Positions 1 through 64,000 of a stretch of DNA of 64,000 bases are shown piece after piece. The stretch covers positions 63,935-127,934 of the forward strand of contig NVWA01000008.1 in assembly GCA_002746535.1 (NCBI GenBank), read 5' to 3'. The notes beneath the pieces were generated by a model that ran no database searches, was not told the DNA's origin, and saw only the letters and a program-made list of their open reading frames with translations. This DNA comes from Planctomycetota bacterium. GTDB taxonomy: Bacteria; Planctomycetota; GCA-2746535. How positions within the stretch are numbered: position 1 is the stretch's first letter; every line of letters begins with the position of its first letter. The translations under genes were made by a program, and so were the position numbers.

Positions 1-1
1 T

Positions 2-667
2 TCTGCAGAAGCAAAGGGGAATTATAAACTAGATAAAGGTGTCTCGATTGTTAGTGCATCCTTGCAAAGCAATAAAATGCAAGTGTTGTTGAAAACATCA
101 ACACTTAAAGAAGGTATAGATTATAATGTAACCGTAAGTAAGATTTTTGATACAGCAAAAATACCAAATTATATTAAGAGTAGTTCTAAGAAAACATTTC
201 AGTATAAAGCGCTAGATACTCTTATTGATTTTTCCACCAAAAAATTTGCCGTAAAAGGGTTTAATAAATTTATTAAAGATCGATACACAAGTTTTGTGAA
301 AGCAGGTCCAGGGGGATATGCCATTGGTAAAAGCGGTAGCAATCCTGTATATAATTTTCAAGGAGTTGTATCAGCGACACCAAGATCCTTTACTGCTGGT
401 GAAAAGATATTGGTGACGTGGTATAATGATGATAACAAGTCGGTGACGTTTACACCTAAAATTTCTTTAACTTCAAAAGCAAGAGCGAATAAAGGTAAGT
501 GGTTTCTTATGTCTAAAATAACATTAGGTCCTGGGGCAATGGGTATCTCGGAGTTCAATATTAGTGGATCAAACGCTGGCAGCTATTCAGTCGTAAATAT
601 TAATTGCAATGCGAAGGTAAAAAAGAAATCTCTATTATGTCATAAGATTCAGTTGGATTCTAATTAG
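2..667 (+). CDS. C-terminal part of a secreted protein with an Ig-like fold (5' end outside window)
   Basis: The frame is open from the first bases of the window to the stop at 665-667, so the true start lies upstream. The first 45 or so residues (alternating hydrophobic strands, then a motif like YNVTVSKIFDTAKIPN) resemble the last strands of an Ig/FN3-like domain common in large secreted proteins of PVC bacteria. The remainder is beta-rich, Lys/Ser/Asn-rich and has two late cysteines, with no membrane segment. I infer an extracellular multidomain protein; no catalytic motif is visible and the function is unknown. It is followed by about 220 bases without a gene. Confidence 0.6.
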   Translation, partial: SAEAKGNYKLDKGVSIVSASLQSNKMQVLLKTSTLKEGIDYNVTVSKIFDTAKIPNYIKSSSKKTFQYKALDTLIDFSTKKFAVKGFNKFIKDRYTSFVKAGPGGYAIGKSGSNPVYNFQGVVSATPRSFTAGEKILVTWYNDDNKSVTFTPKISLTSKARANKGKWFLMSKITLGPGAMGISEFNISGSNAGSYSVVNINCNAKVKKKSLLCHKIQLDSN

Positions 668-744
668 TCTTTACTCGCGGTCTTCAGAAATTTTTTGGAG
701 GCCATGAGCTTTTAGTTTAGGTCTATATCTTTTGGGGTTGAATC

Positions 745-858
745 CGGACAATTTTTCAGTCTTATTATTTCAAAATAGATAAAAGGTTAATTAAGGCTTT
801 CTTTTTCTTTTCTAAAATGTAAATTACAAAAAGAATATACGGCAAACCATCATTCACA
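745..858 (+). repeat. Upstream region A, duplicated before the second PhyH gene
   Basis: This non-coding stretch before the first PhyH gene is collinear with 1772-1886 before the second. Shared blocks in the same order include GGACA, TCTTATTATTTCA, GATAAAA, TTAATTAAG/CTAATTAAG, TTTTCTTTT and ATGTAAATTA. The similarity shows that the duplication covered the promoter/leader as well as the gene. Confidence 0.65.
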
Positions 859-887
859 CTTTGAGTGAAATTCTTGAGATTATATCT

Positions 888-1655
888 ATGTTAACATTAG
901 CGAATGCTTTAAACTCTTTAGGTGTTACTGACAATACGCTATCAGAAGAAGAAAAGTCCTTTCTTGATAAAAATGGTTATTTGCCTTTTGAATGTCTGAT
1001 GACTGAGGAGGAAATGATTGCTTTTAGGAATCGTCTTGCGGAACTTTCCAAGGAAGAGGGGAGTGATGCTGGTAAAGAGGTTCATAAAGAAGAAGGGACA
1101 ATGCGTCTCAGTAACTTAATCAATAAAGATCCTATATTTGAAAAATGTATAAATCATCCAAGAGTTTTGGCTGCTGTCGGACATGTTCTTGGAAATTTTA
1201 AATTGTCTTCTTTGAATAGTCGAGCGGCTTTACCAGGAGAAGGCCGGCAAGCTTTGCATATTGATTATGATGATAAGGTAAAATTTAAAGCGGGCGATTA
1301 TCGCGTATGTAATTCAATATGGTTACTTGATGATTTTACTGTTGAGAATGGCGCAACACGTATTGTTCCTGGAACACATTTGAGTCGAAATTCTCCAAAA
1401 AAAGATTTAGATGATACCATGGTAGATCACCCAAATCAAATTCAATTCTTAGCAAAAGCCGGTACAGTTGTTGTTTTGAATTCGCATACGTGGCATAGTG
1501 GCATGACTAATAAGACTGATGTGCCTCGTAGAGCGATGCATTCCTATTTTTGCAGAGTTGATCAAGAACAGCAATTAAATCAAAAGAAATATATCAATAA
1601 AGCGACCCTTGATAGATTGTCACCAGAGTCGAAAGTTATTTTAGATGTTGTGTGA
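888..1655 (+). CDS. Phytanoyl-CoA dioxygenase (PhyH) family protein, copy 1
   Basis: A predicted Fe(II)/2-oxoglutarate dioxygenase of about 255 residues, the usual PhyH length. The facial-triad HxD is visible as LHIDYD near residue 124, and the distal His region as NSHTWHSG near residues 200-203. A downstream Arg in VPRRAMH could bind 2-oxoglutarate. The frame can be extended to a TTG at 861, but the ATG at 888 aligns with the start of its tandem paralog and is preferred. The substrate is unknown; members of this family hydroxylate lipids, amino acids or small metabolites. No signal peptide is seen, so it is probably cytoplasmic. Roughly two-thirds of residues match the next gene. Confidence 0.85.
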   Translation: MLTLANALNSLGVTDNTLSEEEKSFLDKNGYLPFECLMTEEEMIAFRNRLAELSKEEGSDAGKEVHKEEGTMRLSNLINKDPIFEKCINHPRVLAAVGHVLGNFKLSSLNSRAALPGEGRQALHIDYDDKVKFKAGDYRVCNSIWLLDDFTVENGATRIVPGTHLSRNSPKKDLDDTMVDHPNQIQFLAKAGTVVVLNSHTWHSGMTNKTDVPRRAMHSYFCRVDQEQQLNQKKYINKATLDRLSPESKVILDVV

Positions 1656-1771
1656 TAACTTTTAATCTAAGAATTAAAATTTCAGATATCAGTATAGATT
1701 AATATTCGACTCTCAATGTCTTTGGAGTCAATGAATTATTTCGTTAGCTGATATATTTTTTGGTACTCAGT

Positions 1772-1886
1772 TTGGACATTTTGGTGGTTCTTATTATTTC
1801 AATAAAGATAAAATACTAATTAAGACTTCCATTTTCTTTTGAATAATGTAAATTAAAAACTATATACGACCAACGAACATTTGTAT
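1772..1886 (+). repeat. Upstream region B, copy of 745-858
   Basis: Diverged copy of the leader of the first PhyH gene, with the same ordered blocks (GGACA, TTCTTATTATTTCA, GATAAAA, CTAATTAAGA, TTTTCTTTT, ATGTAAATTA). It marks the boundary of a gene-plus-leader tandem duplication and may hold a conserved control element. Confidence 0.65.
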
Positions 1887-1914
1887 CATGTGTATGATAT
1901 TTTGGGTAAAGTCT

Positions 1915-2676
1915 ATGCAGACAATAGTGAATGCTTTAGCGTCTTTAGGAGTGACTGACAAGACGCTCTCTAAAGAAGAAAAGTCTTTTCTTGATAAAAA
2001 TGGTTATTTACCTTTTGAAGATATTATGTCTGAAGAAGAACTGCTTGCTTTTAGATCCCGCCTAGGGGAGCTTTCGAAAGAAGAAGGCGATACTGCTGGT
2101 AAAGAGGTTCAAGAAGAAGAAGGGACAATGCGCTTAACAAATTTAGTTAATAAAGATCCAATGTTTGAAAAATGCATTTCTCACCCGAAAGTTTTAGCCG
2201 CAATTCATCATGTTTTAGGAGATTTTAAATTATCATCGCTTAATAGTCGTGCAGCAATGCCGGGTGGAGGTAGACAAGGGTTACATGTTGATAATGTACA
2301 TGATGATTTAGAACCTAGTGACTATCGCGTCTGTAATGCAATTTGGTTGTTGGATAACTTCACAGTCGAGAATGGTGCGACTCGTTTAGTACCAGGTTCT
2401 CATTTGACAGGGAAATCTCCGAATACTGTGCTGTATGATACGATGACTGATCACCCAGATCAAATTCAGATCGTTGCAAAAGCGGGAACAGTTGTTATTG
2501 TTAATTCTCATACATGGCATGCTGGCACTGCCAATAAAACAAATTTACCTCGTAGAGGGATGCATGCTTATTATTGTCGTAGAGATCAGGTTCAACAATT
2601 GGATCAACGAAAGAGTATTGGGCAAGATGCTCTCAATTGGTTGTCTCCGGAATCAAAAGTTATCCTTGATGTCTAG
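1915..2676 (+). CDS. Phytanoyl-CoA dioxygenase (PhyH) family protein, copy 2
   Basis: Tandem paralog of the preceding gene, about 253 residues, also a predicted non-haem iron/2-oxoglutarate oxygenase. HxD is kept as LHVDNV and the distal His as NSHTWHAG, so both copies look active. The two differ most around the HxD loop (DYDDKVKF versus DNVHDDLE), the part that usually lines the active site, so the copies may differ in substrate. An in-frame ATG at 1888 exists but gives a hydrophobic, non-conserved leader. The ATG at 1915 matches copy 1. Confidence 0.85.
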   Translation: MQTIVNALASLGVTDKTLSKEEKSFLDKNGYLPFEDIMSEEELLAFRSRLGELSKEEGDTAGKEVQEEEGTMRLTNLVNKDPMFEKCISHPKVLAAIHHVLGDFKLSSLNSRAAMPGGGRQGLHVDNVHDDLEPSDYRVCNAIWLLDNFTVENGATRLVPGSHLTGKSPNTVLYDTMTDHPDQIQIVAKAGTVVIVNSHTWHAGTANKTNLPRRGMHAYYCRRDQVQQLDQRKSIGQDALNWLSPESKVILDV

Positions 2677-2721
2677 GCGAAAATCTTTAGTAGGTTTTTC
2701 CTCATAAATAAACTGAAATAG

Positions 2722-3599
2722 ATTTTTAGTTTCAAGCAGACGTCTCCAGTTTTCCTCACAATTTGCCAACTAATCAAATTGGCATGGCGCGACGATTTTA
2801 CGGAGAAAGAACGCAAAGAAGCCTATGATGAAGTCTATGATCTTGCCATATATCTTCTTGAGACATACAAAGGCACAGGCAAAACTTTTATGTTTGGACA
2901 CTGGGAGGGTGACTGGTATCATCATCTAGGGTATAAAAGAGACATAGACCCGAAGCCAGAGCACATCAAGAATATGATAGCTTGGCTGAACATACGTCAG
3001 AAAGCTGTCGATGATGCCAAGAAAAAAGTAAAAGCAAAAAATGTTTTTCTTTATCATTACACCGAAGTGAATCTGGCTTTGAAAGCCTTAAAAGGTAAAA
3101 AATGTCGTGTGAACAGTGTTCTGCCTTACACCACTCTTGATTATGTTTCGTACTCCTGTTATGACTCAACAATACGTCATAAAGATAAATTGGATGAGAT
3201 TTTACCAAAGGTTCTAAATCATATTGAATCTAAGATGAAGCCCAAGCCAGGTATAAAAGGAAAAGGATCTTTATCGGCGAGTACGGCTATCCCATTCTGA
3301 ACGTGGTGAAGAATCCGAAAGAACAAGATTACTACGCCAAGAACCTATGCCGTGTTGCATTGAAATGGGGCTGTCCCTATGTTCTGTATTGGCAAATGCA
3401 CTCTAATGAAATCAACAAGGATGGTAAGCATCGTGGTTTCTGGTTGATTGACAACAAAAACAAGAAACAGCCCTTCTATTTCACTCTTAAAAAATATTAT
3501 GCTGGGATGAAAAAATATGTGGTTAATTTTAAAGAGAAACATGGAAGAGTACCGAATAATAAAGAATTCAAAAAGAGAGCCGTTGAATTAATGAAGTAG
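2722..3599 (+). pseudogene. Frameshifted, 5'-truncated glycoside-hydrolase-like (TIM-barrel) gene
   Basis: Two adjacent frames together encode one protein. The upstream frame, open from the TAG at 2719, carries YKGTGKTFMFGHWEGDW, FLYHYTEVNL and LDYVSYSCYD, then runs out at 3298-3300. The continuing frame reads IFIGEYGYPI from 3267, overlapping the end of the first, then WGCPYVLYWQMHSNE and GFWLIDNKNKKQPFYF up to the stop at 3597-3599. The GEYG glutamate, HWEGDW and LYWQM resemble catalytic and barrel motifs of retaining glycosidases. The frame changes within an A/G-rich run (about 3255-3266). The usual N-terminal half and a signal peptide are absent, so I read this as a relic. A sequencing indel could explain the frameshift but not the missing N-terminus. 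Confidence 0.65.
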
Positions 3600-3600
3600 A

Positions 3601-3828
3601 TCAATGATGATAAAGGTATTGCTGTATTAGATTCCGCCGGGAATTTAACTTGTCGCGCGTGTAGAAATTGGATTATTTCTTAGTGCTTACTTATCAATAC
3701 TAACTGATAAAAAACTTTTTATTGCTGACCAGGGAAATAGTCGGATAGTTAGTGTAAAATTAAATTATCATATGAATAAAAGAATGTCTGTACCAAATAA
3801 AAGTATGACAAAATCTGGTGAAAAATAA
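3601..3828 (+). pseudogene. Relic of an NHL-repeat-like protein
   Basis: Two frames keep recognisable fragments: DKGIAVLDSAGNL in the frame of the previous gene, and KKLFIADQGNSRIVSVKL followed by about 24 residues to a TAA at 3826-3828. Both look like blades of an NHL/beta-propeller protein (GIAVLD.GNL and ADQGNSRIV are typical). They are joined by a frameshift near 3650-3660. No start or full-length frame remains. The following bases to 4007 hold no gene I can see. Confidence 0.4.
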
Positions 3829-4007
3829 TCCCTACTAATGTAAATACCTTTATTTACATGATCTTTATCGAATACTTCTCTTGCTACAGAGAAATATTTT
3901 TCCCTCTACGTCTAGAAATTGATACTGCTGTGTTTGTTATCTAAATATAGTAGATGTTCTATTATTTATTAGAATGGGAGCTTATATTTTAATGCTTGGA
4001 GAAATAT

Positions 4008-4847
4008 ATGAATCCCGAAGAAAAAAGTATTGCCGTTAAAAAATTCATGGATTTGCATGAATGTAACATTGAAGATCATGTTTATGGAAAAGTTGGTGGT
4101 ATTGAATTAGTTGCAACCATTTATACGCCGAAAATAAAACCGAGTGAACTTACTAAAGCAATTGTATATGTTCATGGTGGAGGTTGGGTTGGTGGAGGGC
4201 GAGATCACTTTAACAGTCATGGAGCCTACTTTGCAAGTAAAGGTATAGTTGGTGTCTGTATTACTTATCGACTGGTACCTGATCATAAATTCCCTGCTCA
4301 AATTCAAGATGCCAATTGTGCAATTCGTTGGACCAGGAAAAATACTCAAGAATTAAATATAGATCCCAATGAAATTTATGTGTGTGGTTCATCCGCGGGT
4401 GGGCATATTGCAGGTATAGTTGCCTATGCAGGAGCTGTAAATGCTTTTGATGCTGCTGGTGGAAATGAAGGCGTTTCTAGTGACGTTAAAGGGGCGATAT
4501 TATTTTGTGGCTACTATGAATCAAGAGAAGATATTTTGGAACCTAGAGCTCCCAAACCAAATAAAGTTTCTTATTTTGGTGGCACTTATGATGAAATTCC
4601 GGAAGTATATCAACAAGCCTCTTGCGTATCTTATGTAAATAAACATTCACCCCGCACATTATTATTTCATGGTGATGCTGATGGAACAGTATCCTTTGAA
4701 CATAGTAAAAAGCTTAAAGACGCATTGGACTTAAATAATGTTGAGAATCAGTTAATTGTTGAAAATGGTGGATCTCATACTGATTATAGCTTTGAGAAGG
4801 CAGCTTTTATGACGACGCTAAAAGAGATGGAGAAATTCATCTTATAA
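4008..4847 (+). CDS. Alpha/beta-hydrolase (BD-FAE/HSL-type esterase)
   Basis: Predicted serine esterase/carboxylesterase of 279 residues. The oxyanion-hole motif HGGGW is at residues 56-60, the nucleophile elbow GSSAG puts Ser at about 129, the acid is Asp in HGDADGTV (about 225) and the base is His in GGSHTDY (about 257). All four pieces of the triad and oxyanion hole are present. The ATG at 4008 is chosen over a TTG at 3996 because GGAG lies 7-8 bases before it. No signal peptide. The sulfatase gene follows after about 29 bases, so the two are probably co-transcribed and may act on the same esterified or sulfated substrate (inference). Confidence 0.85.
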   Translation: MNPEEKSIAVKKFMDLHECNIEDHVYGKVGGIELVATIYTPKIKPSELTKAIVYVHGGGWVGGGRDHFNSHGAYFASKGIVGVCITYRLVPDHKFPAQIQDANCAIRWTRKNTQELNIDPNEIYVCGSSAGGHIAGIVAYAGAVNAFDAAGGNEGVSSDVKGAILFCGYYESREDILEPRAPKPNKVSYFGGTYDEIPEVYQQASCVSYVNKHSPRTLLFHGDADGTVSFEHSKKLKDALDLNNVENQLIVENGGSHTDYSFEKAAFMTTLKEMEKFIL

Positions 4848-4876
4848 ATGTTTTAGATTTAATGAGGAAATAATGA

Positions 4877-6460
4877 ATGACGAATAAACCAAATGTAATA
4901 TTAATTCTTAATGATGACATGGGGTATTCTGATCTCGGTTGTTATGGAGGCGAGATTGAAACGCCAAATCTTGATTGGTTGGCCAAGCGAGGATTAAGAT
5001 ATACTCAATTTTATAATACGGCCCGTTGTTGCCCCTCGAGAGCATCACTTTTAACAGGGATGTATCCTCAGCAAGCAGACGTTGGTCACATGATAGGGGA
5101 TGATGGAATAGATGGTTACTTAGGAAACTTAAGTAATAAATGTGTTACTATTGCCGAAGCTTTAAAGTTGGGTGGGTATTCGACCTACATGTCCGGCAAG
5201 TGGCATGTTACTAAAGATATTGATGATAAAAAAGATAATTGGCCAAATCAAAGAGGGTTTGAAGACTTCTATGGCATTCTTGGTGGGGCGGCTAGTTACT
5301 ATGAACCTCGTTCATTAAATAGAAATAACGAACGTATTGATCCGCCGAGTGGTGAATATTATCTTACGGATGCTATTTCTGATGAAGCTATTCGACAAAT
5401 TAAAGGGCACAATGAAAACAAAAAGGATCAACCTTTTTTTCAATATGTTGCTTATACAGCGCCACATTGGCCCTTGCATGCTTATGAAGAAGATATTAAA
5501 AAATATAAAGGTAGGTTTGATGCAGGATGGGATGATTTGAGAAAAGAACGTCTTGAGCGCATGGTTGCTATGGGAATAATAAATGAAAGCTGGCGTTTGA
5601 CCGAGAGAGATTCGCGAGTCGAAGAATGGGAAAACGCTAAAGATAAAAGTTGGCAAGCAAGGCGTATGGAAGTTTATGCGGCTCAAATAGATCGTATGGA
5701 TCAGGGGATCGGTAGAATAGTCGATAGCTTGAAAGAGACTAATTCATTAGAGAATACACTAATAATATTTTTGGCAGATAATGGAGGGTGCGCAGAAGAA
5801 ATTAGTGAAGAGTGGGGCCATAGGATCGCTGAGGGAGGCGTAGGTGGTTCTTTTAACACGCGGGATGGAAGGGAAGTAAGGTATGGAAATACTTCTGATA
5901 TAAGTCCAGGTGGAGAAGATACCTACGCTAGTTATGGAATTCCATGGGCGAATGTTTCTAATACACCCTTTCGACTATATAAACATTGGGTTCATGAAGG
6001 GGGCATTTCTACTCCATTTATAGCACATTGGCCTTCTGGTATTAAAGCGCAAGGTGAGTTGAGGCAACAGCCGGCTCAACTACCTGATGTTATGGCAACG
6101 ATCTTAGACATTGCTGGTATAGAATATCCAAAGGTTTGTAATGAAAATTCTATCAAACCTTTGGAGGGTGTTAGTATGGTTCCAACTTTTACTAATCAAA
6201 TTCATGAAAGAGAAGTTTTGTATTGGGAGCACGAAGGTAATAAAGCTATTCGTAAAGGAAAGTGGAAGCTTGTATTGAGGCATCCTAACGAATGGGAGCT
6301 TTATGATATAGAAGAAGAAAGAACAGAGTTGAATAATGTGTCTAAGGATTTCCCCGACGTGGTTAATGAGTTGACCGCTCTCTATGAAAAGTGGGCTGAA
6401 AAATGTGAAGTAAAACCATGGGAAGAATTATTAGAACTTAGAAGAAATAAAGAGGCTTAA
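4877..6460 (+). CDS. Arylsulfatase-type sulfatase (S1 family)
   Basis: Hydrolyses sulfate esters using a formylglycine made from Cys. The maturation motif CCPSR is at residues 51-55 (C51 predicted formylglycine; C-x-P-S-R type). Metal ligands are visible as NDDMG (D13, D14) and ADNGG (D301, N302). The C-terminal part (GKWKLVLRHPNEWELYDIEEE) is the usual sulfatase end domain. At 527 residues it is full length. The protein starts directly at the first strand of the fold and has no signal peptide, unusual for a polysaccharide sulfatase, so it is cytoplasmic or a substrate is imported. GAGG precedes the ATG by 8 bases. Paired with the upstream esterase. Confidence 0.92.
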   Translation: MTNKPNVILILNDDMGYSDLGCYGGEIETPNLDWLAKRGLRYTQFYNTARCCPSRASLLTGMYPQQADVGHMIGDDGIDGYLGNLSNKCVTIAEALKLGGYSTYMSGKWHVTKDIDDKKDNWPNQRGFEDFYGILGGAASYYEPRSLNRNNERIDPPSGEYYLTDAISDEAIRQIKGHNENKKDQPFFQYVAYTAPHWPLHAYEEDIKKYKGRFDAGWDDLRKERLERMVAMGIINESWRLTERDSRVEEWENAKDKSWQARRMEVYAAQIDRMDQGIGRIVDSLKETNSLENTLIIFLADNGGCAEEISEEWGHRIAEGGVGGSFNTRDGREVRYGNTSDISPGGEDTYASYGIPWANVSNTPFRLYKHWVHEGGISTPFIAHWPSGIKAQGELRQQPAQLPDVMATILDIAGIEYPKVCNENSIKPLEGVSMVPTFTNQIHEREVLYWEHEGNKAIRKGKWKLVLRHPNEWELYDIEEERTELNNVSKDFPDVVNELTALYEKWAEKCEVKPWEELLELRRNKEA

Positions 6461-6464
6461 TTTT

Positions 6465-7103
6465 TTACATTTTATTTTTGATACTATTTTTCCAAGCAGG
6501 TGCTAATTCTGGATGGTCAAAGGCAATTTGAAGAATATCTTTATTTTTTTCATTTTTTGGTCCAAAAGTCGCCTGAAATAAATCGAAAACGGAAAGTTTT
6601 AGTTTGGCATAGGGTTGTATCGTTATTTTGGAATCAACATTTACTTGACCTTCTTTGAGGACTTTGAAATAGATCCCTGTTTTACCATATTGAATAAATA
6701 ATTTTGGATCAATTTTATTATTGCTGGCAATATTTAACTTATAGCATGGTGACCTTGGTTGTGAGATAGATAATATAGCCTCGCCAATGTGGAGTTGATC
6801 TCCTATGTGTAAATCTTCTTCAATTAGATTGTCAAAAGTTAAGTTTTCACCAAAATAACCGAATTGAATGTCATCCTGATTTATTAATTTCTTCCAATAA
6901 GCATAATGATGAAAAGAATATCCGTACACGGCTTTATATTCTCCACCGTGATTTTTTAGGTCAGCTTGTTGATCACCTTCAACATGATCACTAAAAATAT
7001 GAACAGAATGGTTTATAGATTCTTTTAATATGCCCGTTTTTACCATTTTATCATTGTACATTTTTTCTTTTACTAGAGATATGTTGATTGATTGTAATTC
7101 CAT
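6465..7103 (-). CDS. MOSC-domain protein, YiiM-like
   Basis: Predicted molybdenum-cofactor-sulfurase C-terminal (MOSC) fold with a C-terminal 3-alpha extension, 212 residues, like YiiM. Visible landmarks are HGGEYKAVYGY, YWKKLI, FGENLTF and the reactive Cys in QPRSPCYKL (C120), with the helical tail ILQIAFDHPELAPAWK. YiiM proteins reduce N-hydroxylated compounds with bound molybdenum cofactor; I infer a similar role. It begins just after the stop of the upstream AAA+ regulator and ends 4 bases from the convergent sulfatase, so it is probably the last gene of a regulator-regulator-MOSC operon. Confidence 0.85.
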   Translation of the reverse strand: MELQSINISLVKEKMYNDKMVKTGILKESINHSVHIFSDHVEGDQQADLKNHGGEYKAVYGYSFHHYAYWKKLINQDDIQFGYFGENLTFDNLIEEDLHIGDQLHIGEAILSISQPRSPCYKLNIASNNKIDPKLFIQYGKTGIYFKVLKEGQVNVDSKITIQPYAKLKLSVFDLFQATFGPKNEKNKDILQIAFDHPELAPAWKNSIKNKM

Positions 7104-7104
7104 T

Positions 7105-9408
7105 TTATTCTTTCAATTGAAAATAGTGGGTTCTAGTTGATGCTGAAGGTGTTACTCTGTTGATATAACCTTCTTCGACTAATAATTTCAAATCGGTTGT
7201 GATTGTACCCGGTGCAACATTTAATACTTTAATTATTTCTCCTCTAGTTAATGTTTTTACTTCTTTAAACATAGCTCTTATTTTTTCTAATCGTCTTAGA
7301 GGAGTTTTTTCATTTGTGATTATATTTTCAATCAATGACTTGAATGAATCATTTGATGGTTTTGATTGAATTGTACTATTTAATTGGGTCGTATTTTGGG
7401 TATTTTCTGAAATGACATGTTTAGCTTTTTGATCAATTGGTTTTTTAATTTCTTTTTTCTTGTTCAATTGTAGATCAATTGTATCGTAAAAAAGTTTTTC
7501 TGAGTGGTATAGTCTCAATTTATCCATTTCATTTTTTAATTGTCTGACATTGCCAGGCCATGAATAACCCATCATTTCTTTTTGTAATTCTTTTGATAAT
7601 TTCGGTTGTTCTTTATCAGTTCTTTCTCGTTTTAAGAATAATTCTGCTAAAAGAATAATATCTTTGTTTCGTTCTTTAAGTGTAGGAATTTGAATTTCTA
7701 ATCGATTTAATCGATAATATAAATCTTCTCTAAATTTATTTTGATTAACAAGTTCTTTTAAATTTTTATTGGTTGCTGTAATGATTCTGCATTTAATCTT
7801 CTTTGGTTTGGTACTGCCGATAGGTTTTACTTCATTGGATTCCAATATTCTTAATAAAGAAACTTGGACGTGTTCTGAAATATCTCCGATTTCATCTAAA
7901 AACACAGTTCCGTTTTTAGCCGCTTCAAAAATGCCTTTATGATCTTGTGTTGCACCTGTGTATGAGCCTTTTAAATGGCCAAATAATTCTGAGTGCAATA
8001 ATGATTCTGCTATTGCGGCACAATTGATGACTAGAAAAGGATGATCAGATCGATCAGAGATATTATGCAATCTATGCGCAACTTCTTCTTTACCTACACC
8101 AGTTTCGCCATAAATCAAAATTGATGTGTCCGCATTGGCGTATTTATTAATGATATTTTTTAATTGAATCATGGGTTTTGATTGTCCAATGATATTTGTA
8201 GGCAATTCCGTCTTGTGGTTTTTTAAAATCTGAGGAAATTCAAATGGTTTTGGTTTGCTTTTAATATTTTGTTTAAGTAATTGAATGATTGTTCTCTTTG
8301 GTAGTTCACTTGAAAGATCAAGTTCAAAGTATAATCTATTTAAAGCATTGTAATAAAGGCAATATTCATAACATTTTTTAAAAAGTTTTTCGGCTTTAGT
8401 TTTGTTGCCTTTTAGTAATTCAAATCTAGCATCAAAAAAAACATTTAAGTAATGAATATAACCAGAATTTTTTATTTCATTTAATAATTTAGAGGCAGCG
8501 CTGATGTTTTTGTTTGATAATTCTGCCCTAATTAATGTGTAGAAAATAGTATTGTTTACTTTAAGTATGGCTTTATGTTCAGTTGCAAATTTCTTGGCCC
8601 ATGCTAATCCGTTAACGGGATCCTTCTCTTTTAAATAACAATTTATTATATACCATCTAGTGGAAGCATCTATATTTTTAGAATTGATATTGTAATCTTG
8701 ATGATCAATATCCATAGAAAAAGTTACAATTTTATAGTCTCTTATCAGGTTTTTATAATCCAATATTTTTTTAATACTCTCATCTTCAAAATCAAGAGAT
8801 TTGAACAACACTGAATGATTTTTAAATTGACATGTTTGTATATAATTGCGGAATATAATTTCTGTCGTTAAAAGTTTTGACCTTTTATTTTTAAATTTGA
8901 AATTAAACTTTTCAAAGTCTTTGAGGCGACCTTCATCACTTAAATAGGTCATGTACACTAATAAGGTTAACTCATAATGAGCTGAAGTTTTCGGTATTTT
9001 CTCTATGGCTTCAAGTAAATATTTTTCTTTTTGTTTTTCATCACCTTTTACACTTTCAAGGATACTTAAAAGGTTAATCAGTTTTACCTGCAATTCGGGT
9101 ATCTTTATTTTGTATTCCTTAATTCTATTGGTCAGCATATTTGCTTCGTGATAGTTTCCGCTACGAATGGCAGCTCCACTCCAAATTAGTAGAAACAATA
9201 TGAATAGATCTTTGTCATATTTCTGATTATTATTTAATATTGATTGGGCTAGTTCTCTTTCTTTAGACTCATTATAATTTGACCCGCTATAAGTAGACAA
9301 CCCGATCATAGCTTTTGAAATTGGCCATTCTGCTTCCTTAGAATTTAGAACTATACTTGAAAACCTCCCATCAGAGGTAAGCCATTTTTTTACTAAAGTT
9401 ATTGTCAT
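7105..9408 (-). CDS. Sigma-54-type AAA+ activator with helical-repeat N-terminus and winged-helix C-terminus (copy 2)
   Basis: 767 residues. The first 400 residues are helical and TPR-like with no receiver, GAF or PAS domain visible. A sigma-54-interaction AAA+ domain follows: Walker A GETGVGKE (434-441), GSYTGA in place of GAFTGA (481-486), Walker B TVFLDEIGD, and the YSWPGNVRQLKNEM segment. After a low-complexity linker, residues 703-767 form a predicted winged helix (LTRGEIIKVL, APGTITTDL) instead of the usual Fis-type helix. The Tyr variant of GAFTGA is known in working activators. It lies 22 bases after its paralog and is likely co-transcribed. Signal and targets are unknown. Confidence 0.85.
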   Translation of the reverse strand: MTITLVKKWLTSDGRFSSIVLNSKEAEWPISKAMIGLSTYSGSNYNESKERELAQSILNNNQKYDKDLFILFLLIWSGAAIRSGNYHEANMLTNRIKEYKIKIPELQVKLINLLSILESVKGDEKQKEKYLLEAIEKIPKTSAHYELTLLVYMTYLSDEGRLKDFEKFNFKFKNKRSKLLTTEIIFRNYIQTCQFKNHSVLFKSLDFEDESIKKILDYKNLIRDYKIVTFSMDIDHQDYNINSKNIDASTRWYIINCYLKEKDPVNGLAWAKKFATEHKAILKVNNTIFYTLIRAELSNKNISAASKLLNEIKNSGYIHYLNVFFDARFELLKGNKTKAEKLFKKCYEYCLYYNALNRLYFELDLSSELPKRTIIQLLKQNIKSKPKPFEFPQILKNHKTELPTNIIGQSKPMIQLKNIINKYANADTSILIYGETGVGKEEVAHRLHNISDRSDHPFLVINCAAIAESLLHSELFGHLKGSYTGATQDHKGIFEAAKNGTVFLDEIGDISEHVQVSLLRILESNEVKPIGSTKPKKIKCRIITATNKNLKELVNQNKFREDLYYRLNRLEIQIPTLKERNKDIILLAELFLKRERTDKEQPKLSKELQKEMMGYSWPGNVRQLKNEMDKLRLYHSEKLFYDTIDLQLNKKKEIKKPIDQKAKHVISENTQNTTQLNSTIQSKPSNDSFKSLIENIITNEKTPLRRLEKIRAMFKEVKTLTRGEIIKVLNVAPGTITTDLKLLVEEGYINRVTPSASTRTHYFQLKE

Positions 9409-9430
9409 TTTTTGTTAACTACAATTCTGT

Positions 9431-11719
9431 TTATTTGCAAAATTCAAAATAATGGGTTCTTGTTGATGCGCTTGGTTTAATTTTTTTAATGTAACCTTCT
9501 TTCTCTAATGATTTAAGATAGGATGTTGCGGTTCCAGGTGCTATTTGAAGTGCTTTAATGATTTCACCTCTCGTTAAAGTTCCTGCTGTTTTAAATAAAT
9601 CTAATATTTTTTCTTTTCTTCTTAAGGCTGTTTTCCCGTTTTGAATTAATTCATTTATCTGTGAATTGGGAGGCGCTATATTAGTATGTTTGAATTGTGG
9701 ATTCAAATTTTGTGTTATTTCTTTAATGGTAAAATCTTCAGCCTCGTAATGCATTTTTTCAGAATTTAACAATCTCATTTTCTCCATTTCATTTTTTAGT
9801 TGTCTAACGTTTCCTGGCCATTCATATTTTTTTATTAAATCTTGTAATTCATTACTCATTGATGGTGATTGACCGTCAGTTCTGTTTTGACTTAAAAAAT
9901 AATTAGACAAAGGGATGATATCGTCCACTCTTTCTCTTAAAGGTGGAATATGAATATTTAATTGATTCAAACGGTAATATAAATCTTCTCTAAATTGACC
10001 ATTAGAAGTTAAACTTTCTAAATCTTTATTGGTTGCAGCTAATATTTTGCAGTTAATTTTTTTTGTTTCTGTACTTCCAATTGGTCTGATACATTTATTT
10101 TCTAAAACTCTTAATAGAGCAATTTGAACTTGAGGTGTAATTTCTCCAATTTCATCTAAAAAAACAGTTCCATCTTTAGCAGCTTCAAAGACTCCTGGCT
10201 GATATTTATGTGCTCCTGTAAAAGCACCAGCAACATGTCCAAATAATTCTGATTGTAATAATGATTCTGAAATTGATCCGCAATTAATGGGTATGTAAGG
10301 CTTAGTTTTTCTAGGAGAATTTTCATGAATCGATCTAGCAATTACCTCTTTACCTACTCCTGTTTCACCATTTAATAAAATAATACCTTTGTCTTTTGAA
10401 AACTTTGAAATCTTTGTTTTGATTAATTGAATAGCATTTGATATTCCAATGATCACTCCCTTTTCAGTGTTGGAGTCGTTATCATCGATGGTTTCTAAAG
10501 TGTTTGATTTTTTTTTTGATTTTTTTTCTATTGGCGTTAGAAATAGGGTTGTGTCTTTTGTTGATAACTCACAGGAAAGTTCTAGCTCAAAAGCTAAACG
10601 TTCAAATGCTTCATAATGAGTACATGAGTTTTGCAATTTCTTGATGAGATCTAATGCTAGAATGTTTTTGTCTTCTAAAAGGGCTATTCTCGCATAAAAA
10701 AAAACATCCAGAAAATGAGGGTAACCTTTTTTTATTTTATTTAATAATAAACCCTTTGCTGCTTCACAGTTTTTATTTGAAATCTCTGCTCTAATAAGTG
10801 TGAATGATTGGAGATTTCTGTTGCCCATTCCGATAGGATGTTCTTGTGTATACCTTCTTGCCCATTTTAGTCCTTCCTTTTGTTTCCCTAAATATAGATA
10901 GCCTGTTGTGGTCATCCATTTGTCATAGTATTCTAAAGATTGATCGTCAAGGGTATTTTGTAAAAAGTTATTTTTTGCTGGTTGATCCATAAAATTTAAA
11001 TAGATTTCCTCAACGTCAAATTGATTATCAGGACTCTGTAATAATTTTAGTTTATTTGGATTTGATTTTATTTTTTCAAAGAGTTTTTTAGCATAAGAGA
11101 TTTGACAAAGTTGTATGGCGTTGCTTAGGTTTGCAAAATCTTCCTCTGAGTTGATTTCTGAATTTTCCTTTACCTTATTTTTTTTTGTTATTAATTTTTC
11201 TAGATCTTTCAATCTCCCTTGTGTTTGTAATGCACCTTTAGCACCTGTGATAAGTTTTATTTTGTGTGCTTCATTTACGTTTGATATTTTTAATGCATTT
11301 TGAAGATAAGTGATTCGTAAAGTTTTATTTCCTGATACCCCATAGTGATATCCTTTTGTCGCTAAAATGGTCGCAATGATTTCTGGTAATAACTCCTTTT
11401 CATTTATTTCGTCCAATTTATTTAGAATCATTTTTGATTCATCTAGATTTTGACCTTTTGCAGCCATGATTGACCATACAATTAAAAATAACGCATATAA
11501 ATTAATTTCTATCCGTTCGTTTTTTTCAACGACTTGTTGTGCTAATTTTCTACCTTCGCTTTCATTATAGTTTTCATTTTCGGCGTTTAGCATGCTTATG
11601 ACTGATTGGCCGATTAGCGTATTTCTTTCCTTGGAATTGGTCATGATTTTTGACAGTCCAATAAAGGGGTCTTTTCTCCATTGCTCAACAGATTCAGGTA
11701 GAGTGGTGTTTTGTTTCAT
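9431..11719 (-). CDS. Sigma-54-type AAA+ activator with helical-repeat N-terminus and winged-helix C-terminus (copy 1)
   Basis: 762 residues, paralogous along its whole length to the next gene on this strand. The helical, TPR-like N-terminal half is followed by Walker A GETGVGKE (451-458), a canonical GAFTGA loop (498-503), Walker B TVFLDEIGE and EWPGNVRQLKNEM. The C-terminal 65 residues (LTRGEIIKALQIAPGTATSYLKSL) form a predicted winged helix, and ASTRTHYF is shared with the paralog. The canonical GAFTGA implies contact with sigma-54; DNA binding through a winged helix is atypical for this class. It is preceded by a good promoter (11750-11777) and is divergent from the methyltransferase/acyltransferase genes, which it may control (inference). 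Confidence 0.87.
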   Translation of the reverse strand: MKQNTTLPESVEQWRKDPFIGLSKIMTNSKERNTLIGQSVISMLNAENENYNESEGRKLAQQVVEKNERIEINLYALFLIVWSIMAAKGQNLDESKMILNKLDEINEKELLPEIIATILATKGYHYGVSGNKTLRITYLQNALKISNVNEAHKIKLITGAKGALQTQGRLKDLEKLITKKNKVKENSEINSEEDFANLSNAIQLCQISYAKKLFEKIKSNPNKLKLLQSPDNQFDVEEIYLNFMDQPAKNNFLQNTLDDQSLEYYDKWMTTTGYLYLGKQKEGLKWARRYTQEHPIGMGNRNLQSFTLIRAEISNKNCEAAKGLLLNKIKKGYPHFLDVFFYARIALLEDKNILALDLIKKLQNSCTHYEAFERLAFELELSCELSTKDTTLFLTPIEKKSKKKSNTLETIDDNDSNTEKGVIIGISNAIQLIKTKISKFSKDKGIILLNGETGVGKEVIARSIHENSPRKTKPYIPINCGSISESLLQSELFGHVAGAFTGAHKYQPGVFEAAKDGTVFLDEIGEITPQVQIALLRVLENKCIRPIGSTETKKINCKILAATNKDLESLTSNGQFREDLYYRLNQLNIHIPPLRERVDDIIPLSNYFLSQNRTDGQSPSMSNELQDLIKKYEWPGNVRQLKNEMEKMRLLNSEKMHYEAEDFTIKEITQNLNPQFKHTNIAPPNSQINELIQNGKTALRRKEKILDLFKTAGTLTRGEIIKALQIAPGTATSYLKSLEKEGYIKKIKPSASTRTHYFEFCK

Positions 11720-11749
11720 AGTTTTTTGGTCAAATAAATAGCTTTTGGT

Positions 11750-11777
11750 ATTATAGTCGTATTTATTATATACTCAA
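11750..11777 (-). promoter_or_regulatory. Promoter of the AAA+ regulator operon
   Basis: On the minus strand, TTGAGT (-35), a 16-bp spacer and a perfect TATAAT (-10) lie about 30 bases before the ATG at 11719. This is a sigma-70-type match by eye. Confidence 0.55.
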
Positions 11778-11946
11778 TATGAATTGAATATGAGTTCAAA
11801 ATGAAATCAAATATTTATCTTTGTTAAGATTTTTTTGTATGACGATTTCTTAAGTCTTTGGAATGAATGGGTTTAGCAAAATTCTCATGGTTGGCATAAA
11901 AGTTTCTATAGTAATCATATAAAATAACTTAATGAAAGGTAATCCA

Positions 11947-12684
11947 ATGCTTAAATCAATCTCTTTTCCAATGAAACAAAGATCAGCTTTATCACAAACA
12001 ATTGCATCTTTATTTCGAGTATTGCCACGTAAATTAGAAAGTCACCCTGATCACGTGGGAGTTGAAGCAGAAGAATATAATCGAATGGTAAAAGTTCATT
12101 ATTGGTTATTGAATAGACCATTTATTCAAATGGTTTCTAAATTAGAAATTTGCAATAAAAAAGTATTGGATATTGGTACTGGACCAGGTTGGAATTCTAT
12201 TGGAATAGCAAAGAGACATCCTGATTATAAAATTACCGCGATTGATTTATCACCTGACATGATAGCGATTGCAAAAAAGAATGCTGAAGATGAAGGAGTT
12301 GCTGATCAAATTAGTTTTATTGTAGGCGATGCTACGAAATTACCTTTTGAAGATAATGAATTTGGCTTGGTGATATCTCATTTTATGTTGCATCACATTG
12401 ATCATCCTGAAGATATGTTGGTTGAGGCAAATCGTGTTAAACACCAAGAAGGCCAAGTATTCATTAAAGATTTATTGAGACAGCCAAACTGGAAGAAAGG
12501 TTTTCTTCTTTGGTTCTCAAAATATTTTTTACGTTACAACGAAGAGCAATTGAGAGAGTATGATGAGTCAATGGGTGCTGGCTTGGTGATGAATGAAGTT
12601 CCTGGAAAATTAAAAAAAGCAAATATCGAAGGTGGTCGAGTTAAAAACTTTCGTGGACTTGACTTTATTTTACATTTAAAATAA
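11947..12684 (+). CDS. Class I SAM-dependent methyltransferase (UbiE-like)
   Basis: About 245 residues with a Rossmann methyltransferase core. Motif I is VLDIGTGPGWNSIG, the acidic ribose-binding loop is ITAIDLSPDM, the motif-II-like stretch is IVGDATKLPFEDNEF and the post-motif is FMLHHIDHPEDML. The C-terminal third (LLWFSKYFLRYNEEQL) probably caps the substrate site. The ATG at 11947 is preferred over that at 11932 because AAAGG sits 7-8 bases upstream. Only 14 bases separate it from the FeeM-like acyltransferase, so the two probably form one unit and could act on the same small lipid (inference). The substrate cannot be read from sequence. Confidence 0.8.
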   Translation: MLKSISFPMKQRSALSQTIASLFRVLPRKLESHPDHVGVEAEEYNRMVKVHYWLLNRPFIQMVSKLEICNKKVLDIGTGPGWNSIGIAKRHPDYKITAIDLSPDMIAIAKKNAEDEGVADQISFIVGDATKLPFEDNEFGLVISHFMLHHIDHPEDMLVEANRVKHQEGQVFIKDLLRQPNWKKGFLLWFSKYFLRYNEEQLREYDESMGAGLVMNEVPGKLKKANIEGGRVKNFRGLDFILHLK

Positions 12685-12698
12685 TCGAGGTAGAGAAA

Positions 12699-13604
12699 AT
12701 GAGATCTGAAACTAGACTATCGCAAGTATTAAAAAAATTCGATTATTCAGATAAAAGAAAAAATAGTGATCAATTAGAATTTGGTGAAAACAATGAGTTT
12801 ACAGTTGAAATAGCGAATGATATTGAAACTAGAATTCAAGCTTACAGATTATTATATAAGACGTATGTTGAAAAAGAGTTTGCAAAACCACATTCATCAA
12901 AAATGTGGTATTCAATTTTTGATGCTCATCCAGACACCGCAACCATTGTAGTAAAAGAAGGTGATAAAGTTCGTGGTGCATTGACAATTGTCATAGATTC
13001 TTCAATGGGTTTACCTGCAGATAGTCTTTATCTTGAAGAATTGAACTTAATGCGAATTAAGGGCGACTTAGTGTCTGAAATTATTTCTCTTGGAATTGAT
13101 AGTGATGCAAGGGGTGGAACTGAAATATTAGAAAAGTTATTTAATTTTTCTTATTTATATGCTAAAGGAATATTTGGTGCATCAAAATTTATTATTACTG
13201 TAAATCCAAGACATGCTGTATTCTATGAAAAAAAATTATTGTTTCAAAGAGTAGGCTTTGTCAAAGATTATGATCGAGTTGGTGGTATGCCTGCAATATG
13301 TTTGGAATTAGATTTAATTATGTTAACTACCTTACTGGAAACTCCTGATCGAATAAGTGAGTTGAAGAGAACGATTTATTCTAATTTTATTAACGTAAAA
13401 GAATCGAAAAAAGTTCTTCATGCAATAGGAAGTTGTATTGTAAAAATGAAACATACTGAATTGCAATATTTCTTTGTCAATCAACGAAGCCTTTTTAAGC
13501 TATCACCAAAGTGGATGTTGGATGCATTGAAAAGTTATTATTGTCATTTAAATTTTGATCAATTGTTTGTTGATGATCAATTGGAAATAATGGCTATTTG
13601 CTAA
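12699..13604 (+). CDS. GNAT-fold acyltransferase resembling N-acyl amino acid synthase FeeM
   Basis: 301 residues. The middle (about 45-210) has the FeeM/exosortase-associated acyltransferase pattern: an early IQAYRLLYKTYV segment, an acidic strand before LSLGIDSDARG, and the hallmark TVNPRHAVFYEKKLLFQRVG close to the end of the domain. FeeM enzymes take acyl groups from acyl-ACP and attach them to amino acids. The last 90 residues are helical and specific to this protein. GAGG precedes the ATG (12699) by about 8 bases. Co-transcription with the methyltransferase suggests a small modified N-acyl amino acid product, possibly a signal or a lipid; this is inference. Confidence 0.65.
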   Translation: MRSETRLSQVLKKFDYSDKRKNSDQLEFGENNEFTVEIANDIETRIQAYRLLYKTYVEKEFAKPHSSKMWYSIFDAHPDTATIVVKEGDKVRGALTIVIDSSMGLPADSLYLEELNLMRIKGDLVSEIISLGIDSDARGGTEILEKLFNFSYLYAKGIFGASKFIITVNPRHAVFYEKKLLFQRVGFVKDYDRVGGMPAICLELDLIMLTTLLETPDRISELKRTIYSNFINVKESKKVLHAIGSCIVKMKHTELQYFFVNQRSLFKLSPKWMLDALKSYYCHLNFDQLFVDDQLEIMAIC

Positions 13605-13763
13605 AATACAAGGAATCTTTCTGTATAAAAAAATTAAGAGTTCTTAAGCGGTCTTTATTTTAAATTTAATTTCTGATAATTGGAATAAATTATTTCGTAA
13701 TCTATTTACGCCTCGTAAAAGTATAGTCTTATAAATAAGAAATATTTTGCCTTAACTTGTTCC

Positions 13764-13791
13764 TTGTTATGTGTTTATATTGGGTTATGAT
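13764..13791 (+). promoter_or_regulatory. Promoter candidate for the transglutaminase gene
   Basis: TTGTTA and TATGAT are separated by 16 bp, with the -10 ending 28 bases before the ATG at 13820. Confidence 0.4.
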
Positions 13792-13819
13792 TTTTTCAAA
13801 TTGTTGAGGAGATTGTAAT

Positions 13820-14740
13820 ATGTATAAAGATACATTAGGCTTTAGGCAAGGGGAAGTGTACGAAGATTCTAGAATCAAATTAGGTGTTAATTTATGGTTG
13901 GAGAGAGTCTTTGGTTGGTATGGTGAAGAAAATCCTCCAGCAGACATTCAAATTATTGAAGGTCAATTGGCATTGACAAGTGAATCTGCTGATTATATAT
14001 ACTCTGACTTTACACCTTTAGAATTAAAATATGTAAAAGGCACTCGACCTTTTTTGGAAGAAGTTTTAAGTCAGATAATTAATGATGACATGAGCGATCA
14101 TGAAAAGTTTTTAGCGATTATGCGTAGGTGTCGTGATAACCGTGACTATAAATCTGATAGTGTCGTGTTTGATGGTGGTAGTGAAGAAGAGTTAATAAAA
14201 CGCGGTGCAATTATGTGTAATGAGATATCTAGAGTGTTTACAGCCTTGAGTCAAATGGCTGGTTTTCCTGCTAGGGTGATAGGTGTACATATTTCCGGCC
14301 ATATGATGAGTGAGATTTATATCAACGGTAAATGGGCATTTGTAGACAGCATGAAGGGGATGTACTGTTTTTTAGATAATGGTGACAGAGCTTCTTTCTG
14401 GGATTTAATGCAAGATCCTGGAATTGTCGATCGTCAAGAGGCTTCTGTTTGGGAAGATTGCCGTCCGATTGGTGGAATGGGAACAATCGATCAAAAGAAA
14501 GCTCAGATGCAAGCTCGACTGCGTGATTGTTATTTATATCCTAAGGAAGCGAGTTGTATTGGCAATTACTATTGTTGGGAGAGCGACAAGTTCAATTATA
14601 AATGGACGATTGCTGCCGCTGATAATGATCGTTTAGAACAAGCAAGAATTGCTGAAGCAAGGAACCGAATTGATTTAGGTTATCCGCCACATTATAGTGT
14701 TCCGATTAGTTGGTCTGAGGATAGGCCTCGGATGAAGTAA
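13820..14740 (+). CDS. Transglutaminase-like cysteine protein
   Basis: 306 residues without a signal peptide. The papain-like transglutaminase triad is visible: Cys133 in AIMCNEISR, His161 in SGHMMSE and Asp176 in AFVDSMKG, with FTALSQMAGFPARVIG between Cys and His as in the family. The chemistry is either amide hydrolysis or isopeptide formation; bacterial members of this shape are mostly uncharacterised. Strong Shine-Dalgarno GAGGAG 8 bases before ATG. Stands alone between a 215-base gap and a perfect palindrome. Confidence 0.75.
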   Translation: MYKDTLGFRQGEVYEDSRIKLGVNLWLERVFGWYGEENPPADIQIIEGQLALTSESADYIYSDFTPLELKYVKGTRPFLEEVLSQIINDDMSDHEKFLAIMRRCRDNRDYKSDSVVFDGGSEEELIKRGAIMCNEISRVFTALSQMAGFPARVIGVHISGHMMSEIYINGKWAFVDSMKGMYCFLDNGDRASFWDLMQDPGIVDRQEASVWEDCRPIGGMGTIDQKKAQMQARLRDCYLYPKEASCIGNYYCWESDKFNYKWTIAAADNDRLEQARIAEARNRIDLGYPPHYSVPISWSEDRPRMK

Positions 14741-14770
14741 TTTTTAATTATCGTTGAGGCAATGTAGTTG

Positions 14771-14794
14771 AGAGACAATGCATGCATTGTCTCT
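14771..14794. repeat. Perfect 24-bp palindrome between convergent genes
   Basis: AGAGACAATGCA is followed immediately by its exact reverse complement. It lies 30 bases after the transglutaminase stop and 13 bases before the end of topA. In RNA from either strand it would fold into a 10-11 bp stem, so a bidirectional terminator is plausible, but neither side has a U-run. It could also be a protein-binding site or a small dispersed repeat. Confidence 0.6.
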
Positions 14795-14807
14795 ACGAAA
14801 GTAATTA

Positions 14808-17177
14808 TTATTCGGAGGTTGATTCTTCGGTAGTTGCCGTTGTCGCGACTTCTTCTTTATTATCTTCTGAGTCCTCGTCTTTTTCTTCTGGTTTTGGAAG
14901 TGGCTTAGTGTTTCTGCAAGCAGGAAATGCTGAGCAGCTTATAAAAGGTCCTCTTCTTCCCATCCTAAGTACCATTTCTGCGCCACATTTTTCACAATCT
15001 TGACCAGATAAATCGATTTGAATGACTTCACCATTTTTATCGAGTGGCAATGTTGTTTTGCAATCGGGGTAACTGCTACAGCCAGCAAATTTACCTCTTC
15101 GGCTTATTTTTAATATCATTGGCGCATCACATTTTTGACAATTTACGCCTAGTTCTTTACCTATATCTTGTTCATCGGGATTTAAGCTTTTTGTGTTTTT
15201 ACATTTTGGATAGCCGCTACAACCAAGGAATTTCCCTTTTTTACTCCATCGAATTACCATAGGTTCTTGGCATAATTCACAGACTTCATCGCCTTCTTGT
15301 TTATTTTTTTCTGAAGGCATATCTTCTGTGGCTTTCTCAAGGTCTTTTTCAAAATCTTTGTAGAAATCACCAATGACTGTTGGCCATTCATATTCTCCTT
15401 CAGCGATTTTATCTAAATTGCTTTCCATTTCAGCAGTGAAGCTTAACCCTAGAATACTTGGGAAAAACTCAACTAGTTTGTGGTTAACCAACATGCCAAG
15501 TTCTGATGCATGAAATTTACGAGTTTCAAGAGTTACATAACCTCTATCTTGAATTGTTGAAAGAATTGTAGCATAGGTAGCTGGTCTTCCAATTTCTTCT
15601 TTTTCAAGGAGACGTACTAAAGATGCTTCTGTGTATCTTGGTGGAGGCTGTGTGAAATGCTGTGTTGGTAGTAGTTCGTTTAAAATAAGTTGATCGTCAA
15701 CATCAAACTCTGGAAGTAATTGATTTTTATCTTTTTTATCTTTGTCATCGCTTGGACTGTAGATTTTCAAATAACCATCAAATAATACAATTCTACCCTG
15801 AGCCTTAAAGATACCTTTGCTGGCAGTAATCTCAGCATTTGTTATTGCGACTTTTGAAGGAGCCATTTGAGAGGCAATAAATCTTCGCCAAATTAAATTA
15901 TATAACTTGAATTGATCTGGTGTTACTTGATCCTTAATGGCATCCGGAGTTATTAAACAATTTGTTGGTCTAATAGCTTCGTGAGCTTCTTGAGCATTTT
16001 TCTTGCTTTTAAAAACATTTGGAGTTTCTGGATAATATTTATCGGATAAATTTTTGACAATATATTCTTTGGCTGAATCTTTTGCTTCATCAGATAAATT
16101 AAAGGAATCTGTTCGCATGTAGGTAATTAAAGAAACACTACCTTCATTTTTTAGATCAACACCCTCATATAATTGCTGTGCAATTCTCATGGTGTTCTTT
16201 GCCGAATATCTTAATTGTGTGGAAGCTGCTTGTTGTAGCGTACTTGTAATAAATGGAGGAGATGGTCGGTTGGTTTGTCCTTTTTTCTCAATGTTGGTCA
16301 CGAGGTAAGGTTGATTTTCCAGCTGGCCAACGATTCCATTAACAGTTTCTTCATCATGTGCTTCAAAATCTTTATTGTCCCATGTGATCATCTGGGCTTC
16401 AAAATTTTCTGACTCTTGTGTTAGAGATACGTTGATAGCAATTTTCCAGTATTCTTCTTTTATGAATTTGTTGATTTCATCTTCTCTTTCACAAACTACT
16501 CTTACCGCTACCGATTGTACTCGCCCTCCAGAAAGCCCTTTTGCAACTTTCTTCCATAATAGTGGACTTAATTTGTATCCCACAATTCTGTCTAAAATTC
16601 TTCTGGCCTGTTGTGCGTTAACAAGGTTATCATTTAATTTGTGGGCATTGGCAAACCCTTCTGCAATTCCTTTTTTGGTGATCTCAGTAAAAGTTACTCT
16701 AAAGGTATCTTCGGGGGCAAATTTTAAAGTTTCCTTTAAATGAAATGCAATGGCTTCCCCTTCACGGTCAGGGTCAGGAGCTAGATATAATTTATCACAT
16801 TTTTTTGCCTCTTGCTTTAAAGCTTTTATAACTTTTGATTTATCTCTGAGGGTAACATATTTTGGTTTGAAATTATCTTCAAGATCAACGCCTAGTTCTT
16901 TACCTGGTAAATCGCGTACATGTCCAAAGGATGCTTTAACAATAAAATCTTTACCTAAGAACTTGCTTATTGTTTTTATTTTCCCTGGAGACTCAACGAT
17001 AACGAGAGATTTCCCTGTTGGCTTTTTAGCTCTAGGTTTTTTTGCGGCTGTCTTTTTTGTAGTGGTCTTTTTTGTAGTGGACTTTTTGGCCACTGCTTTT
17101 TTTGTAACCTTTTTCTTTGGTTTTTTTTCAGCTTCAGCTTCAGTTGACTTGGAATCATTTTTTGTTTCTTCAGACAT
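14808..17177 (-). CDS. topA: DNA topoisomerase I (type IA)
   Basis: Relaxes negatively supercoiled DNA by single-strand passage. 789 residues. A Lys/Thr-rich, histone-H1-like leader (about 20-55) precedes the Toprim domain (SLVIVESPGKIKTI, PDPDREGEAIAFH). The active-site Tyr is Y353 in ITYMRTDSF. There are three C-terminal zinc ribbons (CELC...CSGYPKC, CQKC...CSSYPDC, CEKC...CSAFPAC) and an acidic tail. The basic leader is an unusual extension that may add DNA affinity. The gene follows the amidase gene by 5 bases on the same strand. Confidence 0.97.
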   Translation of the reverse strand: MSEETKNDSKSTEAEAEKKPKKKVTKKAVAKKSTTKKTTTKKTAAKKPRAKKPTGKSLVIVESPGKIKTISKFLGKDFIVKASFGHVRDLPGKELGVDLEDNFKPKYVTLRDKSKVIKALKQEAKKCDKLYLAPDPDREGEAIAFHLKETLKFAPEDTFRVTFTEITKKGIAEGFANAHKLNDNLVNAQQARRILDRIVGYKLSPLLWKKVAKGLSGGRVQSVAVRVVCEREDEINKFIKEEYWKIAINVSLTQESENFEAQMITWDNKDFEAHDEETVNGIVGQLENQPYLVTNIEKKGQTNRPSPPFITSTLQQAASTQLRYSAKNTMRIAQQLYEGVDLKNEGSVSLITYMRTDSFNLSDEAKDSAKEYIVKNLSDKYYPETPNVFKSKKNAQEAHEAIRPTNCLITPDAIKDQVTPDQFKLYNLIWRRFIASQMAPSKVAITNAEITASKGIFKAQGRIVLFDGYLKIYSPSDDKDKKDKNQLLPEFDVDDQLILNELLPTQHFTQPPPRYTEASLVRLLEKEEIGRPATYATILSTIQDRGYVTLETRKFHASELGMLVNHKLVEFFPSILGLSFTAEMESNLDKIAEGEYEWPTVIGDFYKDFEKDLEKATEDMPSEKNKQEGDEVCELCQEPMVIRWSKKGKFLGCSGYPKCKNTKSLNPDEQDIGKELGVNCQKCDAPMILKISRRGKFAGCSSYPDCKTTLPLDKNGEVIQIDLSGQDCEKCGAEMVLRMGRRGPFISCSAFPACRNTKPLPKPEEKDEDSEDNKEEVATTATTEESTSE

Positions 17178-17182
17178 GCTTT

Positions 17183-17752
17183 TTATTGCTCCAGCTTATA
17201 TTTAAGTATTTTGTTTGTTAATCGATCTAATATTTCTTTTTTAGGGAAATTCTTCCCTGGACATTCTGTGGCTTTTGTATCGCTGTGGAAAAGGATATTT
17301 TTAATAGGTATTTCATAAAGCTCTTGGAGTTCACGAACTAATTTAATTAATGAATTCTTTTGCTTTATCGTTGGGTTGCTTTTATTGAAGTTTCCAATTA
17401 GGCATAGCCCTAAGGCGTTTTTATTATAGAAATTGTCGACAGTTAAGGCGTGTGCCCCATCTTTTGCTTGTTTATACCGTGCTGTCATTTCGGTTTTTCC
17501 ATCTTCTGTGTTAATTCCATTTCCAATAATAAAGTGATATCCAATGCCATCCCAATGTTTGACTTCTTTATGATATCGATCAATGCTATTTAAAGTATCT
17601 TTGCCACGACCACTATGATGTATAACAATATAAGACCACCTATCTTTGAATTGGTAGTCATCTGCTATTTCTGGACCATTTAAACACTGCGAAAGTATCA
17701 AGAACGGCAGGAAAATTAACATCGCAAATAATAATTTAAACAAATATTTCAT
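17183..17752 (-). CDS. N-acetylmuramoyl-L-alanine amidase (PGRP/Amidase_2 family)
   Basis: Cleaves the lactyl-peptide bond of peptidoglycan; exported. The first 22 residues form a signal peptide (LLFAMLIFLPFLILSQ). The zinc-site residues of the family are visible: His in IVIHHSGRG, His in DGAHALTV and the HSDTKATECPG region, where Cys replaces the third ligand as in many PGRP amidases. 189 residues, a single domain with no cell-wall-binding module. It sits 5 bases before topA and 72 bases after gpsA, so it may be used for recycling or remodelling. Confidence 0.85.
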   Translation of the reverse strand: MKYLFKLLFAMLIFLPFLILSQCLNGPEIADDYQFKDRWSYIVIHHSGRGKDTLNSIDRYHKEVKHWDGIGYHFIIGNGINTEDGKTEMTARYKQAKDGAHALTVDNFYNKNALGLCLIGNFNKSNPTIKQKNSLIKLVRELQELYEIPIKNILFHSDTKATECPGKNFPKKEILDRLTNKILKYKLEQ

Positions 17753-17824
17753 GGTTTATCGATTTTATAGGGAGACTTCAAGTCGCCAGTGGATCATATT
17801 ATCAAATAGAAAACATATTTTACC

Positions 17825-18844
17825 TTAAAATTCTGACTTTAAAGTTCTCTTCATTAATGATTGTACACCTTCTTGGGGGCTTTTATTTTCATACAACACA
17901 CTGTATACCTCATTTGAAATGGGAAGTTCAACATTAAGTTCTTTTGAATATTCGTGAAGCACTTTTACTGTAAAGGCTCCTTCACAAACCTTGATAGTGT
18001 TCTTCATAATATCCTCATAGTTTTGACCTTCTCCAAGTAATTTCCCAAGTGAATAGTTACGTCCAAAAGGTGAAATGCAAGAAGTGATTAAATCGCCAAT
18101 GCCTGCTAAACCAGAAAAGGTCTCTTTATGACCACCTAATTTTTCACCAAGTCTTGATATTTCTGCTAGACCCCTTGTCATTATTGAGGCTTTTGCATTG
18201 TCCCCGTATTGAAGTCCGTCATTTATGCCAGCTGTAATGCTAATAACATTTTTTAATGCGCCGGCAATTTCTACACCAATTAAGTCATTAGAAAGGTATG
18301 TTCTCATTGTTTTTGTATTGATTAATTCTTGTATTTTTTTGGCTTCCTTTTCATGATTGGAAGCTAAAACTATTGAAAATGGTTTTCCTTTGGCTAGTTC
18401 TTCTGCCTGAGCTGGGCCCGATAATGCCATCACACAAGCATCTGGCCATACATCTTGAATTATTTGAGAAGGTCTATTTAAGGTTCCAATCTCTAATCCT
18501 TTTGCAAAAGAAATAATAATGGAGTTCGCTTTAGGTTTATTTAATTTTGAAAGCGTCTTTCTTATATATTGTGTGGGTACACCGCAAAAAATAATAGAAA
18601 TTTTATTATTAGTTAATAAGTCAAGATTACTAGTGAAGGTGATATTTTCAGAAAGTTTGATACCAGGTAAATATAGATTATTTTCATGTTTTGATTGGCA
18701 CTCTTTTACATTTATTTCATTATTTCCCCATATGCATATGGAACTGAAATTTTTGGAAAGGCAATTAGCCATGGCACATGACATGGCACCATTTCCAATA
18801 AATACGGCATTATGTTTTTGAGACAATTTTTGATTCCTCTCCAT
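17825..18844 (-). CDS. gpsA: Glycerol-3-phosphate dehydrogenase [NAD(P)+]
   Basis: Makes sn-glycerol 3-phosphate from dihydroxyacetone phosphate for phospholipid synthesis. The Rossmann motif FIGNGAMSCAMA is at the N-terminus. IISFAKGLE, ALSGPAQAEELAKG, IAGALKNVISITAGI (catalytic Lys) and GLAGIGDLITSC are all typical. About 339 residues, family length. The ATG at 18844 overlaps plsY by 35 bases and has no clear ribosome site. A TTG at 18826 has GAGAGG about 9 bases upstream and may be the real start, overlapping plsY by 17 bases. The pairing with plsY (which uses its product) makes a two-step lipid module. Confidence 0.95.
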   Translation of the reverse strand: MERNQKLSQKHNAVFIGNGAMSCAMANCLSKNFSSICIWGNNEINVKECQSKHENNLYLPGIKLSENITFTSNLDLLTNNKISIIFCGVPTQYIRKTLSKLNKPKANSIIISFAKGLEIGTLNRPSQIIQDVWPDACVMALSGPAQAEELAKGKPFSIVLASNHEKEAKKIQELINTKTMRTYLSNDLIGVEIAGALKNVISITAGINDGLQYGDNAKASIMTRGLAEISRLGEKLGGHKETFSGLAGIGDLITSCISPFGRNYSLGKLLGEGQNYEDIMKNTIKVCEGAFTVKVLHEYSKELNVELPISNEVYSVLYENKSPQEGVQSLMKRTLKSEF

Positions 18845-19439
18845 TTATTAATCTTTTAATATTATCTTTATGCCTAAGTAGAACTAAAAGCCAAATAATA
18901 GTAGCATAGATTATTAAGAATAATTGATCTTTCCAATGTGTATAGGGATCGAAAATAATACATAAAACGACCACAAATGTAGAAATCATGGATCCCAAAG
19001 ACACATATTTGCTGATTTTAACCACGATTAAATAGGCTGCAATACCTACGAGCAGAGGGATGGGAGCTAAACATGACATGGCACCAGCACTTGTCGCAAC
19101 CCCTTTGCCTCCTTTAAATTTTAAGAAAATCGTCCAGTTGTGGCCGGCAATAGCTGACATACCTGCGATTATGGGATAAACGTCCTGTTGAATCCCTCCA
19201 GCTTTTTCAAAATATTGTTGTGTCAGATAAACACAAATACCGCCTTTAAAAGCATCCACAAAGAGTGTAATGATTTTCCATTTTGTTCCTAGAGCTCTTC
19301 CAACATTGGTGGCACCAATATTTCCACTACCAACTTCTCTTATATCAATGCCTTTTGATTTACATACTAGATAGCCAACAGGAATTGATCCGATCATATA
19401 AGAAGAAAGGATAATTATGGCAATTTCTACTGGAAGCAT
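18810..19439 (-). CDS. plsY: Acyl-phosphate:glycerol-3-phosphate acyltransferase
   Basis: Integral membrane enzyme that transfers an acyl group from acyl phosphate to glycerol 3-phosphate. 209 residues with about five hydrophobic segments. The three conserved cytoplasmic motifs are visible: GSGNIGATNVGRALG, the GHNW/FKGGKGVATSAG pair and a later KYVSLGSM. It overlaps gpsA, whose product it consumes. The C-terminus is slightly longer and charged (NGEESKIVSKT). Confidence 0.95.
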   Translation of the reverse strand: MLPVEIAIIILSSYMIGSIPVGYLVCKSKGIDIREVGSGNIGATNVGRALGTKWKIITLFVDAFKGGICVYLTQQYFEKAGGIQQDVYPIIAGMSAIAGHNWTIFLKFKGGKGVATSAGAMSCLAPIPLLVGIAAYLIVVKISKYVSLGSMISTFVVVLCIIFDPYTHWKDQLFLIIYATIIWLLVLLRHKDNIKRLINGEESKIVSKT

Positions 19440-19597
19440 TTTATTTGACTCATTTATGTACTTTTTGATGTCTTAGCATAATTTTTGATATTGATATTTT
19501 CTCGATTTTAATAGAATTAATCCGTTTATTTACTAAAAAATTTTAATTCGTTAAAAAAATAATCTTTAGCTAAATTTGTTCCGGAAGGAAAGTGTGA

Positions 19598-20839
19598 ATG
19601 TCTAGAAAAGTTGTTGTTACTGGTATGGGGGTTATGTCCTGCATAAGTTTTGATGTTGATCAATTTTGGGAAAAATTATTAAATGGAGTTTCCGGTGTCA
19701 AAATGATCTCGCGATTTGAGACAGATGGCTTGGCGACTCGATTCGCTGGAGAAATAATGGACTTTGATCCGGCTGACTTTATGGACAAAAAACAAAGTAA
19801 TCGAATGGATTTATTTGATCAATATGCCATGGCTGCTGCACAGTGTGCTATAAGAATGTCAGGTTTAGATGATGAGAAATTACCGGAAGAATTAAGAGAA
19901 AATACCGCAGTGATAGTTGGTAGTGGCATGGGTGGCATGAAAACTTATTATGATAACTGTATTCGGTTTTTTGAAAAAGGTGCAAAGAAAGTTAAGCCAA
20001 CCTTTATTCCAGGTGTGTTGACCGATATGGCAAGCGGCAGAATTGCTACCCGTTATGGGTTTATGGGTATGAATTATTCTATAAGTAGTGCATGCGCTAC
20101 AGGTAGTCATACTATAATGACAGCTTTTGATGCCATAAAATTAGGTAGGTGTGATATAGCCATTGCAGGTGGTGCCGAAAGTGGTGTTAATCCAATTGGT
20201 ATTGCTGGGTTCAATGCTTGTAAAGCATTGTCTGTTGATAATGAAAATTTCTCAACGGCGTCTAAACCCTTTGATGTAAATCGAGCAGGATTTATTATTG
20301 GTGAAGGAGCAGGTATTCTTGTCTTGGAATCAGAAGAATCTGCTAAAAAAAGAGGTGCTACTATTTATGGTGAATTAGTTGGTGCAGGTGCTAGCTGTGA
20401 TGCTTATGATGATGTCAAACCTAGAGTTGATGCTAAAGGTGTAGAGTTATCAATGAAGCGTGCCTTAAAGAGTGCTGAATTGGATGCCAGTGAGCTTTCA
20501 TATATTAATACTCATGGGACAAGTACACCAGCTGGCGATGTGGTTGAGTGTCAAGGGGTTGCTAGGGTTTTGGGAGCTGCTAAAGATAATGTTATCATCA
20601 ATTCAACTAAGTCGCTAATTGGTCACACTCTTGGAGCTGCTGGTGGTATTGAGGCTATTGTTGCTTTAAAATCTTTAATAGACCAAAAGGTACATGTCTC
20701 TGCTAATATAAAAGAAGTAGCTCCAGAAATAGAATTGTCTGTTGCACTTGAAACTCAAGATCGAAAAATGGATTATGCCTTATCAAATTCTTTTGGTTTT
20801 GGTGGGCATAACTGTTCGTTAATATTCAAAAAAGTTTAA
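19598..20839 (+). CDS. Beta-ketoacyl-ACP synthase, FabF-like
   Basis: Condensing enzyme of fatty-acid-type synthesis, 413 residues. The Cys-His-His triad is complete: C166 in SSACATGSH, H306 in NTHGTSTPAGD, H343 in LIGHTLGAAGG. The C-terminal NSFGFGGHN is present. Shine-Dalgarno GGAAGGAAA precedes the ATG. It stands alone, not beside acpP or fabG, and is divergent from plsY across a 158-bp gap, so it is either the main FabF or an extra elongation enzyme. It ends 2 bases from secA, which runs towards it. Confidence 0.9.
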   Translation: MSRKVVVTGMGVMSCISFDVDQFWEKLLNGVSGVKMISRFETDGLATRFAGEIMDFDPADFMDKKQSNRMDLFDQYAMAAAQCAIRMSGLDDEKLPEELRENTAVIVGSGMGGMKTYYDNCIRFFEKGAKKVKPTFIPGVLTDMASGRIATRYGFMGMNYSISSACATGSHTIMTAFDAIKLGRCDIAIAGGAESGVNPIGIAGFNACKALSVDNENFSTASKPFDVNRAGFIIGEGAGILVLESEESAKKRGATIYGELVGAGASCDAYDDVKPRVDAKGVELSMKRALKSAELDASELSYINTHGTSTPAGDVVECQGVARVLGAAKDNVIINSTKSLIGHTLGAAGGIEAIVALKSLIDQKVHVSANIKEVAPEIELSVALETQDRKMDYALSNSFGFGGHNCSLIFKKV

Positions 20840-20841
20840 AA

Positions 20842-23664
20842 TTAAAATAAACCTTTGCCATGGCATTTTTTATATTTTTTGCCTGACCCGCAATGGCAAG
20901 GGTCATTTCGGCCTATTTTGGGCTCTTCATTTTTAATCGGTACAATTTCGATTTCTTCAAGATTTATTAATTCTTTTTGAGATGCTGGTCCATTAGCGTC
21001 AAAGTCTGGGTGTAGTTCAGCAGTTGCTTCCCATTCATTTTGACTTAAAAGCTCTTCTTCTTCTTCTTGAGATATTTCCACATGCAAAACCAGGCTGACA
21101 ACATCGTCAATAATTGCACCTGTCATTTGTGTGAAGAGTTCGTAGCCTTCTCTTTTATATTCTACCTTCGGATCTTTTTGCGCTTGACCTCTTAAATGAA
21201 TCCCTTCTTTGAGATAATCCATTGCATGCAGATGGTCTTTCCATTTTTGATCGACTACTTGAAGTAATAAAAACCGTTCTAATTCTCTAACACCTTCTTC
21301 GGTAATTTTCTTTTCTTTTTCGCTATAAAGTTGATCAATTTTTTGTTTTAAAACACCAAAGGCTTCCTGCTTGGATTTTTTTAATATTTCTTCTTTTGAA
21401 ATTTCAACATTAAATTTAACTTTTGATTGTTCAATAAATTCATCATAATTCCGATCTTCTTCTGAGATATTTTCACTCATATGAATAGATGTAAAAACAT
21501 CGATAGTATCTTGAATTTTTTCTTGGAAGGCATCTTTGAGATCAATGTCGTCTAAAATTTGTTGTCTCTCGCGATAAATTATTTGTCGTTGATCGCTCAT
21601 GACACCATCATATTCCAATAAGTTTTTTCGAATGCTAAAGTTTCTGTCTTCTACTTTTTTCTGTGCTTTTTCGATAGATCTTGAAACCATCGGGTGATCC
21701 AGGGCTTCGCCATCGGTTAATCCCATTCTTCTTAAAATATTTGTCACCATTTCAGGAGCAAAAATTTTCATAAGAGAATCTTCTAAGGAAAGATAGAACT
21801 GTGAGCCTCCAGGATCTCCTTGACGTCCACTTCTACCTCTAAGCTGATTATCGATTCTTCTGGAATCATGTCTTTCTGTGCCAACAATTAAAAGCCCACC
21901 GAGACCCGTCGCTGTTTCGCATATTCTCGCTTCTCTGACGCCATGGTAATTCATTAATTGAAGTAAATCTTTTTGAGCTTGATCTGAGGAGCCATCTTTG
22001 GCATCACATAACTTTTCTGCCCAGAATTTTTTAATTGTGGCGTCCAATTTTTCTTTTGGTAATGAAGGATCAAGATCTTTAGGCGCTAAATCTTTTTCTT
22101 TCCAGAAGGCTATTAATTCGTTTACCGTAAAAGGTTTCATAACAATGTCGGTACCACGACCGGCCATATTTGTTGCAATTGTAACAGCACCTAGAGCACC
22201 AGCATTTGCAATGATATCAGCTTCTCTGGCATGTTGTTTAGCGTTTAATACGTCGTGCTGAATGCCAGCTTTTAATAATTGATTTGAAAGTAATTCTGAA
22301 TTTTCAATGGCGATAGTACCAATTAAAATCGGTCTACCTAAATTGTGATTAAATCTTATTTCTTCGAGTATGGCATTATATTTCTCTTTCGTGGTGCCAT
22401 AGATTAAGTCATCCATATCCATTCGAATCAAAGGTTTGTTTGTTGGAATTTCAAGGACTTCTAAATCATAAATTTGTTTGAATTCTTTTGCTTCTGTTAA
22501 GGCAGTACCCGTCATGCCGGACATTTTCCCGTATAGTTTAAAGAAATTTTGATACGTAATTGTTGCCAACGTTTGGTTTTCTTCTTTAATATCGATACCT
22601 TCTTTTGCTTCTATGGCTTGATGTAGGCCATCACTCCATCGTCTTCCAGGCATGGTTCTACCTGTGTTTTCATCCACGATTAAAACGGAAACTTCTCCAG
22701 TTTCAAGATCTGGAGCAATCATATATTCATCATCTCTTTTGAATAAGTGATGTGCTCTGAGGGCATTATCTATAAAGTGAGGTAGGTGCATATTTTTACC
22801 AGAATATAAATCACCCATACCAATTAAGGTTTCAATTTTTTCGATTCCTTCTTCCGTCATGACAACGGAGTGATCTTTTTCGCTAACATTAAAATGAATA
22901 CCTTCTTTTAATTGTCTGACTTTAGTATCTATCATTTTATATGTATCAGCATGCTGTTCTGCGGGACCGGAAATAATCAAAGGTGTTCGTGCTTCATCAA
23001 TTAAAATGGAGTCAACTTCATCAATTACACAAAAGTCAAGTGAGTGTTGGACTTGATGCTCCTTTCTTGTTTTCATGTTATCTCGTAGATAATCAAACCC
23101 AAATTCGCTGTTTGTGCCATATGTTACATCTGACTGATATGCGGTATCTCTTTCCTCTTGAGACATGGCATTTTTTATAATTCCAACGGTTAAACCAAGA
23201 AATTCATAAATTTGTCCTTCTTTACCAGCATCACGTTCTGCTAGGTATTCATTTACTGTAATTAAGTGTGCACTGCCTTTTAATGCATTTAAGTAAATTG
23301 CTAGGGTAGCTACAATAGTTTTACCTTCACCAGTTTTCATTTCTGCTATTTTGCCTTGGTGTAAAACCATTCCTCCTATTAGCTGAACATCATAGTGTCG
23401 CATTTGTAGGACTCTTATTCCGGCTTCTCTAACTAGGGCAAAAGCTTCAGGCAGTATGTCGTCTAATGATTCACCTTTATCTAATCTTTCTCTGAATTTT
23501 ATTGTCTGTTCTTTCATATCATCATCAGACATTTTTTGAATGGTAGATTCTAAAGAGTTTATTTTATCAACGGTATCCTGGAGTTTATCAAGTTCTCTTG
23601 CATTTCGGTCCCCTATAAAAAACTTTAAAATTTTGTCTATTGTAGATATAAAGTCTATTGCCAT
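20842..23664 (-). CDS. secA: Preprotein translocase ATPase SecA
   Basis: Motor ATPase of the Sec export channel, 940 residues. Walker A is MKTGEGKT, and the DEAD-like Walker B is [18 protein letters not shown]. The second helicase domain carries [13 protein letters not shown] and [10 protein letters not shown]. The long helical scaffold and wing domains follow ([24 protein letters not shown]). The C-terminus is a SEC-C zinc motif ([13 protein letters not shown]). Intact and full length. It follows the phosphorylase gene by 19 bases on the minus strand. Confidence 0.98.
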
Positions 23665-23683
23665 CTCGTTGACGTCCTCATCA

Positions 23684-24508
23684 TTATTTAATTTCCTTTA
23701 ACATTTCATGTACAATAAGATTTAATTTAGGTTCTGCTTTATTTGCAATAGCAATTATTTCAGGAATGCTTACAGGTTTTAAAGCATCCGGTAGACATAT
23801 ATCTGTGATAATACTTAGACCTACTACTTTGATACCACAATGAACAGCGACTATCACTTCAGGTATTGTGCTCATTCCAACTACATCAGCACCAATTGTT
23901 CTTAAAAATCTATATTCAGCTCTGGTTTCAAGGTTTGGTCCTGTAACCCCAGCATAAACGCCTTTGTGAGTTTTGATTCCTAATTTCAAAGCAACATTTT
24001 GACCAAGGGTTATTTTTTTTTGATCATATGGTTCTACCATATCAGGAAACCTTGGACCTAATCGATCGTCATTTTTTCCAATTAAAGGGTTGATACCCAT
24101 TAAGTTTATATGATCGTCAATGAACATTATATCGCCTAATGAATATTGAGGGTTCATACCTCCGCAGGCATTTGATACAAATATTAATTTGACGCCTAAG
24201 GCTTTCATTACTCTGACAGGAAATGTGATTTCATCGGTGGTAAATCCCTCGTAGTAATGAAGTCTACCTTCCATTGCTACAGCGGGTTTTCCACTTATGG
24301 TTCCAAAGACAAGTTGACCTTCATGAGAAATAGTTGTAGATGAACAAAAATGTGGAATTTGGTTAAAGGGAATGCATTTTTTATTCTTGATTTTTTTGGC
24401 GAAGCCTCCTAGGCCTGTCCCTAAAATAATCCCATTAGGAATTTTTTTTGAGCCGACTTCTTTTTTAAGATATTTAAATGCTTCTTGAATTTTTGAGAAC
24501 AGATCCAT
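23684..24508 (-). CDS. Purine nucleoside phosphorylase (trimeric type)
   Basis: Phosphorolysis of inosine/guanosine to base and ribose 1-phosphate. 274 residues. The phosphate-binding [15 protein letters not shown] is near residue 27, and [10 protein letters not shown]-like ([11 protein letters not shown]), [17 protein letters not shown] and [28 protein letters not shown]-type segments are all in order (PunA/XapA family). Conserved Glu and Asn base-binding positions are in place. It lies between the RNase gene (20-base gap) and secA (19-base gap), presumably in one operon. Confidence 0.93.
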
Positions 24509-24528
24509 TATATATAACTAATTATTCT

Positions 24529-27030
24529 TTAAGCTTTTTCATCGTTGCTTTTAGTTGTGAATTCTTTGTCCTTTTTTTCACTTACCTCATCAAATTTATC
24601 TGATATTTCTTTCTTTTTCTCAACATCTTTCGTTTTTACATCTTCAATGATTTCTAAAGTTGTTGAATTAGCTCCATCAAGTTTTATTGACTCAGCTTTA
24701 AAACTTATATTGTCTTCTGTTTCTGTTCGAGAATCTATTAATCCTGCGCCAAAATTTCTAGCAGATCCAGATAAAGAAATGAATTGTACATTTGGTTCTT
24801 CTACTTTTGGTTTTAATGTATCTGAGACCGCCTTTTTATCTTTTGACGCATCTTCGACTTTCTTTTTGGGCGAAGATTTCTTAGAATCGATGTCAATTGT
24901 GTTGAAAGAATTAGTTTCAACTTGGTTAACTTCTGCATCATTTAACTCTACATTAATCACATTTGAATCTTCATTAATATTTTCTGTTTCAATTGTATCG
25001 CCTGATTTTATTTCAGTATTTGGATCTTTATTCTTTATTTTTTCTATAGCAGCTAAATCTTCAATTGACTTTATTTCTAATTGTTTTGCCTGAATCTCTT
25101 CTAGCCTTCTCTTTTCTTGTTCTAAAAGTTCCATTTCTTTGTCGATGTATTCAATTGTCGCAAATGTATCTTCATTCTTCTCGACAATTTTATTTTCTTC
25201 TATATCTATTATTCTGAAATTTTCCCTAGCATACTGAAACTTTTCTTCAGAAATTCTATCAGGTCTTTTTCTTGTTCTGCGTCTTCTATTATTATAATCC
25301 TGAGTCGCTGGTACCGCGGTAGGTTCTTCCTTGCCAGGTTGTGTTGGCGATTTTTTATTTGTTATTTCATAAAAATGGTCGTTTAATAAATCTTGAATTG
25401 GTTTAGGTAGTTCTTTGGCCTCTATGCCATCATCATTGTACTTCCAATGAGATTTTGATTGTTTCTTAATTCTTTCTTGAAATGATCTAGTTTGTGACCG
25501 TTCTTTTCTATCTTTTGCCACATGAGCTCTTTTAGATTCTTCTTCTAATACTGACTTGCTCATTACGGCAAAGTTTTCAAACCCAGGCAATACCATTGGA
25601 TTGCTAGTAACCTTTATAGAAATATTATTTGAATGTTCAATTTTTTGAATAGCACCCCTCTTTTCATTTAGTAGGTGATCCGCGACAATGATCGCGGCTT
25701 CAATTCTAATTTCTCCTCTTGATCCAGTATTAACAGCCAAATCCGTTAATTTTCTTACAACTGCCATTCCGGCAACTGAAGTAGCACGTAGAAGACCACG
25801 TCCATTGCAGGTAGTACAGGCATTTTTGCTTATAGATGCAAAGTTCGCTTTTATTCGCTGTCTTGACATTTCCATTAAACCAAATTTACCAATAGAGCTA
25901 ATTTCAATTCTGGCCTTATCTTTTTTAGTAGCTTGTAGCATAATTTTTTCAATTATCTTGCGGTGTTTAAAGTGGTTCATGTCTATAAAGTCTATGACGA
26001 CTAATCCACCTAAATTTCTAATTCGTAATTGCCTTGCTACTTCAACGGCGGCCTCAACATTTGTTTGGAATGCTAATGTTTCTTGTCCGGATTCTGATTT
26101 TGCGCTACCAGAATTCACATCAATTGATATCAAAGCTTCTGTTGGGTCGATGCAAATACTTCCACCCGATGGCAGAGGGCTCATTCTTTCGTACATTTGA
26201 TCAATTTGTTGCTCAACATTATATTTTGCAAAGAGGGGGCGTTTATCTCGATAACTTTTTACAGCATCTAAGTGCTCTGGCATAAAGCGTTTAAAAAATT
26301 CAATAGCTTTTTTATAAACTTTATAATTATCAATTACTACTTCATTAATGTCTTTTGAAAAATAATCTCTTAATGATCGAATTGTCATATCAAGATCTTC
26401 ATAAAGTAAACCAACTCCTTTTTTATGTTTAAAGGTGGTTAAGATATTTTTGTATTCTTTGACTAAAGATTGGTAGTCGGATTTAAGTGCTTGGTCATCG
26501 TGGCCGACACCAGCAGTCCGAATTATAATAGCGATATTTTCATCGCCTTCTTTTAATATTTTTAATGTTTCTTTTAATGTTTTACGTTCTCTTTCGCTTT
26601 CAATTTTTCTTGAAATACCTCCGCCAGTACTTTCTGGCATTACGACCATGAATCTTCCTGGTAGCGAAAGATATGTAGTAAAAACAGCACCTTTGTGCAT
26701 TACTTCTTCTCTTTCGGCTTGAACGAGAAGTGAGGTACCTTTTTTTAGAAATTCATGAGATCTAGAGGGATTAAAATTGCCCTCACAATCGAAATATTTT
26801 TTCTGTACATCGCTGAGAGGTAAAAACCCATGGCGATTACTTCCATACTCAATGAAAGCGGCCTCTAAACCGGCATCAACATTTACTACAGTAGCTTTAT
26901 AAATGTTCCCTTTAATTTGACCTTTTGCATCTGTTTCGACGATAAGGTTCTCAATGAGTCCCTTTTCATCAAGTACAGCAACACGGGTTTCCTCCCGGTC
27001 AACTGCATTGATAAGCATCCTTTTTGACAT
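24529..27030 (-). CDS. rne: Ribonuclease E/G family endoribonuclease with long charged tail
   Basis: Single-strand-specific endoribonuclease for rRNA processing and mRNA decay. The start is placed at the ATG at 27030 (MSKRMLINAV) because it matches the family N-terminus and AGGG lies 8 bases upstream. The frame can be extended to a TTG at 27063. An S1-like RNA-binding insert (about 30-115) precedes the catalytic core: ALISIDVNSGSA and LVVIDFIDMNH give the magnesium aspartates, and CTTCNGRG the zinc-link cysteines. Residues beyond about 520 are charged, poorly ordered and Glu/Lys/Asp-rich, like the RNase E scaffold half. Whether it behaves as E or G is not decided by sequence. Confidence 0.9.
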   Translation of the reverse strand: MSKRMLINAVDREETRVAVLDEKGLIENLIVETDAKGQIKGNIYKATVVNVDAGLEAAFIEYGSNRHGFLPLSDVQKKYFDCEGNFNPSRSHEFLKKGTSLLVQAEREEVMHKGAVFTTYLSLPGRFMVVMPESTGGGISRKIESERERKTLKETLKILKEGDENIAIIIRTAGVGHDDQALKSDYQSLVKEYKNILTTFKHKKGVGLLYEDLDMTIRSLRDYFSKDINEVVIDNYKVYKKAIEFFKRFMPEHLDAVKSYRDKRPLFAKYNVEQQIDQMYERMSPLPSGGSICIDPTEALISIDVNSGSAKSESGQETLAFQTNVEAAVEVARQLRIRNLGGLVVIDFIDMNHFKHRKIIEKIMLQATKKDKARIEISSIGKFGLMEMSRQRIKANFASISKNACTTCNGRGLLRATSVAGMAVVRKLTDLAVNTGSRGEIRIEAAIIVADHLLNEKRGAIQKIEHSNNISIKVTSNPMVLPGFENFAVMSKSVLEEESKRAHVAKDRKERSQTRSFQERIKKQSKSHWKYNDDGIEAKELPKPIQDLLNDHFYEITNKKSPTQPGKEEPTAVPATQDYNNRRRRTRKRPDRISEEKFQYARENFRIIDIEENKIVEKNEDTFATIEYIDKEMELLEQEKRRLEEIQAKQLEIKSIEDLAAIEKIKNKDPNTEIKSGDTIETENINEDSNVINVELNDAEVNQVETNSFNTIDIDSKKSSPKKKVEDASKDKKAVSDTLKPKVEEPNVQFISLSGSARNFGAGLIDSRTETEDNISFKAESIKLDGANSTTLEIIEDVKTKDVEKKKEISDKFDEVSEKKDKEFTTKSNDEKA

Positions 27031-27334
27031 TTGTTTGTCCCTAAAACCTTTTGGCAAGGGCAAGAATTTGGGGTATGATTTTTTTTCTGGTCAAACCAGT
27101 AATTTTGAGTGTTTTTATACTTCAATGTCATACTTACCGTTAAAATGAATTCTTTTTTTACCCTGTGCACAAACTTGTTAATTTAAGCATGATTGAAGAC
27201 GCAGATTAAAGCGTTTTATATCAACCATTTACATGTTCTTTTGTGTAACTTCCATTTCTTTTCACTGATCATTCTTCAGCTATTCAGAAATTTTTCTTCT
27301 TTTATATAATCTTTACTTTGTTTACTTATAACAG

Positions 27335-27350
27335 CAGTGATTCATCACTG
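27335..27350. repeat. Inverted repeat in the rne/moxR intergenic region
   Basis: CAGTGAT and ATCACTG are perfect 7-base arms around TC. No U-run follows on either strand, so an operator or RNA leader hairpin fits better than a terminator. Confidence 0.45.
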
Positions 27351-27678
27351 TTAAATTAAAAATAAATTTCGTTCCTTGCTATTTGTTTACTATTATGACA
27401 ATTGAAGCAGAATTATAAAGGCAATTACTTTGCTAGAGGGATGAATCCTGCGAAAGTCTAAAATTTATTAAATATATGAAAATTATTAATGGTATTCTTA
27501 AAGGTTCATTCGGCAGAAATTAATACACTAGTAGAGCTTTCAGACTGAAAAGAGGTCTATTTTTTCACTTTTTTAGAAAGTTAGCATATTGACAAAACAT
27601 TGAGATTTGTTTTAATCCATTTCGTTGAGCAAGGGTTTTAATTTATTATTCGAAATTAAAAGTCTAGTGCAATTCATA

Positions 27679-27706
27679 TTGTCGAAGTGTACACTATGCG
27701 TATACT
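27679..27706 (+). promoter_or_regulatory. Promoter candidate of the moxR-vWA operon
   Basis: TTGTCG and TATACT are separated by 16 bp. The expected transcription start falls in or just after a run of eight C's at 27707-27714. The leader to the ATG would be about 75-80 bases. Confidence 0.45.
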
Positions 27707-27791
27707 CCCCCCCCGTTAATGGCATGCTGGTTTACCTAATACATTCCACGTGTTAATTATTAAATTCTAAATTAAGTTATTGGAGATCTTG

Positions 27792-28967
27792 ATGGATATT
27801 ATAGGCGTCTGTGACAAGTGTCAAAAAAAATACAAATCTGCCAGTAGAAAAGATGGCGATACTAAAGAATGTAAATGTGGTGGATTAATCACTTTTGGAA
27901 GTGGTGAATCGACTTCGTCAGCAAGTGCTTCGATAGCTTCTACTTCTGCAAAAATTACTAGTTCAGTAAAGCAAGACAATTCAGAAGATCAGGAAAAAGT
28001 TATAGATCTTGGTAAATCCTTTGGGAAAATTAAAAAAGAAATTGCAAAAAAGATTATTGGTCAAAATGAAATTGTTGAGCAGTTATTAGTTTCAGTATTT
28101 GCTGGAGGTCACTGTCTTTTAGAAGGTGTGCCAGGATTAGCTAAAACATTACTGATTAATTCTTTATGTGAAGCGCTTCATTTAGATTTTAAAAGAATTC
28201 AATTTACACCAGATATGATGCCATCTGACATTACAGGTACTGAGATTATTCAGGATGATGAAAATGGCAATAGAATGTATAAATTTTTACCTGGTCCAAT
28301 ATTTTCTAATATTGTGTTAGCAGACGAAATTAACCGTACACCACCTAAAACTCAGGCCGCATTGTTAGAAGCAATGCAGGAAAAGCAAGTCTCAATTGGG
28401 GGTAAAGTTTACACTCTAGACAAACCTTTCTTTGTAATGGCGACAATGAACCCAATTGATCAAGAGGGTACATATAGTTTGCCAGAAGCCCAGCAAGACA
28501 GATTTTTATTCAAAATTTATGTTGATTATCCAAGTTTTGATGAGGAAATTGAAATTGCTGAAACAGTAACGTCAGGAATTACTAAGGATATTGTCTCAGT
28601 GGTTTCTGGTGAAGAAATTTTAGATTTTCAGGGTTTAATAAAAAGAGCTCCTGTAGCGAGACATGTCTTAGAGTATGCTGTACGATTGGTTAGAGCAACA
28701 CGAAAAGAAAAAGATGAAGCTCCTGATTTTGTTAAAGAATGGATTAATATTGGTGCAGGACCACGTGCGTGTTTAGCTTTAATTAGTGCTGCGAAGGCGA
28801 GAGCAATACTTCATGGACGCTATCATGTTGCAACTGAAGATATCGCCGCAATTTCAGGACCAGTATTTCGCCACCGAATTTCTCCAAATTTTGGAGCTCA
28901 AGCAGAAGGGATTAATTCAGATAAATTAGTTGAGAGATTAATTGAAGAAATCCCACAGAATGTATAA
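27792..28967 (+). CDS. MoxR-family AAA+ ATPase with N-terminal zinc ribbon
   Basis: Chaperone-like AAA+ ATPase, about 391 residues. Residues 7-32 hold a C-x2-C...C-x-C zinc ribbon (CDKC, CKCGG), then a Ser/Ala-rich linker. The MoxR core follows: Walker A GVPGLAKT, Walker B LADEINRTPPKTQAALLEAM, sensor MATMNPIDQEGTY and arginine-rich QQDRFLFK. The zinc ribbon is an addition to the basic MoxR form. The ATG at 27792 is chosen over a TTG at 27780 because GGAG sits about 7 bases before it. It leads an operon with DUF58 and vWA genes, the usual MoxR partners, and probably remodels these metal-dependent adhesion-site proteins. Confidence 0.93.
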   Translation: MDIIGVCDKCQKKYKSASRKDGDTKECKCGGLITFGSGESTSSASASIASTSAKITSSVKQDNSEDQEKVIDLGKSFGKIKKEIAKKIIGQNEIVEQLLVSVFAGGHCLLEGVPGLAKTLLINSLCEALHLDFKRIQFTPDMMPSDITGTEIIQDDENGNRMYKFLPGPIFSNIVLADEINRTPPKTQAALLEAMQEKQVSIGGKVYTLDKPFFVMATMNPIDQEGTYSLPEAQQDRFLFKIYVDYPSFDEEIEIAETVTSGITKDIVSVVSGEEILDFQGLIKRAPVARHVLEYAVRLVRATRKEKDEAPDFVKEWINIGAGPRACLALISAAKARAILHGRYHVATEDIAAISGPVFRHRISPNFGAQAEGINSDKLVERLIEEIPQNV

Positions 28968-29010
28968 CAGAATTTTTTTTCTAATTGAGTTAACCTTAAG
29001 TTTTGAGTGA

Positions 29011-29910
29011 ATGAAAGTCTTAACCAAATATCTAAATAAGCAAGCGATAGCTGCCATTGCCAAGATGGATATGGAGCCTCGTGGTTTAGTTGCTGGTAGC
29101 CAAGCCGGAAATCATAAATCTCCTTTTCAGGGATTTTCTGTTGAGTTTGCTGGCCATAGAGAATATGTTCCTGGGGATGATATTAAGCATATTGACTGGA
29201 ATGTCTTCTATAAAAAAGATAAATATTTTATTAAACAATACGAAGCTGAAACCAATTTAGTTTGTCAAATATTTCTTGATGTAAGCGAATCTATGAGATT
29301 TGGTTCTCATGAGAAAACGAAATTAGATTTCGCATATGAATTGGCTGTTTGTTTGACTTATCTAGTTACTAAAGCTAGTGATAAAGTAGGTTGCTGTGTA
29401 TTTGATGAAACGATTCTTCAATACATACGGCCTAGCAATAGTTTGGCAACTGTTTATAAACTTAATTCTATTCTAGAGGAAACGAAAGCCACAAAAAAGA
29501 CTAGCGTTGAAAAAAATCTGATGGATTTCGCTGAGCGTTTAGGGCGAAGGGAAATTGTTATTTTGATTTCAGATTTCTTGATCAATCCTGAGGAATTAAA
29601 AAGAGGCTTAGGTCGCTTAAGGTATGATAACCACGAAATCGTTTTGTTTCATATGATAGATCCATATGAAAAAGATTTTCCAATGGATGGTAGAATTAAA
29701 TTTATTGGATTGGAAGGTTTTCCCGAGTTGAAGTTACAGCCGCGACAAATCAGAAAAGCATACCTCGAAAAGTTTAATAATCATCGTGATAAAATTGTTG
29801 AAATTTGTGAAAAAAATAGAGTTGAATATGTTGAAGTAGATACAAGTAAGCCATTAGCGGAATTGATGTTTCAATATATGGTTTCTCGTTTGACTCATAT
29901 TACTAGATAG
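29011..29910 (+). CDS. DUF58 protein (MoxR-associated, vWA-like)
   Basis: 299 residues. The DUF58 signature YVPGDDIKHIDWNVFYKKD is near residue 52, followed by a von Willebrand-like fold with the metal-site motif LDVSESM. Cytoplasmic; no membrane segment. DUF58 proteins sit next to MoxR ATPases across bacteria and are thought to act with them; the biochemical role is unproven. It starts 43 bases after moxR and is followed 22 bases later by the first membrane vWA gene. Confidence 0.9.
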   Translation: MKVLTKYLNKQAIAAIAKMDMEPRGLVAGSQAGNHKSPFQGFSVEFAGHREYVPGDDIKHIDWNVFYKKDKYFIKQYEAETNLVCQIFLDVSESMRFGSHEKTKLDFAYELAVCLTYLVTKASDKVGCCVFDETILQYIRPSNSLATVYKLNSILEETKATKKTSVEKNLMDFAERLGRREIVILISDFLINPEELKRGLGRLRYDNHEIVLFHMIDPYEKDFPMDGRIKFIGLEGFPELKLQPRQIRKAYLEKFNNHRDKIVEICEKNRVEYVEVDTSKPLAELMFQYMVSRLTHITR

Positions 29911-29932
29911 GGGATATAGGAAATTTAATTTA

Positions 29933-32089
29933 ATGTTTATTCATTTTGCATTTTTAGCAGGATTAGGCTTAACGGCCATACCCATCATTATTCACATTCT
30001 TCAAAAGAATAGAGTGAAAGAAATGGAATGGGCTGCCATGAAGTTTTTGCTGGAAATTGTTGAAGAGCAAAATAAGAAAATTCAACTGGAAGATCTTCTG
30101 TTATTGATATTACGTGTGTTGATGTTCATCTTCTTAGTCCTTGGTATTGCTCGACCAATTATGAGTATTTCATCTGCTGGCCTCTTAGATTCAAATGGTC
30201 AAATTGTGATTTTAATGGATGACTCTTATTCAATGAGTACTAGAGAAGGATTAGAAACTAGATTTGATAATGCAAAAAAACGGGCTATAAAATTATTAGA
30301 GAACCAACCCAAAGGGTATGGCGTTTCCATAGTGAGGTTTAACCAATATTCAACAACCTTGACCGGCGGTTTTTCTGTGGATCATGAGTTATTGAAACAA
30401 ACAGTTACTAAAATGAAACCAGGATTTTTAAAAGGTAATATTGAAAATGGATTGGATTATGCAATTAGACTGTTCACTAAAGATGAAGGCAAAAAGGTTA
30501 TTTTTCTAATTAGTGATTTTCAAGAAAAAGATTGGGCAAGTGCCGGTGCGGATTTAACCAATAGGATAAAAGAACTTAATGGCAAAATTGAATTCACGTT
30601 TATTCCTGTAACAGATTCAATTAAAGAAAATGTTGCCGTTGAAAGTGTAACTTCAACCCAATCAGCAGTTAAGCTTGGTGAAAAAGCCACCATAATTGGC
30701 GTGCTAAGAAATTATGGTAAGGAAGTCGCCAAAGATCAAAATGTTGATTTTCTAGTGAATGGTAGCTTAGTTGAGAGTTCAATAGCTTCGATTCCTCCAG
30801 GTCAGACGGCAAAAATAATTTTTTCTTATGTGCCCGAGGAATCAGGTGACCAACGTATTGAAGTGAAATTAAGGCATGATAAAGTCGAGCCTGATAACTC
30901 ATCATTCTTTACATTGAAAGTAGTTGATCAATTGAGAGTTTTAGGGGTTTTAGATGAATCTTCAATAGGCCTAAAATTCCATGAGATAACAATGGCAGAC
31001 ATGGCTTTGAATCCTTTCCCATTAGCATCTAAAGATGAAAGGGCTTTGTATAAATTTGAATATATTGGAATTTCAAGCTTAGCAAGTGTCAAGTTGAGTG
31101 ACTATGATTTTGTTTTAATAGCAAATGTTAGAGACATAACAGGTATAGATGCAAAACCACTTGAAGATTATGTAAAACAAGGTGGCGGTGTTATCATGTT
31201 CCTAGGGCCTAATGTGAAATTAGAAACTTATAATAATAACCTATATAAAGATGGGGAAGGTTTATGGTCATTTCCCTTATCTGAACAGGTGGCCGAATCT
31301 GAAAAAGATAAAGCATTGGAATTTAATGGTGAAAATAAAGAGCACCCTATTTGGCAATTTATCTTAAGTGAAGGACGAAATTATTTAACACCGTTTAAAG
31401 TATTTAAGTCGTTCACATTTGACGTAAAAGAAAACACGAAGGCGATTGTTTTGGGCACGGTAAAGTCTGACAAAATGAATATTGCTAAACCTTGTTTGGT
31501 GGACTTCTCTTATGGGGCGGGCCATGTAATTGTTTATGGGTCTTCATCGAATATGAAATGGGGTCGTTTCCCCATTCATCCTTCTTTCGTGGCTTTTATG
31601 CACCAGAGTTTTAAATATTTAAAATCATTTAGTTCATCAAGTTCTAATCTATCCATATATGCAGAATATAAGAAGAAGGTTGGTTTAGAGGAAAGTCAGG
31701 CAAGCTATCAGTTGATTGCTCCCTCAGGAAGTGCTTATACATTAAGCGTATTAGGTGAAAATGATATTTATGAATTAAAAATTGATTCATCTAAATTAAG
31801 TGAACATGGGTTTTATAAACTTGTAAATTTGGATGACAAAACCAAAGAAAGTTTTTTAAGTATAAATTTGGACGTATCAGAAGGTGATATTTCTTGTATG
31901 CAAAATGGTGCCATTGAGTCTAGCTTTAAACCTTTAGGGGTTAATGTAGATTTATCTGGTGGGGAATTAAGTGTAGCTCTTAACAACATTGATCCCATAA
32001 CCGAATTGGCTTTTATCTTTTTGATATTAGCTTTTATCTGTTGGGTGGCTGAAAATTTACTGGGATATAGAATTACTAAAAGATCATGA
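29933..32089 (+). CDS. BatA-like membrane protein with von Willebrand A domain
   Basis: 718 residues. The N-terminus has the BatA-type pair of membrane segments (residues 4-22 and about 58-78) with RVKEMEWAAMKFLLEI between them. A vWA domain follows with the MIDAS motif DDSYSMS. CARDB-like beta domains and a glutamine-amidotransferase-like region come next, and there is a final membrane helix near the C-terminus (AFIFLILAFICWVAENLL). The bulk is probably periplasmic. It overlaps the next gene by 4 bases (ATGA), indicating translational coupling. Confidence 0.87.
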   Translation: MFIHFAFLAGLGLTAIPIIIHILQKNRVKEMEWAAMKFLLEIVEEQNKKIQLEDLLLLILRVLMFIFLVLGIARPIMSISSAGLLDSNGQIVILMDDSYSMSTREGLETRFDNAKKRAIKLLENQPKGYGVSIVRFNQYSTTLTGGFSVDHELLKQTVTKMKPGFLKGNIENGLDYAIRLFTKDEGKKVIFLISDFQEKDWASAGADLTNRIKELNGKIEFTFIPVTDSIKENVAVESVTSTQSAVKLGEKATIIGVLRNYGKEVAKDQNVDFLVNGSLVESSIASIPPGQTAKIIFSYVPEESGDQRIEVKLRHDKVEPDNSSFFTLKVVDQLRVLGVLDESSIGLKFHEITMADMALNPFPLASKDERALYKFEYIGISSLASVKLSDYDFVLIANVRDITGIDAKPLEDYVKQGGGVIMFLGPNVKLETYNNNLYKDGEGLWSFPLSEQVAESEKDKALEFNGENKEHPIWQFILSEGRNYLTPFKVFKSFTFDVKENTKAIVLGTVKSDKMNIAKPCLVDFSYGAGHVIVYGSSSNMKWGRFPIHPSFVAFMHQSFKYLKSFSSSSSNLSIYAEYKKKVGLEESQASYQLIAPSGSAYTLSVLGENDIYELKIDSSKLSEHGFYKLVNLDDKTKESFLSINLDVSEGDISCMQNGAIESSFKPLGVNVDLSGGELSVALNNIDPITELAFIFLILAFICWVAENLLGYRITKRS

Positions 32090-34476
32090 AATATTTTTTA
32101 GAATATTTTTATAATTTAGATAAGACAGTAGACATTCTTGCTTATCAGGTTCGGTTTGCATTTAATATACCGGAATGGGTGATTGCATTCTTAGTCATTG
32201 CTTCAGGAATCTATAGTTATTGGATATACAAAAAGGAAGCCGATTTTGTAAACCCAATTTATCGATATACGATGGCTGGGTTTCGTTTTCTTGTGTATGT
32301 ATTTATCTTGCTTCTACTCTTACAACCAATTTTGATTCTAGATAGAATGGTCGAACCTAAGAGTAACATTGCCATATTAATTGATACATCGGAAAGCATG
32401 GGGATTATTGAAGAAAGTGCTGATGTTGATTACTTTAAAGATCTTAAGTCCGTGTTGGGAGATAAAGTTGGTGGAAAACCTATTGAAGAGGCCAATCGTA
32501 CACAAATTGTTCAAAGTATTTTGAATAGCGAAAAAATTGATTTATTAAATAGCCTTGGTGATAAGTTTTCTTTACACTTTTTTTCTTTTGGAAAGGAAAC
32601 TAAGAAGTTGAAAATTCAATGGCAGAATGTCGATGAAAAAGGAAACGCCATTGAAAAAAAACCGATCGTTATTGCTGAAGCTAAAGAAAATGTAACTCAA
32701 ATTGGAGCGGCTCAAAGAGATGTTTTGAATTATTTTAAAGGGCAACCTTTGGCAGGTTTGGTTATGTTAACAGATGGTGGTAACAATAAAGGTGAAGACC
32801 CTGAAATTGTTTCTCAGTCGTTGTTTTTGAAAAAAGTTCCTGTCTTTTCAGTAGGTATCGGTTTTCCTGAATCAATCGATATTAGCATTGTTGATATTAA
32901 TATTCCTGAATTATTATTTAAAGACGAAGAAATTGCTGTCGAGGTTCGTTTTAAAGCTAGTTCACTTGAAGGGGTAACCGTTCCAGTCAAGATTTCAATG
33001 GGAGATCATGAATTACCAGGGAAGCATGAAGTCGTTTGCAAGGATGGATATTTTAGTAAGGAATTTGTTATTAAACCTGAAAAAATGGGGCGTTTTTCAT
33101 TAAAAGTAAGTGTGCCTCAGCAGGACAAAGAATTTTTTATTGATAATAATAAATTAAGTAAACAAGTGCGTGTGATTGATAGCAAAATTAGAATTTTAAT
33201 TGCTGTTGATAATCCAAGTTGGGAATACCGTTACTTAAAAGGAATGCTTAATACAGATGATAGAATTGAAACAAAAGTATATATTAATAAAGGTGATTTG
33301 AGAAGGGCACAGCATGACCCTGATTTTATTTATCCGTTTCCAAAGACTCGAGAAGAATTGAACAAAAACTTTGACGTTATTATATTCAATAATATTCCTG
33401 CAAGTGCTTTTAATAAAGAATTGGAAGCAATACAAAAATTTGTTTCTGAAGATGGTGGATCATTTATTATGTTTGCAGCAACTTCTGGAACTCCGGGAAC
33501 TTATTTAAATACGCCGATACAAAAAATGTTACCAATTGAATTTAAATCAATTAATCAAAATGTAAAAGAAGATGAGGCCAAAGAATTTACTCATCCATTT
33601 AAATTGCGGTTAACGGCAGATGGTAAATATCATAATGTGACAAGGTTAACTCCATTAGTTGACGAAAATGAAAAACTGTGGTTAACGTTGCCTTCTCATT
33701 ATTGGTATTACAAGGGAATTAAAAGATTAAAACCCGCTGCAATTGCATTGGTAGAACATAGTGCTGCGGGAAATGAGCATGGTGCAATCCCGCTAATCAC
33801 TCAACAGAGATATGGTAAGGGGCAAGTGTTATTTTTTGGTGTAAACTCTATGTGGCGTTGGAGATTTAAAATAGGGAATAAACATTTCAATAAATACTGG
33901 GCTCAAACGATTCAATTTATGGGATTGCCTCATTTACTAGGAACTATGGAGCGAGTTCAATTCACTACTGAAGGAAAAGAATTTACGGAAGGTCAGTTGG
34001 TTACTACTAGTGTAAAAATTATTACAAAAGAATTTACGCCAATCACTGATGAAGAAATTGTGTTGATTGCAACAGATAAAGAACAAGGGTTATCAGAACA
34101 GTTTAAATTTGCTAGTCAAAAGAAAAAACCTGGTACTTACGAAGGGCAATTATTCCTTAAAAAAGGAAGTTGGGATATTGTTGTTGAACGATATGAAAAA
34201 GAAGGTGATCTGAAATTGAAAGTTACAAAAGCAATGCTTGAATTTGAGAATCCTGCTATGCAAAAAGGATTATTGAGAAAATTGGCGGATCATTCAGGCG
34301 GGAAATTTATTGAAATAAAAGATTTGGCGAATTTAAGAGATCATATTTCTGAAAAAATTCAGAAAATTAGACAACAAGATGAAATGAAATTATGGGATAA
34401 TTGGTTTTTCATTTTAGTGATAACGATTTTAGCTTCGATTGAATGGGCTCTTAGAAAAAAGGCAGATTTACCATGA
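32086..34476 (+). CDS. Large membrane protein with von Willebrand A and amidotransferase-like domains
   Basis: 796 residues. Two N-terminal membrane helices (about 27-45 and 62-84) are followed by a vWA domain with MIDAS motif IDTSESM, beta-rich domains, and a class-I amidotransferase-like segment (FVSEDGGSFIMFAA). GKGQVLFFGVNSMWRWRF follows, and a final membrane helix lies near the C-terminus (FFILVITILASIEW). This is the same overall architecture as the preceding gene, so the pair could form a complex. Its ATG and stop overlap both neighbours by 4 bases. Confidence 0.85.
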   Translation: MKYFLEYFYNLDKTVDILAYQVRFAFNIPEWVIAFLVIASGIYSYWIYKKEADFVNPIYRYTMAGFRFLVYVFILLLLLQPILILDRMVEPKSNIAILIDTSESMGIIEESADVDYFKDLKSVLGDKVGGKPIEEANRTQIVQSILNSEKIDLLNSLGDKFSLHFFSFGKETKKLKIQWQNVDEKGNAIEKKPIVIAEAKENVTQIGAAQRDVLNYFKGQPLAGLVMLTDGGNNKGEDPEIVSQSLFLKKVPVFSVGIGFPESIDISIVDINIPELLFKDEEIAVEVRFKASSLEGVTVPVKISMGDHELPGKHEVVCKDGYFSKEFVIKPEKMGRFSLKVSVPQQDKEFFIDNNKLSKQVRVIDSKIRILIAVDNPSWEYRYLKGMLNTDDRIETKVYINKGDLRRAQHDPDFIYPFPKTREELNKNFDVIIFNNIPASAFNKELEAIQKFVSEDGGSFIMFAATSGTPGTYLNTPIQKMLPIEFKSINQNVKEDEAKEFTHPFKLRLTADGKYHNVTRLTPLVDENEKLWLTLPSHYWYYKGIKRLKPAAIALVEHSAAGNEHGAIPLITQQRYGKGQVLFFGVNSMWRWRFKIGNKHFNKYWAQTIQFMGLPHLLGTMERVQFTTEGKEFTEGQLVTTSVKIITKEFTPITDEEIVLIATDKEQGLSEQFKFASQKKKPGTYEGQLFLKKGSWDIVVERYEKEGDLKLKVTKAMLEFENPAMQKGLLRKLADHSGGKFIEIKDLANLRDHISEKIQKIRQQDEMKLWDNWFFILVITILASIEWALRKKADLP

Positions 34477-36140
34477 TTCGGGATAATCAAACAGATAAAT
34501 TGGAAGCAGAACTTTCTTCATTGGGAGTCTCTATTCGAAAGCAACACCTGTATGAAGGAGCCATAAAACTGATTGGCTTTGTACTAATTGGGTTAGTTAT
34601 GTTTTATCTGGTAGATTACTTAGCAAAAATTCCTTATATCCTTCGTCTGATAATTTTAATCAGTGGTTTGAGTTATGCCTTTTACTGGTATGCATTTAAT
34701 TTTATTAAAAAATATAATAAATTATTATCAGCACATGATGTCAGCTTAATTGTCGAAAATTCTAATCCAGATTTACAAAGTAGAGTCGTTTCAACTTTAG
34801 AGTTCCAAGCACTTGATAAATTAAATCCAGGAACTTCTGCAAATTTGGTTGAGGGTATGCTTAGCCAAACCTTTAATTTAATTAAAAATTTAAATTGGAA
34901 TAGTGTAGTAGAAAAGAAGTGGGTCAAGGGTGCCATGAAAGTCCTTATTACTGGACTAATTATTTTCATTGTTGCGGGTGCTATTTCTCAGGAAGCTTTT
35001 TCAGTTTTTTTCCAAAGATTACTATTTCCTCATCCAAAATATCCGACCAACACTCAAATTGTTGACGTTCAATTTGAAAATGTAAACAAAGGCACTAAGG
35101 TTCGAATTCCTGAAGGGGAAAAAGTTGTTTTGATCGTTAAAGCTGAAGGTGTGCTTCCAAGAATGGGTAAGGTTGAAATGTCTACTGAAAGTGGTTCATC
35201 AGCAGATTATGATTTAATTTATGATGAAAAATTAAAATTATACAAAAGTGTTTTAGATGCCATCGTGGAGCCTATTGAGGTCACCATTTATTTAGGAGAT
35301 GATCGTTGGGGTCCTATTGATGTGGAAGTTATACCACGACCAAAAATCAAAAGTATTCGGTTTAAAATTATACCACCCAAGTATACAGGCTTCAAAAATT
35401 CAGTGGAAAATGGTGGGAACTTCCAAGCTTTTGAAGGTTCTAAGGTTACCTATGAGATAGTTTCTGACAAGCCTCTGAAATCGTTAGAATTTTTTGATTA
35501 TTCTGATACCAATAAAAAAGTACTTTTGACAAAAGTATCTAGCACCAAATGGAATGGTGAGTTAAATATTTCCAAGAACTTCAAATATTCTTTTGTTCTT
35601 GTGGATAATGAATCATTGAACAGTATCGATATCCCTATTTATAGCATTAGTGTTTTGCATGATAAAAAGCCTAGTATTAAAATAAAAGAGCCTTATTTAA
35701 ATGTCGAAGTAGCCCCCGTTACTGTACTTCCAGTTCATTTGATTATAAGAGATGACATTAGTATTCAAAATGTGAATATTTATGCCCAATTAATGGGTAG
35801 AGATGAGCAAGGAGAGGAAATTGATTTAGCTGATCCAACCCTTATTTATGAAAAAAAATCTTTAAATAAGAAGTTAGAAGAGTATAAAGAAGCTACATGG
35901 AATATGGCGCCGTTAAAGGCCGTTCCGGGCAATCAAATAAAGATCTGGATTGAAGTAACTGATAATAAAGTTCCAGTGCCATTGAAGACGATTTCACCTG
36001 AAATAATTGTATCCATTATTTCTGAAGAAGCCTATAGGGCTAAATTAAATGAAGGTTGGCAACGTGTAGACAAGAGGGTAATTGATACTACAAAAGATTT
36101 GAAAGTAACAGAAGATAACATAAATAAATTAAATAAATAA
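34473..36140 (+). CDS. Membrane protein resembling the N-terminal half of DUF4175
   Basis: 555 residues. Two adjacent membrane helices near residues 30-72, a cytoplasmic helical segment with SLIVENSNPDLQSRVVSTLEF, a third membrane helix near 152-170, then beta-sandwich domains (residues 195-510) expected outside the membrane. The arrangement resembles DUF4175 proteins, in which a long charged coiled region follows. Here that region seems to be a separate gene, the Glu-rich protein next door. Function unknown; co-expressed with the vWA proteins (4-base overlap). Confidence 0.7.
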   Translation: MIRDNQTDKLEAELSSLGVSIRKQHLYEGAIKLIGFVLIGLVMFYLVDYLAKIPYILRLIILISGLSYAFYWYAFNFIKKYNKLLSAHDVSLIVENSNPDLQSRVVSTLEFQALDKLNPGTSANLVEGMLSQTFNLIKNLNWNSVVEKKWVKGAMKVLITGLIIFIVAGAISQEAFSVFFQRLLFPHPKYPTNTQIVDVQFENVNKGTKVRIPEGEKVVLIVKAEGVLPRMGKVEMSTESGSSADYDLIYDEKLKLYKSVLDAIVEPIEVTIYLGDDRWGPIDVEVIPRPKIKSIRFKIIPPKYTGFKNSVENGGNFQAFEGSKVTYEIVSDKPLKSLEFFDYSDTNKKVLLTKVSSTKWNGELNISKNFKYSFVLVDNESLNSIDIPIYSISVLHDKKPSIKIKEPYLNVEVAPVTVLPVHLIIRDDISIQNVNIYAQLMGRDEQGEEIDLADPTLIYEKKSLNKKLEEYKEATWNMAPLKAVPGNQIKIWIEVTDNKVPVPLKTISPEIIVSIISEEAYRAKLNEGWQRVDKRVIDTTKDLKVTEDNINKLNK

Positions 36141-36151
36141 AAGGAAATCAA

Positions 36152-37909
36152 ATGTTAAAACACGGCACATTAATTCTCTTTGTAATTTTTTCAACAAATT
36201 TAGTATGGGCTGATGATGCTGCTGATAAGAAAGCATTAGAAATCAGGAAAACTCAATCAGAAGTAGCTAGGAAAAAAAGAACAGCAGAGTTTATTGGCAA
36301 GGAAATCAAAACTGTTCACCGTGACATGAAATATTCTAATGTAATTAGCAGTAGAATGGTAAAAAGCGCTCAAGAAGCTCATGAACTAATGACAACTGTA
36401 TCTGAAGAAAATTTGAAAAACACAAAAATATCTTTACTTGAAGCAGAGCAAAAAAGTGGATCTAAAAGAGATAAAGCTTTAGGAGATGCTGAGAATGAAG
36501 TGGGTAAAGCACTTAAGAATCTTATCAAAATACATAAGTTGGTGGCGAAAAATGCCAATAAAGCAGAATTTAAAAAGAGGATAAGTAATTTAGCGAAAGC
36601 GGTTAAAGCTCAAAATGAAAAGTTAAAAGATGAAGTGAAAAAAGAATTATCAGGTGAGAAGACTCCGCAAGAGAAGCTTAATGAGTTAGCAAAAGAAGAG
36701 AAAGCGATTCAAGAAGAAGCAAAAAAAATAAATGAAGACCTTGAGAATGCTATTAAAGAAGCTAAAGCAGAAGAGAAGGCCGAAGAAGCAAATGCCGAAG
36801 AGAAATCAGACGCAGAAAAATCGGATGAAGAAAAATCAGAAGAAGCAAATGCCGAAGAGAACTCAGATGAAGAAAAATCAGAAGAAGCAAATGCTGAAGA
36901 GAACTCAGATGAAGAAAAATCAGATGAAGAGAAGTCTGAAGAAGCAAATGCAGAAGAAAATGATGAAAATAGTGATGAAGAGAATAGTGATTCTGATGAA
37001 AAAAGTGATTCAGAAGAAAAGGAAGAGCTTGCTGAAGATTTGGAAGGCGCCGAAGATAAGGCCGAGGAAGCCACAGAAGCTATCGAAGAAGGTGATCTTG
37101 ATAAAGCTTTAGAAGAGAATTCTGAATTGCTAGCTCAAATGGAAAAAGCTGCCGATGAATTAAATTCTCAAGAACAAGATAGTGATTCAGATAGTGATCA
37201 GGAAAAATCAGAAAGTGAACAGGCTCTTGAAGAATTAAGCGAAGCCGTTTCTGAGCAAAATGAAAATATTCAAGAGGCAGAAGAAAATAATTCCGAAGGA
37301 GAGCTGACTGAAAGTGAAGAGTTTGATGAAGTCCTTTCAAAGCAAAGGGAATTAAGTAAAGCTTTAAAAAGTGCTAAAGAAAAAGTGGAAGGTAATGAGG
37401 AAGCAGAAGCTGCTTTAGATGAAGCTCAAGCTGCTCTTGATGAAGCTCAAGAAAGTCTTGAAAATGGTGAATTAGATGAAGCCACTGAAAAAAACGAAAG
37501 TGCTGAAGAGTCGATTCAAAAAGCTCAAGAAGCAGTTAAGAAAGAAAAACAAAAAGGTAAGGGTGAAGGTGAAAAAGAACCGCAAGAACCTAGCAAGCCT
37601 GGTGATGGTGAAGAAGAACCGGAAGAAAATAGTGAAGATGGTCCACCAGGACCCCCTGAAGTTGCAAAGATGACGCCATTTGAAGAATCAAATAAAGCTG
37701 CAAAAGAAGGAGATCGGAAAGAAGCGGTACATTTAAGAGAAAATATGATTCAGTTAGGCCACATGCCAAATAGTAAAACTGTTTGGACTGACAAGTCTGG
37801 TGAAAAGCATAATACTGTTCGGTTGCAAAGTTTACAAAAGAAAGCTCCAAAAGAATATTCGGATTTAACTAGGCAATATTTTGAAGCACTTGCAACCTTA
37901 ACGCAGTAA
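36152..37909 (+). CDS. Exported glutamate-rich low-complexity protein
   Basis: 585 residues. A signal peptide ends near Ala20 (FSTNLVWADD). Residues 25-200 are helical and Lys/Glu-rich. About 200-300 consist of 14-residue-type repeats (EEANAEENSDEEKS), and further acidic coiled regions run to about 480. The last 100 residues are Pro-rich, then a conserved-looking end (MTPFEESNKAAKEGDRKEA...KAPKEYSDLTRQYFEAL). The protein is strongly acidic and probably disordered or coiled-coil. The conserved tail suggests a structured docking end, while the repeats are free to vary in length. Likely the periplasmic partner of the vWA proteins; function unknown. Confidence 0.8.
   Translation: MLKHGTLILFVIFSTNLVWADDAADKKALEIRKTQSEVARKKRTAEFIGKEIKTVHRDMKYSNVISSRMVKSAQEAHELMTTVSEENLKNTKISLLEAEQKSGSKRDKALGDAENEVGKALKNLIKIHKLVAKNANKAEFKKRISNLAKAVKAQNEKLKDEVKKELSGEKTPQEKLNELAKEEKAIQEEAKKINEDLENAIKEAKAEEKAEEANAEEKSDAEKSDEEKSEEANAEENSDEEKSEEANAEENSDEEKSDEEKSEEANAEENDENSDEENSDSDEKSDSEEKEELAEDLEGAEDKAEEATEAIEEGDLDKALEENSELLAQMEKAADELNSQEQDSDSDSDQEKSESEQALEELSEAVSEQNENIQEAEENNSEGELTESEEFDEVLSKQRELSKALKSAKEKVEGNEEAEAALDEAQAALDEAQESLENGELDEATEKNESAEESIQKAQEAVKKEKQKGKGEGEKEPQEPSKPGDGEEEPEENSEDGPPGPPEVAKMTPFEESNKAAKEGDRKEAVHLRENMIQLGHMPNSKTVWTDKSGEKHNTVRLQSLQKKAPKEYSDLTRQYFEALATLTQ
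36782..36966 (+). repeat. In-frame tandem repeat coding for EEANAEENSDEEKS units
   Basis: Four imperfect copies begin GAAGAAGCAAATGC, spaced 42-57 bp, all multiples of three. Two include an extra 15-base SDEEK-type block. Copy-number change would keep the frame. Confidence 0.85.
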
Positions 37910-37917
37910 AAGAAATT

Positions 37918-38928
37918 ATGAAAACATTAATTTTTATTTCTATTTTTATTCTGTCTTTTTGTGTATTTTCACAAGCTCATTCCAAAGATGAAGTAATCGA
38001 TATTTCCCCGAAAGTAGATAAGGCTATTGACAAGGCGTTGGCATACTTAGCTTCAACTCAGAGATCAGATGGTTCTTGGTCTGACGGAGGTTATGGTAAA
38101 AATGTTGGTATTATTTCATTGTGCTTGATGGCTTTTATGTCAAAAGGTAATTTGCCTGGTGAAGGTAAATATGGTCATGTTGTTGCTAAAGGTTTGGATT
38201 GGCTCATTAAACAGGCTAAACCAAGTGGGCTCGTTCAAAATACCGAACGAAAAGCAGGTGGTCCAGCAATGTATGGCCACGGTTTAGCAGCTTTAGCACT
38301 TAGTGAAGTTTGGGGTCAAACAAGAAGAAAAGATGTCGGTGCAGTTCTTAGAAAAGCTATCGACTTAATTGTTAAAGTTCAAGGTAAAGGTGGTACGTGG
38401 GGATATTATAGTGTTCCAAAAGATGGAGATACCTCGATAACAGTAATGCAAATATTTGCATTAAAATCTGCTCATGAAGCGGGTATCTATGTTCCAAAAG
38501 TAACCATCGAGAAAGCCTTAAAAGCCATAAAAAAGAGGTTTGATAAGAAGCATAAAATGTACGGTTATAGTGGACCTAAGAATACACCAACTAGTGGGCA
38601 TATTGGTTCTCATTCTGCTGGGACATGTATCATGCAAATTTGTCGAGAAAAAGATCCTAAGTACACGATTGAACCTATGAAAGTTTGTATTTCAATTATG
38701 AAAAAACGTCCAAAGCATAATGCTTATTTTATGTATTATGGTTCTGTTTGTACCTATTATGCAGGTGCTAAATATTACAATGAGTGGCGTAAATATATGG
38801 AACCAGTTATGTTGAAAAGGCAAAGAAGTAGTGGGCAAATAGGAAATACTCTTGGAACGGCCTGGGGCGTCTTAGCCTTATCACTGCCTTATCGGTATAT
38901 ACCTGTTTACCAACATGAGGAAAAGTAA
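37918..38928 (+). CDS. Exported prenyltransferase/squalene-cyclase-repeat-like protein
   Basis: 336 residues with a signal peptide (FISIFILSFCVFSQA). The mature part has alpha/alpha-barrel repeats of the terpene-cyclase type (LAYLASTQRSDGSW near residue 40, IDLIVKVQGKGGTWGYY near 150). No DXDD cyclase acid motif is evident, so terpene cyclisation is unlikely; such secreted barrels are common in PVC bacteria and uncharacterised. HIGSHSAGTC and conserved cysteines could form a ligand site. It starts 8 bases after the Glu-rich gene and 3 bases before the NPCBM gene. Confidence 0.75.
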   Translation: MKTLIFISIFILSFCVFSQAHSKDEVIDISPKVDKAIDKALAYLASTQRSDGSWSDGGYGKNVGIISLCLMAFMSKGNLPGEGKYGHVVAKGLDWLIKQAKPSGLVQNTERKAGGPAMYGHGLAALALSEVWGQTRRKDVGAVLRKAIDLIVKVQGKGGTWGYYSVPKDGDTSITVMQIFALKSAHEAGIYVPKVTIEKALKAIKKRFDKKHKMYGYSGPKNTPTSGHIGSHSAGTCIMQICREKDPKYTIEPMKVCISIMKKRPKHNAYFMYYGSVCTYYAGAKYYNEWRKYMEPVMLKRQRSSGQIGNTLGTAWGVLALSLPYRYIPVYQHEEK

Positions 38929-38931
38929 TTA

Positions 38932-40059
38932 ATGTTGGTCGGTAAACAATTTTTTTTTCTTTTAATCTTTCTTGTTAGCTCTTTATTTATTTATTCTGCT
39001 GAACTTATTTTACTTGATGGTAGTGTTCATAAGGGTGATGTTTCGTTTAAAGATAATTTCTTTGTAGTAAAAGGAAAAGCCTTTCCTATTGGTACAGTAT
39101 TAGAGATTAAGTTATCTAAAGGGTTTCCTCAAAAACTAGAGTCTCAACACAGAATTTTTACCATAGATGGCTCATGTTTTTTGGGTGCTGTCAAAACAGG
39201 GAGTGACTCTAAAATCAAAGTTTGGGATGTTGAATCTCAACCATATGAAATACAATTATCAAAAGTTCACGCCATATCATTTAAAGAAATAAAAAAAAAT
39301 GTGACTTACCGATCTCCCGTAAATAATAATTATATTGTTATGGTTCATGGTAAAGTAATTAAATGTGATTTAGAATTTTTTACTTTTGTGAATGTTGGAG
39401 TAAAAGTAGGTAAAAACAGTTTGAAATTAAAGAAGTCTTTGATTAACAGATTAAATCTAAGGCCAAAAACTAAAATTAACCCTGATCACAATATCATATT
39501 AAAAAGTAGGTATGGCGATAGCATATATGGCAAGCTTTTAAAGTTAGGATTAAACATTGAGATTGAGACGGTATTGGGTACTAAGGTCTTTGATAGTAGT
39601 GATGTCCTAAGTTTAGAATTAGTATCAGACAGTATTAAATATTTGAATGATTTAAAACCGACTAAAATTGAAACAGTACCTTATTTAGATATGATTCAGA
39701 AGCCAACTTTTAATCAGGGACTGTTTGGAGGAAGTGTTAAAATCCGAAAGAAAAGATATAACACTGGTATTTGCATGCAGTCTAGAACTACAATTACTTA
39801 TAACATTGAAAAGAAATACAGTAGATTTGAAGCAGAAATTGCTTTAGATATTGCAAATGCATTCAGTGGAAATGCAGACTTTATAGTGTTAGGTGATGGA
39901 AAATTGCTCTACAAAAAGAATGTATCTTTAAAATATACAATGATAAAAGTAGATGTACCTATCAAGGGTGTAACCAATCTTTCATTAAAATTAGATTATG
40001 GAAAAAATGGAAGCAGTGGCGATTTTGGAATTTGGGGCAGCCCTAGATTAATTAAATAA
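38932..40059 (+). CDS. Exported protein with C-terminal NPCBM-like carbohydrate-binding domain
   Basis: 375 residues. Signal peptide (FFLLIFLVSSLFIYSA), a beta-rich middle with repeated short ILLDGSVHKGD-like strands, then a C-terminal domain from about 260 with the NPCBM/NEW2 pattern: KRYNTGICMQSRTTITYNI, FEAEIALD, ADFIVLGDGKLLY, LSLKLDYGKNGSSGDFGIWGSPRLI. NPCBM domains bind glycans. Last gene of the moxR-vWA operon; it may tie the system to the cell surface or to a polysaccharide. Confidence 0.8.
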   Translation: MLVGKQFFFLLIFLVSSLFIYSAELILLDGSVHKGDVSFKDNFFVVKGKAFPIGTVLEIKLSKGFPQKLESQHRIFTIDGSCFLGAVKTGSDSKIKVWDVESQPYEIQLSKVHAISFKEIKKNVTYRSPVNNNYIVMVHGKVIKCDLEFFTFVNVGVKVGKNSLKLKKSLINRLNLRPKTKINPDHNIILKSRYGDSIYGKLLKLGLNIEIETVLGTKVFDSSDVLSLELVSDSIKYLNDLKPTKIETVPYLDMIQKPTFNQGLFGGSVKIRKKRYNTGICMQSRTTITYNIEKKYSRFEAEIALDIANAFSGNADFIVLGDGKLLYKKNVSLKYTMIKVDVPIKGVTNLSLKLDYGKNGSSGDFGIWGSPRLIK

Positions 40060-40082
40060 TCGCTTTCAAACTTAAAATACAT

Positions 40083-41450
40083 TCAATCGAAATGTTTTAA
40101 TGAAGATGTGCCAATGGTGAAAACATTGAAGCCAATATCATAGCATTTTTGACGATCAATTATTGATCTTCCATCAAATAAAAAGGCCGGCTTTTCCATA
40201 TGATCATAGATTTTTTGATAGTCTAGATCCTTATAAATATCCCATTCGGTTAAGATCAAAAGGCTATGAGCTCCTTTAGAGGCCTCATAGGGGTCTTCTG
40301 TGAATGAAATCTTACCTTCTAAGTCAGCAAGGTCTTTTTTTGCATTTTCAATTGCTTTAGGATCAGAAATGCTTATTTCAGCTCTTTCTTCTAATAATTT
40401 TTTAGTTATAGAAATTGCGGGCGATTCTCTGGTATCGCTGGTGTTTGCTTTGAATGCAAAACCCAAAATACATATTTTTTTTCCGGACAAGGTTCGGAAC
40501 ATATTATTTAACATTCTATCGACTAGGCGTTCTTTTTGGTATTCATTTATATTAACTACGGATTCCCAATAATCGGCAACTTCAGTTAACCCGTAATGTC
40601 TTGAAAGATATGCTAAATTTAAAATATCTTTTTTAAAGCACGAGCCACCAAAGCCTACTGATGCTTTCAAAAATTTATTCCCAATACGTGTGTCCATGCC
40701 AATAGCTTTGCTAACTTCTTCAATATTTGCATCAGTTTCTTCACAAAGAGCTGATATGGCATTTATAGATGAAATTCTTTGCGCTAGAAAAGCATTGGCA
40801 GTTAATTTTGATAATTCAGAACTCCAAATGTTTGTTGTTAGTATCTTTTCTTTCGGTACCCAATTTTGGTATAATTCTACTAGTTTTTGCCGAGCTTTGA
40901 TGCCATTTTCATTTTCAAAAGATCCTATCAAAACCCGATCAGGATGTAACAAATCATTTATGGCTGTTCCTTCGGCAAGAAATTCCGGATTAGATAAAAT
41001 ATCAAAATGGTATTTGGCTTTATCTGAATTTAATATTCTTGCCATTGCATCGGCTGTTTTGACAGGCAATGTACTTTTTTCTACAATAATTTTATTCGAT
41101 GTTGAAACATCTAAAATCATTCGGGCTGTTTTTTCCCAATATTCTAGATTGGCAGCATAGCCGGCACCTTTACCGAATGTCTTTGTAGGAGTGTTAACAC
41201 TTACAAAAATTATGTCTCCATTTTTAACTGCCTCTTCGACATTTGTAGAAAAGAAAAGGTTTTTATTACGATTTTTTTTGACTAGATCATCAAGCCCAGG
41301 TTCGTAAATAGGAAGTTCTTTTGAGTTCCATGCGTTTATTCTATCTTGATTGATATCAACGCATGTAAATTGAATTTCAGGACATTTGCTGGCCATCACA
41401 GTGATGGTTGGCCCTCCAACGTAACCGGCCCCAATAAAGACAATGTTCAT
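40083..41450 (-). CDS. ugd: UDP-glucose 6-dehydrogenase, eukaryote-like
   Basis: Oxidises UDP-glucose to UDP-glucuronate in two NAD-dependent steps for surface polysaccharide. 455 residues. GAGYVGGPT is at the N-terminus, followed by RINAWNS, LPIYEPGL, NLFFSTN and SVNTPTKTFGKG; the catalytic Cys is C271 in GFGGSCFKKDILNLAYL. These strings and the length match the animal-type enzyme much more closely than the short bacterial Ugd class. The final FTIGTSSLKHF replaces the usual C-terminal tail. It is convergent with the NPCBM gene and follows the flagellar cluster, with a 24-base gap. Confidence 0.95.
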   Translation of the reverse strand: MNIVFIGAGYVGGPTITVMASKCPEIQFTCVDINQDRINAWNSKELPIYEPGLDDLVKKNRNKNLFFSTNVEEAVKNGDIIFVSVNTPTKTFGKGAGYAANLEYWEKTARMILDVSTSNKIIVEKSTLPVKTADAMARILNSDKAKYHFDILSNPEFLAEGTAINDLLHPDRVLIGSFENENGIKARQKLVELYQNWVPKEKILTTNIWSSELSKLTANAFLAQRISSINAISALCEETDANIEEVSKAIGMDTRIGNKFLKASVGFGGSCFKKDILNLAYLSRHYGLTEVADYWESVVNINEYQKERLVDRMLNNMFRTLSGKKICILGFAFKANTSDTRESPAISITKKLLEERAEISISDPKAIENAKKDLADLEGKISFTEDPYEASKGAHSLLILTEWDIYKDLDYQKIYDHMEKPAFLFDGRSIIDRQKCYDIGFNVFTIGTSSLKHFD

Positions 41451-41474
41451 TTTAATACCTGGAATTCCTGACGA

Positions 41475-41939
41475 TTATTTTGAAAATTTATATTCAACAG
41501 AACAGATTCTATTATTAATAGTTACTTTTGTAGAAACAATAAAACTATCAAAATGATCAATGAATTTCAGCTTGCCAACATAATGAGAAGAAATAAAGAC
41601 TCCCTGTTGTTTTGGTGAATGTCTTGTCATCGTGACACTAAAAGGAACTTTGCGATTTGAAGGTCTAACAGAGACTTTGATAGTGGTGTCTTTGATTGAA
41701 TATCGTTTACCTTTTTTATCAAGAATTTCTAATCTTAATCGTTTCCAATTTTTTGATACATAAAAGGTAAGTTTATAAGGACCTAGCTGTCGAATAGCTT
41801 TGCCAGGAACTTTTGCTTGATTGAGATCATTTGAACTTTTTGAATCGCCTTCAGCGATATTGTTCTCTTTGTCTTGGCTATAAACAGTAGTGCTTAGTGA
41901 AACAACTGAAATTAATAGCAATGAAATTATTTTGAACAT
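41475..41939 (-). CDS. Small exported protein of unknown function
   Basis: 154 residues with a clear signal peptide (ISLLLISVVSLSTTVYS, cleavage near residue 21). The mature part has a short polar, Ser/Asn-rich stretch, then about 100 residues of alternating strands, likely one beta-sandwich (LGPYKLTFYVSKNW, KVSVRPSNRKVPFSV, VSTKVTINNRICSVEYKF). I do not recognise the family. Its start codon overlaps the fliA stop by one base, so it is translationally coupled to the flagellar sigma factor gene and could be a secreted or periplasmic motility-related protein (inference). Confidence 0.7.
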   Translation of the reverse strand: MFKIISLLLISVVSLSTTVYSQDKENNIAEGDSKSSNDLNQAKVPGKAIRQLGPYKLTFYVSKNWKRLRLEILDKKGKRYSIKDTTIKVSVRPSNRKVPFSVTMTRHSPKQQGVFISSHYVGKLKFIDHFDSFIVSTKVTINNRICSVEYKFSK

Positions 41940-42712
41940 TATTTGCCTCCATAACCCAACCTTTTAAGTCGGTTTCTTAACTTGACTAATAATTTTGCAT
42001 GAATTTGACTTACACGAGATTCGGTTACTTCAAGTACGCGACCGATTTCTTGCATTGTTAACTCATCAAAATAGTACATGACTATAATCTTTTTTTCACT
42101 GTCAGTCAAGTTTTTAATAAGGAGATCTTTTAATTCTTTGCCAGCTAGAATCTCGCTGGGTTCTTTTGTCTTTTTTGATTTTAAGAAATCGCCAATATTT
42201 GTCTCTCTACTATCAGAACCAGTAGCTTGATCAATTGATAATAATGCCGAAGTATTCGCTTCTTTGTAAAATGTATGTAATTCAGAGCTAGAAATTTCCA
42301 TATGTGCAGCTAGCTCATCATCATTTGGTTCACGTCCTAATTGATTTTTTAAATAATTAATAGCGTTATTAATTTGATTTGATTTCGTTCTGACGCTTCT
42401 TGGAATCCAATCACAATGCCTAAGTTCATCAACGATTGAACCTCTTATTCTTAGCGAGCAATAAGTTTCGAATTTTATATTTCTTGAAAGGTCAAATTTC
42501 TCAATTGCATCCATGAGTCCGAACATACCAGCACTTATTAAATCATTGACATCAACGGAATCCGGCAATCTCATTCGGAACCTTTCGGCTGAGTACTTTA
42601 CAATGTGTAAATAATTTTCGACTAACCTATTTCTTAGTTCAACATCACCATTGGCTTTAAAATCCCGCCACAATTTATCAATGTCTACTTCCTGTTTTGA
42701 AACAGTCGCCAC
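41939..42712 (-). CDS. fliA: Flagellar sigma factor FliA (sigma-28/WhiG type)
   Basis: RNA polymerase sigma factor for late flagellar genes, 257 residues. Region 2 is complete (LVENYLHIVKYSAERF, DLISAGMFGLMDAIEKFD, FETYCSLRIRGSIVDELR), then region 3 (REPNDDELAAHMEIS) and region 4 (EKKIIVMYYFDELTMQEIGRVLEVTESRVSQIHAKLL). No region 1.1, as expected for this class. The start is a GTG with AAGGAG 5 bases upstream. It lies in the flhA-flhF-flhG cluster, as in many polar flagellates. Confidence 0.95.
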   Translation of the reverse strand: MATVSKQEVDIDKLWRDFKANGDVELRNRLVENYLHIVKYSAERFRMRLPDSVDVNDLISAGMFGLMDAIEKFDLSRNIKFETYCSLRIRGSIVDELRHCDWIPRSVRTKSNQINNAINYLKNQLGREPNDDELAAHMEISSSELHTFYKEANTSALLSIDQATGSDSRETNIGDFLKSKKTKEPSEILAGKELKDLLIKNLTDSEKKIIVMYYFDELTMQEIGRVLEVTESRVSQIHAKLLVKLRNRLKRLGYGGK

Positions 42713-42727
42713 AAACTCTCCTTACCT

Positions 42728-43060
42728 CTAAAATTTGACTTTTTGAATATTATCCCTTATGTCCCTTTTCTCAAGTTCTTCGATATCGTGAAGTTCTTTT
42801 CTTCTACTTATATCTTCCTCTATTTCTACTTGATCTTCCACTATTTCTTTTAATAAGAGGTATAATATTTTAGATAAGATTTTACCTAGGATGAACCAAA
42901 AGAATAGAATTACGAAGATTATTTTAATAATTAGAGAAGTCATATTATCACCAATGTTGACTAATTCACTAATACAGAATATTGTCGTTCCTAATAAGGT
43001 GAATATGGCATTGATTCTTTCTCTGATGGTTTGTTCGGTTTTTTCTGTAAATTGAATCAT
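42728..43060 (-). CDS. Small membrane protein in the flagellar cluster
   Basis: 110 residues. Two membrane helices (about 17-34 and 42-66) are followed by a 40-residue acidic, helical tail (IVEDQVEIEEDISRRKEL...) predicted to be cytoplasmic. I recognise no family. It lies 10 bases after flhG and 15 before fliA, so it is co-transcribed. By position it could take the place of the small genes seen between flhG and fliA in other polar flagellates, but nothing in the sequence shows its job. Confidence 0.65.
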   Translation of the reverse strand: MIQFTEKTEQTIRERINAIFTLLGTTIFCISELVNIGDNMTSLIIKIIFVILFFWFILGKILSKILYLLLKEIVEDQVEIEEDISRRKELHDIEELEKRDIRDNIQKVKF

Positions 43061-43070
43061 AATCGCCCTA

Positions 43071-44006
43071 TTAGTTTAATCCTGTAAATAATGCTTCTAA
43101 GTATCCAATGTTTTTAATTCTAAGATCTTTTTTCGGTTTTTCAAAACCATCGAATGCATTTTGAAAAAGTAGTGAAACACTAGAGTTTGGATATTTTGCC
43201 AGGAATACTTCTCCACATTGATTTGAATCTGAAACCTTATCATCTTGTAATAAATACCCTTTATAATCCACTTGAATCTTTAAGCTCTTTTCACATGTTA
43301 ACATAAAATTCTTTGCCGTTAAGTCCGCAATGTGTTTATTTTTTGCCATATTAATCAAAATTTGAAAACCTTTGGAATATCCCTTTTGTCTTAAATGCTT
43401 AATAATTTGATAGGCATCTTCCCAAGAACTTTTTTCAGGCTTTATGATAAAGAGTTTTACATCAGATTTCATGACAGATTGAATGACAACATGGTGGGCT
43501 CCAGCGCCTGTGTCAATAATAATATCGTCATAGGATGATTCAACTTTTTGTAATCCAGAAATTAATCGATTAATAATATGATGAGGTAAATCTGCAAAGC
43601 GAACATCTCTAACGCCTTTTATGAATTCGAATCCATAACGACTTTTAACAATAGCTTCTGAAATGTCTTTATCGCCTTTAAGTAGTTTTGTAATATTTGT
43701 TTTTTCTTTATTACCTAAGAGCAAATCAGTATTTCCCATTCCAAAGTCAAAATCCATTAATAAAACTTTGCGTTTTTTTTGAAAAAGATAATAAGCTAGG
43801 GCTGCGGAACAATTAGTTTTCCCAACGCCTCCCTTTCCAGATGTAATCGTGATCACTCTTGCTCGACTTTTTGGCGGAACATTTTTCAGAGTTTTTATTT
43901 TTTTATTGTCAACAACAGAAGTCTTAACTACCGTTGTTTTGTCAGAATTGTTTCCCTGACCTTTGGCTGCAAGAGCTCGTAGGGAAGTAGCTTGATCAGA
44001 CGTCAT
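43071..44006 (-). CDS. flhG: FlhG/FleN-type MinD-like ATPase (flagellar number regulator)
   Basis: ParA/MinD ATPase that limits flagellar number and counteracts FlhF. 311 residues. After a 50-residue basic N-terminus lies the deviant Walker A SGKGGVGKTN, then LMDFDFGMGNTDLLLG, DIIIDTGAGAHH and FQILINMAKN. The N-terminal segment (TSDQATSLRALA) looks like the short motif FlhG uses to stimulate the FlhF GTPase. It overlaps flhF by 11 bases. Confidence 0.92.
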   Translation of the reverse strand: MTSDQATSLRALAAKGQGNNSDKTTVVKTSVVDNKKIKTLKNVPPKSRARVITITSGKGGVGKTNCSAALAYYLFQKKRKVLLMDFDFGMGNTDLLLGNKEKTNITKLLKGDKDISEAIVKSRYGFEFIKGVRDVRFADLPHHIINRLISGLQKVESSYDDIIIDTGAGAHHVVIQSVMKSDVKLFIIKPEKSSWEDAYQIIKHLRQKGYSKGFQILINMAKNKHIADLTAKNFMLTCEKSLKIQVDYKGYLLQDDKVSDSNQCGEVFLAKYPNSSVSLLFQNAFDGFEKPKKDLRIKNIGYLEALFTGLN

Positions 44007-45267
44007 AAGTTACTTGCCCCAAAATTAAATCGGTTAATTTAGAAGAATCAGAAACTTCAATGTCTTGTGGAACTTCTTGTCCAGTCGTAAAATAAGCAAC
44101 GCTTCTATTTGCTTTTGCAACAATACTCAATATTGGTCCATATGAAACCGCTTCATCAATTTTAGTAATGATTAAACTAGATATGGGGAAACTGCTGAAT
44201 TCTTTAATATTGCTCATTATATTTTTTTCATTGCTCGTAGCACTTAACACTAAATATATTTCTTCGATGGGAGTGTAGCGAAAATAATTTTCTAGTTCTT
44301 GCCGTTTAGCTTCACTTTTTTGGTTTCTTCCAGCAGTATCAATAAGAACTAAATCTCTGTCTTTTAATTTTTCTATAGCACCTTTGAAGTCTTCTGGTGC
44401 ATGAACAACTTCAAGGGGTGCATCCATGATTTCAGCATATTTTCTTAATTGATCTACGGCTCCGATTCTGTAAGTATCTAAAGTGATAAAACCAACTTTT
44501 TTGTTAAATTGAAATTTATGGATTGCTGCCAATTTAGCTATTGTTGTTGTTTTGCCAACACCAGTTGCTCCTATCATTGCAACATAGGAGGTTTTATTTT
44601 CACTTAATTGTAGGGGCCCGTGTCGAGGTATTAATCTGCCAAGATATTGATTCAAGGTTTTATTAATTAATTCTTGGGTTAATGTAGTATTAACTAAGTC
44701 TTTTCTCATTTTATTGACCATGCCTAATGCTAATTCTTTTGATATGTCGTTGTTGATTAATAATTGATATAGTTCCACCAATTCTTGTGGAAATGAAGCA
44801 ATCTTTTCTGATTGAGTTTGAGTTATTAGCTCTTGGACCATATTCTTAATTTGGTTCACTTCTTTTTCTAATTTTTCTTTATCTTTGAATAACTCTAATG
44901 CTTGATTGTTTGAAATGATTTTTGTTGTTTCATTAGACGTAGAGTTTGATAGGGCTTCTCTTAATTCATCCGCTTTACGTTTAACAGAAGTAGGTATGCT
45001 TTGGTTGATTAATTGACTATTATTTTGATAAGTTTTAGCTAGAAATTTACTTTGCGGTGGAGCTTCAACAGGATTCATTTCTTTCAATAATGATTTCACT
45101 GGATTTGTTGTTGCTGTGATTTCAACAACAGAATTTCCTGAAAAGCCCATTAGTCCACCTTTAGAAACGTGTTTAGTTTCTAAGATGATGGCTTCTTCAC
45201 CCAATGCTTGCTTTACTTTTAGGAATGCTTCGCGTTCATTCATGCCGTAAAATTTAGTCGGTTTCAT
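43996..45267 (-). CDS. flhF: Flagellar SRP-type GTPase FlhF
   Basis: Sets the site of flagellar assembly. 423 residues. The basic B domain (residues 1-130, KFYGMNEREAFLKVKQALGEEAIILET) is followed by an N domain and an SRP GTPase G domain with GATGVGKTTTIAKLAA, LDTYRIGAVDQLRKYAEIM, IDTAGRNQ and ITKIDEAVSYG. All nucleotide motifs are intact. It lies 25 bases after the flhA stop and overlaps flhG. Confidence 0.95.
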   Translation of the reverse strand: MKPTKFYGMNEREAFLKVKQALGEEAIILETKHVSKGGLMGFSGNSVVEITATTNPVKSLLKEMNPVEAPPQSKFLAKTYQNNSQLINQSIPTSVKRKADELREALSNSTSNETTKIISNNQALELFKDKEKLEKEVNQIKNMVQELITQTQSEKIASFPQELVELYQLLINNDISKELALGMVNKMRKDLVNTTLTQELINKTLNQYLGRLIPRHGPLQLSENKTSYVAMIGATGVGKTTTIAKLAAIHKFQFNKKVGFITLDTYRIGAVDQLRKYAEIMDAPLEVVHAPEDFKGAIEKLKDRDLVLIDTAGRNQKSEAKRQELENYFRYTPIEEIYLVLSATSNEKNIMSNIKEFSSFPISSLIITKIDEAVSYGPILSIVAKANRSVAYFTTGQEVPQDIEVSDSSKLTDLILGQVTYDV

Positions 45268-45292
45268 GGATTGTATCCTCTAATTTTAAACC

Positions 45293-47386
45293 TTATTGCG
45301 TCATTTCAGCTGAACCTACAGACTCAACTTCAATACCGGGTGAAATTTCATTGTAACTAAGTACCACAACGCTAGGCATATTTGATCTCATAAATCTGCT
45401 AACGTGACCACGTATAGGAGGGCTACACAATATTATTGGTGCAATGTGACCCTGGGAAATTAAATTTTCTAATCCTTTGGTAATGCTATCAACAAATCCT
45501 TTCAGGACTTGAGGATCGATACTTAATAGTGCTGCGCCATCATCCATTTTCTGAAGGCTATTGACAATATGATCTTCCATTTTAGGATCGAGGGTTATGA
45601 CATAAATTTTATTTCCATCTTCTAAATATTCTTTGCATATAGAACGACTTAAACCGTTCCTCACATATTCAGTTAAAACTTCTGGATCTTTTGTTCTTCT
45701 GCCATAATCACCGAGAACTTCTAATATTGTTTCCAAATCTCTAATAGGTACTTTTTCTGTTAGAAGGTTTTGAAGTACTTTTTGAAGATCAGCATAAGAA
45801 AGTAATTCAGGAATTACTTCTTCAACAATTGTTTTTGAGCTTTCATCAAGATTGTCTACCAATGCCCTGACTTCACCTCTAGTTAATATTTCGGCAGCAT
45901 AATTTTTAACAAGTTCAGTTAGATGTGTAGCAATTACGGCTGTTGGTTCTACGATTACATACCCTAATGTAGAGGCTCTTTCTTTCATTTCATTTGGTAT
46001 CCAATATGCGGGTAAACCAAAGGCAGGTTCTTTGGTTTTGATGCCTTCAATCTTGCCATTAATATTACCAGCGTCCATGGCCAGCATTTTATCAGGATAT
46101 ACCTCACCTTTGGCGATTTCATTTCCTCTGATTTTGATCATATATTGATTTGGTTGTAGGTGAACATCATCTCTAATTCTTATTGGTGGTATGATGATTC
46201 CCAATTCTGTTGCAATGTCTTTTCGAACTTTATGTATTCGACTTAATAAATCACCACCTTGTTTTGTATCAGCTAATGATATCAATCCAAAGCCAACAAT
46301 AAGCTCCATCGGCTCTACTTTTAGCAACCCTTCAACTTTTTCAGGCTCACTCGGAGAAGCCTCTTCTTCAGCTTGCGCTTCAACTTCCTGTTGTTGAGTG
46401 GCTTCTTCTTTTTTCATTAAATTCCAGGCGTAGTATACTAATGCCATTGCAATTAATGATGAAGGAATTCTGAAGCTAGTTGCCATGCCTAGTAATGCAA
46501 TCAAGCCAGCAGCAGCCAAAATAGGTTTTGGTGAGCTCATTATTTGTTTGTTTAAGTCAACGTATATGTTTGAGTCTTTTCCTGATTTAGTAACTAATAA
46601 GCCTGCTGCTACAGATATAAATAAAGCTGGAATTTGTGAAACTAATCCATCACCGATTGTTAAATTCGTATAAGTTTTTGCCACCTCTGCTGCAGAACTT
46701 GCATTACTTCCTAACATGCCAATCGTAAAACCCGCGATTATATTTATGGCTGTTATTACTAAACCAGCAATGGCATCACCTCTTACAAATTTGCTAGCAC
46801 CATCCATAGCTCCATAAAAATCTGCTTCTTCTGAAAGTTGATCGCGTCTTTCTTTGGCTTGAGTTTCATTTATATTTCCAGCATTCAAATCAGCATCAAT
46901 AGCCATTTGCTTTCCAGGCATCGCATCTAATGTAAATCTTGCCGCCACTTCTGAGACTCTTCCAGAACCTTTTGTGATGACAATAAAATTTATTAAAACT
47001 AAAATCAAAAAGATAACGACACCAACAACAATATTATTGCCACTTATAAAGTTAGCAAAGGTATCAACGACATTGCCAGCATGACCTTCCGACAAAATTA
47101 ATCTAGTGGTCGCAACGTTCAGTGCAAGTCGAAATAGCGTCAATATTAATAGTAATGATGGGAAGGCTGCTAAGTCCATGGGGGATTTCACCCAAATGGC
47201 AGACATTAATAACAATACTGAAATTGAAATATTTATTATTAGGAAAAAATCCATGGCCATTGGAGGCAAAGTCGCCAATAAGATGACTAATACCATCCCA
47301 GTGAATCCAGCAATGACGAGCATCTCAGAATTACCGCGCTTCAAATATCCGGCCCAGTTTTTAGGCGCTAAAGATAAGGTGGCCAA
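45293..47386 (-). CDS. flhA: Flagellar export gate protein FlhA
   Basis: Export-gate component of the flagellar type III system, about 697 residues. Around eight membrane helices in the first 330 residues enclose the conserved cytoplasmic loop (SGRVSEVAARFTLDAMPGKQMAIDADLNAG..., described by position about 145-185). An acidic linker (about 345-365) leads to the four-subdomain cytoplasmic part that holds export cargo. The start is placed at a TTG at 47386, which has AAGGAA about 8 bases upstream; another TTG at 47392 lies too close to that site. The flhB gene is not in the window. Confidence 0.95.
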   Translation of the reverse strand: MATLSLAPKNWAGYLKRGNSEMLVIAGFTGMVLVILLATLPPMAMDFFLIINISISVLLLMSAIWVKSPMDLAAFPSLLLILTLFRLALNVATTRLILSEGHAGNVVDTFANFISGNNIVVGVVIFLILVLINFIVITKGSGRVSEVAARFTLDAMPGKQMAIDADLNAGNINETQAKERRDQLSEEADFYGAMDGASKFVRGDAIAGLVITAINIIAGFTIGMLGSNASSAAEVAKTYTNLTIGDGLVSQIPALFISVAAGLLVTKSGKDSNIYVDLNKQIMSSPKPILAAAGLIALLGMATSFRIPSSLIAMALVYYAWNLMKKEEATQQQEVEAQAEEEASPSEPEKVEGLLKVEPMELIVGFGLISLADTKQGGDLLSRIHKVRKDIATELGIIIPPIRIRDDVHLQPNQYMIKIRGNEIAKGEVYPDKMLAMDAGNINGKIEGIKTKEPAFGLPAYWIPNEMKERASTLGYVIVEPTAVIATHLTELVKNYAAEILTRGEVRALVDNLDESSKTIVEEVIPELLSYADLQKVLQNLLTEKVPIRDLETILEVLGDYGRRTKDPEVLTEYVRNGLSRSICKEYLEDGNKIYVITLDPKMEDHIVNSLQKMDDGAALLSIDPQVLKGFVDSITKGLENLISQGHIAPIILCSPPIRGHVSRFMRSNMPSVVVLSYNEISPGIEVESVGSAEMTQ

Positions 47387-47434
47387 AAGCAAATTCCTTT
47401 AATATTTTTACAAAATGTATTTTACATTTTATAA

Positions 47435-47462
47435 ATTATAACTTATACTTTTGTCGTTCCAA
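47435..47462 (-). promoter_or_regulatory. Promoter of the flhA operon
   Basis: On the minus strand, TTGGAA, a 16-bp spacer and a perfect TATAAT sit about 50 bases before the flhA start. This looks like a housekeeping sigma-70 promoter; no sigma-28 or sigma-54 match was seen. Confidence 0.5.
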
Positions 47463-47586
47463 ATTAAATTACTCGAAAGGCCCAATTCTTTTAATAATCG
47501 ACTAAATAAGATAAAATAGTATTTTTAATCGAAAATAAAGGATTTGTGCCTAATTTTAAAAAGGAGTAAAAGTAACAAATACGATG

Positions 47587-47614
47587 TTGAGTTTCGGATT
47601 ATTTTTACCATAAT
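47587..47614 (+). promoter_or_regulatory. Promoter candidate for the ApaG-HspQ fusion gene
   Basis: TTGAGT, a 16-bp spacer and CATAAT precede the ATG at 47644 by about 30 bases. A good ribosome site (GAGGG) follows. Confidence 0.4.
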
Positions 47615-47643
47615 ACCAACCTTTACACAACAGAGGGTAGATC

Positions 47644-48348
47644 ATGAGTTCATTAGCCACCATAATTAGTATTTCGTGCGAAACCAAGTCAAACTACTTG
47701 GAAGACTATTCTGAGCCTAAAAAGGGCGTGTTTTTATACTCTTATAAAATAAAAATCATCAATCATTCTGATAGCGAAGTAAAACTCGTTTCGCGCTATT
47801 GGTTGATAATCGATTCTTTATCAAATAAAGAAATTATCAGAGGAGATGGGGTTGTAGGTAAGCAACCTTGTATTAAACCTGGTGAATCATTTGAATATAC
47901 CAGCTTTTGTCCACTAGCTACCAACTTCGGTACAATGGAAGGTCACTTTCATTTTATAAATGAAGATGGAAATAAATTCGATGTAAATGTTGAACGATTT
48001 TATTTAGCGACATCTTTATTTGAATATCCGTGTAATGAATTTAAAAGAGGACAAGTCGTTAGGCATAAGCTGTATAACTACAGAGGTGTTGTCGTCGACT
48101 TTGATATGTCTTTCACGGCTGATGACAATTGGTATAAATCCAATAAAACAAAACCAGATAAAGATATGCCTTGGTACCATGTGCTGGTTGATGGTTCAGA
48201 CAAAGTTACTTATGTGGCACAGCAGAATCTAGAATTTTCAGAAATTGGTGCTCCTATTGTTCACCCACTTGTTCAACACTTCTTTAATGGATTTGAAACT
48301 AGTGGGTATATTCGTAACGACAATAGTTGGCGTGAATTAAAAATGTAA
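47644..48348 (+). CDS. ApaG-HspQ (YccV-like) fusion protein
   Basis: 234 residues formed of two domains that are usually separate proteins. Residues 1-125 match ApaG (DUF525): VFLYSYKIKIINHSD, YWLIIDSLSNKEIIRGDGVVG, PGESFEYTSFCPL, GTMEGHFHF. Residues 130-230 match HspQ/YccV, the hemimethylated-DNA-binding family: FKRGQVVRHKLYNYRGVVVD, PWYHVLVDGSDKVTYVAQQNL and HPLVQHFF. Each domain also occurs in eukaryotic F-box proteins (ApaG in FBXO3, YccV in FBXO21). In E. coli HspQ influences proteolysis by Lon. No other gene is close on this strand, so it is likely a single-gene unit. The role of the fusion is unknown. Confidence 0.85.
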   Translation: MSSLATIISISCETKSNYLEDYSEPKKGVFLYSYKIKIINHSDSEVKLVSRYWLIIDSLSNKEIIRGDGVVGKQPCIKPGESFEYTSFCPLATNFGTMEGHFHFINEDGNKFDVNVERFYLATSLFEYPCNEFKRGQVVRHKLYNYRGVVVDFDMSFTADDNWYKSNKTKPDKDMPWYHVLVDGSDKVTYVAQQNLEFSEIGAPIVHPLVQHFFNGFETSGYIRNDNSWRELKM

Positions 48349-48574
48349 TAAAAATAATTTGGTTGCAGTTTACATAAAAGGCCTGTGACCAATTTAAAAT
48401 TCCTAATAATTAAATTTAAAATTTATATAGTGACTCGAGTAGCAAACTAGGATTTCTATTTTCAAGAAATCTGTTCATTTTGTATAGATAACTCTATTCT
48501 CAGGCGAATTAGACCTATTATTATTAATTTGTAGTAAAAGAAAAGTCTATTTATTTTTGAACCGTTGTAGTCGT

Positions 48575-48602
48575 TTGTCAGTCACTAAGAATTAAATATA
48601 AT
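48575..48602 (+). promoter_or_regulatory. Promoter of the HscC-type Hsp70 operon
   Basis: TTGTCA and a perfect TATAAT with a 16-bp spacer, about 28 bases before the ATG at 48630. No CIRCE-type inverted repeat was seen, so heat-shock control by HrcA is not suggested. Confidence 0.55.
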
Positions 48603-48629
48603 TTATAAATTTAATTGAAAAAGATTTAT

Positions 48630-50393
48630 ATGAATAGTGATGCTCAAAGTGAAATAATTGTTGGCATTGATTTAGGAACTACAAATTCTCTCATCAGTAT
48701 TTTTAAAAATAATCAAACAATTTTAATTAATAATTCATTAAACGAATATTTGACACCATCCGTAATAGGTCTTTTGAAAAAAGAAGATCAAATAATAGTT
48801 GGTGAACCAGCGAACAGTTTAGAAGTAACTTCCCCTGAAAACTGTTCAAGAAATTTTAAGAGACTTATGGGTTTAGATTATGAAATTAATTTAGCCAAAA
48901 AGAGTTTCATGGCTCATGAATTATCAAGTTTAGTCTTAAAATCTTTAAAAGAAGATGCGGAAGAGTTTTTTAAACATTCCATTAAAAGAGCTGTAATAAC
49001 TGTCCCTGCTTATTTTAATGATCACCAAAGACAAGCGACAAAAATGGCAGGTGAATTAGCCGGTTTTAAAGTCGAACGAATAATTAATGAACCAACAGCG
49101 GCAGCATTAAGTTATGGTTTTCATGAGAAAGAAGCCGACAAAAAAATTGTTGTATTTGATTTAGGAGGTGGAACCTTTGACGTTACCGTTATGGAGATCT
49201 TTGAAGGTAGCTTAGAAATTATATCCACTGCCGGTATTCATGATTTGGGTGGTGAGGATTTCACAAGAGGGATCTTAAGCTGGGTTTTAAAAAGAAATAA
49301 TATGCAATTTGAATTAGAAGAGTTGCGCCATCCCTTAAGGATATCACGATTAAGAAATGAATGTGAAAATGTCAAAAAAAAGCTAAATGAAAAAAATGAG
49401 TTAGAAATTCGATTTCCAAATGAAGATGGCTCATTTAGTGATGATACTATGAAAATAACAAAAGATATTTTTCAATTAATCTCAGATAATTTAATTAGAA
49501 AGTTAGATGCACCATTAAACAAAGTCATTAGAGATTCAGGAATATTAAAAGAAGACATCGACGATGTGATTTTAGTTGGCGGCGCTACTAGAATGGACTG
49601 TATTAAAGAGTATGTGGAAACATTTTTTGGCAAATCAGCCCTATGTGAATTAGATCCGGATAAAGTTGTCGCATTTGGTGCCGCTATTCAAGGGGCATTG
49701 ATTAGCGATGACAAAGATGTTGAAGATATGGTGATGACCGACGTTTGTCCGCATTCTTTGGGAATATCAATTTGCAAAGAATGGGGGAATCAACTTCAAG
49801 ATGGCTATTTTTTACCTGTTATACATCGTGGTACTACCATACCGGTTTCAAGAGAAGAAACGGTATATACTTTGTTTGATAATCAGCCCTCTTTGTTAGT
49901 AGAAGTCTTTCAAGGGGAATCAAGAAAAACCAAAGGTAATTTAAAGCTGGGTGATTTTTCGATCGATAATTTACCTTTAAAAAAAGCAGGTATGGAGATA
50001 AATGTCCGATTCACGTATGATCTAAATGGTCTTTTGGAAATTGAAGTCATCGTACCTGAAACACAAAAACGAAAAAAAGTATTAATAAAAAATAATGTAA
50101 AAGGTTTGTCTGAAAAGGATATGAAAGATGCGATTCTTAAATTGCAAAAATTGAAGTTTTATCCCAGAGATCACTTGCCTAATCGCAATCTTTTGCTTTT
50201 CGCTGAAAAATGTTTAGAAGAAGTGCCGCCTTTAGAAAGAACAAATCTTGAAGAAGAAATAGATATATTTGAAGCTTCAATGTCTGCGAATAATGAAGAA
50301 TTTTTTAATGAGGCAAAAAAGAATATTTTAGTTAAATTGTCTAGCTTAGGTTTTCCGTATCAACAGAAACCCTGGGATAACAATGACTCATAA
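48630..50393 (+). CDS. HscC-type Hsp70 chaperone
   Basis: About 587 residues. The nucleotide-binding domain is complete: [10 protein letters not shown], a connect region, [13 protein letters not shown] and [11 protein letters not shown]. The substrate domain (after residue 375) is short, with no long DnaK lid or EEVD-like end, the form seen in HscC of E. coli. The ATG at 48630 is used although a TTG lies 15 bases earlier. HscC proteins work without GrpE, together with membrane J proteins. Here the gene is first of three, overlaps the next gene by 11 bases, and the third encodes a J-like membrane protein, so the complex seems dedicated. Confidence 0.85.
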
Positions 50394-51057
50394 TGAATCA
50401 GAAATAAAATCCTATTTAAGAGATATTTTTCAATTTGATGAAACGGAACAGTTAGAGGATGTTCTGAATCTTCGATCATCATTTCTTGATATTCCCTTAA
50501 AAAATTCGCCAAATTATGATAACCTTAGTTTGACTTGGTTTGCCTGGAAAGAGCAATTTGAGAATACATTACTCGACTTCTGGGAGTTAGATGAGGATGA
50601 TAAGTTTCAAGAATTACTAGATCTGTTTAATTTTTTAGAGGGTCATCCTTATGATAAATTTCAAAAGTATACTTTAAGATTTAAAGCGTTTTTTTTAAGA
50701 AGAGATGAAGTGTTATCACTTGATAAAAAAGAATATACCAATATTAAAACGAGAGATTTTTTAAACATTTTTATTGGTACAAGAAACAATATTTTTATTG
50801 CTAAGAATAAAATGATGGATGATCTCTTTTACCAGTCTAAGAGAAAATCTTATAAAGTCTTGATGAAAGAATTTAAATTATTATTTCCTGAGGTGTATAA
50901 ATCTTCGATAGATTTTTTGCTGCCTATTGAGAAGAATAAAAAAAAAATTGAACGAAAAAATAGAAATAACTCTATTGAAAAGTCCGATTCACATTATTTT
51001 TGGATTGGTGGTATCGTAATATACCTTCTTATTAAAGCTTGTATTGTGATGAAATAG
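50383..51057 (+). CDS. Tail-anchored protein of unknown function in the Hsp70 operon
   Basis: 224 residues. Mostly helical and acidic, with aromatic-rich stretches ([20 protein letters not shown]), a Lys/Asn-rich linker near 185-200 and one C-terminal membrane helix ([19 protein letters not shown]) that would anchor it with the bulk in the cytoplasm. I recognise no family and see no catalytic motif. Its ATG overlaps the Hsp70 stop by 11 bases and its stop lies 14 bases before the J-like gene, so it is translationally linked to both. It may be an adaptor or client of the chaperone (inference). Confidence 0.7.
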
Positions 51058-51071
51058 GAAGGTATTGCAAA

Positions 51072-52724
51072 ATGGATTCGTTCGATAATTTTAACTGGGA
51101 TAATATTAATAACTACCAGGATTTTTTCAATCTGCCGGATGGCTTTAATAAAAAAGATTTAAAGAGATCGTACAATAAATATATTAAATATTTTAAACCA
51201 GAAAAATTCCCAGAAGAATTCCAAAAAATTAGAAAAGCATATGAGGAAGCCATAGCTTTTTTGCGTGATGGGCCCTTGCATAATATACCATCTGATGATT
51301 CAGAGGATGCCATTCTTAATGATTATAGTGAGTTGAGTGATGAGTTTGGGTATGATGATATTATGGAAGCCGCCAATGAAAAGGAATCGGAGTTTCGTGA
51401 AAACATCAGCATTGAAAGAGAAAAAATATTAGCATTGTTGGATACAAAACCAATAGATGAGATTTATGATTCCCTCAAAAAAAATGCCCATAAGCCGACT
51501 CATTATTATCATTTAGCGATTATTTCTGATGTAATTGGAAATGATGAAGGCTTTGTTTATTGGATACTTAAAGGCATTAAAAGATTTGGTTTTGATTCTG
51601 AAAATTTAGGTGAAATCTTAAACGAATTTGTCAAAAAAATGAAGGGTGAAAATAATTGGAAAAATTTAATATTAACTTTTTCCGATCAGTGTCCGGCCTC
51701 ACTGTTCTATCAGATTTTATCAGATATGTTATCAGATTTTGGGCATACTCTACCGATGGATGAGTACATTCAATTTTTAGAAGATTGTGAAGCAAGTCTA
51801 GATTTTAATGATGATTATTTATCAGATAAATGTTATTTTTATTTAAAAGTTATTATTGAATTTTCTCTGAAAGGGGACTTTGCTTGGTTGGAAAATAAAT
51901 TCAATTATATTGATCAAAATCAAGACTTACTCTCTGAGCCAGCCTTTGAGTATTTTGAATTAATAAGTAGTCTTTTTGCTTATAGAGAAATAGTATCACT
52001 CTTTAGTACCCAAATAAGAAATAATGATTTATCTGATTCTATCAGTAAGTGTATTGATTCCTTTTGCACGAGGGACGGTATTGAAATGGATAAAACGTTC
52101 CTTTCAACCTTGACTGTCATTGAAGAATCAGGAAAGGATTTGATAAAGTTTGTTCCCTTTGATGTTGAACATAGTTATATGGAGTTGTTATTTCACATTT
52201 TCTTTTTTATTGCTAGCAATCAATCCGCTCGTTTACCATTTGAAGAGGACCCAGAGATAAAAGAGACTATTGGCGAAGAAATTGCAAATGTGGTACATGA
52301 AGTAGACAAAAAAACCAATGCATCTTTTTTAGGATCTTTTTGGGGAATTTTTAATTTAGGATACATGGCAATGTTAGCACTGATTGGAATGTTACCTTTA
52401 TTGTTATTTTCTGTGGTGAATTCATCTGGAATAGTGTTAGGAATTGAGTTGTTTTGGGCGCTGGGGGTTTGGTTTATAATTAAACCAAAATTCGCAGATG
52501 TGTTAAGAGATAAAATTAATATTTCCATCGCTATAAGATGTTATCGAAAAATATGGAGACCAATTGTGTTAAAATATTTATTGACGAATCGATGTCCCTT
52601 AGGAATACTATTGGAAGGGATAAATTCCATTTCAAATGACGAGCAAAACACTCCTTATTTGCACATGTTTATGGATAGTGATTCACTTTTAACAATGGTT
52701 TCCATCACGAGTCGATTTAAATAA
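51072..52724 (+). CDS. Membrane J-like protein lacking the HPD motif
   Basis: About 550 residues. Residues 15-65 have the shape of a J domain (YQDFFNLPDGFNKKDLKRSY, EEFQKIRKAYEEAIAFLRDG), but where the Hsp70-activating His-Pro-Asp should be, the sequence reads FKPEKFP. A long helical region follows, then two hydrophobic helices (about 430-485) and a short amphipathic end. The layout is like the HscC partners DjlB/DjlC. The ATG at 51072 is supported by AGGAAGG about 9 bases upstream, against a TTG at 51039. Without HPD it may dock to the Hsp70 without stimulating ATP hydrolysis, or not bind at all. Confidence 0.7.
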   Translation: MDSFDNFNWDNINNYQDFFNLPDGFNKKDLKRSYNKYIKYFKPEKFPEEFQKIRKAYEEAIAFLRDGPLHNIPSDDSEDAILNDYSELSDEFGYDDIMEAANEKESEFRENISIEREKILALLDTKPIDEIYDSLKKNAHKPTHYYHLAIISDVIGNDEGFVYWILKGIKRFGFDSENLGEILNEFVKKMKGENNWKNLILTFSDQCPASLFYQILSDMLSDFGHTLPMDEYIQFLEDCEASLDFNDDYLSDKCYFYLKVIIEFSLKGDFAWLENKFNYIDQNQDLLSEPAFEYFELISSLFAYREIVSLFSTQIRNNDLSDSISKCIDSFCTRDGIEMDKTFLSTLTVIEESGKDLIKFVPFDVEHSYMELLFHIFFFIASNQSARLPFEEDPEIKETIGEEIANVVHEVDKKTNASFLGSFWGIFNLGYMAMLALIGMLPLLLFSVVNSSGIVLGIELFWALGVWFIIKPKFADVLRDKINISIAIRCYRKIWRPIVLKYLLTNRCPLGILLEGINSISNDEQNTPYLHMFMDSDSLLTMVSITSRFK

Positions 52725-52876
52725 TAATTTTATTTTAAATACCTGATTGAAACTTTAATCTAAGACAATTAAAAAGATAAAAAATTGATATTTAATAGTT
52801 CGTTTACTTCAATTTATTAGTGGATATATTTCAAAATATTATGATCAAATCATTGCAGTATAAGTGTATTCATATT

Positions 52877-53677
52877 ATGAAAAATGTATTATTCATCTTC
52901 TTGTATCTTTCGTTCACAGTGATTATTCACGGTATCGACATTAAAGAAGGCTATACCAATAGAATTTTTCTAAAAGAAAAAATGTTAAAAGGTATTTGGG
53001 TAGGTGAGTTGGATGGTAAGCAACCAATTTACTATGAATTTAAACATCGTAAAAATTTTGTTAATGGTAAAACTTCATTAGTAAGTGTTTCTCATTGGGC
53101 TCCTATAGGAGGTGGTGACTTTAAACGTAGTGCTGAAACCCATCCCATTCATTTTTTTGAAGGAGAAGTGTTATTGTCAGATTCATTTTTAGAATCTATT
53201 CCTGATCAACCAGGTGTTCTTTTGCTGACAAAATTAACGATGACGATTGGGACAACAGCACTGTACAGATCAAGCATTGATGAAATCAATCAATATAAAG
53301 GTAAGTGGAAAGAGCTAATGAAAAAATTGCGTGGTAATCGAAAGCTGATTACGGTTGAAGATTCTACGGCTCCAATATTGCTTTTTGGATATGGTTATCG
53401 TGTTCAAACGGCTAAACAAAAAAAAGTGTCAGGTGTAGATGGCATTAATGTTATTAATCTATTACAGGGAAAACCTGCTGAAAAAGCTGGCATGAAAGCA
53501 GGCGATATTGTTTTAAAAATTAATGGAAAAATTGTTTTTGATAGAGTGAGTCTTATCTTTTCTTATAGGAATGAGAAGGGAGTCAAACCTATCCCAGTCT
53601 TATTATTACGTAATAAGAAAAAAGTTACAATTAATGTTATTCCATATAAGCGGAAGAAAATTACGGTCAAAAAATAG
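52877..53677 (+). CDS. Exported PDZ-domain protein
   Basis: About 266 residues from the ATG at 52877, which gives a clean signal peptide (NVLFIFLYLSFTVIIHG); longer frames place it internally. The N-terminal 150 residues hold a beta-rich part (LKGIWVGELDGKQPIYYEF) of no recognised family. The last 80 residues form a PDZ domain (INLLQGKPAEKAGMKAGDIVLKINGKIV). No trypsin-like protease domain is present, so it is probably a scaffold or a protease adaptor in the periplasm. Stands alone between the Hsp70 operon and the sulfur cluster. Confidence 0.8.
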   Translation: MKNVLFIFLYLSFTVIIHGIDIKEGYTNRIFLKEKMLKGIWVGELDGKQPIYYEFKHRKNFVNGKTSLVSVSHWAPIGGGDFKRSAETHPIHFFEGEVLLSDSFLESIPDQPGVLLLTKLTMTIGTTALYRSSIDEINQYKGKWKELMKKLRGNRKLITVEDSTAPILLFGYGYRVQTAKQKKVSGVDGINVINLLQGKPAEKAGMKAGDIVLKINGKIVFDRVSLIFSYRNEKGVKPIPVLLLRNKKKVTINVIPYKRKKITVKK

Positions 53678-53739
53678 AAAAGTTCTCCGTTATTTAGTAT
53701 TGGCCTTGAAATCACGATTATTACCTATAAAGACTCTAA

Positions 53740-53757
53740 CTTGACTAAATTTATCAG
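53740..53757 (+). promoter_or_regulatory. Operator-like site 1 for the Rrf2 regulator
   Basis: CTTGACTAAATTTATCAG. It matches, in inverted orientation, the site at 53832-53849: CTTGACTA-N4-TATCA is shared (13 positions). It lies about 20 bases before the -35 region. Confidence 0.5.
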
Positions 53758-53760
53758 TTT

Positions 53761-53774
53761 ACTTTTTAAAAAGT
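53761..53774. promoter_or_regulatory. Perfect 14-bp palindrome next to the -35 region
   Basis: ACTTTTTAAAAAGT is a perfect palindrome abutting the promoter. It could be an extra binding site, though A/T-rich palindromes arise easily by chance. Confidence 0.3.
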
Positions 53775-53802
53775 GTTGAAAAGCTGAAGTTTTTACTATA
53801 AT
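53774..53802 (+). promoter_or_regulatory. Promoter of the rrf2-cys cluster
   Basis: TGTTGA (or TTGAAA two bases on) and a perfect TATAAT at 53797-53802, 48 bases before the rrf2 ATG. Flanked on both sides by matching inverted sites. Confidence 0.5.
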
Positions 53803-53831
53803 CCGACCAAAACAGCAATTTTAAAAGTAAG

Positions 53832-53849
53832 TTGATAAGAATAGTCAAG
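53832..53849 (-). promoter_or_regulatory. Operator-like site 2, abutting the rrf2 start codon
   Basis: Plus strand TTGATAAGAATAGTCAAG. Its reverse complement reads CTTGACTATTCTTATCAA, matching site 1. It also has weak inner dyad symmetry (TTGA...TCAA), as expected for a dimeric Rrf2 protein. It occupies the place of the ribosome site, so binding would block early transcription. Confidence 0.5.
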
Positions 53850-53850
53850 T

Positions 53851-54264
53851 ATGTTTTGTTTGTCTACTAAAGGAATCTATGGGGCTCAAGCTTTAATAGA
53901 ACTATCACTTCGACATGGGAATGGCGTTGTGCAGATAAAAGAATTGGCTGAGAGTTGTCAAATTTCTAAAACATACTTAGAGCAACTTTTTAATTTGCTA
54001 AAGAAGGCCGAAATCGTTAGAAGTGTTCGAGGGAATAAAGGTGGTTATTCGCTGGCAAGAGAACCAGAAGAAATTTCATTGATGGATGTCATGGTAGCCT
54101 TAGAAGGGTGTATTGAGATTTCAAAAAATGTTGAAGTCAAAGGTGTTTTAGAATCTGTTTTCAAAGACACTGAAAATGGTATTAGAGATTCCTTATCGGT
54201 TAGTTTAAAAGAACTAGCAGATAAAGAAAAAGTTAAAAACGAAAATGTCACTTTTTATATTTGA
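53851..54264 (+). CDS. Rrf2-family transcription regulator (CymR-like)
   Basis: 137 residues. The winged-helix part is typical (STKGIYGAQALIELS, IKELAESCQISKTYLEQLFNLLKKAEIVRSVRGNKGGYSLAREP). The C-terminal dimer region has only one Cys (VALEGCIEISKN), so the three-Cys iron-sulfur site of IscR is missing. The cluster-free form and the position directly before cysK resemble CymR, the cysteine-metabolism repressor of Firmicutes that senses O-acetylserine through CysK. Two matching operator-like sites flank its promoter, suggesting autoregulation and control of the whole sulfur operon (inference). Confidence 0.85.
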   Translation: MFCLSTKGIYGAQALIELSLRHGNGVVQIKELAESCQISKTYLEQLFNLLKKAEIVRSVRGNKGGYSLAREPEEISLMDVMVALEGCIEISKNVEVKGVLESVFKDTENGIRDSLSVSLKELADKEKVKNENVTFYI

Positions 54265-54272
54265 GAGATTTG

Positions 54273-55193
54273 ATGAAGATTGCAAAAGATATTACAGAGC
54301 TTGTTGGTAAGACGCCTTTAGTCCAAATAAATAAGGTAATGGGAGATGATAACTTTACTGTTGCTAAACTTGAATTTTTTAACCCTACTTCTTCAGTTAA
54401 GGATCGTGCTGCACTTGAAATGGTAAATGAAGCCGAGAGATCAGGTGCCTTAAAAAAAGGGTCGACTATAATTGAAGCTACCAGTGGAAACACAGGGATA
54501 TCATTGGCTTTTATTGCTGCAGCAAGGGAATATAAGTTGGTATTAGTAATGCCTGAAGCCATGAGCATCGAACGTAAGCGTTTACTAAAATATCTTGGAG
54601 CTCATTTAGAATTGACTTCGGCCCATTTGGGAATGAAAGGATCAATTGATCGAGCAAATGTATTGGCAGGTGAAATTGAAAATTCATTTCTTGTGAAACA
54701 ATTTGATAATCCTGCCAATGTTGAAGCTCATGTCAAAACAACCGCTAGAGAATTAATTGAAGATACTGATAAAAATATTGATTATGTTTTTGTTGCTACT
54801 GGTACTGGAGGTACCGTAACAGGTATTGCGAAAGTTTTAAAAAAAGAGTTGAAGGATGTAAAAATTATTGCAATTGAGCCTGAAGGTTCTGCCGTATTAG
54901 GTGGAGGAAATGCCGGGCCTCATATGATTCAAGGGATTGGACCTGGGTTTATTCCATCAATTATGGATGTCTCTTTATTAGATGGGATCGTTTCTGTGGG
55001 CAATGAAGAATCCTATGAATATTCAAAGGCATTGGCCAAAGAAGAAGGATTAATTGCAGGCATTAGCTGTGGAGCGACCGTTGCCGGTGCTAAAAAATAT
55101 ATAGCTGAAAATAATATCAAAAATAAAAATATTGTTTTGATCTTCATGGATTCTGGTGAGAGATATACCAGTATTGATAGATTGATGAGTTAA
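54273..55193 (+). CDS. cysK: Cysteine synthase (O-acetylserine sulfhydrylase)
   Basis: PLP enzyme making cysteine from O-acetylserine and sulfide. About 306 residues. PLP lysine K43 in SSVKDRAA, substrate loop TSGNTG (70-75) and phosphate loop GTGGTVTGI are present, as is GIGPGFIP. The ATG at 54273 is chosen over a TTG inside the rrf2 end; it lies 8 bases after the rrf2 stop. A CysM-type enzyme using a thiocarboxylate carrier is an alternative reading given the ThiS-like gene next door; the sequence looks like CysK. Confidence 0.92.
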   Translation: MKIAKDITELVGKTPLVQINKVMGDDNFTVAKLEFFNPTSSVKDRAALEMVNEAERSGALKKGSTIIEATSGNTGISLAFIAAAREYKLVLVMPEAMSIERKRLLKYLGAHLELTSAHLGMKGSIDRANVLAGEIENSFLVKQFDNPANVEAHVKTTARELIEDTDKNIDYVFVATGTGGTVTGIAKVLKKELKDVKIIAIEPEGSAVLGGGNAGPHMIQGIGPGFIPSIMDVSLLDGIVSVGNEESYEYSKALAKEEGLIAGISCGATVAGAKKYIAENNIKNKNIVLIFMDSGERYTSIDRLMS

Positions 55194-55207
55194 TCAAAGG
55201 ATAGAAA

Positions 55208-55423
55208 ATGAAAATGAAAATTAAAGTTAATGGTGAAGAAAAAGAAATTACTGGCGAAATAAATATTACGACATTGTTGAAAGAAAATGATGTTGAGCAA
55301 CCTGACATGGTTTCAGTTCAGTTAAATGGTGAATTTGTCGAGCGAGATGTATTTGAATCTACTAGCGTTAAAGAAAATGATGAAGTTGAGTTCTTATATT
55401 TTATGGGTGGAGGTGTAAACTAA
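55208..55423 (+). CDS. ThiS/CysO/HcyS-like sulfur carrier protein with extended C-terminus
   Basis: 71 residues with the small ubiquitin fold of ThiS/MoaD (MKIKVNGEEKEIT, VSVQLNGEFVERD, VKENDEVEFLYFMGGGVN). The chain ends in Gly-Gly-Gly-Val-Asn, so two residues must be removed to expose a C-terminal Gly for adenylation. CysO and the Wolinella HcyS are likewise made as precursors and cut by a JAMM protease. It sits 14 bases after cysK and 1 base before the sulfhydrylase gene. The carrier probably bears the sulfide as a thiocarboxylate. Confidence 0.85.
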   Translation: MKMKIKVNGEEKEITGEINITTLLKENDVEQPDMVSVQLNGEFVERDVFESTSVKENDEVEFLYFMGGGVN

Positions 55424-55424
55424 T

Positions 55425-56651
55425 ATGGAAGGTTTCACAAGTAAATCCATCCACACTAAATTTTTGAAAAAAGATGCTCATGGGTCATTGCACATGCCTG
55501 TATATGATTGTGTCTCTTTTGAATTTGAATCATCGGAAGCAATTGTTGATGCTTTTGAAGGTAAAAAAGCAGCACATGCTTACACTAGAATTACAAACCC
55601 AACCATGGAACATTTTGAACAAAAAATACGTGCAGTGACGGGAGCTCAAGCAGTCTTGGCATTGTCTTCTGGCATGGCTGCTATTAGTAATCTAATCATG
55701 ACATTATGTGGAAGTGGTGATCATATCATTTGCAGTACATATTTATTTGGCAATACGAAATCCCTCTTGGATGTCACTCTAAAAAAATGGGGCTTGGAAG
55801 TTTCATTTGTTGACTTGGAAGATTTAGATGCGGTAAAAGCTGCTGTAACTGATAAGACGAGAATGATCTTTGGCGAAACAATTGCGAATCCTCAAATGAG
55901 AGTGATCGATATTCCTAATTTATCAAAAATTGCCAAAGAAAATGATATCCCATTAGTAATTGATTCAACGGTTACACCTCCATACCTTTTTGACGGTAAA
56001 GTACATGGTGCTGATATAGAAGTGATTTCTTCAACCAAATATATAAGTGGTGGTGCGACGAGCGTTGGCGGATTAATAATAGACCATGGTACTTTTGCCT
56101 GGAAAAAAAATATACATTTAGCAGATCTTGCAAAGAAAGTTGGTCCATTTGCATTGATAGCAAATCTTCGAAAAGAGGTCTATCGAAATTTAGGTGCTTG
56201 TATTTCCCCTCACAATGCTAACTTGCAAAGCTTGGGCTTAGATACGTTGGCCTTGAGAGCTGATAAGTCTTGCAAGAACACACTTGAGCTTGCGAAGTTT
56301 TTAGAAGGGAATGATAAAATCAAAAAAGTAAATTATCCTGGTTTGACTTCTTCTCCATACCATGAAATTAGTGATGTTTTATTTCCTAATTTACCTGGAT
56401 CAATCTTAACGTTTGATTGCGAGAGCAAGGAAGCCAGTTTTGTCTTAATGAATAAACTGCAAATGATAAGAAGATCAACAAATTTGAATGACAATAAGAC
56501 TTTGATCATACACCCCTCATCTACAATTTTTGCTGAGTTTTCTGAAGAAGAAAAACTAGAAATGGAAGTAACCCCAACATTATTGAGGTTGTCTGTCGGG
56601 ATTGAAGATATTGAAGATATAAAAAATGATTTACTCCAAGGATTAGAATAA
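55425..56651 (+). CDS. O-acetylhomoserine sulfhydrylase-like (Cys/Met metabolism PLP enzyme)
   Basis: 408 residues of the cystathionine-synthase/sulfhydrylase family. YTRITNPT at about 53-60, LALSSGMAAIS, PLP lysine K205 in SSTKYISGG, and the C-terminal RRSTNLNDNKTLIIHPSST are in place. Length and neighbours fit O-acetylhomoserine sulfhydrylase (MetY), which makes homocysteine. MetY of Wolinella takes sulfur from the HcyS thiocarboxylate. Here it is bracketed by the carrier and the E1-like gene. A methionine gamma-lyase or a cystathionine synthase cannot be ruled out from sequence alone. Confidence 0.85.
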   Translation: MEGFTSKSIHTKFLKKDAHGSLHMPVYDCVSFEFESSEAIVDAFEGKKAAHAYTRITNPTMEHFEQKIRAVTGAQAVLALSSGMAAISNLIMTLCGSGDHIICSTYLFGNTKSLLDVTLKKWGLEVSFVDLEDLDAVKAAVTDKTRMIFGETIANPQMRVIDIPNLSKIAKENDIPLVIDSTVTPPYLFDGKVHGADIEVISSTKYISGGATSVGGLIIDHGTFAWKKNIHLADLAKKVGPFALIANLRKEVYRNLGACISPHNANLQSLGLDTLALRADKSCKNTLELAKFLEGNDKIKKVNYPGLTSSPYHEISDVLFPNLPGSILTFDCESKEASFVLMNKLQMIRRSTNLNDNKTLIIHPSSTIFAEFSEEEKLEMEVTPTLLRLSVGIEDIEDIKNDLLQGLE

Positions 56652-56652
56652 C

Positions 56653-57462
56653 ATGAGAGACTTTACAGAAGATCAACTAGAGCGCTATAGTAGGCATATT
56701 TTACTACAAGATGTTGGTGTTGAAGGTCAAGAAAAAATTATGGATGCCAAAGTTTTTATTGTTGGTGCTGGTGGTCTAGGTGCTCCTGTAGCATTGTATT
56801 TAGCCGCTGCTGGTGTTGGTAAGATTGGTATTGCCGATTTTGATGTTGTTGATTTATCGAATTTACAAAGACAAGTAATACATTTTACTGATGATGTTGG
56901 AAAATTAAAAATAGATTCCGCCGCTGAAAAAATGAGAGCTATTAATCCTAATATAGAAGTAGATGCGATTAATGAAATGGTTGTTGCTGCAAATATAAGA
57001 GATCTTATAAAAGGTTATGACTTTGTTTTAGATGGAACGGATAATTTTTCAGCAAAATTTTTAATCAATGATGCTTGTGTAATGGAAGGCATCCCTTATA
57101 GCCATGGTGGTATTCTACGTTTTGATGGTCAAACAATGACGATTAAGCCTAAAGAGACAGCTTGTTATAGATGTGTTTTCAAACAACCACCTCCTGCAAA
57201 TGCTGTCCCAACTTGTTCGCAAGCAGGTGTTTTAGGTGCTATTGCAGGCATGTTAGGAACTATGCAGGCGGCAGAATGTTTGAAGTTTATTACGGGAGCC
57301 GGTGATTTGTTAACTAATAAATTGCTTTCGTTTAATGCTAAAACAATGGACTTTAGAAAAGTGAATATCAAGAGAAACCCAAACTGTGCTGTTTGTGGTG
57401 ACAGCCCAACGATTACTGAGTTGAGTGATGGTGAACAAGCTGTTTGTGATATAAAAAAGTAG
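56653..57462 (+). CDS. E1-like adenylyltransferase (ThiF/MoeB/HcyF-type)
   Basis: Adenylates the C-terminal Gly of the sulfur carrier so that sulfide can attack. 269 residues. ATP site GAGGLG at 38-43; DLSNLQRQV follows; two zinc-binding CxxC pairs (C171/C174 and C245/C248) and C188 in VPTCSQAG are present. No rhodanese domain follows, unlike the MoeB-MOCS3 long form, in keeping with direct use of sulfide. Starts one base after the preceding stop. Functionally closest to HcyF of Wolinella, judged by context. Confidence 0.9.
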   Translation: MRDFTEDQLERYSRHILLQDVGVEGQEKIMDAKVFIVGAGGLGAPVALYLAAAGVGKIGIADFDVVDLSNLQRQVIHFTDDVGKLKIDSAAEKMRAINPNIEVDAINEMVVAANIRDLIKGYDFVLDGTDNFSAKFLINDACVMEGIPYSHGGILRFDGQTMTIKPKETACYRCVFKQPPPANAVPTCSQAGVLGAIAGMLGTMQAAECLKFITGAGDLLTNKLLSFNAKTMDFRKVNIKRNPNCAVCGDSPTITELSDGEQAVCDIKK

Positions 57463-57472
57463 GTATATTTAA

Positions 57473-57880
57473 ATGGAATTGAAAATTATTGGATCAGTCT
57501 ACGAGAAATTAATAGAGATATCTCGAGAAGGAATACCAAATGAAATTTGTGGCTATTTATCAGGTGCAGATGATGTTTGTGAAGAGCTTCATCAACTTGA
57601 AAATATAAGTGATACGCCAGAAGTCTTTTTTAATTTTAATCCAAAAGATCAGTTTGCTGTTACAAAAGAGATTAGAGAAAAAGGAACTAAGTTTTTAGTT
57701 TGTTTTCATAGTCATCCCATTGGTGGGGAATCTCTTTCGAAAGATGATAAAAAATTACTAATCGATAAAAGTATGAAATACATAATAGTATCTTTACGAC
57801 TATCAGTACCAGTTGTGAATGCTTGGTCTTTTGATGGTGAAGAATATAAGCCACTAACTATAAGTATATTGGAGAAATAA
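57473..57880 (+). CDS. JAMM/Mov34 metalloprotease (Mec+/HcyD-like)
   Basis: Zinc isopeptidase-like protease of 135 residues. The JAMM site is complete: E24 in NEICGYL, then H79-x-H81-P-x6-S89-x2-D92. In Mycobacterium the Mec+ protease releases cysteine from CysO; in Wolinella HcyD trims the carrier before activation. Since the carrier here ends in two extra residues, trimming is the most likely job; release of a carrier-bound product is possible too. It follows the E1-like gene by 10 bases. Confidence 0.9.
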   Translation: MELKIIGSVYEKLIEISREGIPNEICGYLSGADDVCEELHQLENISDTPEVFFNFNPKDQFAVTKEIREKGTKFLVCFHSHPIGGESLSKDDKKLLIDKSMKYIIVSLRLSVPVVNAWSFDGEEYKPLTISILEK

Positions 57881-57881
57881 A

Positions 57882-60224
57882 ATGAAGTTTTATCAAACAG
57901 CTGACACCTTAATTGCGGAACAGGATCAGTTTGATCTGGATGTAAATGATTTTATTGCTGGCAAAATTGAACCAGTTAAATTTAAGGCTATTCGCGTAGC
58001 TCATGGTGTATATGAACAAAGAAAAGAAGAAACCTACATGATCCGTATTCGTTGTGCTGCCGGTGGCATCACACCTTCTCAATTTAAAGTAGTTGGGGAA
58101 CTTGCTGAAAAATACGGTAGTGGAGAAGTTCATGTTACGACTAGACAGGAAGTTCAAATTCATTATGTGAGAGCTGAAAATATCCTACGAGTCATCAGAG
58201 GTCTAAATGTTGTCAGTTTATCATCACGAGGCGGCGGTGGAAATACCATTAGAAATATATTAACGCCACCTGATTCTGGCATTGATCCTGATGAAGAATT
58301 TGATGTAGATCCTTATGCCATAGCATTAACATCTAGATTAATTCAAGAACCAGATAGTTGGAATTTACCAAGAAAGTTCAAAATAAATTTTTCAAATTCA
58401 AAAGCTGATAAATCTTATACCCAAGCAACTTGTCTTGGATTTGTAGCGCTCATGAAAGACGGCAAAAAAGGCTTTTATGTTACTTGTGCTGGTGGAATGG
58501 GTGCCAAACCAATGGTTGGGCATACATTGATTGACTGGATTCCGGATGCACAAGTTTATCACGTTGCCAGAGCACTCAAAACGATGTTTGATAAGAATGG
58601 CAATCGAAGAAGTCGAACAACAAATCGAATAAAATTTTTATGGAAAAAAATAGGCGAAGATTCATTTCAAGATTTATTTTTAGAAGAATATAACAAAATT
58701 AAAGATGATGCTAGTCTAGCTCTTAATCTTATTGAGCTTGATAATAGTACTGTTGTTGAATCTTCTTTATCTGTAGAAGTTGTCGATAAACCTGAATTTG
58801 AAATTTGGAAAAAACGATTTGTTAATAAACAAAAACAAGAAGGTTTATTTTCTATCTTGTTACCTTTAAAACTAGGAGATATTGAGCATAGTGAAGTTAA
58901 TCGCTTGGCGGATTTTTTAGAAAATTTTGGCGATAATACAATTCGTTGTACGAGAGCTCAAAATCTTTTATTAAGAAACATTCCTGAAAAATATTTGGGC
59001 AATGCGTTCAATACAATTCAAAAAATTGAAACGTTATCTGATAGAGCTTCTTTTATTGGTCAAATGGTTAATTGTACTGGAGCCAGTACATGTAAACTTG
59101 GAATTTGTTTACCAAGAGGATTGAGTTCAGCGATTAGTTCACGACTTGTAGGTAGTGATTTAGATTTAGATAGATTAAGTGATTTTAAATTAAATATGTC
59201 TGGTTGTCCAAATACTTGTGGATTGCATCATATCGCAGATTTAGGCTTTTTTGGAAAAGTATCACGGCATAACGGGAAAATGTATCCGGGATATAATGTG
59301 TTAGCCGGTGCTCAGCTAGCTATGGGTGATACTAAATATGCTGAAAAAGTTTCAACGATCAGCTCGAAAGCGGTTCCTGATTTTGTACATGATTTTTTAG
59401 AAGACTACTTAACAAAGATGGATTCTGTTGGATCTTATAAAGAGTATTTAGAAGTTGCTGGCATTGATAAAATTAAATCACTGTGTGAACATTATAAAGA
59501 TATTCCTGATTTCGATGATGATCAAAGTTCTTATATTGATTTTGGTGCTACTAAACCTTTATCTCTTGAGGAAATAGGTACAGCCGAATGTTCTGCAGGA
59601 ATGTTTGATATGATTGATGTTGATAAAAAATTAATTAATTTGCACAATAAAAGACTTTCGGAAGCAACAACAGAAGAAGATGAGCAAAAAGCATTGTACA
59701 AAGTGCTATTTTCCTCATCGAGAATGTTATTAGTTACAAGAGGGTTAGATGCTAAAAAGGAGTCAGATGCTTTTGCAATGTTTAAAAAACATTTTATTGA
59801 AGCAGGATTAATTGATGAGAAATTCGGTGATGTGGTAACACTTGGCAAATTAAATGTAGTAAGTGAATTGGTTAATCACAAAGACCTTATCGTTGAATTA
59901 TCTGCTGAAGTAATCAAATTACATAAAAGTATGGATGATTCTTTAAGATTTAATATTGAAAACAAAAAGGTTGCTGAAGAGAAATCTGTTGCCGTTGATG
60001 AAATCACATTCAAAGATTTCAGAGGTGTGGCTTGTCCTATGAACTTCGTGAAAACAAAAATGGTTTTAGCCTCATTAAAGGGTGGCGATAAGTTAAAAAT
60101 ATTATTGGATGATGGTGAGCCAATAAATAATGTCCCTAATTCTGTGAAATTAGAAGGGCATAAAATCCTTGAGCAAAGTCAAGAGACCGAAGGTCATTGG
60201 CAAGTGTTAATTGAAAAGGCTTAG
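57882..60224 (+). CDS. Sulfite/nitrite reductase with C-terminal TusA domain
   Basis: 780 residues. Residues 1-500 are a sirohaem/4Fe-4S reductase: RIRCAAGGITP and VHVTTRQEVQIHYV at the N-terminus, and cluster cysteines C398, C404 (C-x5-C) and C442, C446 (C-x3-C). Residues about 560-690 form a helical segment I do not recognise. Residues 705-780 are a TusA-like sulfur-transfer domain with C718-P719 (GVACPMNFVKTKMVLASL). Located among the sulfur genes, it should make sulfide from sulfite; no flavoprotein subunit is present, so ferredoxin is the likely donor. The TusA domain may carry the product as a persulfide. Confidence 0.85.
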   Translation: MKFYQTADTLIAEQDQFDLDVNDFIAGKIEPVKFKAIRVAHGVYEQRKEETYMIRIRCAAGGITPSQFKVVGELAEKYGSGEVHVTTRQEVQIHYVRAENILRVIRGLNVVSLSSRGGGGNTIRNILTPPDSGIDPDEEFDVDPYAIALTSRLIQEPDSWNLPRKFKINFSNSKADKSYTQATCLGFVALMKDGKKGFYVTCAGGMGAKPMVGHTLIDWIPDAQVYHVARALKTMFDKNGNRRSRTTNRIKFLWKKIGEDSFQDLFLEEYNKIKDDASLALNLIELDNSTVVESSLSVEVVDKPEFEIWKKRFVNKQKQEGLFSILLPLKLGDIEHSEVNRLADFLENFGDNTIRCTRAQNLLLRNIPEKYLGNAFNTIQKIETLSDRASFIGQMVNCTGASTCKLGICLPRGLSSAISSRLVGSDLDLDRLSDFKLNMSGCPNTCGLHHIADLGFFGKVSRHNGKMYPGYNVLAGAQLAMGDTKYAEKVSTISSKAVPDFVHDFLEDYLTKMDSVGSYKEYLEVAGIDKIKSLCEHYKDIPDFDDDQSSYIDFGATKPLSLEEIGTAECSAGMFDMIDVDKKLINLHNKRLSEATTEEDEQKALYKVLFSSSRMLLVTRGLDAKKESDAFAMFKKHFIEAGLIDEKFGDVVTLGKLNVVSELVNHKDLIVELSAEVIKLHKSMDDSLRFNIENKKVAEEKSVAVDEITFKDFRGVACPMNFVKTKMVLASLKGGDKLKILLDDGEPINNVPNSVKLEGHKILEQSQETEGHWQVLIEKA

Positions 60225-60228
60225 TGAT

Positions 60229-60963
60229 ATGAGTGAAAAATTACAACAGTATCTTGATGAGACTAAAGATTTAGATGCCCTACAATTAGTTGAATGGGGG
60301 TTGTCAACATTTGGTAAAAATAAAATTGCTTTAGCATCCAGTTTAGGTGCAGAAGATCAAGTTCTTACGCAAATGATTTTGAAAGTTGATTCCCATGCTA
60401 GAATATTCACCTTAGATACAGGTCGACAATTTCAAGAAAACTATGATGTGATGACTGCTAGTATTGAAAAATATGATTTTAATTATGAAGTCTGTTTTCC
60501 AGAAGTTGAAGCGGTACAAAATCTAATGAACCGCGGTGGACCAAATTTATTTTATAATAGTATTGAAGATAGAAAAGCTTGTTGTGAAGTTAGAAAAATG
60601 GCACCGCTAAGAAAAAAATTGTCGACGGTAGATTGTTGGGCTACTGGTTTAAGGAGTCAGCAGTCGGTAACAAGGACAGATACTCCTTCTGTTGAATGGG
60701 ATGATAATTTTGGTATTTTCAAAATTAATCCATTAATAAATTGGTCAGAAAATAGTGTTTGGGATTTCATCAAAGAAAATGAAATCCCTTATAATAAATT
60801 ACATGATAAGGGGTTTCCAAGTATAGGATGCCAACCATGTACACGAGCTGTAAAAGAGGGTGAAGATGTTCGTGGTGGTCGTTGGTGGTGGGAAACACCA
60901 GAGCAAAAAGAATGTGGCTTGCACATGAAAGATGGCAAGTTAGTTAGAAAGTCAACAGATTAA
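60229..60963 (+). CDS. cysH: Adenylyl-sulfate (APS) reductase, 4Fe-4S type
   Basis: Reduces APS to sulfite. About 244 residues. [23 protein letters not shown] and the [12 protein letters not shown] strand are in place. The iron-sulfur cysteines are complete (CC at 118-119 and C-x2-C at 201/204), with catalytic Cys229 in KECGLH. The cluster cysteines place it among APS, not PAPS, reductases. The ATG at 60229 follows the reductase stop by 4 bases; a TTG start would overlap it. Confidence 0.93.
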
Positions 60964-60977
60964 AAGAAAGTATTAAA

Positions 60978-61859
60978 ATGGATCGTATAGAAAAACTTGA
61001 AGCTCAAAGTGTTCATATTTTGAGAGAGGCGTATCGTGAATTTAAAGACCTTGTGATGCTTTGGTCAGTCGGTAAAGATAGCACCGTGTTATTGTGGTTG
61101 GCAAGAAAAGCATTTTTCGGTCATGTGCCTTTTCCGTTAGTTCATATAGACACACATTATAAAATTCCTCAAATGATTGAATATAGAGATAATTTAGCCG
61201 CTGAATGGAAGCTAAATATGGTTTATGGTCAGAATAAAGAAGCCTTAAAAAATAAGCAGACTTATCCCGACGGTAACCTTGATAGAATTTCTTGCTGTAA
61301 AAATTTAAAAAGTGAAGCGCTAAAACATACGCTATCTGGTGAATGGGAGCGGTTTAGATTCAATCATGATAAAGGTGAATATGATGTGGATACTAATAAA
61401 GAACCATATACAGGTGTTATTGTTGGAGTTCGAGCTGATGAAGAAGGTAGTCGATCAAAGGAACGTTATTTTTCCCCAAGAGATAAAGAAAATGACTGGG
61501 ATGTAGATGACCAACCACCTGAATTTTGGAATCAATATAAAACTGATTTTGCTCCTGGAACGCACTTGAGAATTCATCCTCTGTTAGATTGGACTGAACT
61601 TAATATTTGGGAATATATTCAAAAAGAAGATATTCCAATAGTTGATTTGTATTTTGATCGAGGTGAAGGCCAGAGATATAGAAGTTTAGGCTGTTATCCA
61701 TGTACTACTCCAGTTGAATCAACTGCAAAGAATATTCCTGAAATTATTGAGGAATTAAAAAGTGGTAAATTTGCAAATGTTGCCGAGAGATCTGGGCGAG
61801 CACAAGATAAAGAAGATGGTGGTGGGTTAGAAACCCTTCGTCGCGACGGGTATATGTAA
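60978..61859 (+). CDS. cysD: Sulfate adenylyltransferase subunit 2
   Basis: ATP sulfurylase catalytic subunit, forming APS from sulfate and ATP. 293 residues. The PP-loop is SVGKDST near residue 31; [35 protein letters not shown] and [11 protein letters not shown] are in family order, and the C-terminal [12 protein letters not shown]...LRRDGYM is typical. It follows cysH and precedes its regulatory partner cysN. Confidence 0.97.
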
Positions 61860-61918
61860 ACTGAAATAGAATTATATGGATGTCTTTGTATGGGCATTCC
61901 AAAAAAGGAGAAAAGTTC

Positions 61919-63751
61919 GTGACTGAGCAAACAAACGAATTGGTAAAAATAGAAGAAGATAAAGAGCAAATGAGTATCGTGATTGTCGGTCACGTTGATC
62001 ACGGTAAAAGTACCGTAATTGGTCGCCTATTAGCTGACACAGGATCATTGCCCGATGGCAAGTTAGAAGCTGTCAGAAGAAATTGTGAATTAAATTCAAA
62101 ACCTTTTGAATATGCTTTTTTGCTGGATGCCTTAAAAAATGAACAAGCACAAGGCATTACGATTGATACAGCGCGCTGTTTTTTTCAATCTGATTTAAGA
62201 CACTATATCATTATTGATGCGCCAGGTCACATTGAGTTTTTAAAAAATATGGTGACAGGTGCTGCGAGAGCTCAGGCCGCTTTGTTGGTTATAGATGCCA
62301 AAGAAGGTATTCGTGAAAATTCTAAAAGGCATGGTTATTTAATATCTATGCTAGGAATTAAAGACGTTGTAGTTTTAGTAAATAAACTTGATTTAGTCGA
62401 TTACAGTGAAAAAGTTTTCAATGATATCAAAGAGGAGTTCACTGGTTTTCTAAAAAAATTAAATGTTACACCAATAAACTTTATCCCTATATCTGCAAGA
62501 GAAGGTGAAAATATTGCTAATCATTCATCAGAAATGAAATGGTATAAAGGTCCGAATGTTTTAAAGCAATTAGATTTATTTGAGGTCGTTAATGATAAGG
62601 GTGATCAACCATTTAGGTTACCTGTCCAAGATATTTATAAATTTACCCAACAAAACGATGATCGTAGAATTGTTGCAGGTACTGTTGTCTCAGGGAAAAT
62701 TGACGTTGGTGATGAGGTTACATTTTACCCTTCTGGAAAAAAGTCGACGATATCAAAAATTGAAATGTTTAATACGCCAGAAAAAACAACGGCTACTGTT
62801 GGCGAAGTCTGTGGCTATAGCTTAAGTACTCAAATATACACTAAAGCTGGTGAGATGATGGTGAAAAGTTCAGAGGAGCCACCTAAAGTAAGTAATCGGT
62901 TTAGAGTAAACATATTCTGGGTTGGTAAAGCACCTATGATAAAAGGAAAGAATTATAAACTTAAATTACATGCGACTAGTTCCCCAGTAAAATTGGTAGA
63001 TATTCTTAATGTTTTGGATGCCTCGGATTTAACATCAGTTGCTAATAAACAACAAGTTGATAGACATGATGTAGCCGAATGTGTTTTTGAAACAACTAAG
63101 CCCGTTGCCTTTGATTTAAGTAGTGATATTGAAGGTACCAGCCGAGTGGTGATTGTGGATAATTTTGAAATTGCAGGTGGCGGTATTATATTTCATGATA
63201 TTCAAGAAGAAAACACAACCTTAAAGCAATATATTGAGAACCGTGAAGAAGCATGGGTAAAAGGCGAAATCAGTGAGTTAGATAGGTCGGTTGTTTATGG
63301 TCACAAATCTAAATTCATTTTAATTACAGGAAGTGATGAGCAGGGCTGTAAGTCAATTGCCGTAGCTCTAGAAAAGAAATTGTTTGATAGTAAGTTTAAA
63401 GCCTATTATTTGGGTATGTCTAATTTGCTAACTACCATGGGGGAAAATCGTGGTAGTGTACTTGATCAAAATGAACAAATAAAATGGCTAGGCGAATTGG
63501 CTAGATTTTTTACTGGTTCTGGACAAATCTTTATATCAGCAATATCACACTTAGATGATTTTGATATTGAAAATTTAAAGGTTCTAAATTCACCTAGCGA
63601 TATCTTAGTTGTCAATGTAGGTGAAAACCAACTTAATAAATATAAAGTTGATTTGGATTTAGAGCAAATCTCAGAAGTTGATGATAGCGTTGGTAAAATA
63701 GTTCAGTTGCTTCATGATGAGCATATATTGCAGGTTGAGTATTACCTATAA
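61919..63751 (+). CDS. cysN: Sulfate adenylyltransferase GTPase subunit with a decayed APS-kinase domain
   Basis: GTPase subunit of ATP sulfurylase fused to a CysC-like region. About 610 residues. Start taken as the GTG at 61919, which has AAGGAG 8 bases upstream; an ATG at 61880 lacks one. GTPase motifs [14 protein letters not shown] and NKLD are intact. Two beta-barrel domains follow. From about residue 450 the APS-kinase-like region begins ([23 protein letters not shown]). Its Walker A is altered to GSDEQGCKS, with Cys where the Lys should be, and the rest is diverged, so kinase activity is unlikely. The pathway here uses APS reductase, which needs no PAPS. Confidence 0.88.
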
Positions 63752-63806
63752 TTTAATATTGCTTTCATAAAAATTTAAAATATTTCTGAAACTTAGGAGT
63801 CTTCTT

Positions 63807-64000
63807 ATGAATAACAGTAACCATCTGTTTTTGTTTTTAATCTTTTTCATTTGTGGAGTATCAATATTAGCCAGTGATAAAAAGAATAAAAGTGTTGAAG
63901 AATTCTCCGAAAATGGTGTATTGGTTAATATAAAAAAGTTTTATGTTGAAGTAAAATCCTTGGATGTCAAAACAGATAAAAAGAAAAGCTTATCTTCTTA
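63807..64000 (+). CDS. Start of an exported protein (3' end outside window)
   Basis: A new frame starts at the ATG at 63807 with AGGAG about 7 bases upstream and remains open to the window end (64 residues visible). Residues 5-22 form a signal peptide (HLFLFLIFFICGVSILAS), then a Lys/Ser-rich segment follows. The family cannot be told. It lies 55 bases after cysN and may be a separate unit. Confidence 0.6.
   Translation, partial: MNNSNHLFLFLIFFICGVSILASDKKNKSVEEFSENGVLVNIKKFYVEVKSLDVKTDKKKSLSS

Follow-up and report, generated by a model that had tools for sequence, protein, structure and literature searches.

Activators of sigma-54 RNA polymerase are described as carrying a DNA-binding helix-turn-helix in a three- or four-helix bundle, with pairs of these domains bound to upstream sites (PMC7175178). 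For a winged helix at the C-terminus of such an activator we found one printed precedent, the DVU0151 orthologs, as they are described in PMC4641369. The synthase FeeM is reported to resemble the AHL (LuxI) synthases structurally (PMC9654057), and signalling by N-acyl amino acids in planctomycetes has only been speculated on in the published account (PMC7293339); in the main text of a paper on Stieleria (PMC12479983), the words "regulator", "sigma" and "quorum" are absent. Among open-licence PubMed Central papers we found none that names "N-acyl amino acid synthase" and "sigma-54" together, none that combines enhancer binding protein, sigma-54, tetratricopeptide and winged helix, and, at the level of titles and abstract openings, no report of a FeeM synthase paired with a sigma-54 regulator; the same literature yielded no dedicated receptor for the N-acyl amino acid products of FeeM-type synthases.

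The locus considered here lies in a window of 64,000 nucleotides, the whole stretch of DNA that was analysed, from a Planctomycetota bacterium (assembly GCA_002746535.1, contig NVWA01000008.1), and its features are listed in Table 1. Two intact genes on the same strand, separated by 22 bases, encode regulators A and B, which are 40% identical over their full alignment. The tandem arrangement, and an AAA+ core with a GAFTGA or GSYTGA loop, had been put forward in a preliminary description of this DNA, and both stand: in addition to the loop motifs, each protein matches PF00158 (E 1.8e-65 and 2.9e-62) and AAA_lid_14 in Pfam, and hits to NCBIfam equivalogs such as NorR, NifA and PrdR are confined to the central part and stay far under their cut-offs. 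The 22 and 23 Pfam families listed for the two proteins at E <= 1 include no receiver and no Fis-type HTH_8, in keeping with the absence of both domains reported earlier. The C-terminus of regulator B matches winged-helix models over cut-off (HTH_24 1.9e-7, MarR 2.1e-5), and that of regulator A, 54% identical in the winged-helix region, matches such models below cut-off only (Fe_dep_repress 0.006, MarR 0.012). Judged from these sequence features, A and B are sigma-54 AAA+ activators in which a winged helix has replaced the Fis domain, with a predicted ATPase and polymerase-remodelling function. Elsewhere in the window, two tandem, similar proteins (861-1655 and 1888-2676) are phytanoyl-CoA dioxygenase-like by eye, and the interval 36001-38000 is purine-biased (AT skew 0.34, GC skew 0.29), with the highest AT skew of the 2-kb bins.

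Table 1. Features of the regulator locus and its divergent operon (window coordinates).
Feature	Position	Strand	Basis and remarks
Regulator A	7105..9408	-	767 aa; TPR-like superhelix, AAA+ core (Walker A GETGVGK, loop GSYTGA), C-terminal winged helix
Regulator B	9431..11719	-	762 aa; layout as in regulator A; loop GAFTGA
Regulator B winged helix	9446..9619	-	about residues 701-758
Regulator B AAA+ domain and lid	9755..10453	-	residues 423-655; Pfam; best structural matches (Foldseek) are the AAA+ domains of FleQ, FlrC and NtrC1
Regulator B sensor	10538..11719	-	residues 1-394, helices, TPR-like superhelix; AlphaFold2, fold comparison, sequence profile
Four 11-bp direct repeats, candidate enhancer	11771..11814		lag-11 periodicity, controls
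-24/-12 (sigma-54) promoter-like site TGGCATAAAAGTTTCTAT	11892..11909	+	reads into divergent operon; de novo motif, scores, strict genome-wide pattern
Methyltransferase, divergent operon gene 1	11932..12684	+	Methyltransf_25 E 4.1e-24
FeeM-type N-acyl amino acid synthase (predicted)	12699..13604	+	PF21926 E 1.8e-38; PDB 2g0b FeeM E 1.4e-9
Transglutaminase-like protein	13820..14740	+	Transglut_core E 1.6e-10; operon membership possible but uncertain (215-base gap)

The N-terminal part of both proteins had been described as a helical-repeat region of about 400 residues, and AlphaFold2 models it as all-helical, as claimed: regulator B reaches a pLDDT of 82.1 at full length, and its N-terminus alone (pLDDT 85.4, pTM 0.84) forms a superhelix. 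A profile of 28 N-termini from the paralog family described below matches PDB chains of designed PPR (3.9e-7) and kinesin light chain TPR (3.9e-4) proteins, and the nearest folds are TPR proteins, namely APC/C subunits, Rap, NprR, MalT, AimR and PlcR, at Z scores of 12-17 that are possibly generic for helical repeats. TPR_2, TPR_14 and PknG_TPR were each matched in one of the 28 N-termini, and no Pfam family matches the N-terminus of regulator B at E <= 0.01. We rejected assignment of the sensor to a clearly known fold, given the nearly empty Pfam result and a Foldseek search with the sensor model that returned zero matches at E <= 0.001.

The same architecture recurs across the source genome (6.76 Mb in 106 contigs, 88.9% complete). 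PF00158 has 55 matches genome-wide, 43 of them strong (E <= 1.8e-43), and 29 have the architecture of regulators A and B; the N-terminal profile also yields 29 matches. The remaining 14 strong matches have Fis-like C-termini, by eye, in the 10 inspected. A GAFTGA-type loop is present in 26 of the 29 paralogs and GAYTSA in three. The GAYTSA regulators (L046, L054 and L058) nonetheless face -24/-12-like sites and FeeM operons, and constitute a natural test of the loop. All but one of the paralogs are intact (28/29); the broken one (C43, L034:7135-9435) has an internal stop after the loop motif and keeps a divergent FeeM gene and a promoter-like site.

A profile of the 28 C-termini matches winged-helix proteins of the PDB, among them AdcR, ScaR and Crp, at E values down to 1.5e-4; Fis proteins are absent from the 47 PDB matches listed. 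Pfam recognizes HTH_11 in 16 of these C-termini, DeoR in 14, MarR and HTH_5 in 10 each, and HTH_24 in 9; winged-helix models are on top, and HTH_8 is absent among the best 25 of the 29 Pfam families matched. Together with the Pfam models of the window proteins, these scans uphold the winged helix of the preliminary description. That description had also proposed a check for rpoN, of which the genome has one match (Sigma54_DBD E 1.3e-57), and had named two results that would count against it, a Fis-type C-terminus in a profile search and a genome without sigma-54; neither was encountered. Its view that exchange of the DNA-binding domain is rare in this class is not supported as stated, given the printed precedent in the DVU0151 orthologs (PMC4641369).

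The 29 paralogs occupy 27 loci, and tandem pairs occur at two of these (the window and L051). The emphasis formerly placed on the tandem pair as the key feature was thus not borne out, and the pair as an essential unit was rejected because 25 of the 27 loci have a single regulator. In a tree of AAA+ domains, which omits one member of the family (L047) with a Walker motif outside the search pattern, A and B are unpaired, although the forks concerned are weak. The family stands apart from the 14 other activators except for L045, L174 and L176, which are placed beside Fis-type rows (support 94, not starred); 20 rows from the source genome make up one supported set and 11 rows from other genomes another. 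The architecture may have arisen once or more than once. The 16S gene of the source genome contains an exact site for the planctomycete probe PLA886 and a site with one mismatch to the planctomycete probe PLA46, which makes membership of Planctomycetota probable. The 58 other genomes drawn as relatives have only the phylum in common with the source genome, and a profile search of other genomes' contigs for named relatives gave three loci, where in each case the alignment is confined to the AAA+ core.

The regions upstream of the regulators carry a conserved promoter-like element. De novo motif search by expectation-maximisation (60 random starts, both strands) in 27 divergent regions, which leave out the two distal tandem regulators, gave an identical result in the six best starts: TGGCAT-N5-TTGCT, the -24/-12 form recognized by sigma-54, present in 26/27 regions and missing at L041, which is also FeeM-less. 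The 26 sites lie 60-204 bp from the start of the regulator, and every one of them points into the divergent operon. Fixed patterns exceed their controls by a wide margin: TGGCAY-N5-WT occurs in 16/27 regions (none on the opposite strand, a mean of 0.5 in shuffles, and 9/212 among other upstream regions), the textbook form TGGC-N7-TTGC in 8/27 (opposite strand 0, shuffles 0.01, other upstream regions 2/212), and GG-N10-GC alone in 17/27 (opposite strand 5, shuffles 3.8, other upstream regions 43/212). The -12 box is frequently TTTC- or TTCC-like instead of TTGC. Genome-wide, the strict pattern has 8 matches vs. 0 for its reversed form; five fall in regulator divergent regions, and the other three lie upstream of a dnaK-like gene, inside a gene, and 355 bases before an orphan FeeM gene within another ORF. 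A -24/-12-like site of 18.3 bits lies about 76 bases ahead of a dnaK-like gene, named by eye (L208:5640-7683), in agreement with a survey in which predicted sigma-54 promoters in Planctomycetota were enriched at chaperone genes (PMC12316311).

Sigma-54 control of the divergent synthase operon is well supported by these sequence patterns, and it is very probable that the regulator activates that operon through sigma-54. It would be surprising if the proteins were instead not sigma-54 activators of these operons, with the motif and the AAA+ core being relics or otherwise used. The variant loops (GSYTGA in regulator A, GAYTSA in three paralogs) and the imperfect -12 box would fit such a view, but rpoN is present, the great majority of the family has a GAFTGA-type loop, and the 26 sites all point one way; moreover, the validated activators covered by PMC3162934 include some with S at loop position 2 and some with Y at position 3, although S-2 and Y-3 combined, or S at position 5, are not met in that part of the source.

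Across 26 regions, the sequence upstream of the -24 box recurs with a spacing of precisely 11 bp (z 7.0), and no other lag from 6 to 40 exceeds z 2.2. The lag-11 test was prompted by the same 26 regions (26/27, L041 being left out) and is not an independent prediction. Because real DNA varies more than shuffled sequence does, a subsample control was used; 125 other intergenic stretches, taken as controls, themselves reach z 3.8 (lag 6) and 3.6 (lag 17), and 2000 random sets of 26 drawn from them gave a maximum mean of 14.58 vs. 16.73 observed. The overall best direct-repeat score is near that of shuffles (8.58 vs. 8.35), the spacing alone being distinctive. Inverted repeats were rejected as the enhancer, with a mean best score of 6.52 observed vs. 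6.59 shuffled in 27 regions. In the window, pairwise comparison of the four repeat units gives 5 to 8 identical bases out of 11, and the array ends 77 bases before the -24 box. These repeats are probably an enhancer bound by the regulator, and we read the spacing as winged helices aligned along one face of the DNA. The activator DNA-binding domain seems to have been exchanged together with the form of the enhancer, one-turn direct repeats in place of dyads.

The originally reported span (7105-11719) ends short of the divergent promoter and the synthase operon, which are the important part. FeeM is the only family that the window synthase matches at E <= 0.01 (132.3 bits vs. a cut-off of 27), so there is no LuxI-family match at that threshold. 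The genome has 34 FeeM genes, and one lies in the divergent operon at 21/27 regulator loci, the window included, where random placement of 34 genes would give about 0.01 per locus, a crude expectation in that the cassettes of regulator and synthase operon are duplicated. The preliminary description had suggested that the repeat part senses a peptide or protein, for which nothing positive was found; because an N-acyl amino acid synthase recurs in the divergent operon, an acyl-amino acid is the likelier ligand.

The tailoring genes that adjoin FeeM encode FAD oxidase, desaturase, ThiF and methyltransferase, and enzymes of similar kinds are discussed for the stieleriacines (PMC7293339). The regulators could be ordinary pathway-specific sigma-54 activators of acyl-amino-acid operons, for a surfactant, a membrane lipid or an antibiotic, and form no signalling loop, a less likely reading that deserves serious weight. 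The tailoring genes lend themselves to it through their resemblance (methyltransferase, ThiF, desaturase) to stieleriacine-type clusters as presented in PMC7293339, as do the 6/27 loci (L037, L040, L041, L043, L044 and L053) where the regulator faces an operon that lacks FeeM; all the domain, promoter and FeeM-neighbour facts fit it equally. The TPR domain would then read acyl-ACP, a precursor, stress or a peptide instead.

Twelve of the 34 FeeM genes have no such regulator alongside. Ten of these 12 have an ECF-type sigma factor only a few genes away (Pfam in six, the rest by eye), including L198, L199, L200, L203, L204, L205, L206, L210 and L039:7333-9377, and several of these sigma factors have a long C-terminal extension (470-530 aa); ECF-type sigma factors are perhaps a second mode of FeeM control. 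One regulator has a FeeM gene on either side, one divergent and one downstream (L209:1565-4056 with L049:8716-13338), and the downstream gene has its own -24/-12-like site (16.7 bits). A YgaP-like small transmembrane protein recurs next to FeeM (L042:5139-5474, PF11127; by eye in L046, L051, L199 and L203) and, by eye, is fused to it in L045 and L047; this protein is perhaps a membrane partner or exporter for FeeM.

Synthase and sensor were compared in 20 pairs from the 21 loci of the source genome, without the disrupted regulator (L034) or the distal member of each tandem pair. FeeM distances correlate with those of the sensor (r 0.48, p 0.0002), the AAA+ domain (0.43) and the winged helix (0.43). 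The partial correlation with FeeM is 0.25 (p 0.006) for the sensor given the AAA+ domain, vs. 0.05 (p 0.31) and 0.12 (p 0.13) for the AAA+ domain and the winged helix given the sensor, and the signal is carried by the N-terminal half of the sensor (partial 0.28, p 0.002, vs. 0.15, p 0.08). With 11 non-redundant pairs, the sensor correlation is 0.36 (p 0.02) and the partial correlation 0.28 (p 0.052), which is borderline. These values are suggestive of co-divergence of synthase and sensor beyond the AAA+ domain, as would fit a sensor that reads the product, and, modest as they are, speak against activators devoid of a signalling loop. Duplication of whole cassettes alone can produce the correlation between FeeM and sensor, and such duplication or protein contact could contribute to it.

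Protein contact would be the basis of a protein-partner switch. Here the partner of the TPR domain would be FeeM itself, or the product of another gene in the operon, and the regulator would sense how much synthase is present rather than its small product. TPR superhelices commonly bind proteins or peptides, the nearest folds of the sensor are proteins of this kind, and the co-divergence fits as well. However, nothing positive was found for such a switch, and six regulators lack the FeeM neighbour; we therefore consider it improbable.

The pairing was also sought in 392 genomes of the phylum, with at most 4 sensor-profile candidates scored per genome. The sensor profile matched in 9/392 genomes (weakly in G011) and FeeM in 54/392; both are present in 5 of the 9 sensor genomes (one-sided Fisher p 0.003). 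In one of these (G323, about 71% GC), FeeM is divergent to all 9 regulators that have upstream DNA on their contig, among which L171:14845 is without loop motif and winged helix and L173 is truncated on the 3' side; the count leaves out another two regulators, whose upstream DNA is interrupted by contig ends. In the same genome, the target strand scores >= 12 in 8/9 regions and the opposite strand <= 11.5, a comparison between strands only, and lag 11 is weak (z 2.1; lags 7, 10 and 22 give 2.1, 2.3 and 2.7). G001 has full-length regulators and no FeeM, and the FeeM search found none in G145, G261 and G011. G075 has 23 FeeM genes and one regulator, in two pieces, that does not adjoin them; in G039 and G287, weak FeeM matches are on contigs other than those of the regulators.

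We propose that the cassettes are autoinduction loops, LuxI/LuxR-like and assembled from unrelated parts. In this scheme, the FeeM synthase would make an N-acyl amino acid, and the TPR-like superhelix of the neighbouring regulator would bind that product. Winged helices lined up on the 11-bp direct repeats would hold the AAA+ core near the promoter; ligand binding would release the core, which would then remodel the sigma-54 polymerase at the -24/-12 promoter, and promoter opening would lead to expression of the synthase operon, more synthase and more signal. In the window, A and B have one promoter region in common and might form mixed rings. The tailoring enzymes could make the products distinct, and the channels thereby private, and the product would be released and shared among cells. 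The scheme draws on the divergent FeeM genes in two genomes, the uniformly oriented -24/-12-like sites, the separate site of the downstream FeeM gene beside one regulator, the lag-11 repeats, the co-divergence and the likeness of FeeM to AHL synthases. Against it count the six loci without FeeM, one of them also without a -24/-12 site, the 12 FeeM genes with no adjoining regulator, the genomes that have regulators but no FeeM or have the two apart, the imperfect -12 box, the borderline partial correlation, and the weak lag-11 signal in G323. Autoinduction is the most economical, though unproven, reading; in outline, we regard the whole chain as somewhat favoured, and hold its central step, that the sensor reads the synthase product, to be evenly poised. 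More tentatively, and with the balance somewhat against it, the cassettes may represent a new class of acyl signalling, in which FeeM is coupled to a one-component sigma-54 receptor with TPR-like sensor, winged helix and 11-bp direct-repeat enhancer, with some 20 private parallel autoinduction channels in the source genome and a separate expansion in another lineage. For each of some 20 products, the cassettes provide candidates for receptor, promoter, binding array and synthase, and with these in hand the question of signalling becomes testable.

Compared with the Fis-type sigma-54 enhancer-binding proteins (NtrC, NorR, NifA and DmpR), the regulators have the AAA+ core, lid and GAFTGA-type loop in common; unlike the NtrC type, they have a TPR-like sensor instead of a receiver, GAF or PAS domain, a winged helix instead of a Fis helix-turn-helix, and a putative enhancer of direct repeats instead of dyads. 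The TPR-like superhelix may be a feature in common with RRNPP and MalT-type receptors: the sensor aligns with Rap at Z 14.6 (rmsd 6.9, 308 aligned), NprR at 14.5 (7.0, 316), MalT at 13.2 (6.8, 308), AimR at 13.1 (5.1, 299) and PlcR at 12.1 (4.6, 193), and with APC/C subunits at 16.7, above all of these, so that such values may be generic for helical repeats. To our knowledge, RRNPP and MalT-type receptors have no sigma-54 AAA+ core. DVU0151 and its orthologs in Desulfovibrionales, compared here by description only, are likewise one-component sigma-54 activators with a long unclassified N-terminal region and a predicted winged helix, and are likewise divergent from a sigma-54 promoter, but their target is a transport operon, their loop is GAFSEA, and no link to FeeM is stated in that description (PMC4641369). 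The stieleriacine/FeeM clusters have in common a planctomycete N-acyl amino acid synthase with methyltransferase, dehydratase and desaturase genes, whereas in the published account a regulator is merely a putative mention and signalling is speculation (PMC7293339). The cassettes described here may amount to numerous independent chemical signalling loops, each reinforcing itself, for which we know of no earlier description. As in LuxI/LuxR systems, an acyl-signal synthase would be divergent from or adjacent to a receptor-activator that promotes its own signal; in contrast to those systems, the synthase belongs to the FeeM family and not to LuxI, and the predicted receptor is a sigma-54 AAA+ activator and not LuxR.

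Follow-up and report, generated by a model that had tools for sequence, protein, structure and literature searches.

Organization of the sulfate assimilation locus

The window, defined here as the whole 64 kb stretch of planctomycetotal DNA that was analysed, includes a ten-gene sulfate assimilation operon headed by rrf2, a gene for an Rrf2-family regulator (53851..54264, + strand). Directly second is cysK, encoding cysteine synthase A (54273..55193, +; TIGR01139, 387 bits with a cut-off of 351). The next five genes, also on the + strand, encode a ThiS-like sulfur carrier (55208..55423; above the TIGR01683 cut-off), a Cys/Met PLP enzyme resembling O-acetylhomoserine sulfhydrylase, MetY (55425..56651; PF01053, with TIGR01326 as the best model, below its cut-off), a ThiF/MoeB-type adenylyltransferase (56653..57462; profile match), a JAMM (Prok-JAB) protease resembling Mec/HcyD (57473..57880; PF14464) and a sulfite/nitrite reductase fused to TusA (57882..60224; PF01077, PF03460 and PF01206). 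The last three genes on this strand are cysH for an APS/PAPS reductase (60211..60963; TIGR02055 and NF002537 above cut-off), cysD for the small subunit of sulfate adenylyltransferase (60978..61859; NF003587 above cut-off) and cysN (61880..63751; TIGR02034 above cut-off). The C-terminal APS-kinase-like part of CysN is partial and possibly degenerate. Judging from the gene order, the shared strand and the short gaps, the ten genes presumably form a single transcript. The encoded enzymes would cover the route from sulfate to cysteine and probably that to homocysteine.

A ThiS-like carrier, ThiF, a JAMM protease and a MetY-like enzyme, together with sulfite reductase, make up a known pathway set, and the operon has all of these parts. 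It differs in the addition of cysK, cysH, cysD, cysN and the Rrf2 regulator, and in the C-terminus of the carrier, which is GGGVN, so that the diglycine is not terminal. By analogy with protein-thiocarboxylate pathways, the JAMM protease of the operon may trim the carrier. Downstream of the operon (L097:2359-7061) there is an oleABCD-like olefin cluster comprising a 3-oxoacyl-ACP synthase III-like protein, an alpha/beta hydrolase, an AMP ligase and an NAD-dependent epimerase; the first gene was tested by profile and the others were read from the listing.

The product of rrf2 is 137 aa long and is a clear member of the Rrf2 family (PF02082, 102.8 bits with a cut-off of 30; TIGR00738, 92.8 bits with a cut-off of 73.3), and its helix-turn-helix aligns with the solved structures of CymR and IscR. 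The best-scoring equivalog model is CymR (NF047409, 102.6 bits, 1.8e-29), at a score below the curated cut-off of 195. The cluster ligands of IscR are C92, C98, C104 and H107 (PMC3899308), and the matching region of the rrf2 product contains a single Cys, in keeping with the clusterless CymR. An identification as IscR was rejected, as the three Cys and one His that ligate the [2Fe-2S] cluster are absent and the TIGR02010 score is 82.6 bits with a cut-off of 207.55. On these grounds, we classify the protein as a CymR-like Rrf2 regulator predicted to carry no Fe-S cluster.

An inverted repeat in the rrf2 leader

The original prediction placed two matching operator-like sites in inverted orientation upstream of rrf2, and both were recovered: the left 18-mer, CTTGACTAAATTTATCAG, lies at 53740-53757 on the + strand and the right one, CTTGACTATTCTTATCAA, at 53849-53832 on the − strand. 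They have CTTGACTA-N4-TATCA in common and are identical at 14 of 18 positions overall. The 14 bp perfect palindrome (53761-53774, ACTTTTTAAAAAGT) and the TATAAT (53797-53802) described as lying between them were also found. What had been overlooked is that the repeat extends past the 18-mers, which are the outer portions of a 32 nt imperfect inverted repeat with a left arm at 53739-53770, overlapped by the palindrome, and a right arm at 53819-53850. The arms are separated by 48 nt and paired at 26 of 32 positions (81 % complementary), and the right arm reaches up to the base immediately 5′ of the rrf2 ATG (53851).

The accompanying argument that such a match is unlikely by chance did not stand for the 18-mers alone. 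Among 1000 composition-matched Markov leaders, 183 (18 %) contained an inverted 18-mer pair with at least 14 of 18 identities, and the 18-mer match is by itself weak evidence. For the 32 nt repeat the argument did stand, as its score was reached in only 1 of 1000 dinucleotide shuffles. It is also both the best and the sole inverted repeat of its class in the window (loop ≥20, span ≤150, score ≥12.5). No second copy was found elsewhere in the genome, and a repeated element or MITE was rejected on that basis.

The best promoter candidate in the leader, identified by consensus scoring only, is on the + strand at 53776..53802 and consists of TTGAAA (53776-53781), a 15 nt spacer and the TATAAT, with a predicted start at approximately 53809. 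A separate search at 16-18 nt spacing found no + strand promoter in the leader. Relative to the predicted start, the two sites are centred at approximately −60 and +31, that is 91 bp or 8.7 turns apart, and neither overlaps the TATAAT promoter. An antisense promoter-like pair, TTGACT-19-TAAAAT, is present in the right arm (53848-53818, −).

Resemblance of the two sites to Rrf2-family operators

The consensus for the type 1 operator of Escherichia coli IscR is 25 bp long, ATASYYGACTRWWWYAGTCRRSTAT (PMC3899308). The left site, taken as the 25-mer TAACTTGACTAAATTTATCAGTTTA (53737..53761, +; core 53740-53757), matches it at 18 of 25 positions (72 %), and the right site, ATACTTGACTATTCTTATCAACTTA (53828..53852, −; core 53832-53849), which extends into the rrf2 start codon by two bases, matches it at 20 of 25 (80 %). 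These values are in the range of those for two putative IscR sites of Pseudomonas aeruginosa, which match the type 1 consensus at 68 % and 76 % (PMC3899308). The right site has the top type 1 score among all positions of the window, and approximately 0.002 matches at the score of the right site and 0.03 at that of the left site are expected per leader of this length. Because the consensus was picked post hoc, when the sites had already been seen, and is not in excess genome-wide (139 matches, compared with 131 for the reversed control, and hence no enrichment of the kind expected of a regulon), the match supports a local reading only.

Across the consensus, the left and right sites are identical at all 14 of positions 4-11 and 15-20, and the differences between them are confined to positions 1, 2, 12-14 (W), 21 (R) and 22, a pattern that fits recognition by a protein. 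The IscR and CymR motifs are reportedly alike (PMC3828012). The two sites look like putative Rrf2-family operators, although nine paired bases of the repeat lie outside the 25-mers and are not accounted for by two operators. The part of the original prediction that has Rrf2 binding both sites and repressing its own operon draws support, by inference, from the operator likeness, the CymR-like gene and the sulfate operon.

Predicted docking of the regulator to CysK

In Bacillus subtilis, CymR works in a complex with CysK that is loosened by O-acetylserine (OAS) (PMC3828012, PMC2940859). Partners of CysK dock via a C-terminal isoleucine, a motif reported for CymR, which is listed among these partners, and the peptide-binding residues of CysK are T71, S72, T75 and Q145 (PMC12895370). 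The rrf2 product ends in VTFYI and so has an isoleucine tail of the CysK-docking type, as CymR does. In the CysK encoded in the window, both the TSGNT loop and the QFDNPAN glutamine, which correspond to the four residues, are conserved. With cysK as the next gene and a regulator that ends in this type of isoleucine, a link to OAS is plausible. The best CysE candidate of the genome ends in FKK and lacks a C-terminal isoleucine, and the CysK site is therefore probably free of CysE.

Among Rrf2 homologues retrieved from the same phylum, a C-terminal isoleucine was present in 7 of 11 that are cysK-linked and in 10 of approximately 45 others, eight of those ten being from a single family (f42). The difference (Fisher p 0.006) includes the window protein and treats related sequences as independent, with no correction for kinship. 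The tails of the cysK-adjacent proteins (53851-54264, L101, L103, L105, L107, L108, L109 and L118) are mostly of the form aromatic-x-isoleucine, namely FYI, FQI, YNI, YHI and YAI, and such a tail is a probable CysK-docking tail. The f42 proteins (L005, L115-L117, L119, L121, L122 and L124) end in TY-x-I. A gene for an NMT1-like substrate-binding protein, which could be part of a sulfonate transporter, adjoins the f42 member L115, the one f42 neighbour tested.

Distribution of the motif within and beyond the genome

The original prediction also expected the motif to be enriched near cys and met genes, and this expectation failed. Pattern searches of the genome allowing at most one mismatch returned 24 matches (13 for the reversed motif), of which 19 are inside reading frames, three are outside the listed frames and two are the rrf2 sites, the only ones that adjoin a recognised sulfur gene. 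No good site was found in the neighbourhoods of the sulfate permease and cysE genes. A genome-wide regulon was rejected, as the matches are mostly within genes and none is at a further sulfur gene. The sole other perfect TTGACTA-N4-TATCAA, on contig C36, has as its neighbours a lipoprotein gene and a small ORF resembling a monooxygenase, not sulfur genes, and a perfect type 1 match on contig C71 is between ORFs and away from recognised Fe-S or sulfur genes. However, because nearly all of the pathway genes are in one operon, the missing enrichment is a weak negative and a regulon with a single target is natural here.

The homologues available for comparison were from the same phylum at best, with a best identity of 53 %, and a scan of genome contigs for close orthologues gave only two matches, both from Chloroflexi. 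In other families of the phylum, the leaders of rrf2 genes linked to cysK (approximately 50 % identity) do not contain TTGACTA-N4-TATCA, and most of them have no significant type 1 match. Several cysK-linked homologues carry a single palindrome near the −10 element instead. Of the six best type 1 matches in the homologue leaders, four begin 31-35 bp 5′ of the start codon, which is close to the location of the right site in the window. A stretch like TTCTTGATATACAATTCAGAATATTGTATTTTTAA, common to L100, L103 and L105, was seen upstream of rrf2-cysK and is possibly another operator.

Alternative explanations for the repeat

The main rival, which we regard as unlikely, is an RNA hairpin. Read-through from the upstream PDZ gene, or transcription from a promoter before 53739, would produce an RNA in which the paired arms mask the rrf2 start, and the operon would be insulated or RNA-regulated. 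The plus-strand fold is stable (−29.4 kcal/mol, z −4.5), three of the six mismatched arm positions would form G-U pairs in plus-strand RNA, the right arm abuts the rrf2 ATG, and no terminator could be identified in the stretch from the PDZ gene to the repeat. However, the minus strand is nearly as stable (−26.1, z −3.8), as expected of any inverted repeat in DNA. As the best promoter is in the loop, its transcript would bear the right arm only. A hairpin also does not predict a match to an Rrf2 operator, and no Rfam family was matched, a search of 53500-54300 for known riboswitches or T-boxes returning nothing near threshold.

It is similarly improbable, in our judgement, that the repeat is functionless, arising by chance in an AT-rich leader or inherited as a remnant left by an inverted duplication or a small mobile element. 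The frequency of inverted 18-mer matches in such leaders, the lack of genome-wide enrichment of the motif and the fact that conservation is not demonstrable among same-phylum homologues are all compatible with this explanation. Against it, the 32 nt repeat is unique within the 64 kb and almost never equalled in shuffled sequence, the single genomic copy argues against a repeated element, the sites agree with an outside consensus, and the mismatches are located at weak operator positions.

The sites might instead serve another regulator, either a non-Rrf2 factor or the product of the one further clear Rrf2 gene in the genome, on contig C84, and IscR-like regulators do bind type 1 sites. We rate this as highly improbable, as the C84 gene, read from the sequence, follows an HPt-like gene with no recognised Fe-S or sulfur genes there, whereas the local rrf2 adjoins the sites, and regulators located beside their sites are usually autoregulatory. 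An invertible promoter, with a recombinase flipping the 48 bp segment between the repeats, would suit a candidate promoter nested within inverted repeats, but we consider it extremely unlikely, as the two arms of an invertible segment are usually almost identical and these are 81 % identical, no recombinase was recognised among the adjacent listed ORFs, and the operon is metabolic.

Proposed regulation of the operon

We consider it likely that the two sites are operators of the local clusterless CymR-type Rrf2 protein, which would autorepress the operon in response to a signal sensed through CysK and OAS. The repeat and its rarity, the type 1 match, the gene order, the regulator family and the isoleucine tail, with its recurrence among cysK-linked homologues, are observations, whereas binding, repression, the coupling to CysK and OAS, the choice of promoter and any cooperation or looping between the sites are inferred. 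An Rrf2 dimer would occupy each inverted site and repress the nested promoter, and with it the whole sulfate-to-cysteine/homocysteine operon, including rrf2 itself. When cysteine is ample and OAS is low, CysK would grip the Phe-Tyr-Ile tail and stabilize Rrf2 on the DNA. When sulfur is scarce, OAS would build up and displace the Rrf2 tail from CysK, and the operon would be released. Protein at the right site could obstruct the start or form a roadblock, and protein at the left site could halt read-through from the PDZ gene. Looping, which is possible, would connect the two sites. A more elaborate version, in which the CysK dimer is an OAS-sensitive clasp that holds one isoleucine tail from each Rrf2 dimer and closes a 91 bp loop over the promoter, seems very unlikely. 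An ordinary cysteine-responsive autorepression switch with an unusual two-site layout is most likely.

Comparison with known regulatory systems

The CymR-CysK complex of B. subtilis and Staphylococcus aureus ties an Fe-S-free Rrf2 protein to CysK in the control of cysteine synthesis, as is proposed for the window. Here, however, rrf2 heads a single operon that also contains cysK and the genes for sulfate reduction, the protein scores below curated CymR, and two inverted sites flank the promoter. In Clostridium acetobutylicum, CAC2236-CAC2235 are a proposed CymR gene beside cysK with a predicted CymR site (PMC3828012). The rrf2-cysK gene pair is shared with the window, which differs in its phylum, its far longer operon and its two inverted sites.

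As in the autoregulation of isc by IscR in E. coli and P. aeruginosa, two type 1-like sites lie upstream of an operon whose first gene encodes an Rrf2 protein. In contrast to IscR, the window protein lacks the Fe-S cysteines and its operon serves sulfate assimilation instead of Fe-S assembly. In P. aeruginosa, the isc sites overlap the polymerase motif, whereas those in the window are inverted, 91 bp apart and off the promoter, which counts against the operator reading. In repression of the GalR/LacI type, the promoter is bracketed by operators located before and after the start. The sites in the window also flank the promoter on both sides of the predicted start, although Rrf2 belongs to an unrelated protein family.

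Comprising a single regulator, a single operon and two sites, this locus is a compact and testable case of probable Rrf2-CysK control of cysteine synthesis outside the Firmicutes. An aromatic-x-isoleucine tail encoded beside cysK could mark CysK-coupled Rrf2 regulators across bacteria.

Follow-up and report, generated by a model that had tools for sequence, protein, structure and literature searches.

A predicted Wolinella-type thiocarboxylate operon for homocysteine in a planctomycetote, with a candidate CysK-docking tail on its CymR-like regulator

The closest described counterpart of the locus reported here is the HcyS/HcyF/HcyD/MetY system of Wolinella succinogenes, a member of an operon class predicted by Iyer, Burroughs and Aravind in 2006 (PMC1779556, Table 1, row 4e). 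That row combines a ThiS/MoaD-like carrier, a JAB protease, an E1 without rhodanese, SirA/TusA, sulfite reductase, (P)APS reductase, ATP sulfurylase and O-acetylhomoserine sulfhydrylase; a sulfite/sulfate ABC transporter and adenylylsulfate kinase are also listed as components, not stated for every member, and Rrf2 is not mentioned. The same paper describes operons of carrier, JAB, E1 and cysteine synthase, with rhodanese listed for their E1. A passage of PMC5764234 attributes the thiocarboxylate chemistry to Krishnamoorthy and Begley 2011, and the route was missing from KEGG and MetaCyc as of 2017 (PMC5764234). A second set of precedents concerns cysteine synthase as a binding partner. The C-terminal Ile tails of CysE and of the toxin CdiA dock in the active site of CysK; the CymR–CysK interaction of Bacillus subtilis and Staphylococcus aureus is likewise known. 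In plants, the cysteine synthase OASTL binds the sulfate transporter SULTR1;2 and uptake falls (PMC4212615).

We analysed a 64,000-nucleotide stretch of a Planctomycetota genome (the window), in which ten genes lie on the + strand between 53851 and 63751:

53851-54264, + strand, rrf2: CymR-like regulator (PF02082), C-terminus NVTFYI, a candidate CysK-docking tail
54273-55193, + strand, cysK: cysteine synthase A (TIGR01139, above cut-off)
55208-55423, + strand, hcyS: ThiS-fold sulfur carrier precursor (PF02597), end FMGGG-VN
55425-56651, + strand, metY: O-acetylhomoserine sulfhydrylase of the W. succinogenes type (PF01053; best PDB match 3ri6)
56653-57462, + strand, hcyF: E1-like adenylyltransferase without a rhodanese domain (PF00899)
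57473-57880, + strand, hcyD: JAMM protease (PF14464)
57882-60224, + strand, NirA-type sulfite reductase-TusA fusion (Pfam, AF2 model, Foldseek)
60229-60963, + strand, cysH: APS reductase type (TIGR02055, above cut-off)
60978-61859, + strand, cysD: ATP sulfurylase small subunit (PRK05253, above cut-off)
61880-63751, + strand, cysN: ATP sulfurylase GTPase subunit with an APS-kinase-like domain (TIGR02034, above cut-off)

Profile matches in Pfam and NCBIfam assign the products, in this order, to Rrf2, CysK, a ThiS-fold carrier, a Cys_Met_Meta_PP enzyme, a ThiF-type E1, Prok-JAB, NIR_SIR plus TusA, APS-type CysH, CysD and CysN, confirming the ten co-directional genes and families named in a preliminary description of this DNA. 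That description had also given the spacing as 1-60 bases and called the cluster complete from sulfate to homocysteine. The spacing is indeed short, with a range of 1-20 bases, and the cluster does lead from sulfate to homocysteine; sulfate uptake, electron supply and O-acetylhomoserine synthesis are absent, and no sulfate transporter lies between 53851 and 63751. Consensus promoters and terminators inside the operon do not exceed the level in shuffled sequence, and an Rfam scan of 50-64 kb found no riboswitch or other RNA.

The evidence for Wolinella-type chemistry centres on the carrier and its partner enzymes. Among PDB structures, the Wolinella enzyme 3ri6 matches MetY best, over residues 1-407 (444 bits, the next match reaching 305), and MetY is the only clear PLP enzyme of Cys/Met metabolism found in the genome. 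The carrier precursor, a ubiquitin-like protein, ends in FMGGG-VN and thus extends beyond the glycines; such precursor tails are conserved among relatives, and FLYFMGGG is invariant in the carrier alignment across the phylum. Beside it stands a JAMM protease with an intact active site, whose residues E24, H79-x-H81, S89 and D92 form invariant alignment columns. HcyF (269 aa) consists of a ThiF domain alone and is 58-70% identical to its operon relatives within the phylum. A metX gene lies outside the cluster (locus L178), adjoining a metW-like gene. The carrier scores 61.2 bits against the NCBIfam ThiS equivalog (cut-off 37.45), a model that evidently catches this carrier family too. Identification of the carrier as ThiS or MoaD was rejected on context, namely sulfate assimilation with no thiG/thiF or moaE setting. 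The genome also encodes a MoaD (L144, beside MoaE), a MoaD-like protein (L147) and a ThiS-like protein (L146), all separate from the operon carrier. In the tree, the MoaD-type sequences are excluded from the carrier group (93/80), and the ThiS-like sequence sits on a long branch next to the carrier of another operon (L099), not next to that of the window. The grouping with ThiS or MoaD that the preliminary description had named as a counter-indication was therefore not found. Taken together, the 3ri6 match, the FMGGG and VN elements, the JAMM motif, the rhodanese-less E1, MetX and the separate carrier make the protein-thiocarboxylate homocysteine route, which that description had proposed, well supported by sequence and context.

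A different assignment of the same genes would have MetY work on free sulfide, with carrier, E1 and JAMM serving another acceptor, for example CysK or tRNA thiolation. CysO-type carriers feed CysM in Mycobacterium, and cysK is part of the present operon. Some Nitrospira loci (L085, L095 and L115) pair carrier genes with an adjoining cysK and have no metY; the carrier might therefore also feed cysteine. Operons of carrier, JAB, E1 and cysteine synthase (PMC1779556) point the same way. We nevertheless consider this arrangement unlikely for the window: metY sits between the carrier and E1 genes and its product is closest to the Wolinella enzyme, MetY is present in 38 of the 51 loci that hold carrier, E1 and JAMM, and the E1 is free of the rhodanese that Iyer et al. 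list for operons with a cysteine synthase.

The sulfite reductase-TusA fusion protein comprises a NirA/ferredoxin-type reductase (residues 1 to ~545), a helical domain (572-683), a disordered linker (694-706) and TusA (708-778), so that in the AF2 model TusA is flexibly tethered to the sulfite reductase; its Foldseek matches are NirA (1zj8) and the SirA-like 3hz7. CysH, of the APS reductase type by TIGR02055, carries the CC...CxxC motif. The C-terminal APS-kinase-like domain of CysN has no P-loop, and the protein ends in VEYYL.

Compared with Wolinella, the window operon has the same post-glycine residues on the carrier, the E1, the JAMM protease, the 3ri6-like MetY and the sulfate-reduction neighbours; it differs in adding rrf2 and cysK in front, and it is known from sequence alone. 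It shares with row 4e of Iyer et al. (PMC1779556) all the core components given above; unlike that description, its TusA is fused to sulfite reductase, Rrf2 and CysK are present, the cluster has no sulfate ABC transporter and the APS-kinase-like domain lacks a P-loop. The preliminary description had suggested a possible new version on the strength of Rrf2, cysK and the TusA fusion. That uniqueness was rejected, since all three recur in loci of other phyla and the class has been known since 2006. Sulfite reductase-TusA fusions occur in 12 fetched loci, Campylobacterota among them, and the order rrf2-cysK-hcyS-metY-hcyF is found in loci labelled Bacteroidales, Elusimicrobia and Rickettsiales and in one unassigned bacterium. 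The operon is therefore a variant, not a new kind, of a class spread over many phyla; with the gene set found again in many genomes, a chance arrangement need not be considered. The searched genome set held no other genome of this bacterial class, and a search of viral contigs for the E1 found none. The operon type is thus already known; the new point is a CysK-docking-like tail shared by the regulator and other sulfate-assimilation proteins.

The best Foldseek match of the Rrf2 protein is B. subtilis CymR (2y75). Among NCBIfam models the CymR equivalog scores best, at 102.6 bits and aligned to the model's last position; since the cut-off of 195 is not reached, we name the protein CymR-like rather than CymR. 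It ends in TFYI, as do solved CymRs in MFYI (S. aureus 3t8r, Listeria 3lwf) or MYYI (T. potens 4cic). All 11 operon Rrf2s end in an aromatic-x-Ile tail ([YF]xI), and no residue of the C-terminal half of their alignment is invariant apart from the last Ile (n = 11); in the predicted structure this Ile lies in a disordered tail (pLDDT <50). CysK, encoded by the next gene, has the docking-pocket TSGNT (from residue 70) and Q143. Clusters of rrf2, cysK and JAMM without the tail exist (L045, L046 and L047), and the generalization that every Rrf2 beside cysK bears it was rejected. The window thus resembles the CymR–CysK pair in the CymR fold, in FYI as in S. aureus CymR and in the CysK next door, and differs in a regulator that scores below the threshold of the equivalog, controls a thiocarboxylate operon, to judge by its position, and is a candidate CysK binder. 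The Rrf2 switch of the preliminary description is likely to be of the CymR type, with a candidate CysK-docking tail. Upstream of rrf2 lie three further features:

53739-53770, left arm of an inverted repeat (repeat search; 32 nt, 26/32 pairs) that brackets the promoter, candidate operator
53776-53802, + strand, candidate promoter TTGAAA-15-TATAAT between the arms (pattern match)
53819-53850, right arm of the inverted repeat (repeat search), ending at the rrf2 start codon

The promoter is called on consensus only, because 0.71 such matches are expected by chance in the window. The strength of the inverted repeat was reached by 0 of 40 shuffles, and the repeat was not found upstream of other operon rrf2 genes. 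Genome-wide, the operator arm gave 97 + 93 matches versus 101 + 101 for the reversed control; with no enrichment over that control, no regulon was found.

The same tail occurs on unrelated sulfate-assimilation proteins: the sulfate-transporter ATPase CysA (21/36), the membrane protein DUF2061 (11/17), serine acetyltransferase (9/12), CysH (6/19) and some CysN, as against 1 of 354 in families taken from these loci as controls. SWSDYVI is an example from the CysA, CysH and DUF2061 tails. Among the families compared it is confined to those of sulfur assimilation. The serine acetyltransferase of the window genome has no tail, and the window CysN ends in the Leu variant YYL. The Arabidopsis SAT tail probably reads YLTEWSDYVI. 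A DNA-level signal was rejected, because across loci with GC contents of 0.32-0.71 the tails draw on each of the three Ile codons, and each of the three stops occurs. These tails could instead have a binding partner other than CysK, or serve as a signal for degradation or for the membrane. CysK docking is argued here by analogy, some tail-bearing genomes are known by locus and not by wider gene content, and some variants end in Leu; yet such tails on CysE, CymR and CdiA have been connected with binding to CysK, the tail is borne in the same loci by serine acetyltransferases, the classic partner of CysK, and the confinement to sulfur-assimilation families also argues against such a role, which we regard as improbable. 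That the Rrf2 is an IscR/NsrR-like Fe-S or redox sensor with an incidental terminal Ile, as its IscR match (82.6 bits) and the many Rrf2s that are Fe-S regulators might suggest, is very unlikely, given that its only Cys residues are at 3, 36 and 90 and the IscR/NsrR trio is missing, that all 11 operon Rrf2s keep the Ile in an otherwise divergent C-terminal half, and that fold and tail agree with CymR.

Our preferred reading, with a probability of roughly 0.75, is a Wolinella-type thiocarboxylate operon that also carries the genes of sulfate activation and reduction, and whose CymR-like repressor is probably under CysK control. Judged from protein family and gene context, CysDN would activate sulfate, and APS-type CysH followed by the sulfite reductase-TusA fusion would reduce it. 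The JAMM protease would trim the carrier from FMGGG-VN to its glycine end, the E1 would adenylate the trimmed carrier, and the thiocarboxylate sulfur would come from sulfide or the tethered TusA; MetY would then form homocysteine from the carrier thiocarboxylate and O-acetylhomoserine. CysK would both make cysteine and report sulfur status. With O-acetylserine low and sulfide ample, the Rrf2 FYI tail would occupy the active site of CysK, and the resulting complex would keep the operon off; accumulating O-acetylserine would displace the tail and permit expression. This docking and its effect are modelled on CymR–CysK, CysE–CysK and CdiA–CysK.

Since CysE and CdiA dock into CysK by tails of this kind, CysK is probably a sulfur-status hub. 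In its general form, in which unrelated proteins have each acquired the aromatic-x-Ile tail on their own and dock with it in the active site of CysK, we hold this proposal to be an even bet. The bearers would be Rrf2 and LuxR-type regulators, CysA, DUF2061, CysH, CysN with a degenerate kinase domain and serine acetyltransferase, and O-acetylserine and sulfide would set uptake, activation, reduction and transcription through one competition. The window operon would be one instance, through Rrf2 FYI and CysN YYL. The plant OASTL–SULTR1;2 pair similarly places a CysK-type enzyme on a sulfate transporter, as proposed for CysA with DYVI-like tails, but there binding involves the STAS domain of another kind of transporter instead of an Ile tail at the C-terminus of an ABC ATPase.

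The operon extends a known, little-studied route to a class with no other genome in the searched set and offers a compact test system, in which the genome's only homocysteine enzyme found stands together with carrier, protease and E1. The tail observation weighs more than the operon itself, and hints at a possible role of CysK as a common sensor of sulfur. If the CysE/CymR docking tail is indeed shared by sulfate transporters, by enzymes of activation and reduction and by regulators of two unrelated kinds, one competition between enzyme and substrate could govern the entire pathway, and sulfur-status sensing in many bacteria would become directly testable.

All ten genes named in the preliminary description (rrf2, cysK, the ThiS-fold carrier hcyS, metY, the E1-like hcyF, the JAMM protease gene hcyD, a sulfite reductase (SiR)-TusA fusion, cysH, cysD and cysN) were found on the forward strand at 53851-63751, spaced by 1-20 bases, and each was matched by Pfam and/or NCBIfam. 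The operon belongs to a class already listed in 2006, in which carrier, JAB (JAMM-type protease), rhodanese-less E1, SirA, sulfite reductase, PAPS reductase, ATP sulfurylase and O-acetylhomoserine sulfhydrylase occur together, with Wolinella among the owners (Iyer et al. 2006; PMC1779556). Among 84 related loci, 80 of them from the named scan, carrier, E1 and JAMM protease are present in 51, and MetY as well in 38. SiR-TusA fusions were found in 12 loci, two of them from Campylobacterota, the phylum of Wolinella, and the order rrf2-cysK-hcyS-metY-hcyF recurs in L076 (a bacterium without assigned lineage), L077 (Bacteroidales), L082 (Elusimicrobia) and L100 (Rickettsiales). Rrf2, CysK and the TusA fusion, initially thought to mark a possible new version, are thus shared with other loci and phyla and are not new; the operon is real, ordinary for its class and a new member or variant of it.

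The Wolinella-type route to homocysteine proposed at the outset is backed by several features. The carrier (71 aa) ends in FMGGG-VN; a GGG end or close variant is common to almost all carriers in related operons, and nearly all have one to eight residues beyond it, so that a protease is required. The adjoining JAMM gene keeps the full set of catalytic residues. The E1 has no rhodanese domain and shares 58-70% identity with its counterparts from this operon in the phylum's other families. MetY matches 3ri6, the structure of the O-acetylhomoserine sulfhydrylase of Wolinella, with 444 bits (second-best solved relative, 305) and is the sole strong Cys_Met_Meta_PP protein of the genome (356 bits; runner-up 38; genome 89% complete); MetX is encoded elsewhere, adjoined by a MetW-like gene. 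The genome has its own MoaD (adjoining MoaE), a MoaD-like and a ThiS-like protein, so that the carrier of the operon stands apart from these three as a fourth. Judged from sequence, these features support a Wolinella-type route with a predicted carrier thiocarboxylate. Among Nitrospira and its relatives, loci L085, L095, L102, L115 and L117 have the carrier or the E1 adjoining cysK and no metY, a possible carrier-to-cysteine route; CysK itself ends in KYFNI in L115 and L117.

CysH scores above the APS-reductase model cut-off and contains the CC...CxxC motif. CysN has an intact GTPase motif, and its APS-kinase-like domain lacks the P-loop, as do that domain's nearest relatives; GLSGSGKS is kept in the phylum's free-standing APS kinases. 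The missing P-loop fits a pathway via APS, not PAPS. This domain, the C-terminal ~170 aa of CysN (61880-63751), also occurs in L041, L076, L086 and L205-L209 as a conserved pseudo-kinase, and its nearest relatives end in Yx[IL]. The sulfite reductase belongs to the NirA type, with 1zj8 as its closest structural match. Five cysteines are invariant across the twelve fusions: C718 in TusA and, as Fe-S/siroheme ligands, residues 398, 404, 442 and 446. The remainder of the fusion is arranged as follows:
residues 572-683 (window ~59595-59930), helical domain in the fusion model, without a Pfam name
residues 694-706, disordered linker
residues 708-778, TusA domain

The Rrf2 fold is closest to B. subtilis CymR, which acts in complex with CysK, and CymR is also its best NCBIfam model (102.6 bits, under the curated cut-off of 195); cysK directly follows rrf2, and the cysteine trio of Fe-S Rrf2s is missing from the sequence. 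Rrf2 ends in NVTFYI; the CymR of S. aureus and the homologue from Listeria end in MFYI. Across 11 operon Rrf2s with 24-45% identity to it, the terminal Ile is the sole invariant residue of the C-terminal half, and its model pLDDT of <50 matches the expectation for a docking tail. The residues by which CysK holds tails of this kind, TSGNT and Q, are present in the operon's enzyme; the genome's serine acetyltransferase has no tail. By analogy, the operon is likely to be regulated by a CymR-like protein with a predicted CysK-docking tail. Upstream of rrf2 lie:
53739-53770 and 53819-53850, inverted repeat of two 32-nt arms (26/32 pairs), candidate operator
53776-53802, candidate promoter TTGAAA-15-TATAAT between the arms, with a perfect TATAAT

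None of 40 shuffles gave such a repeat; ten further rrf2 genes from operons of this class show none in their upstream regions, and as an operator it is no more than a candidate. No known RNA element was found within 50-64 kb of the window. In L106, a Ruminococcus locus, two copies of a direct repeat, AGTAAGT..ATAGGTTTAATAT, flank the rrf2 promoter, possibly as operator of a tail-bearing Rrf2. The rrf2-cysK-JAMM clusters L045, L046, L047 and L048 are possibly a different system; the complete Rrf2s of L045-L047 lack the Ile tail.

Such aromatic-x-Ile ends ([YFW]-x-I) occur in 49 of 1447 gene products of the operon loci, mostly sulfur-assimilation proteins: Rrf2, CysN, CysH, CysA, DUF2061 and serine acetyltransferases. 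The pattern was noticed post hoc and retested on families retrieved blind to tails, where 10 of 16 DUF2061 proteins from the phylum and 15 of 22 complete CysA proteins carried it, as did all Rrf2s adjoining DUF2061. Over all loci, deduplicated, tails end 21/36 CysA, 11/17 DUF2061, 25/47 Rrf2, 9/12 serine acetyltransferases, 6/19 CysH and 9/45 CysN (free-standing kinases being counted in), compared with 1/354 in control families of the same loci (SiR, TusA, CysD, HcyF, HcyS, MetY, HcyD); members of a family are related and not independent trials, and the strength of the pattern lies in unrelated folds sharing one end, not in raw counts. Among CysA, Rrf2 and serine acetyltransferase proteins with an aromatic residue at the third-last position, the terminal residue is always Ile (21/21, 25/25 and 9/9, respectively). 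The CysA tail follows the last conserved domain after a linker of variable length and uses every Ile codon and every stop over locus GC 0.32-0.71, which indicates selection at the protein level. In L250-L272, L071, L083 and L086, CysA tails are mostly [DE]YxI, for example WSDYVI and EDYQI. DUF2061, a small membrane protein inside sulfate-assimilation operons (L041:14830-15051, L076:10011-10238, L107:2882-3100, L234-L249), ends in PEYEI, QDYQI or similar; both DUF2061 copies of the window's genome lack such an end. Seven of 30 phylum Rrf2 loci fetched encode a tailed Rrf2, and these adjoin ABC-importer substrate-binding proteins, a Cys/Met enzyme, serA or cysK/cysH/DUF2061, whereas untailed ones mostly do not. 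Close to operons of Bacteroidales, three regulator-like proteins, LuxR-type or unassigned, also end in FYI or YYI; the LuxR-type (GerE) regulators with these ends, unrelated to Rrf2, lie at L058:11695-12405 (partly N-masked), L060:2801-3439 and L068:2828-3490. The part of the literature that was searched contained no report of tails on CysA, CysH, CysN or DUF2061.

The tails of CysE and CdiA place an Ile in the CysK active site, from which O-acetylserine displaces it (PMC5562914; PMC9547175); in plants, sulfide stabilises the corresponding complex, and the cysteine synthase also binds a sulfate transporter and holds it in check (PMC4212615). What the sequences show is the present tails with their conservation and distribution; as the most economical reading, we infer by analogy that CysK docks them as well. 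In the window, a predicted CysK-Rrf2 repressor complex would be broken by O-acetylserine; in other genomes, CysA, CysH, CysN and DUF2061 would be controlled directly through CysK. CysK may plausibly be a hub for many sulfate-assimilation proteins, and this strongly patterned prediction is the part most deserving pursuit.
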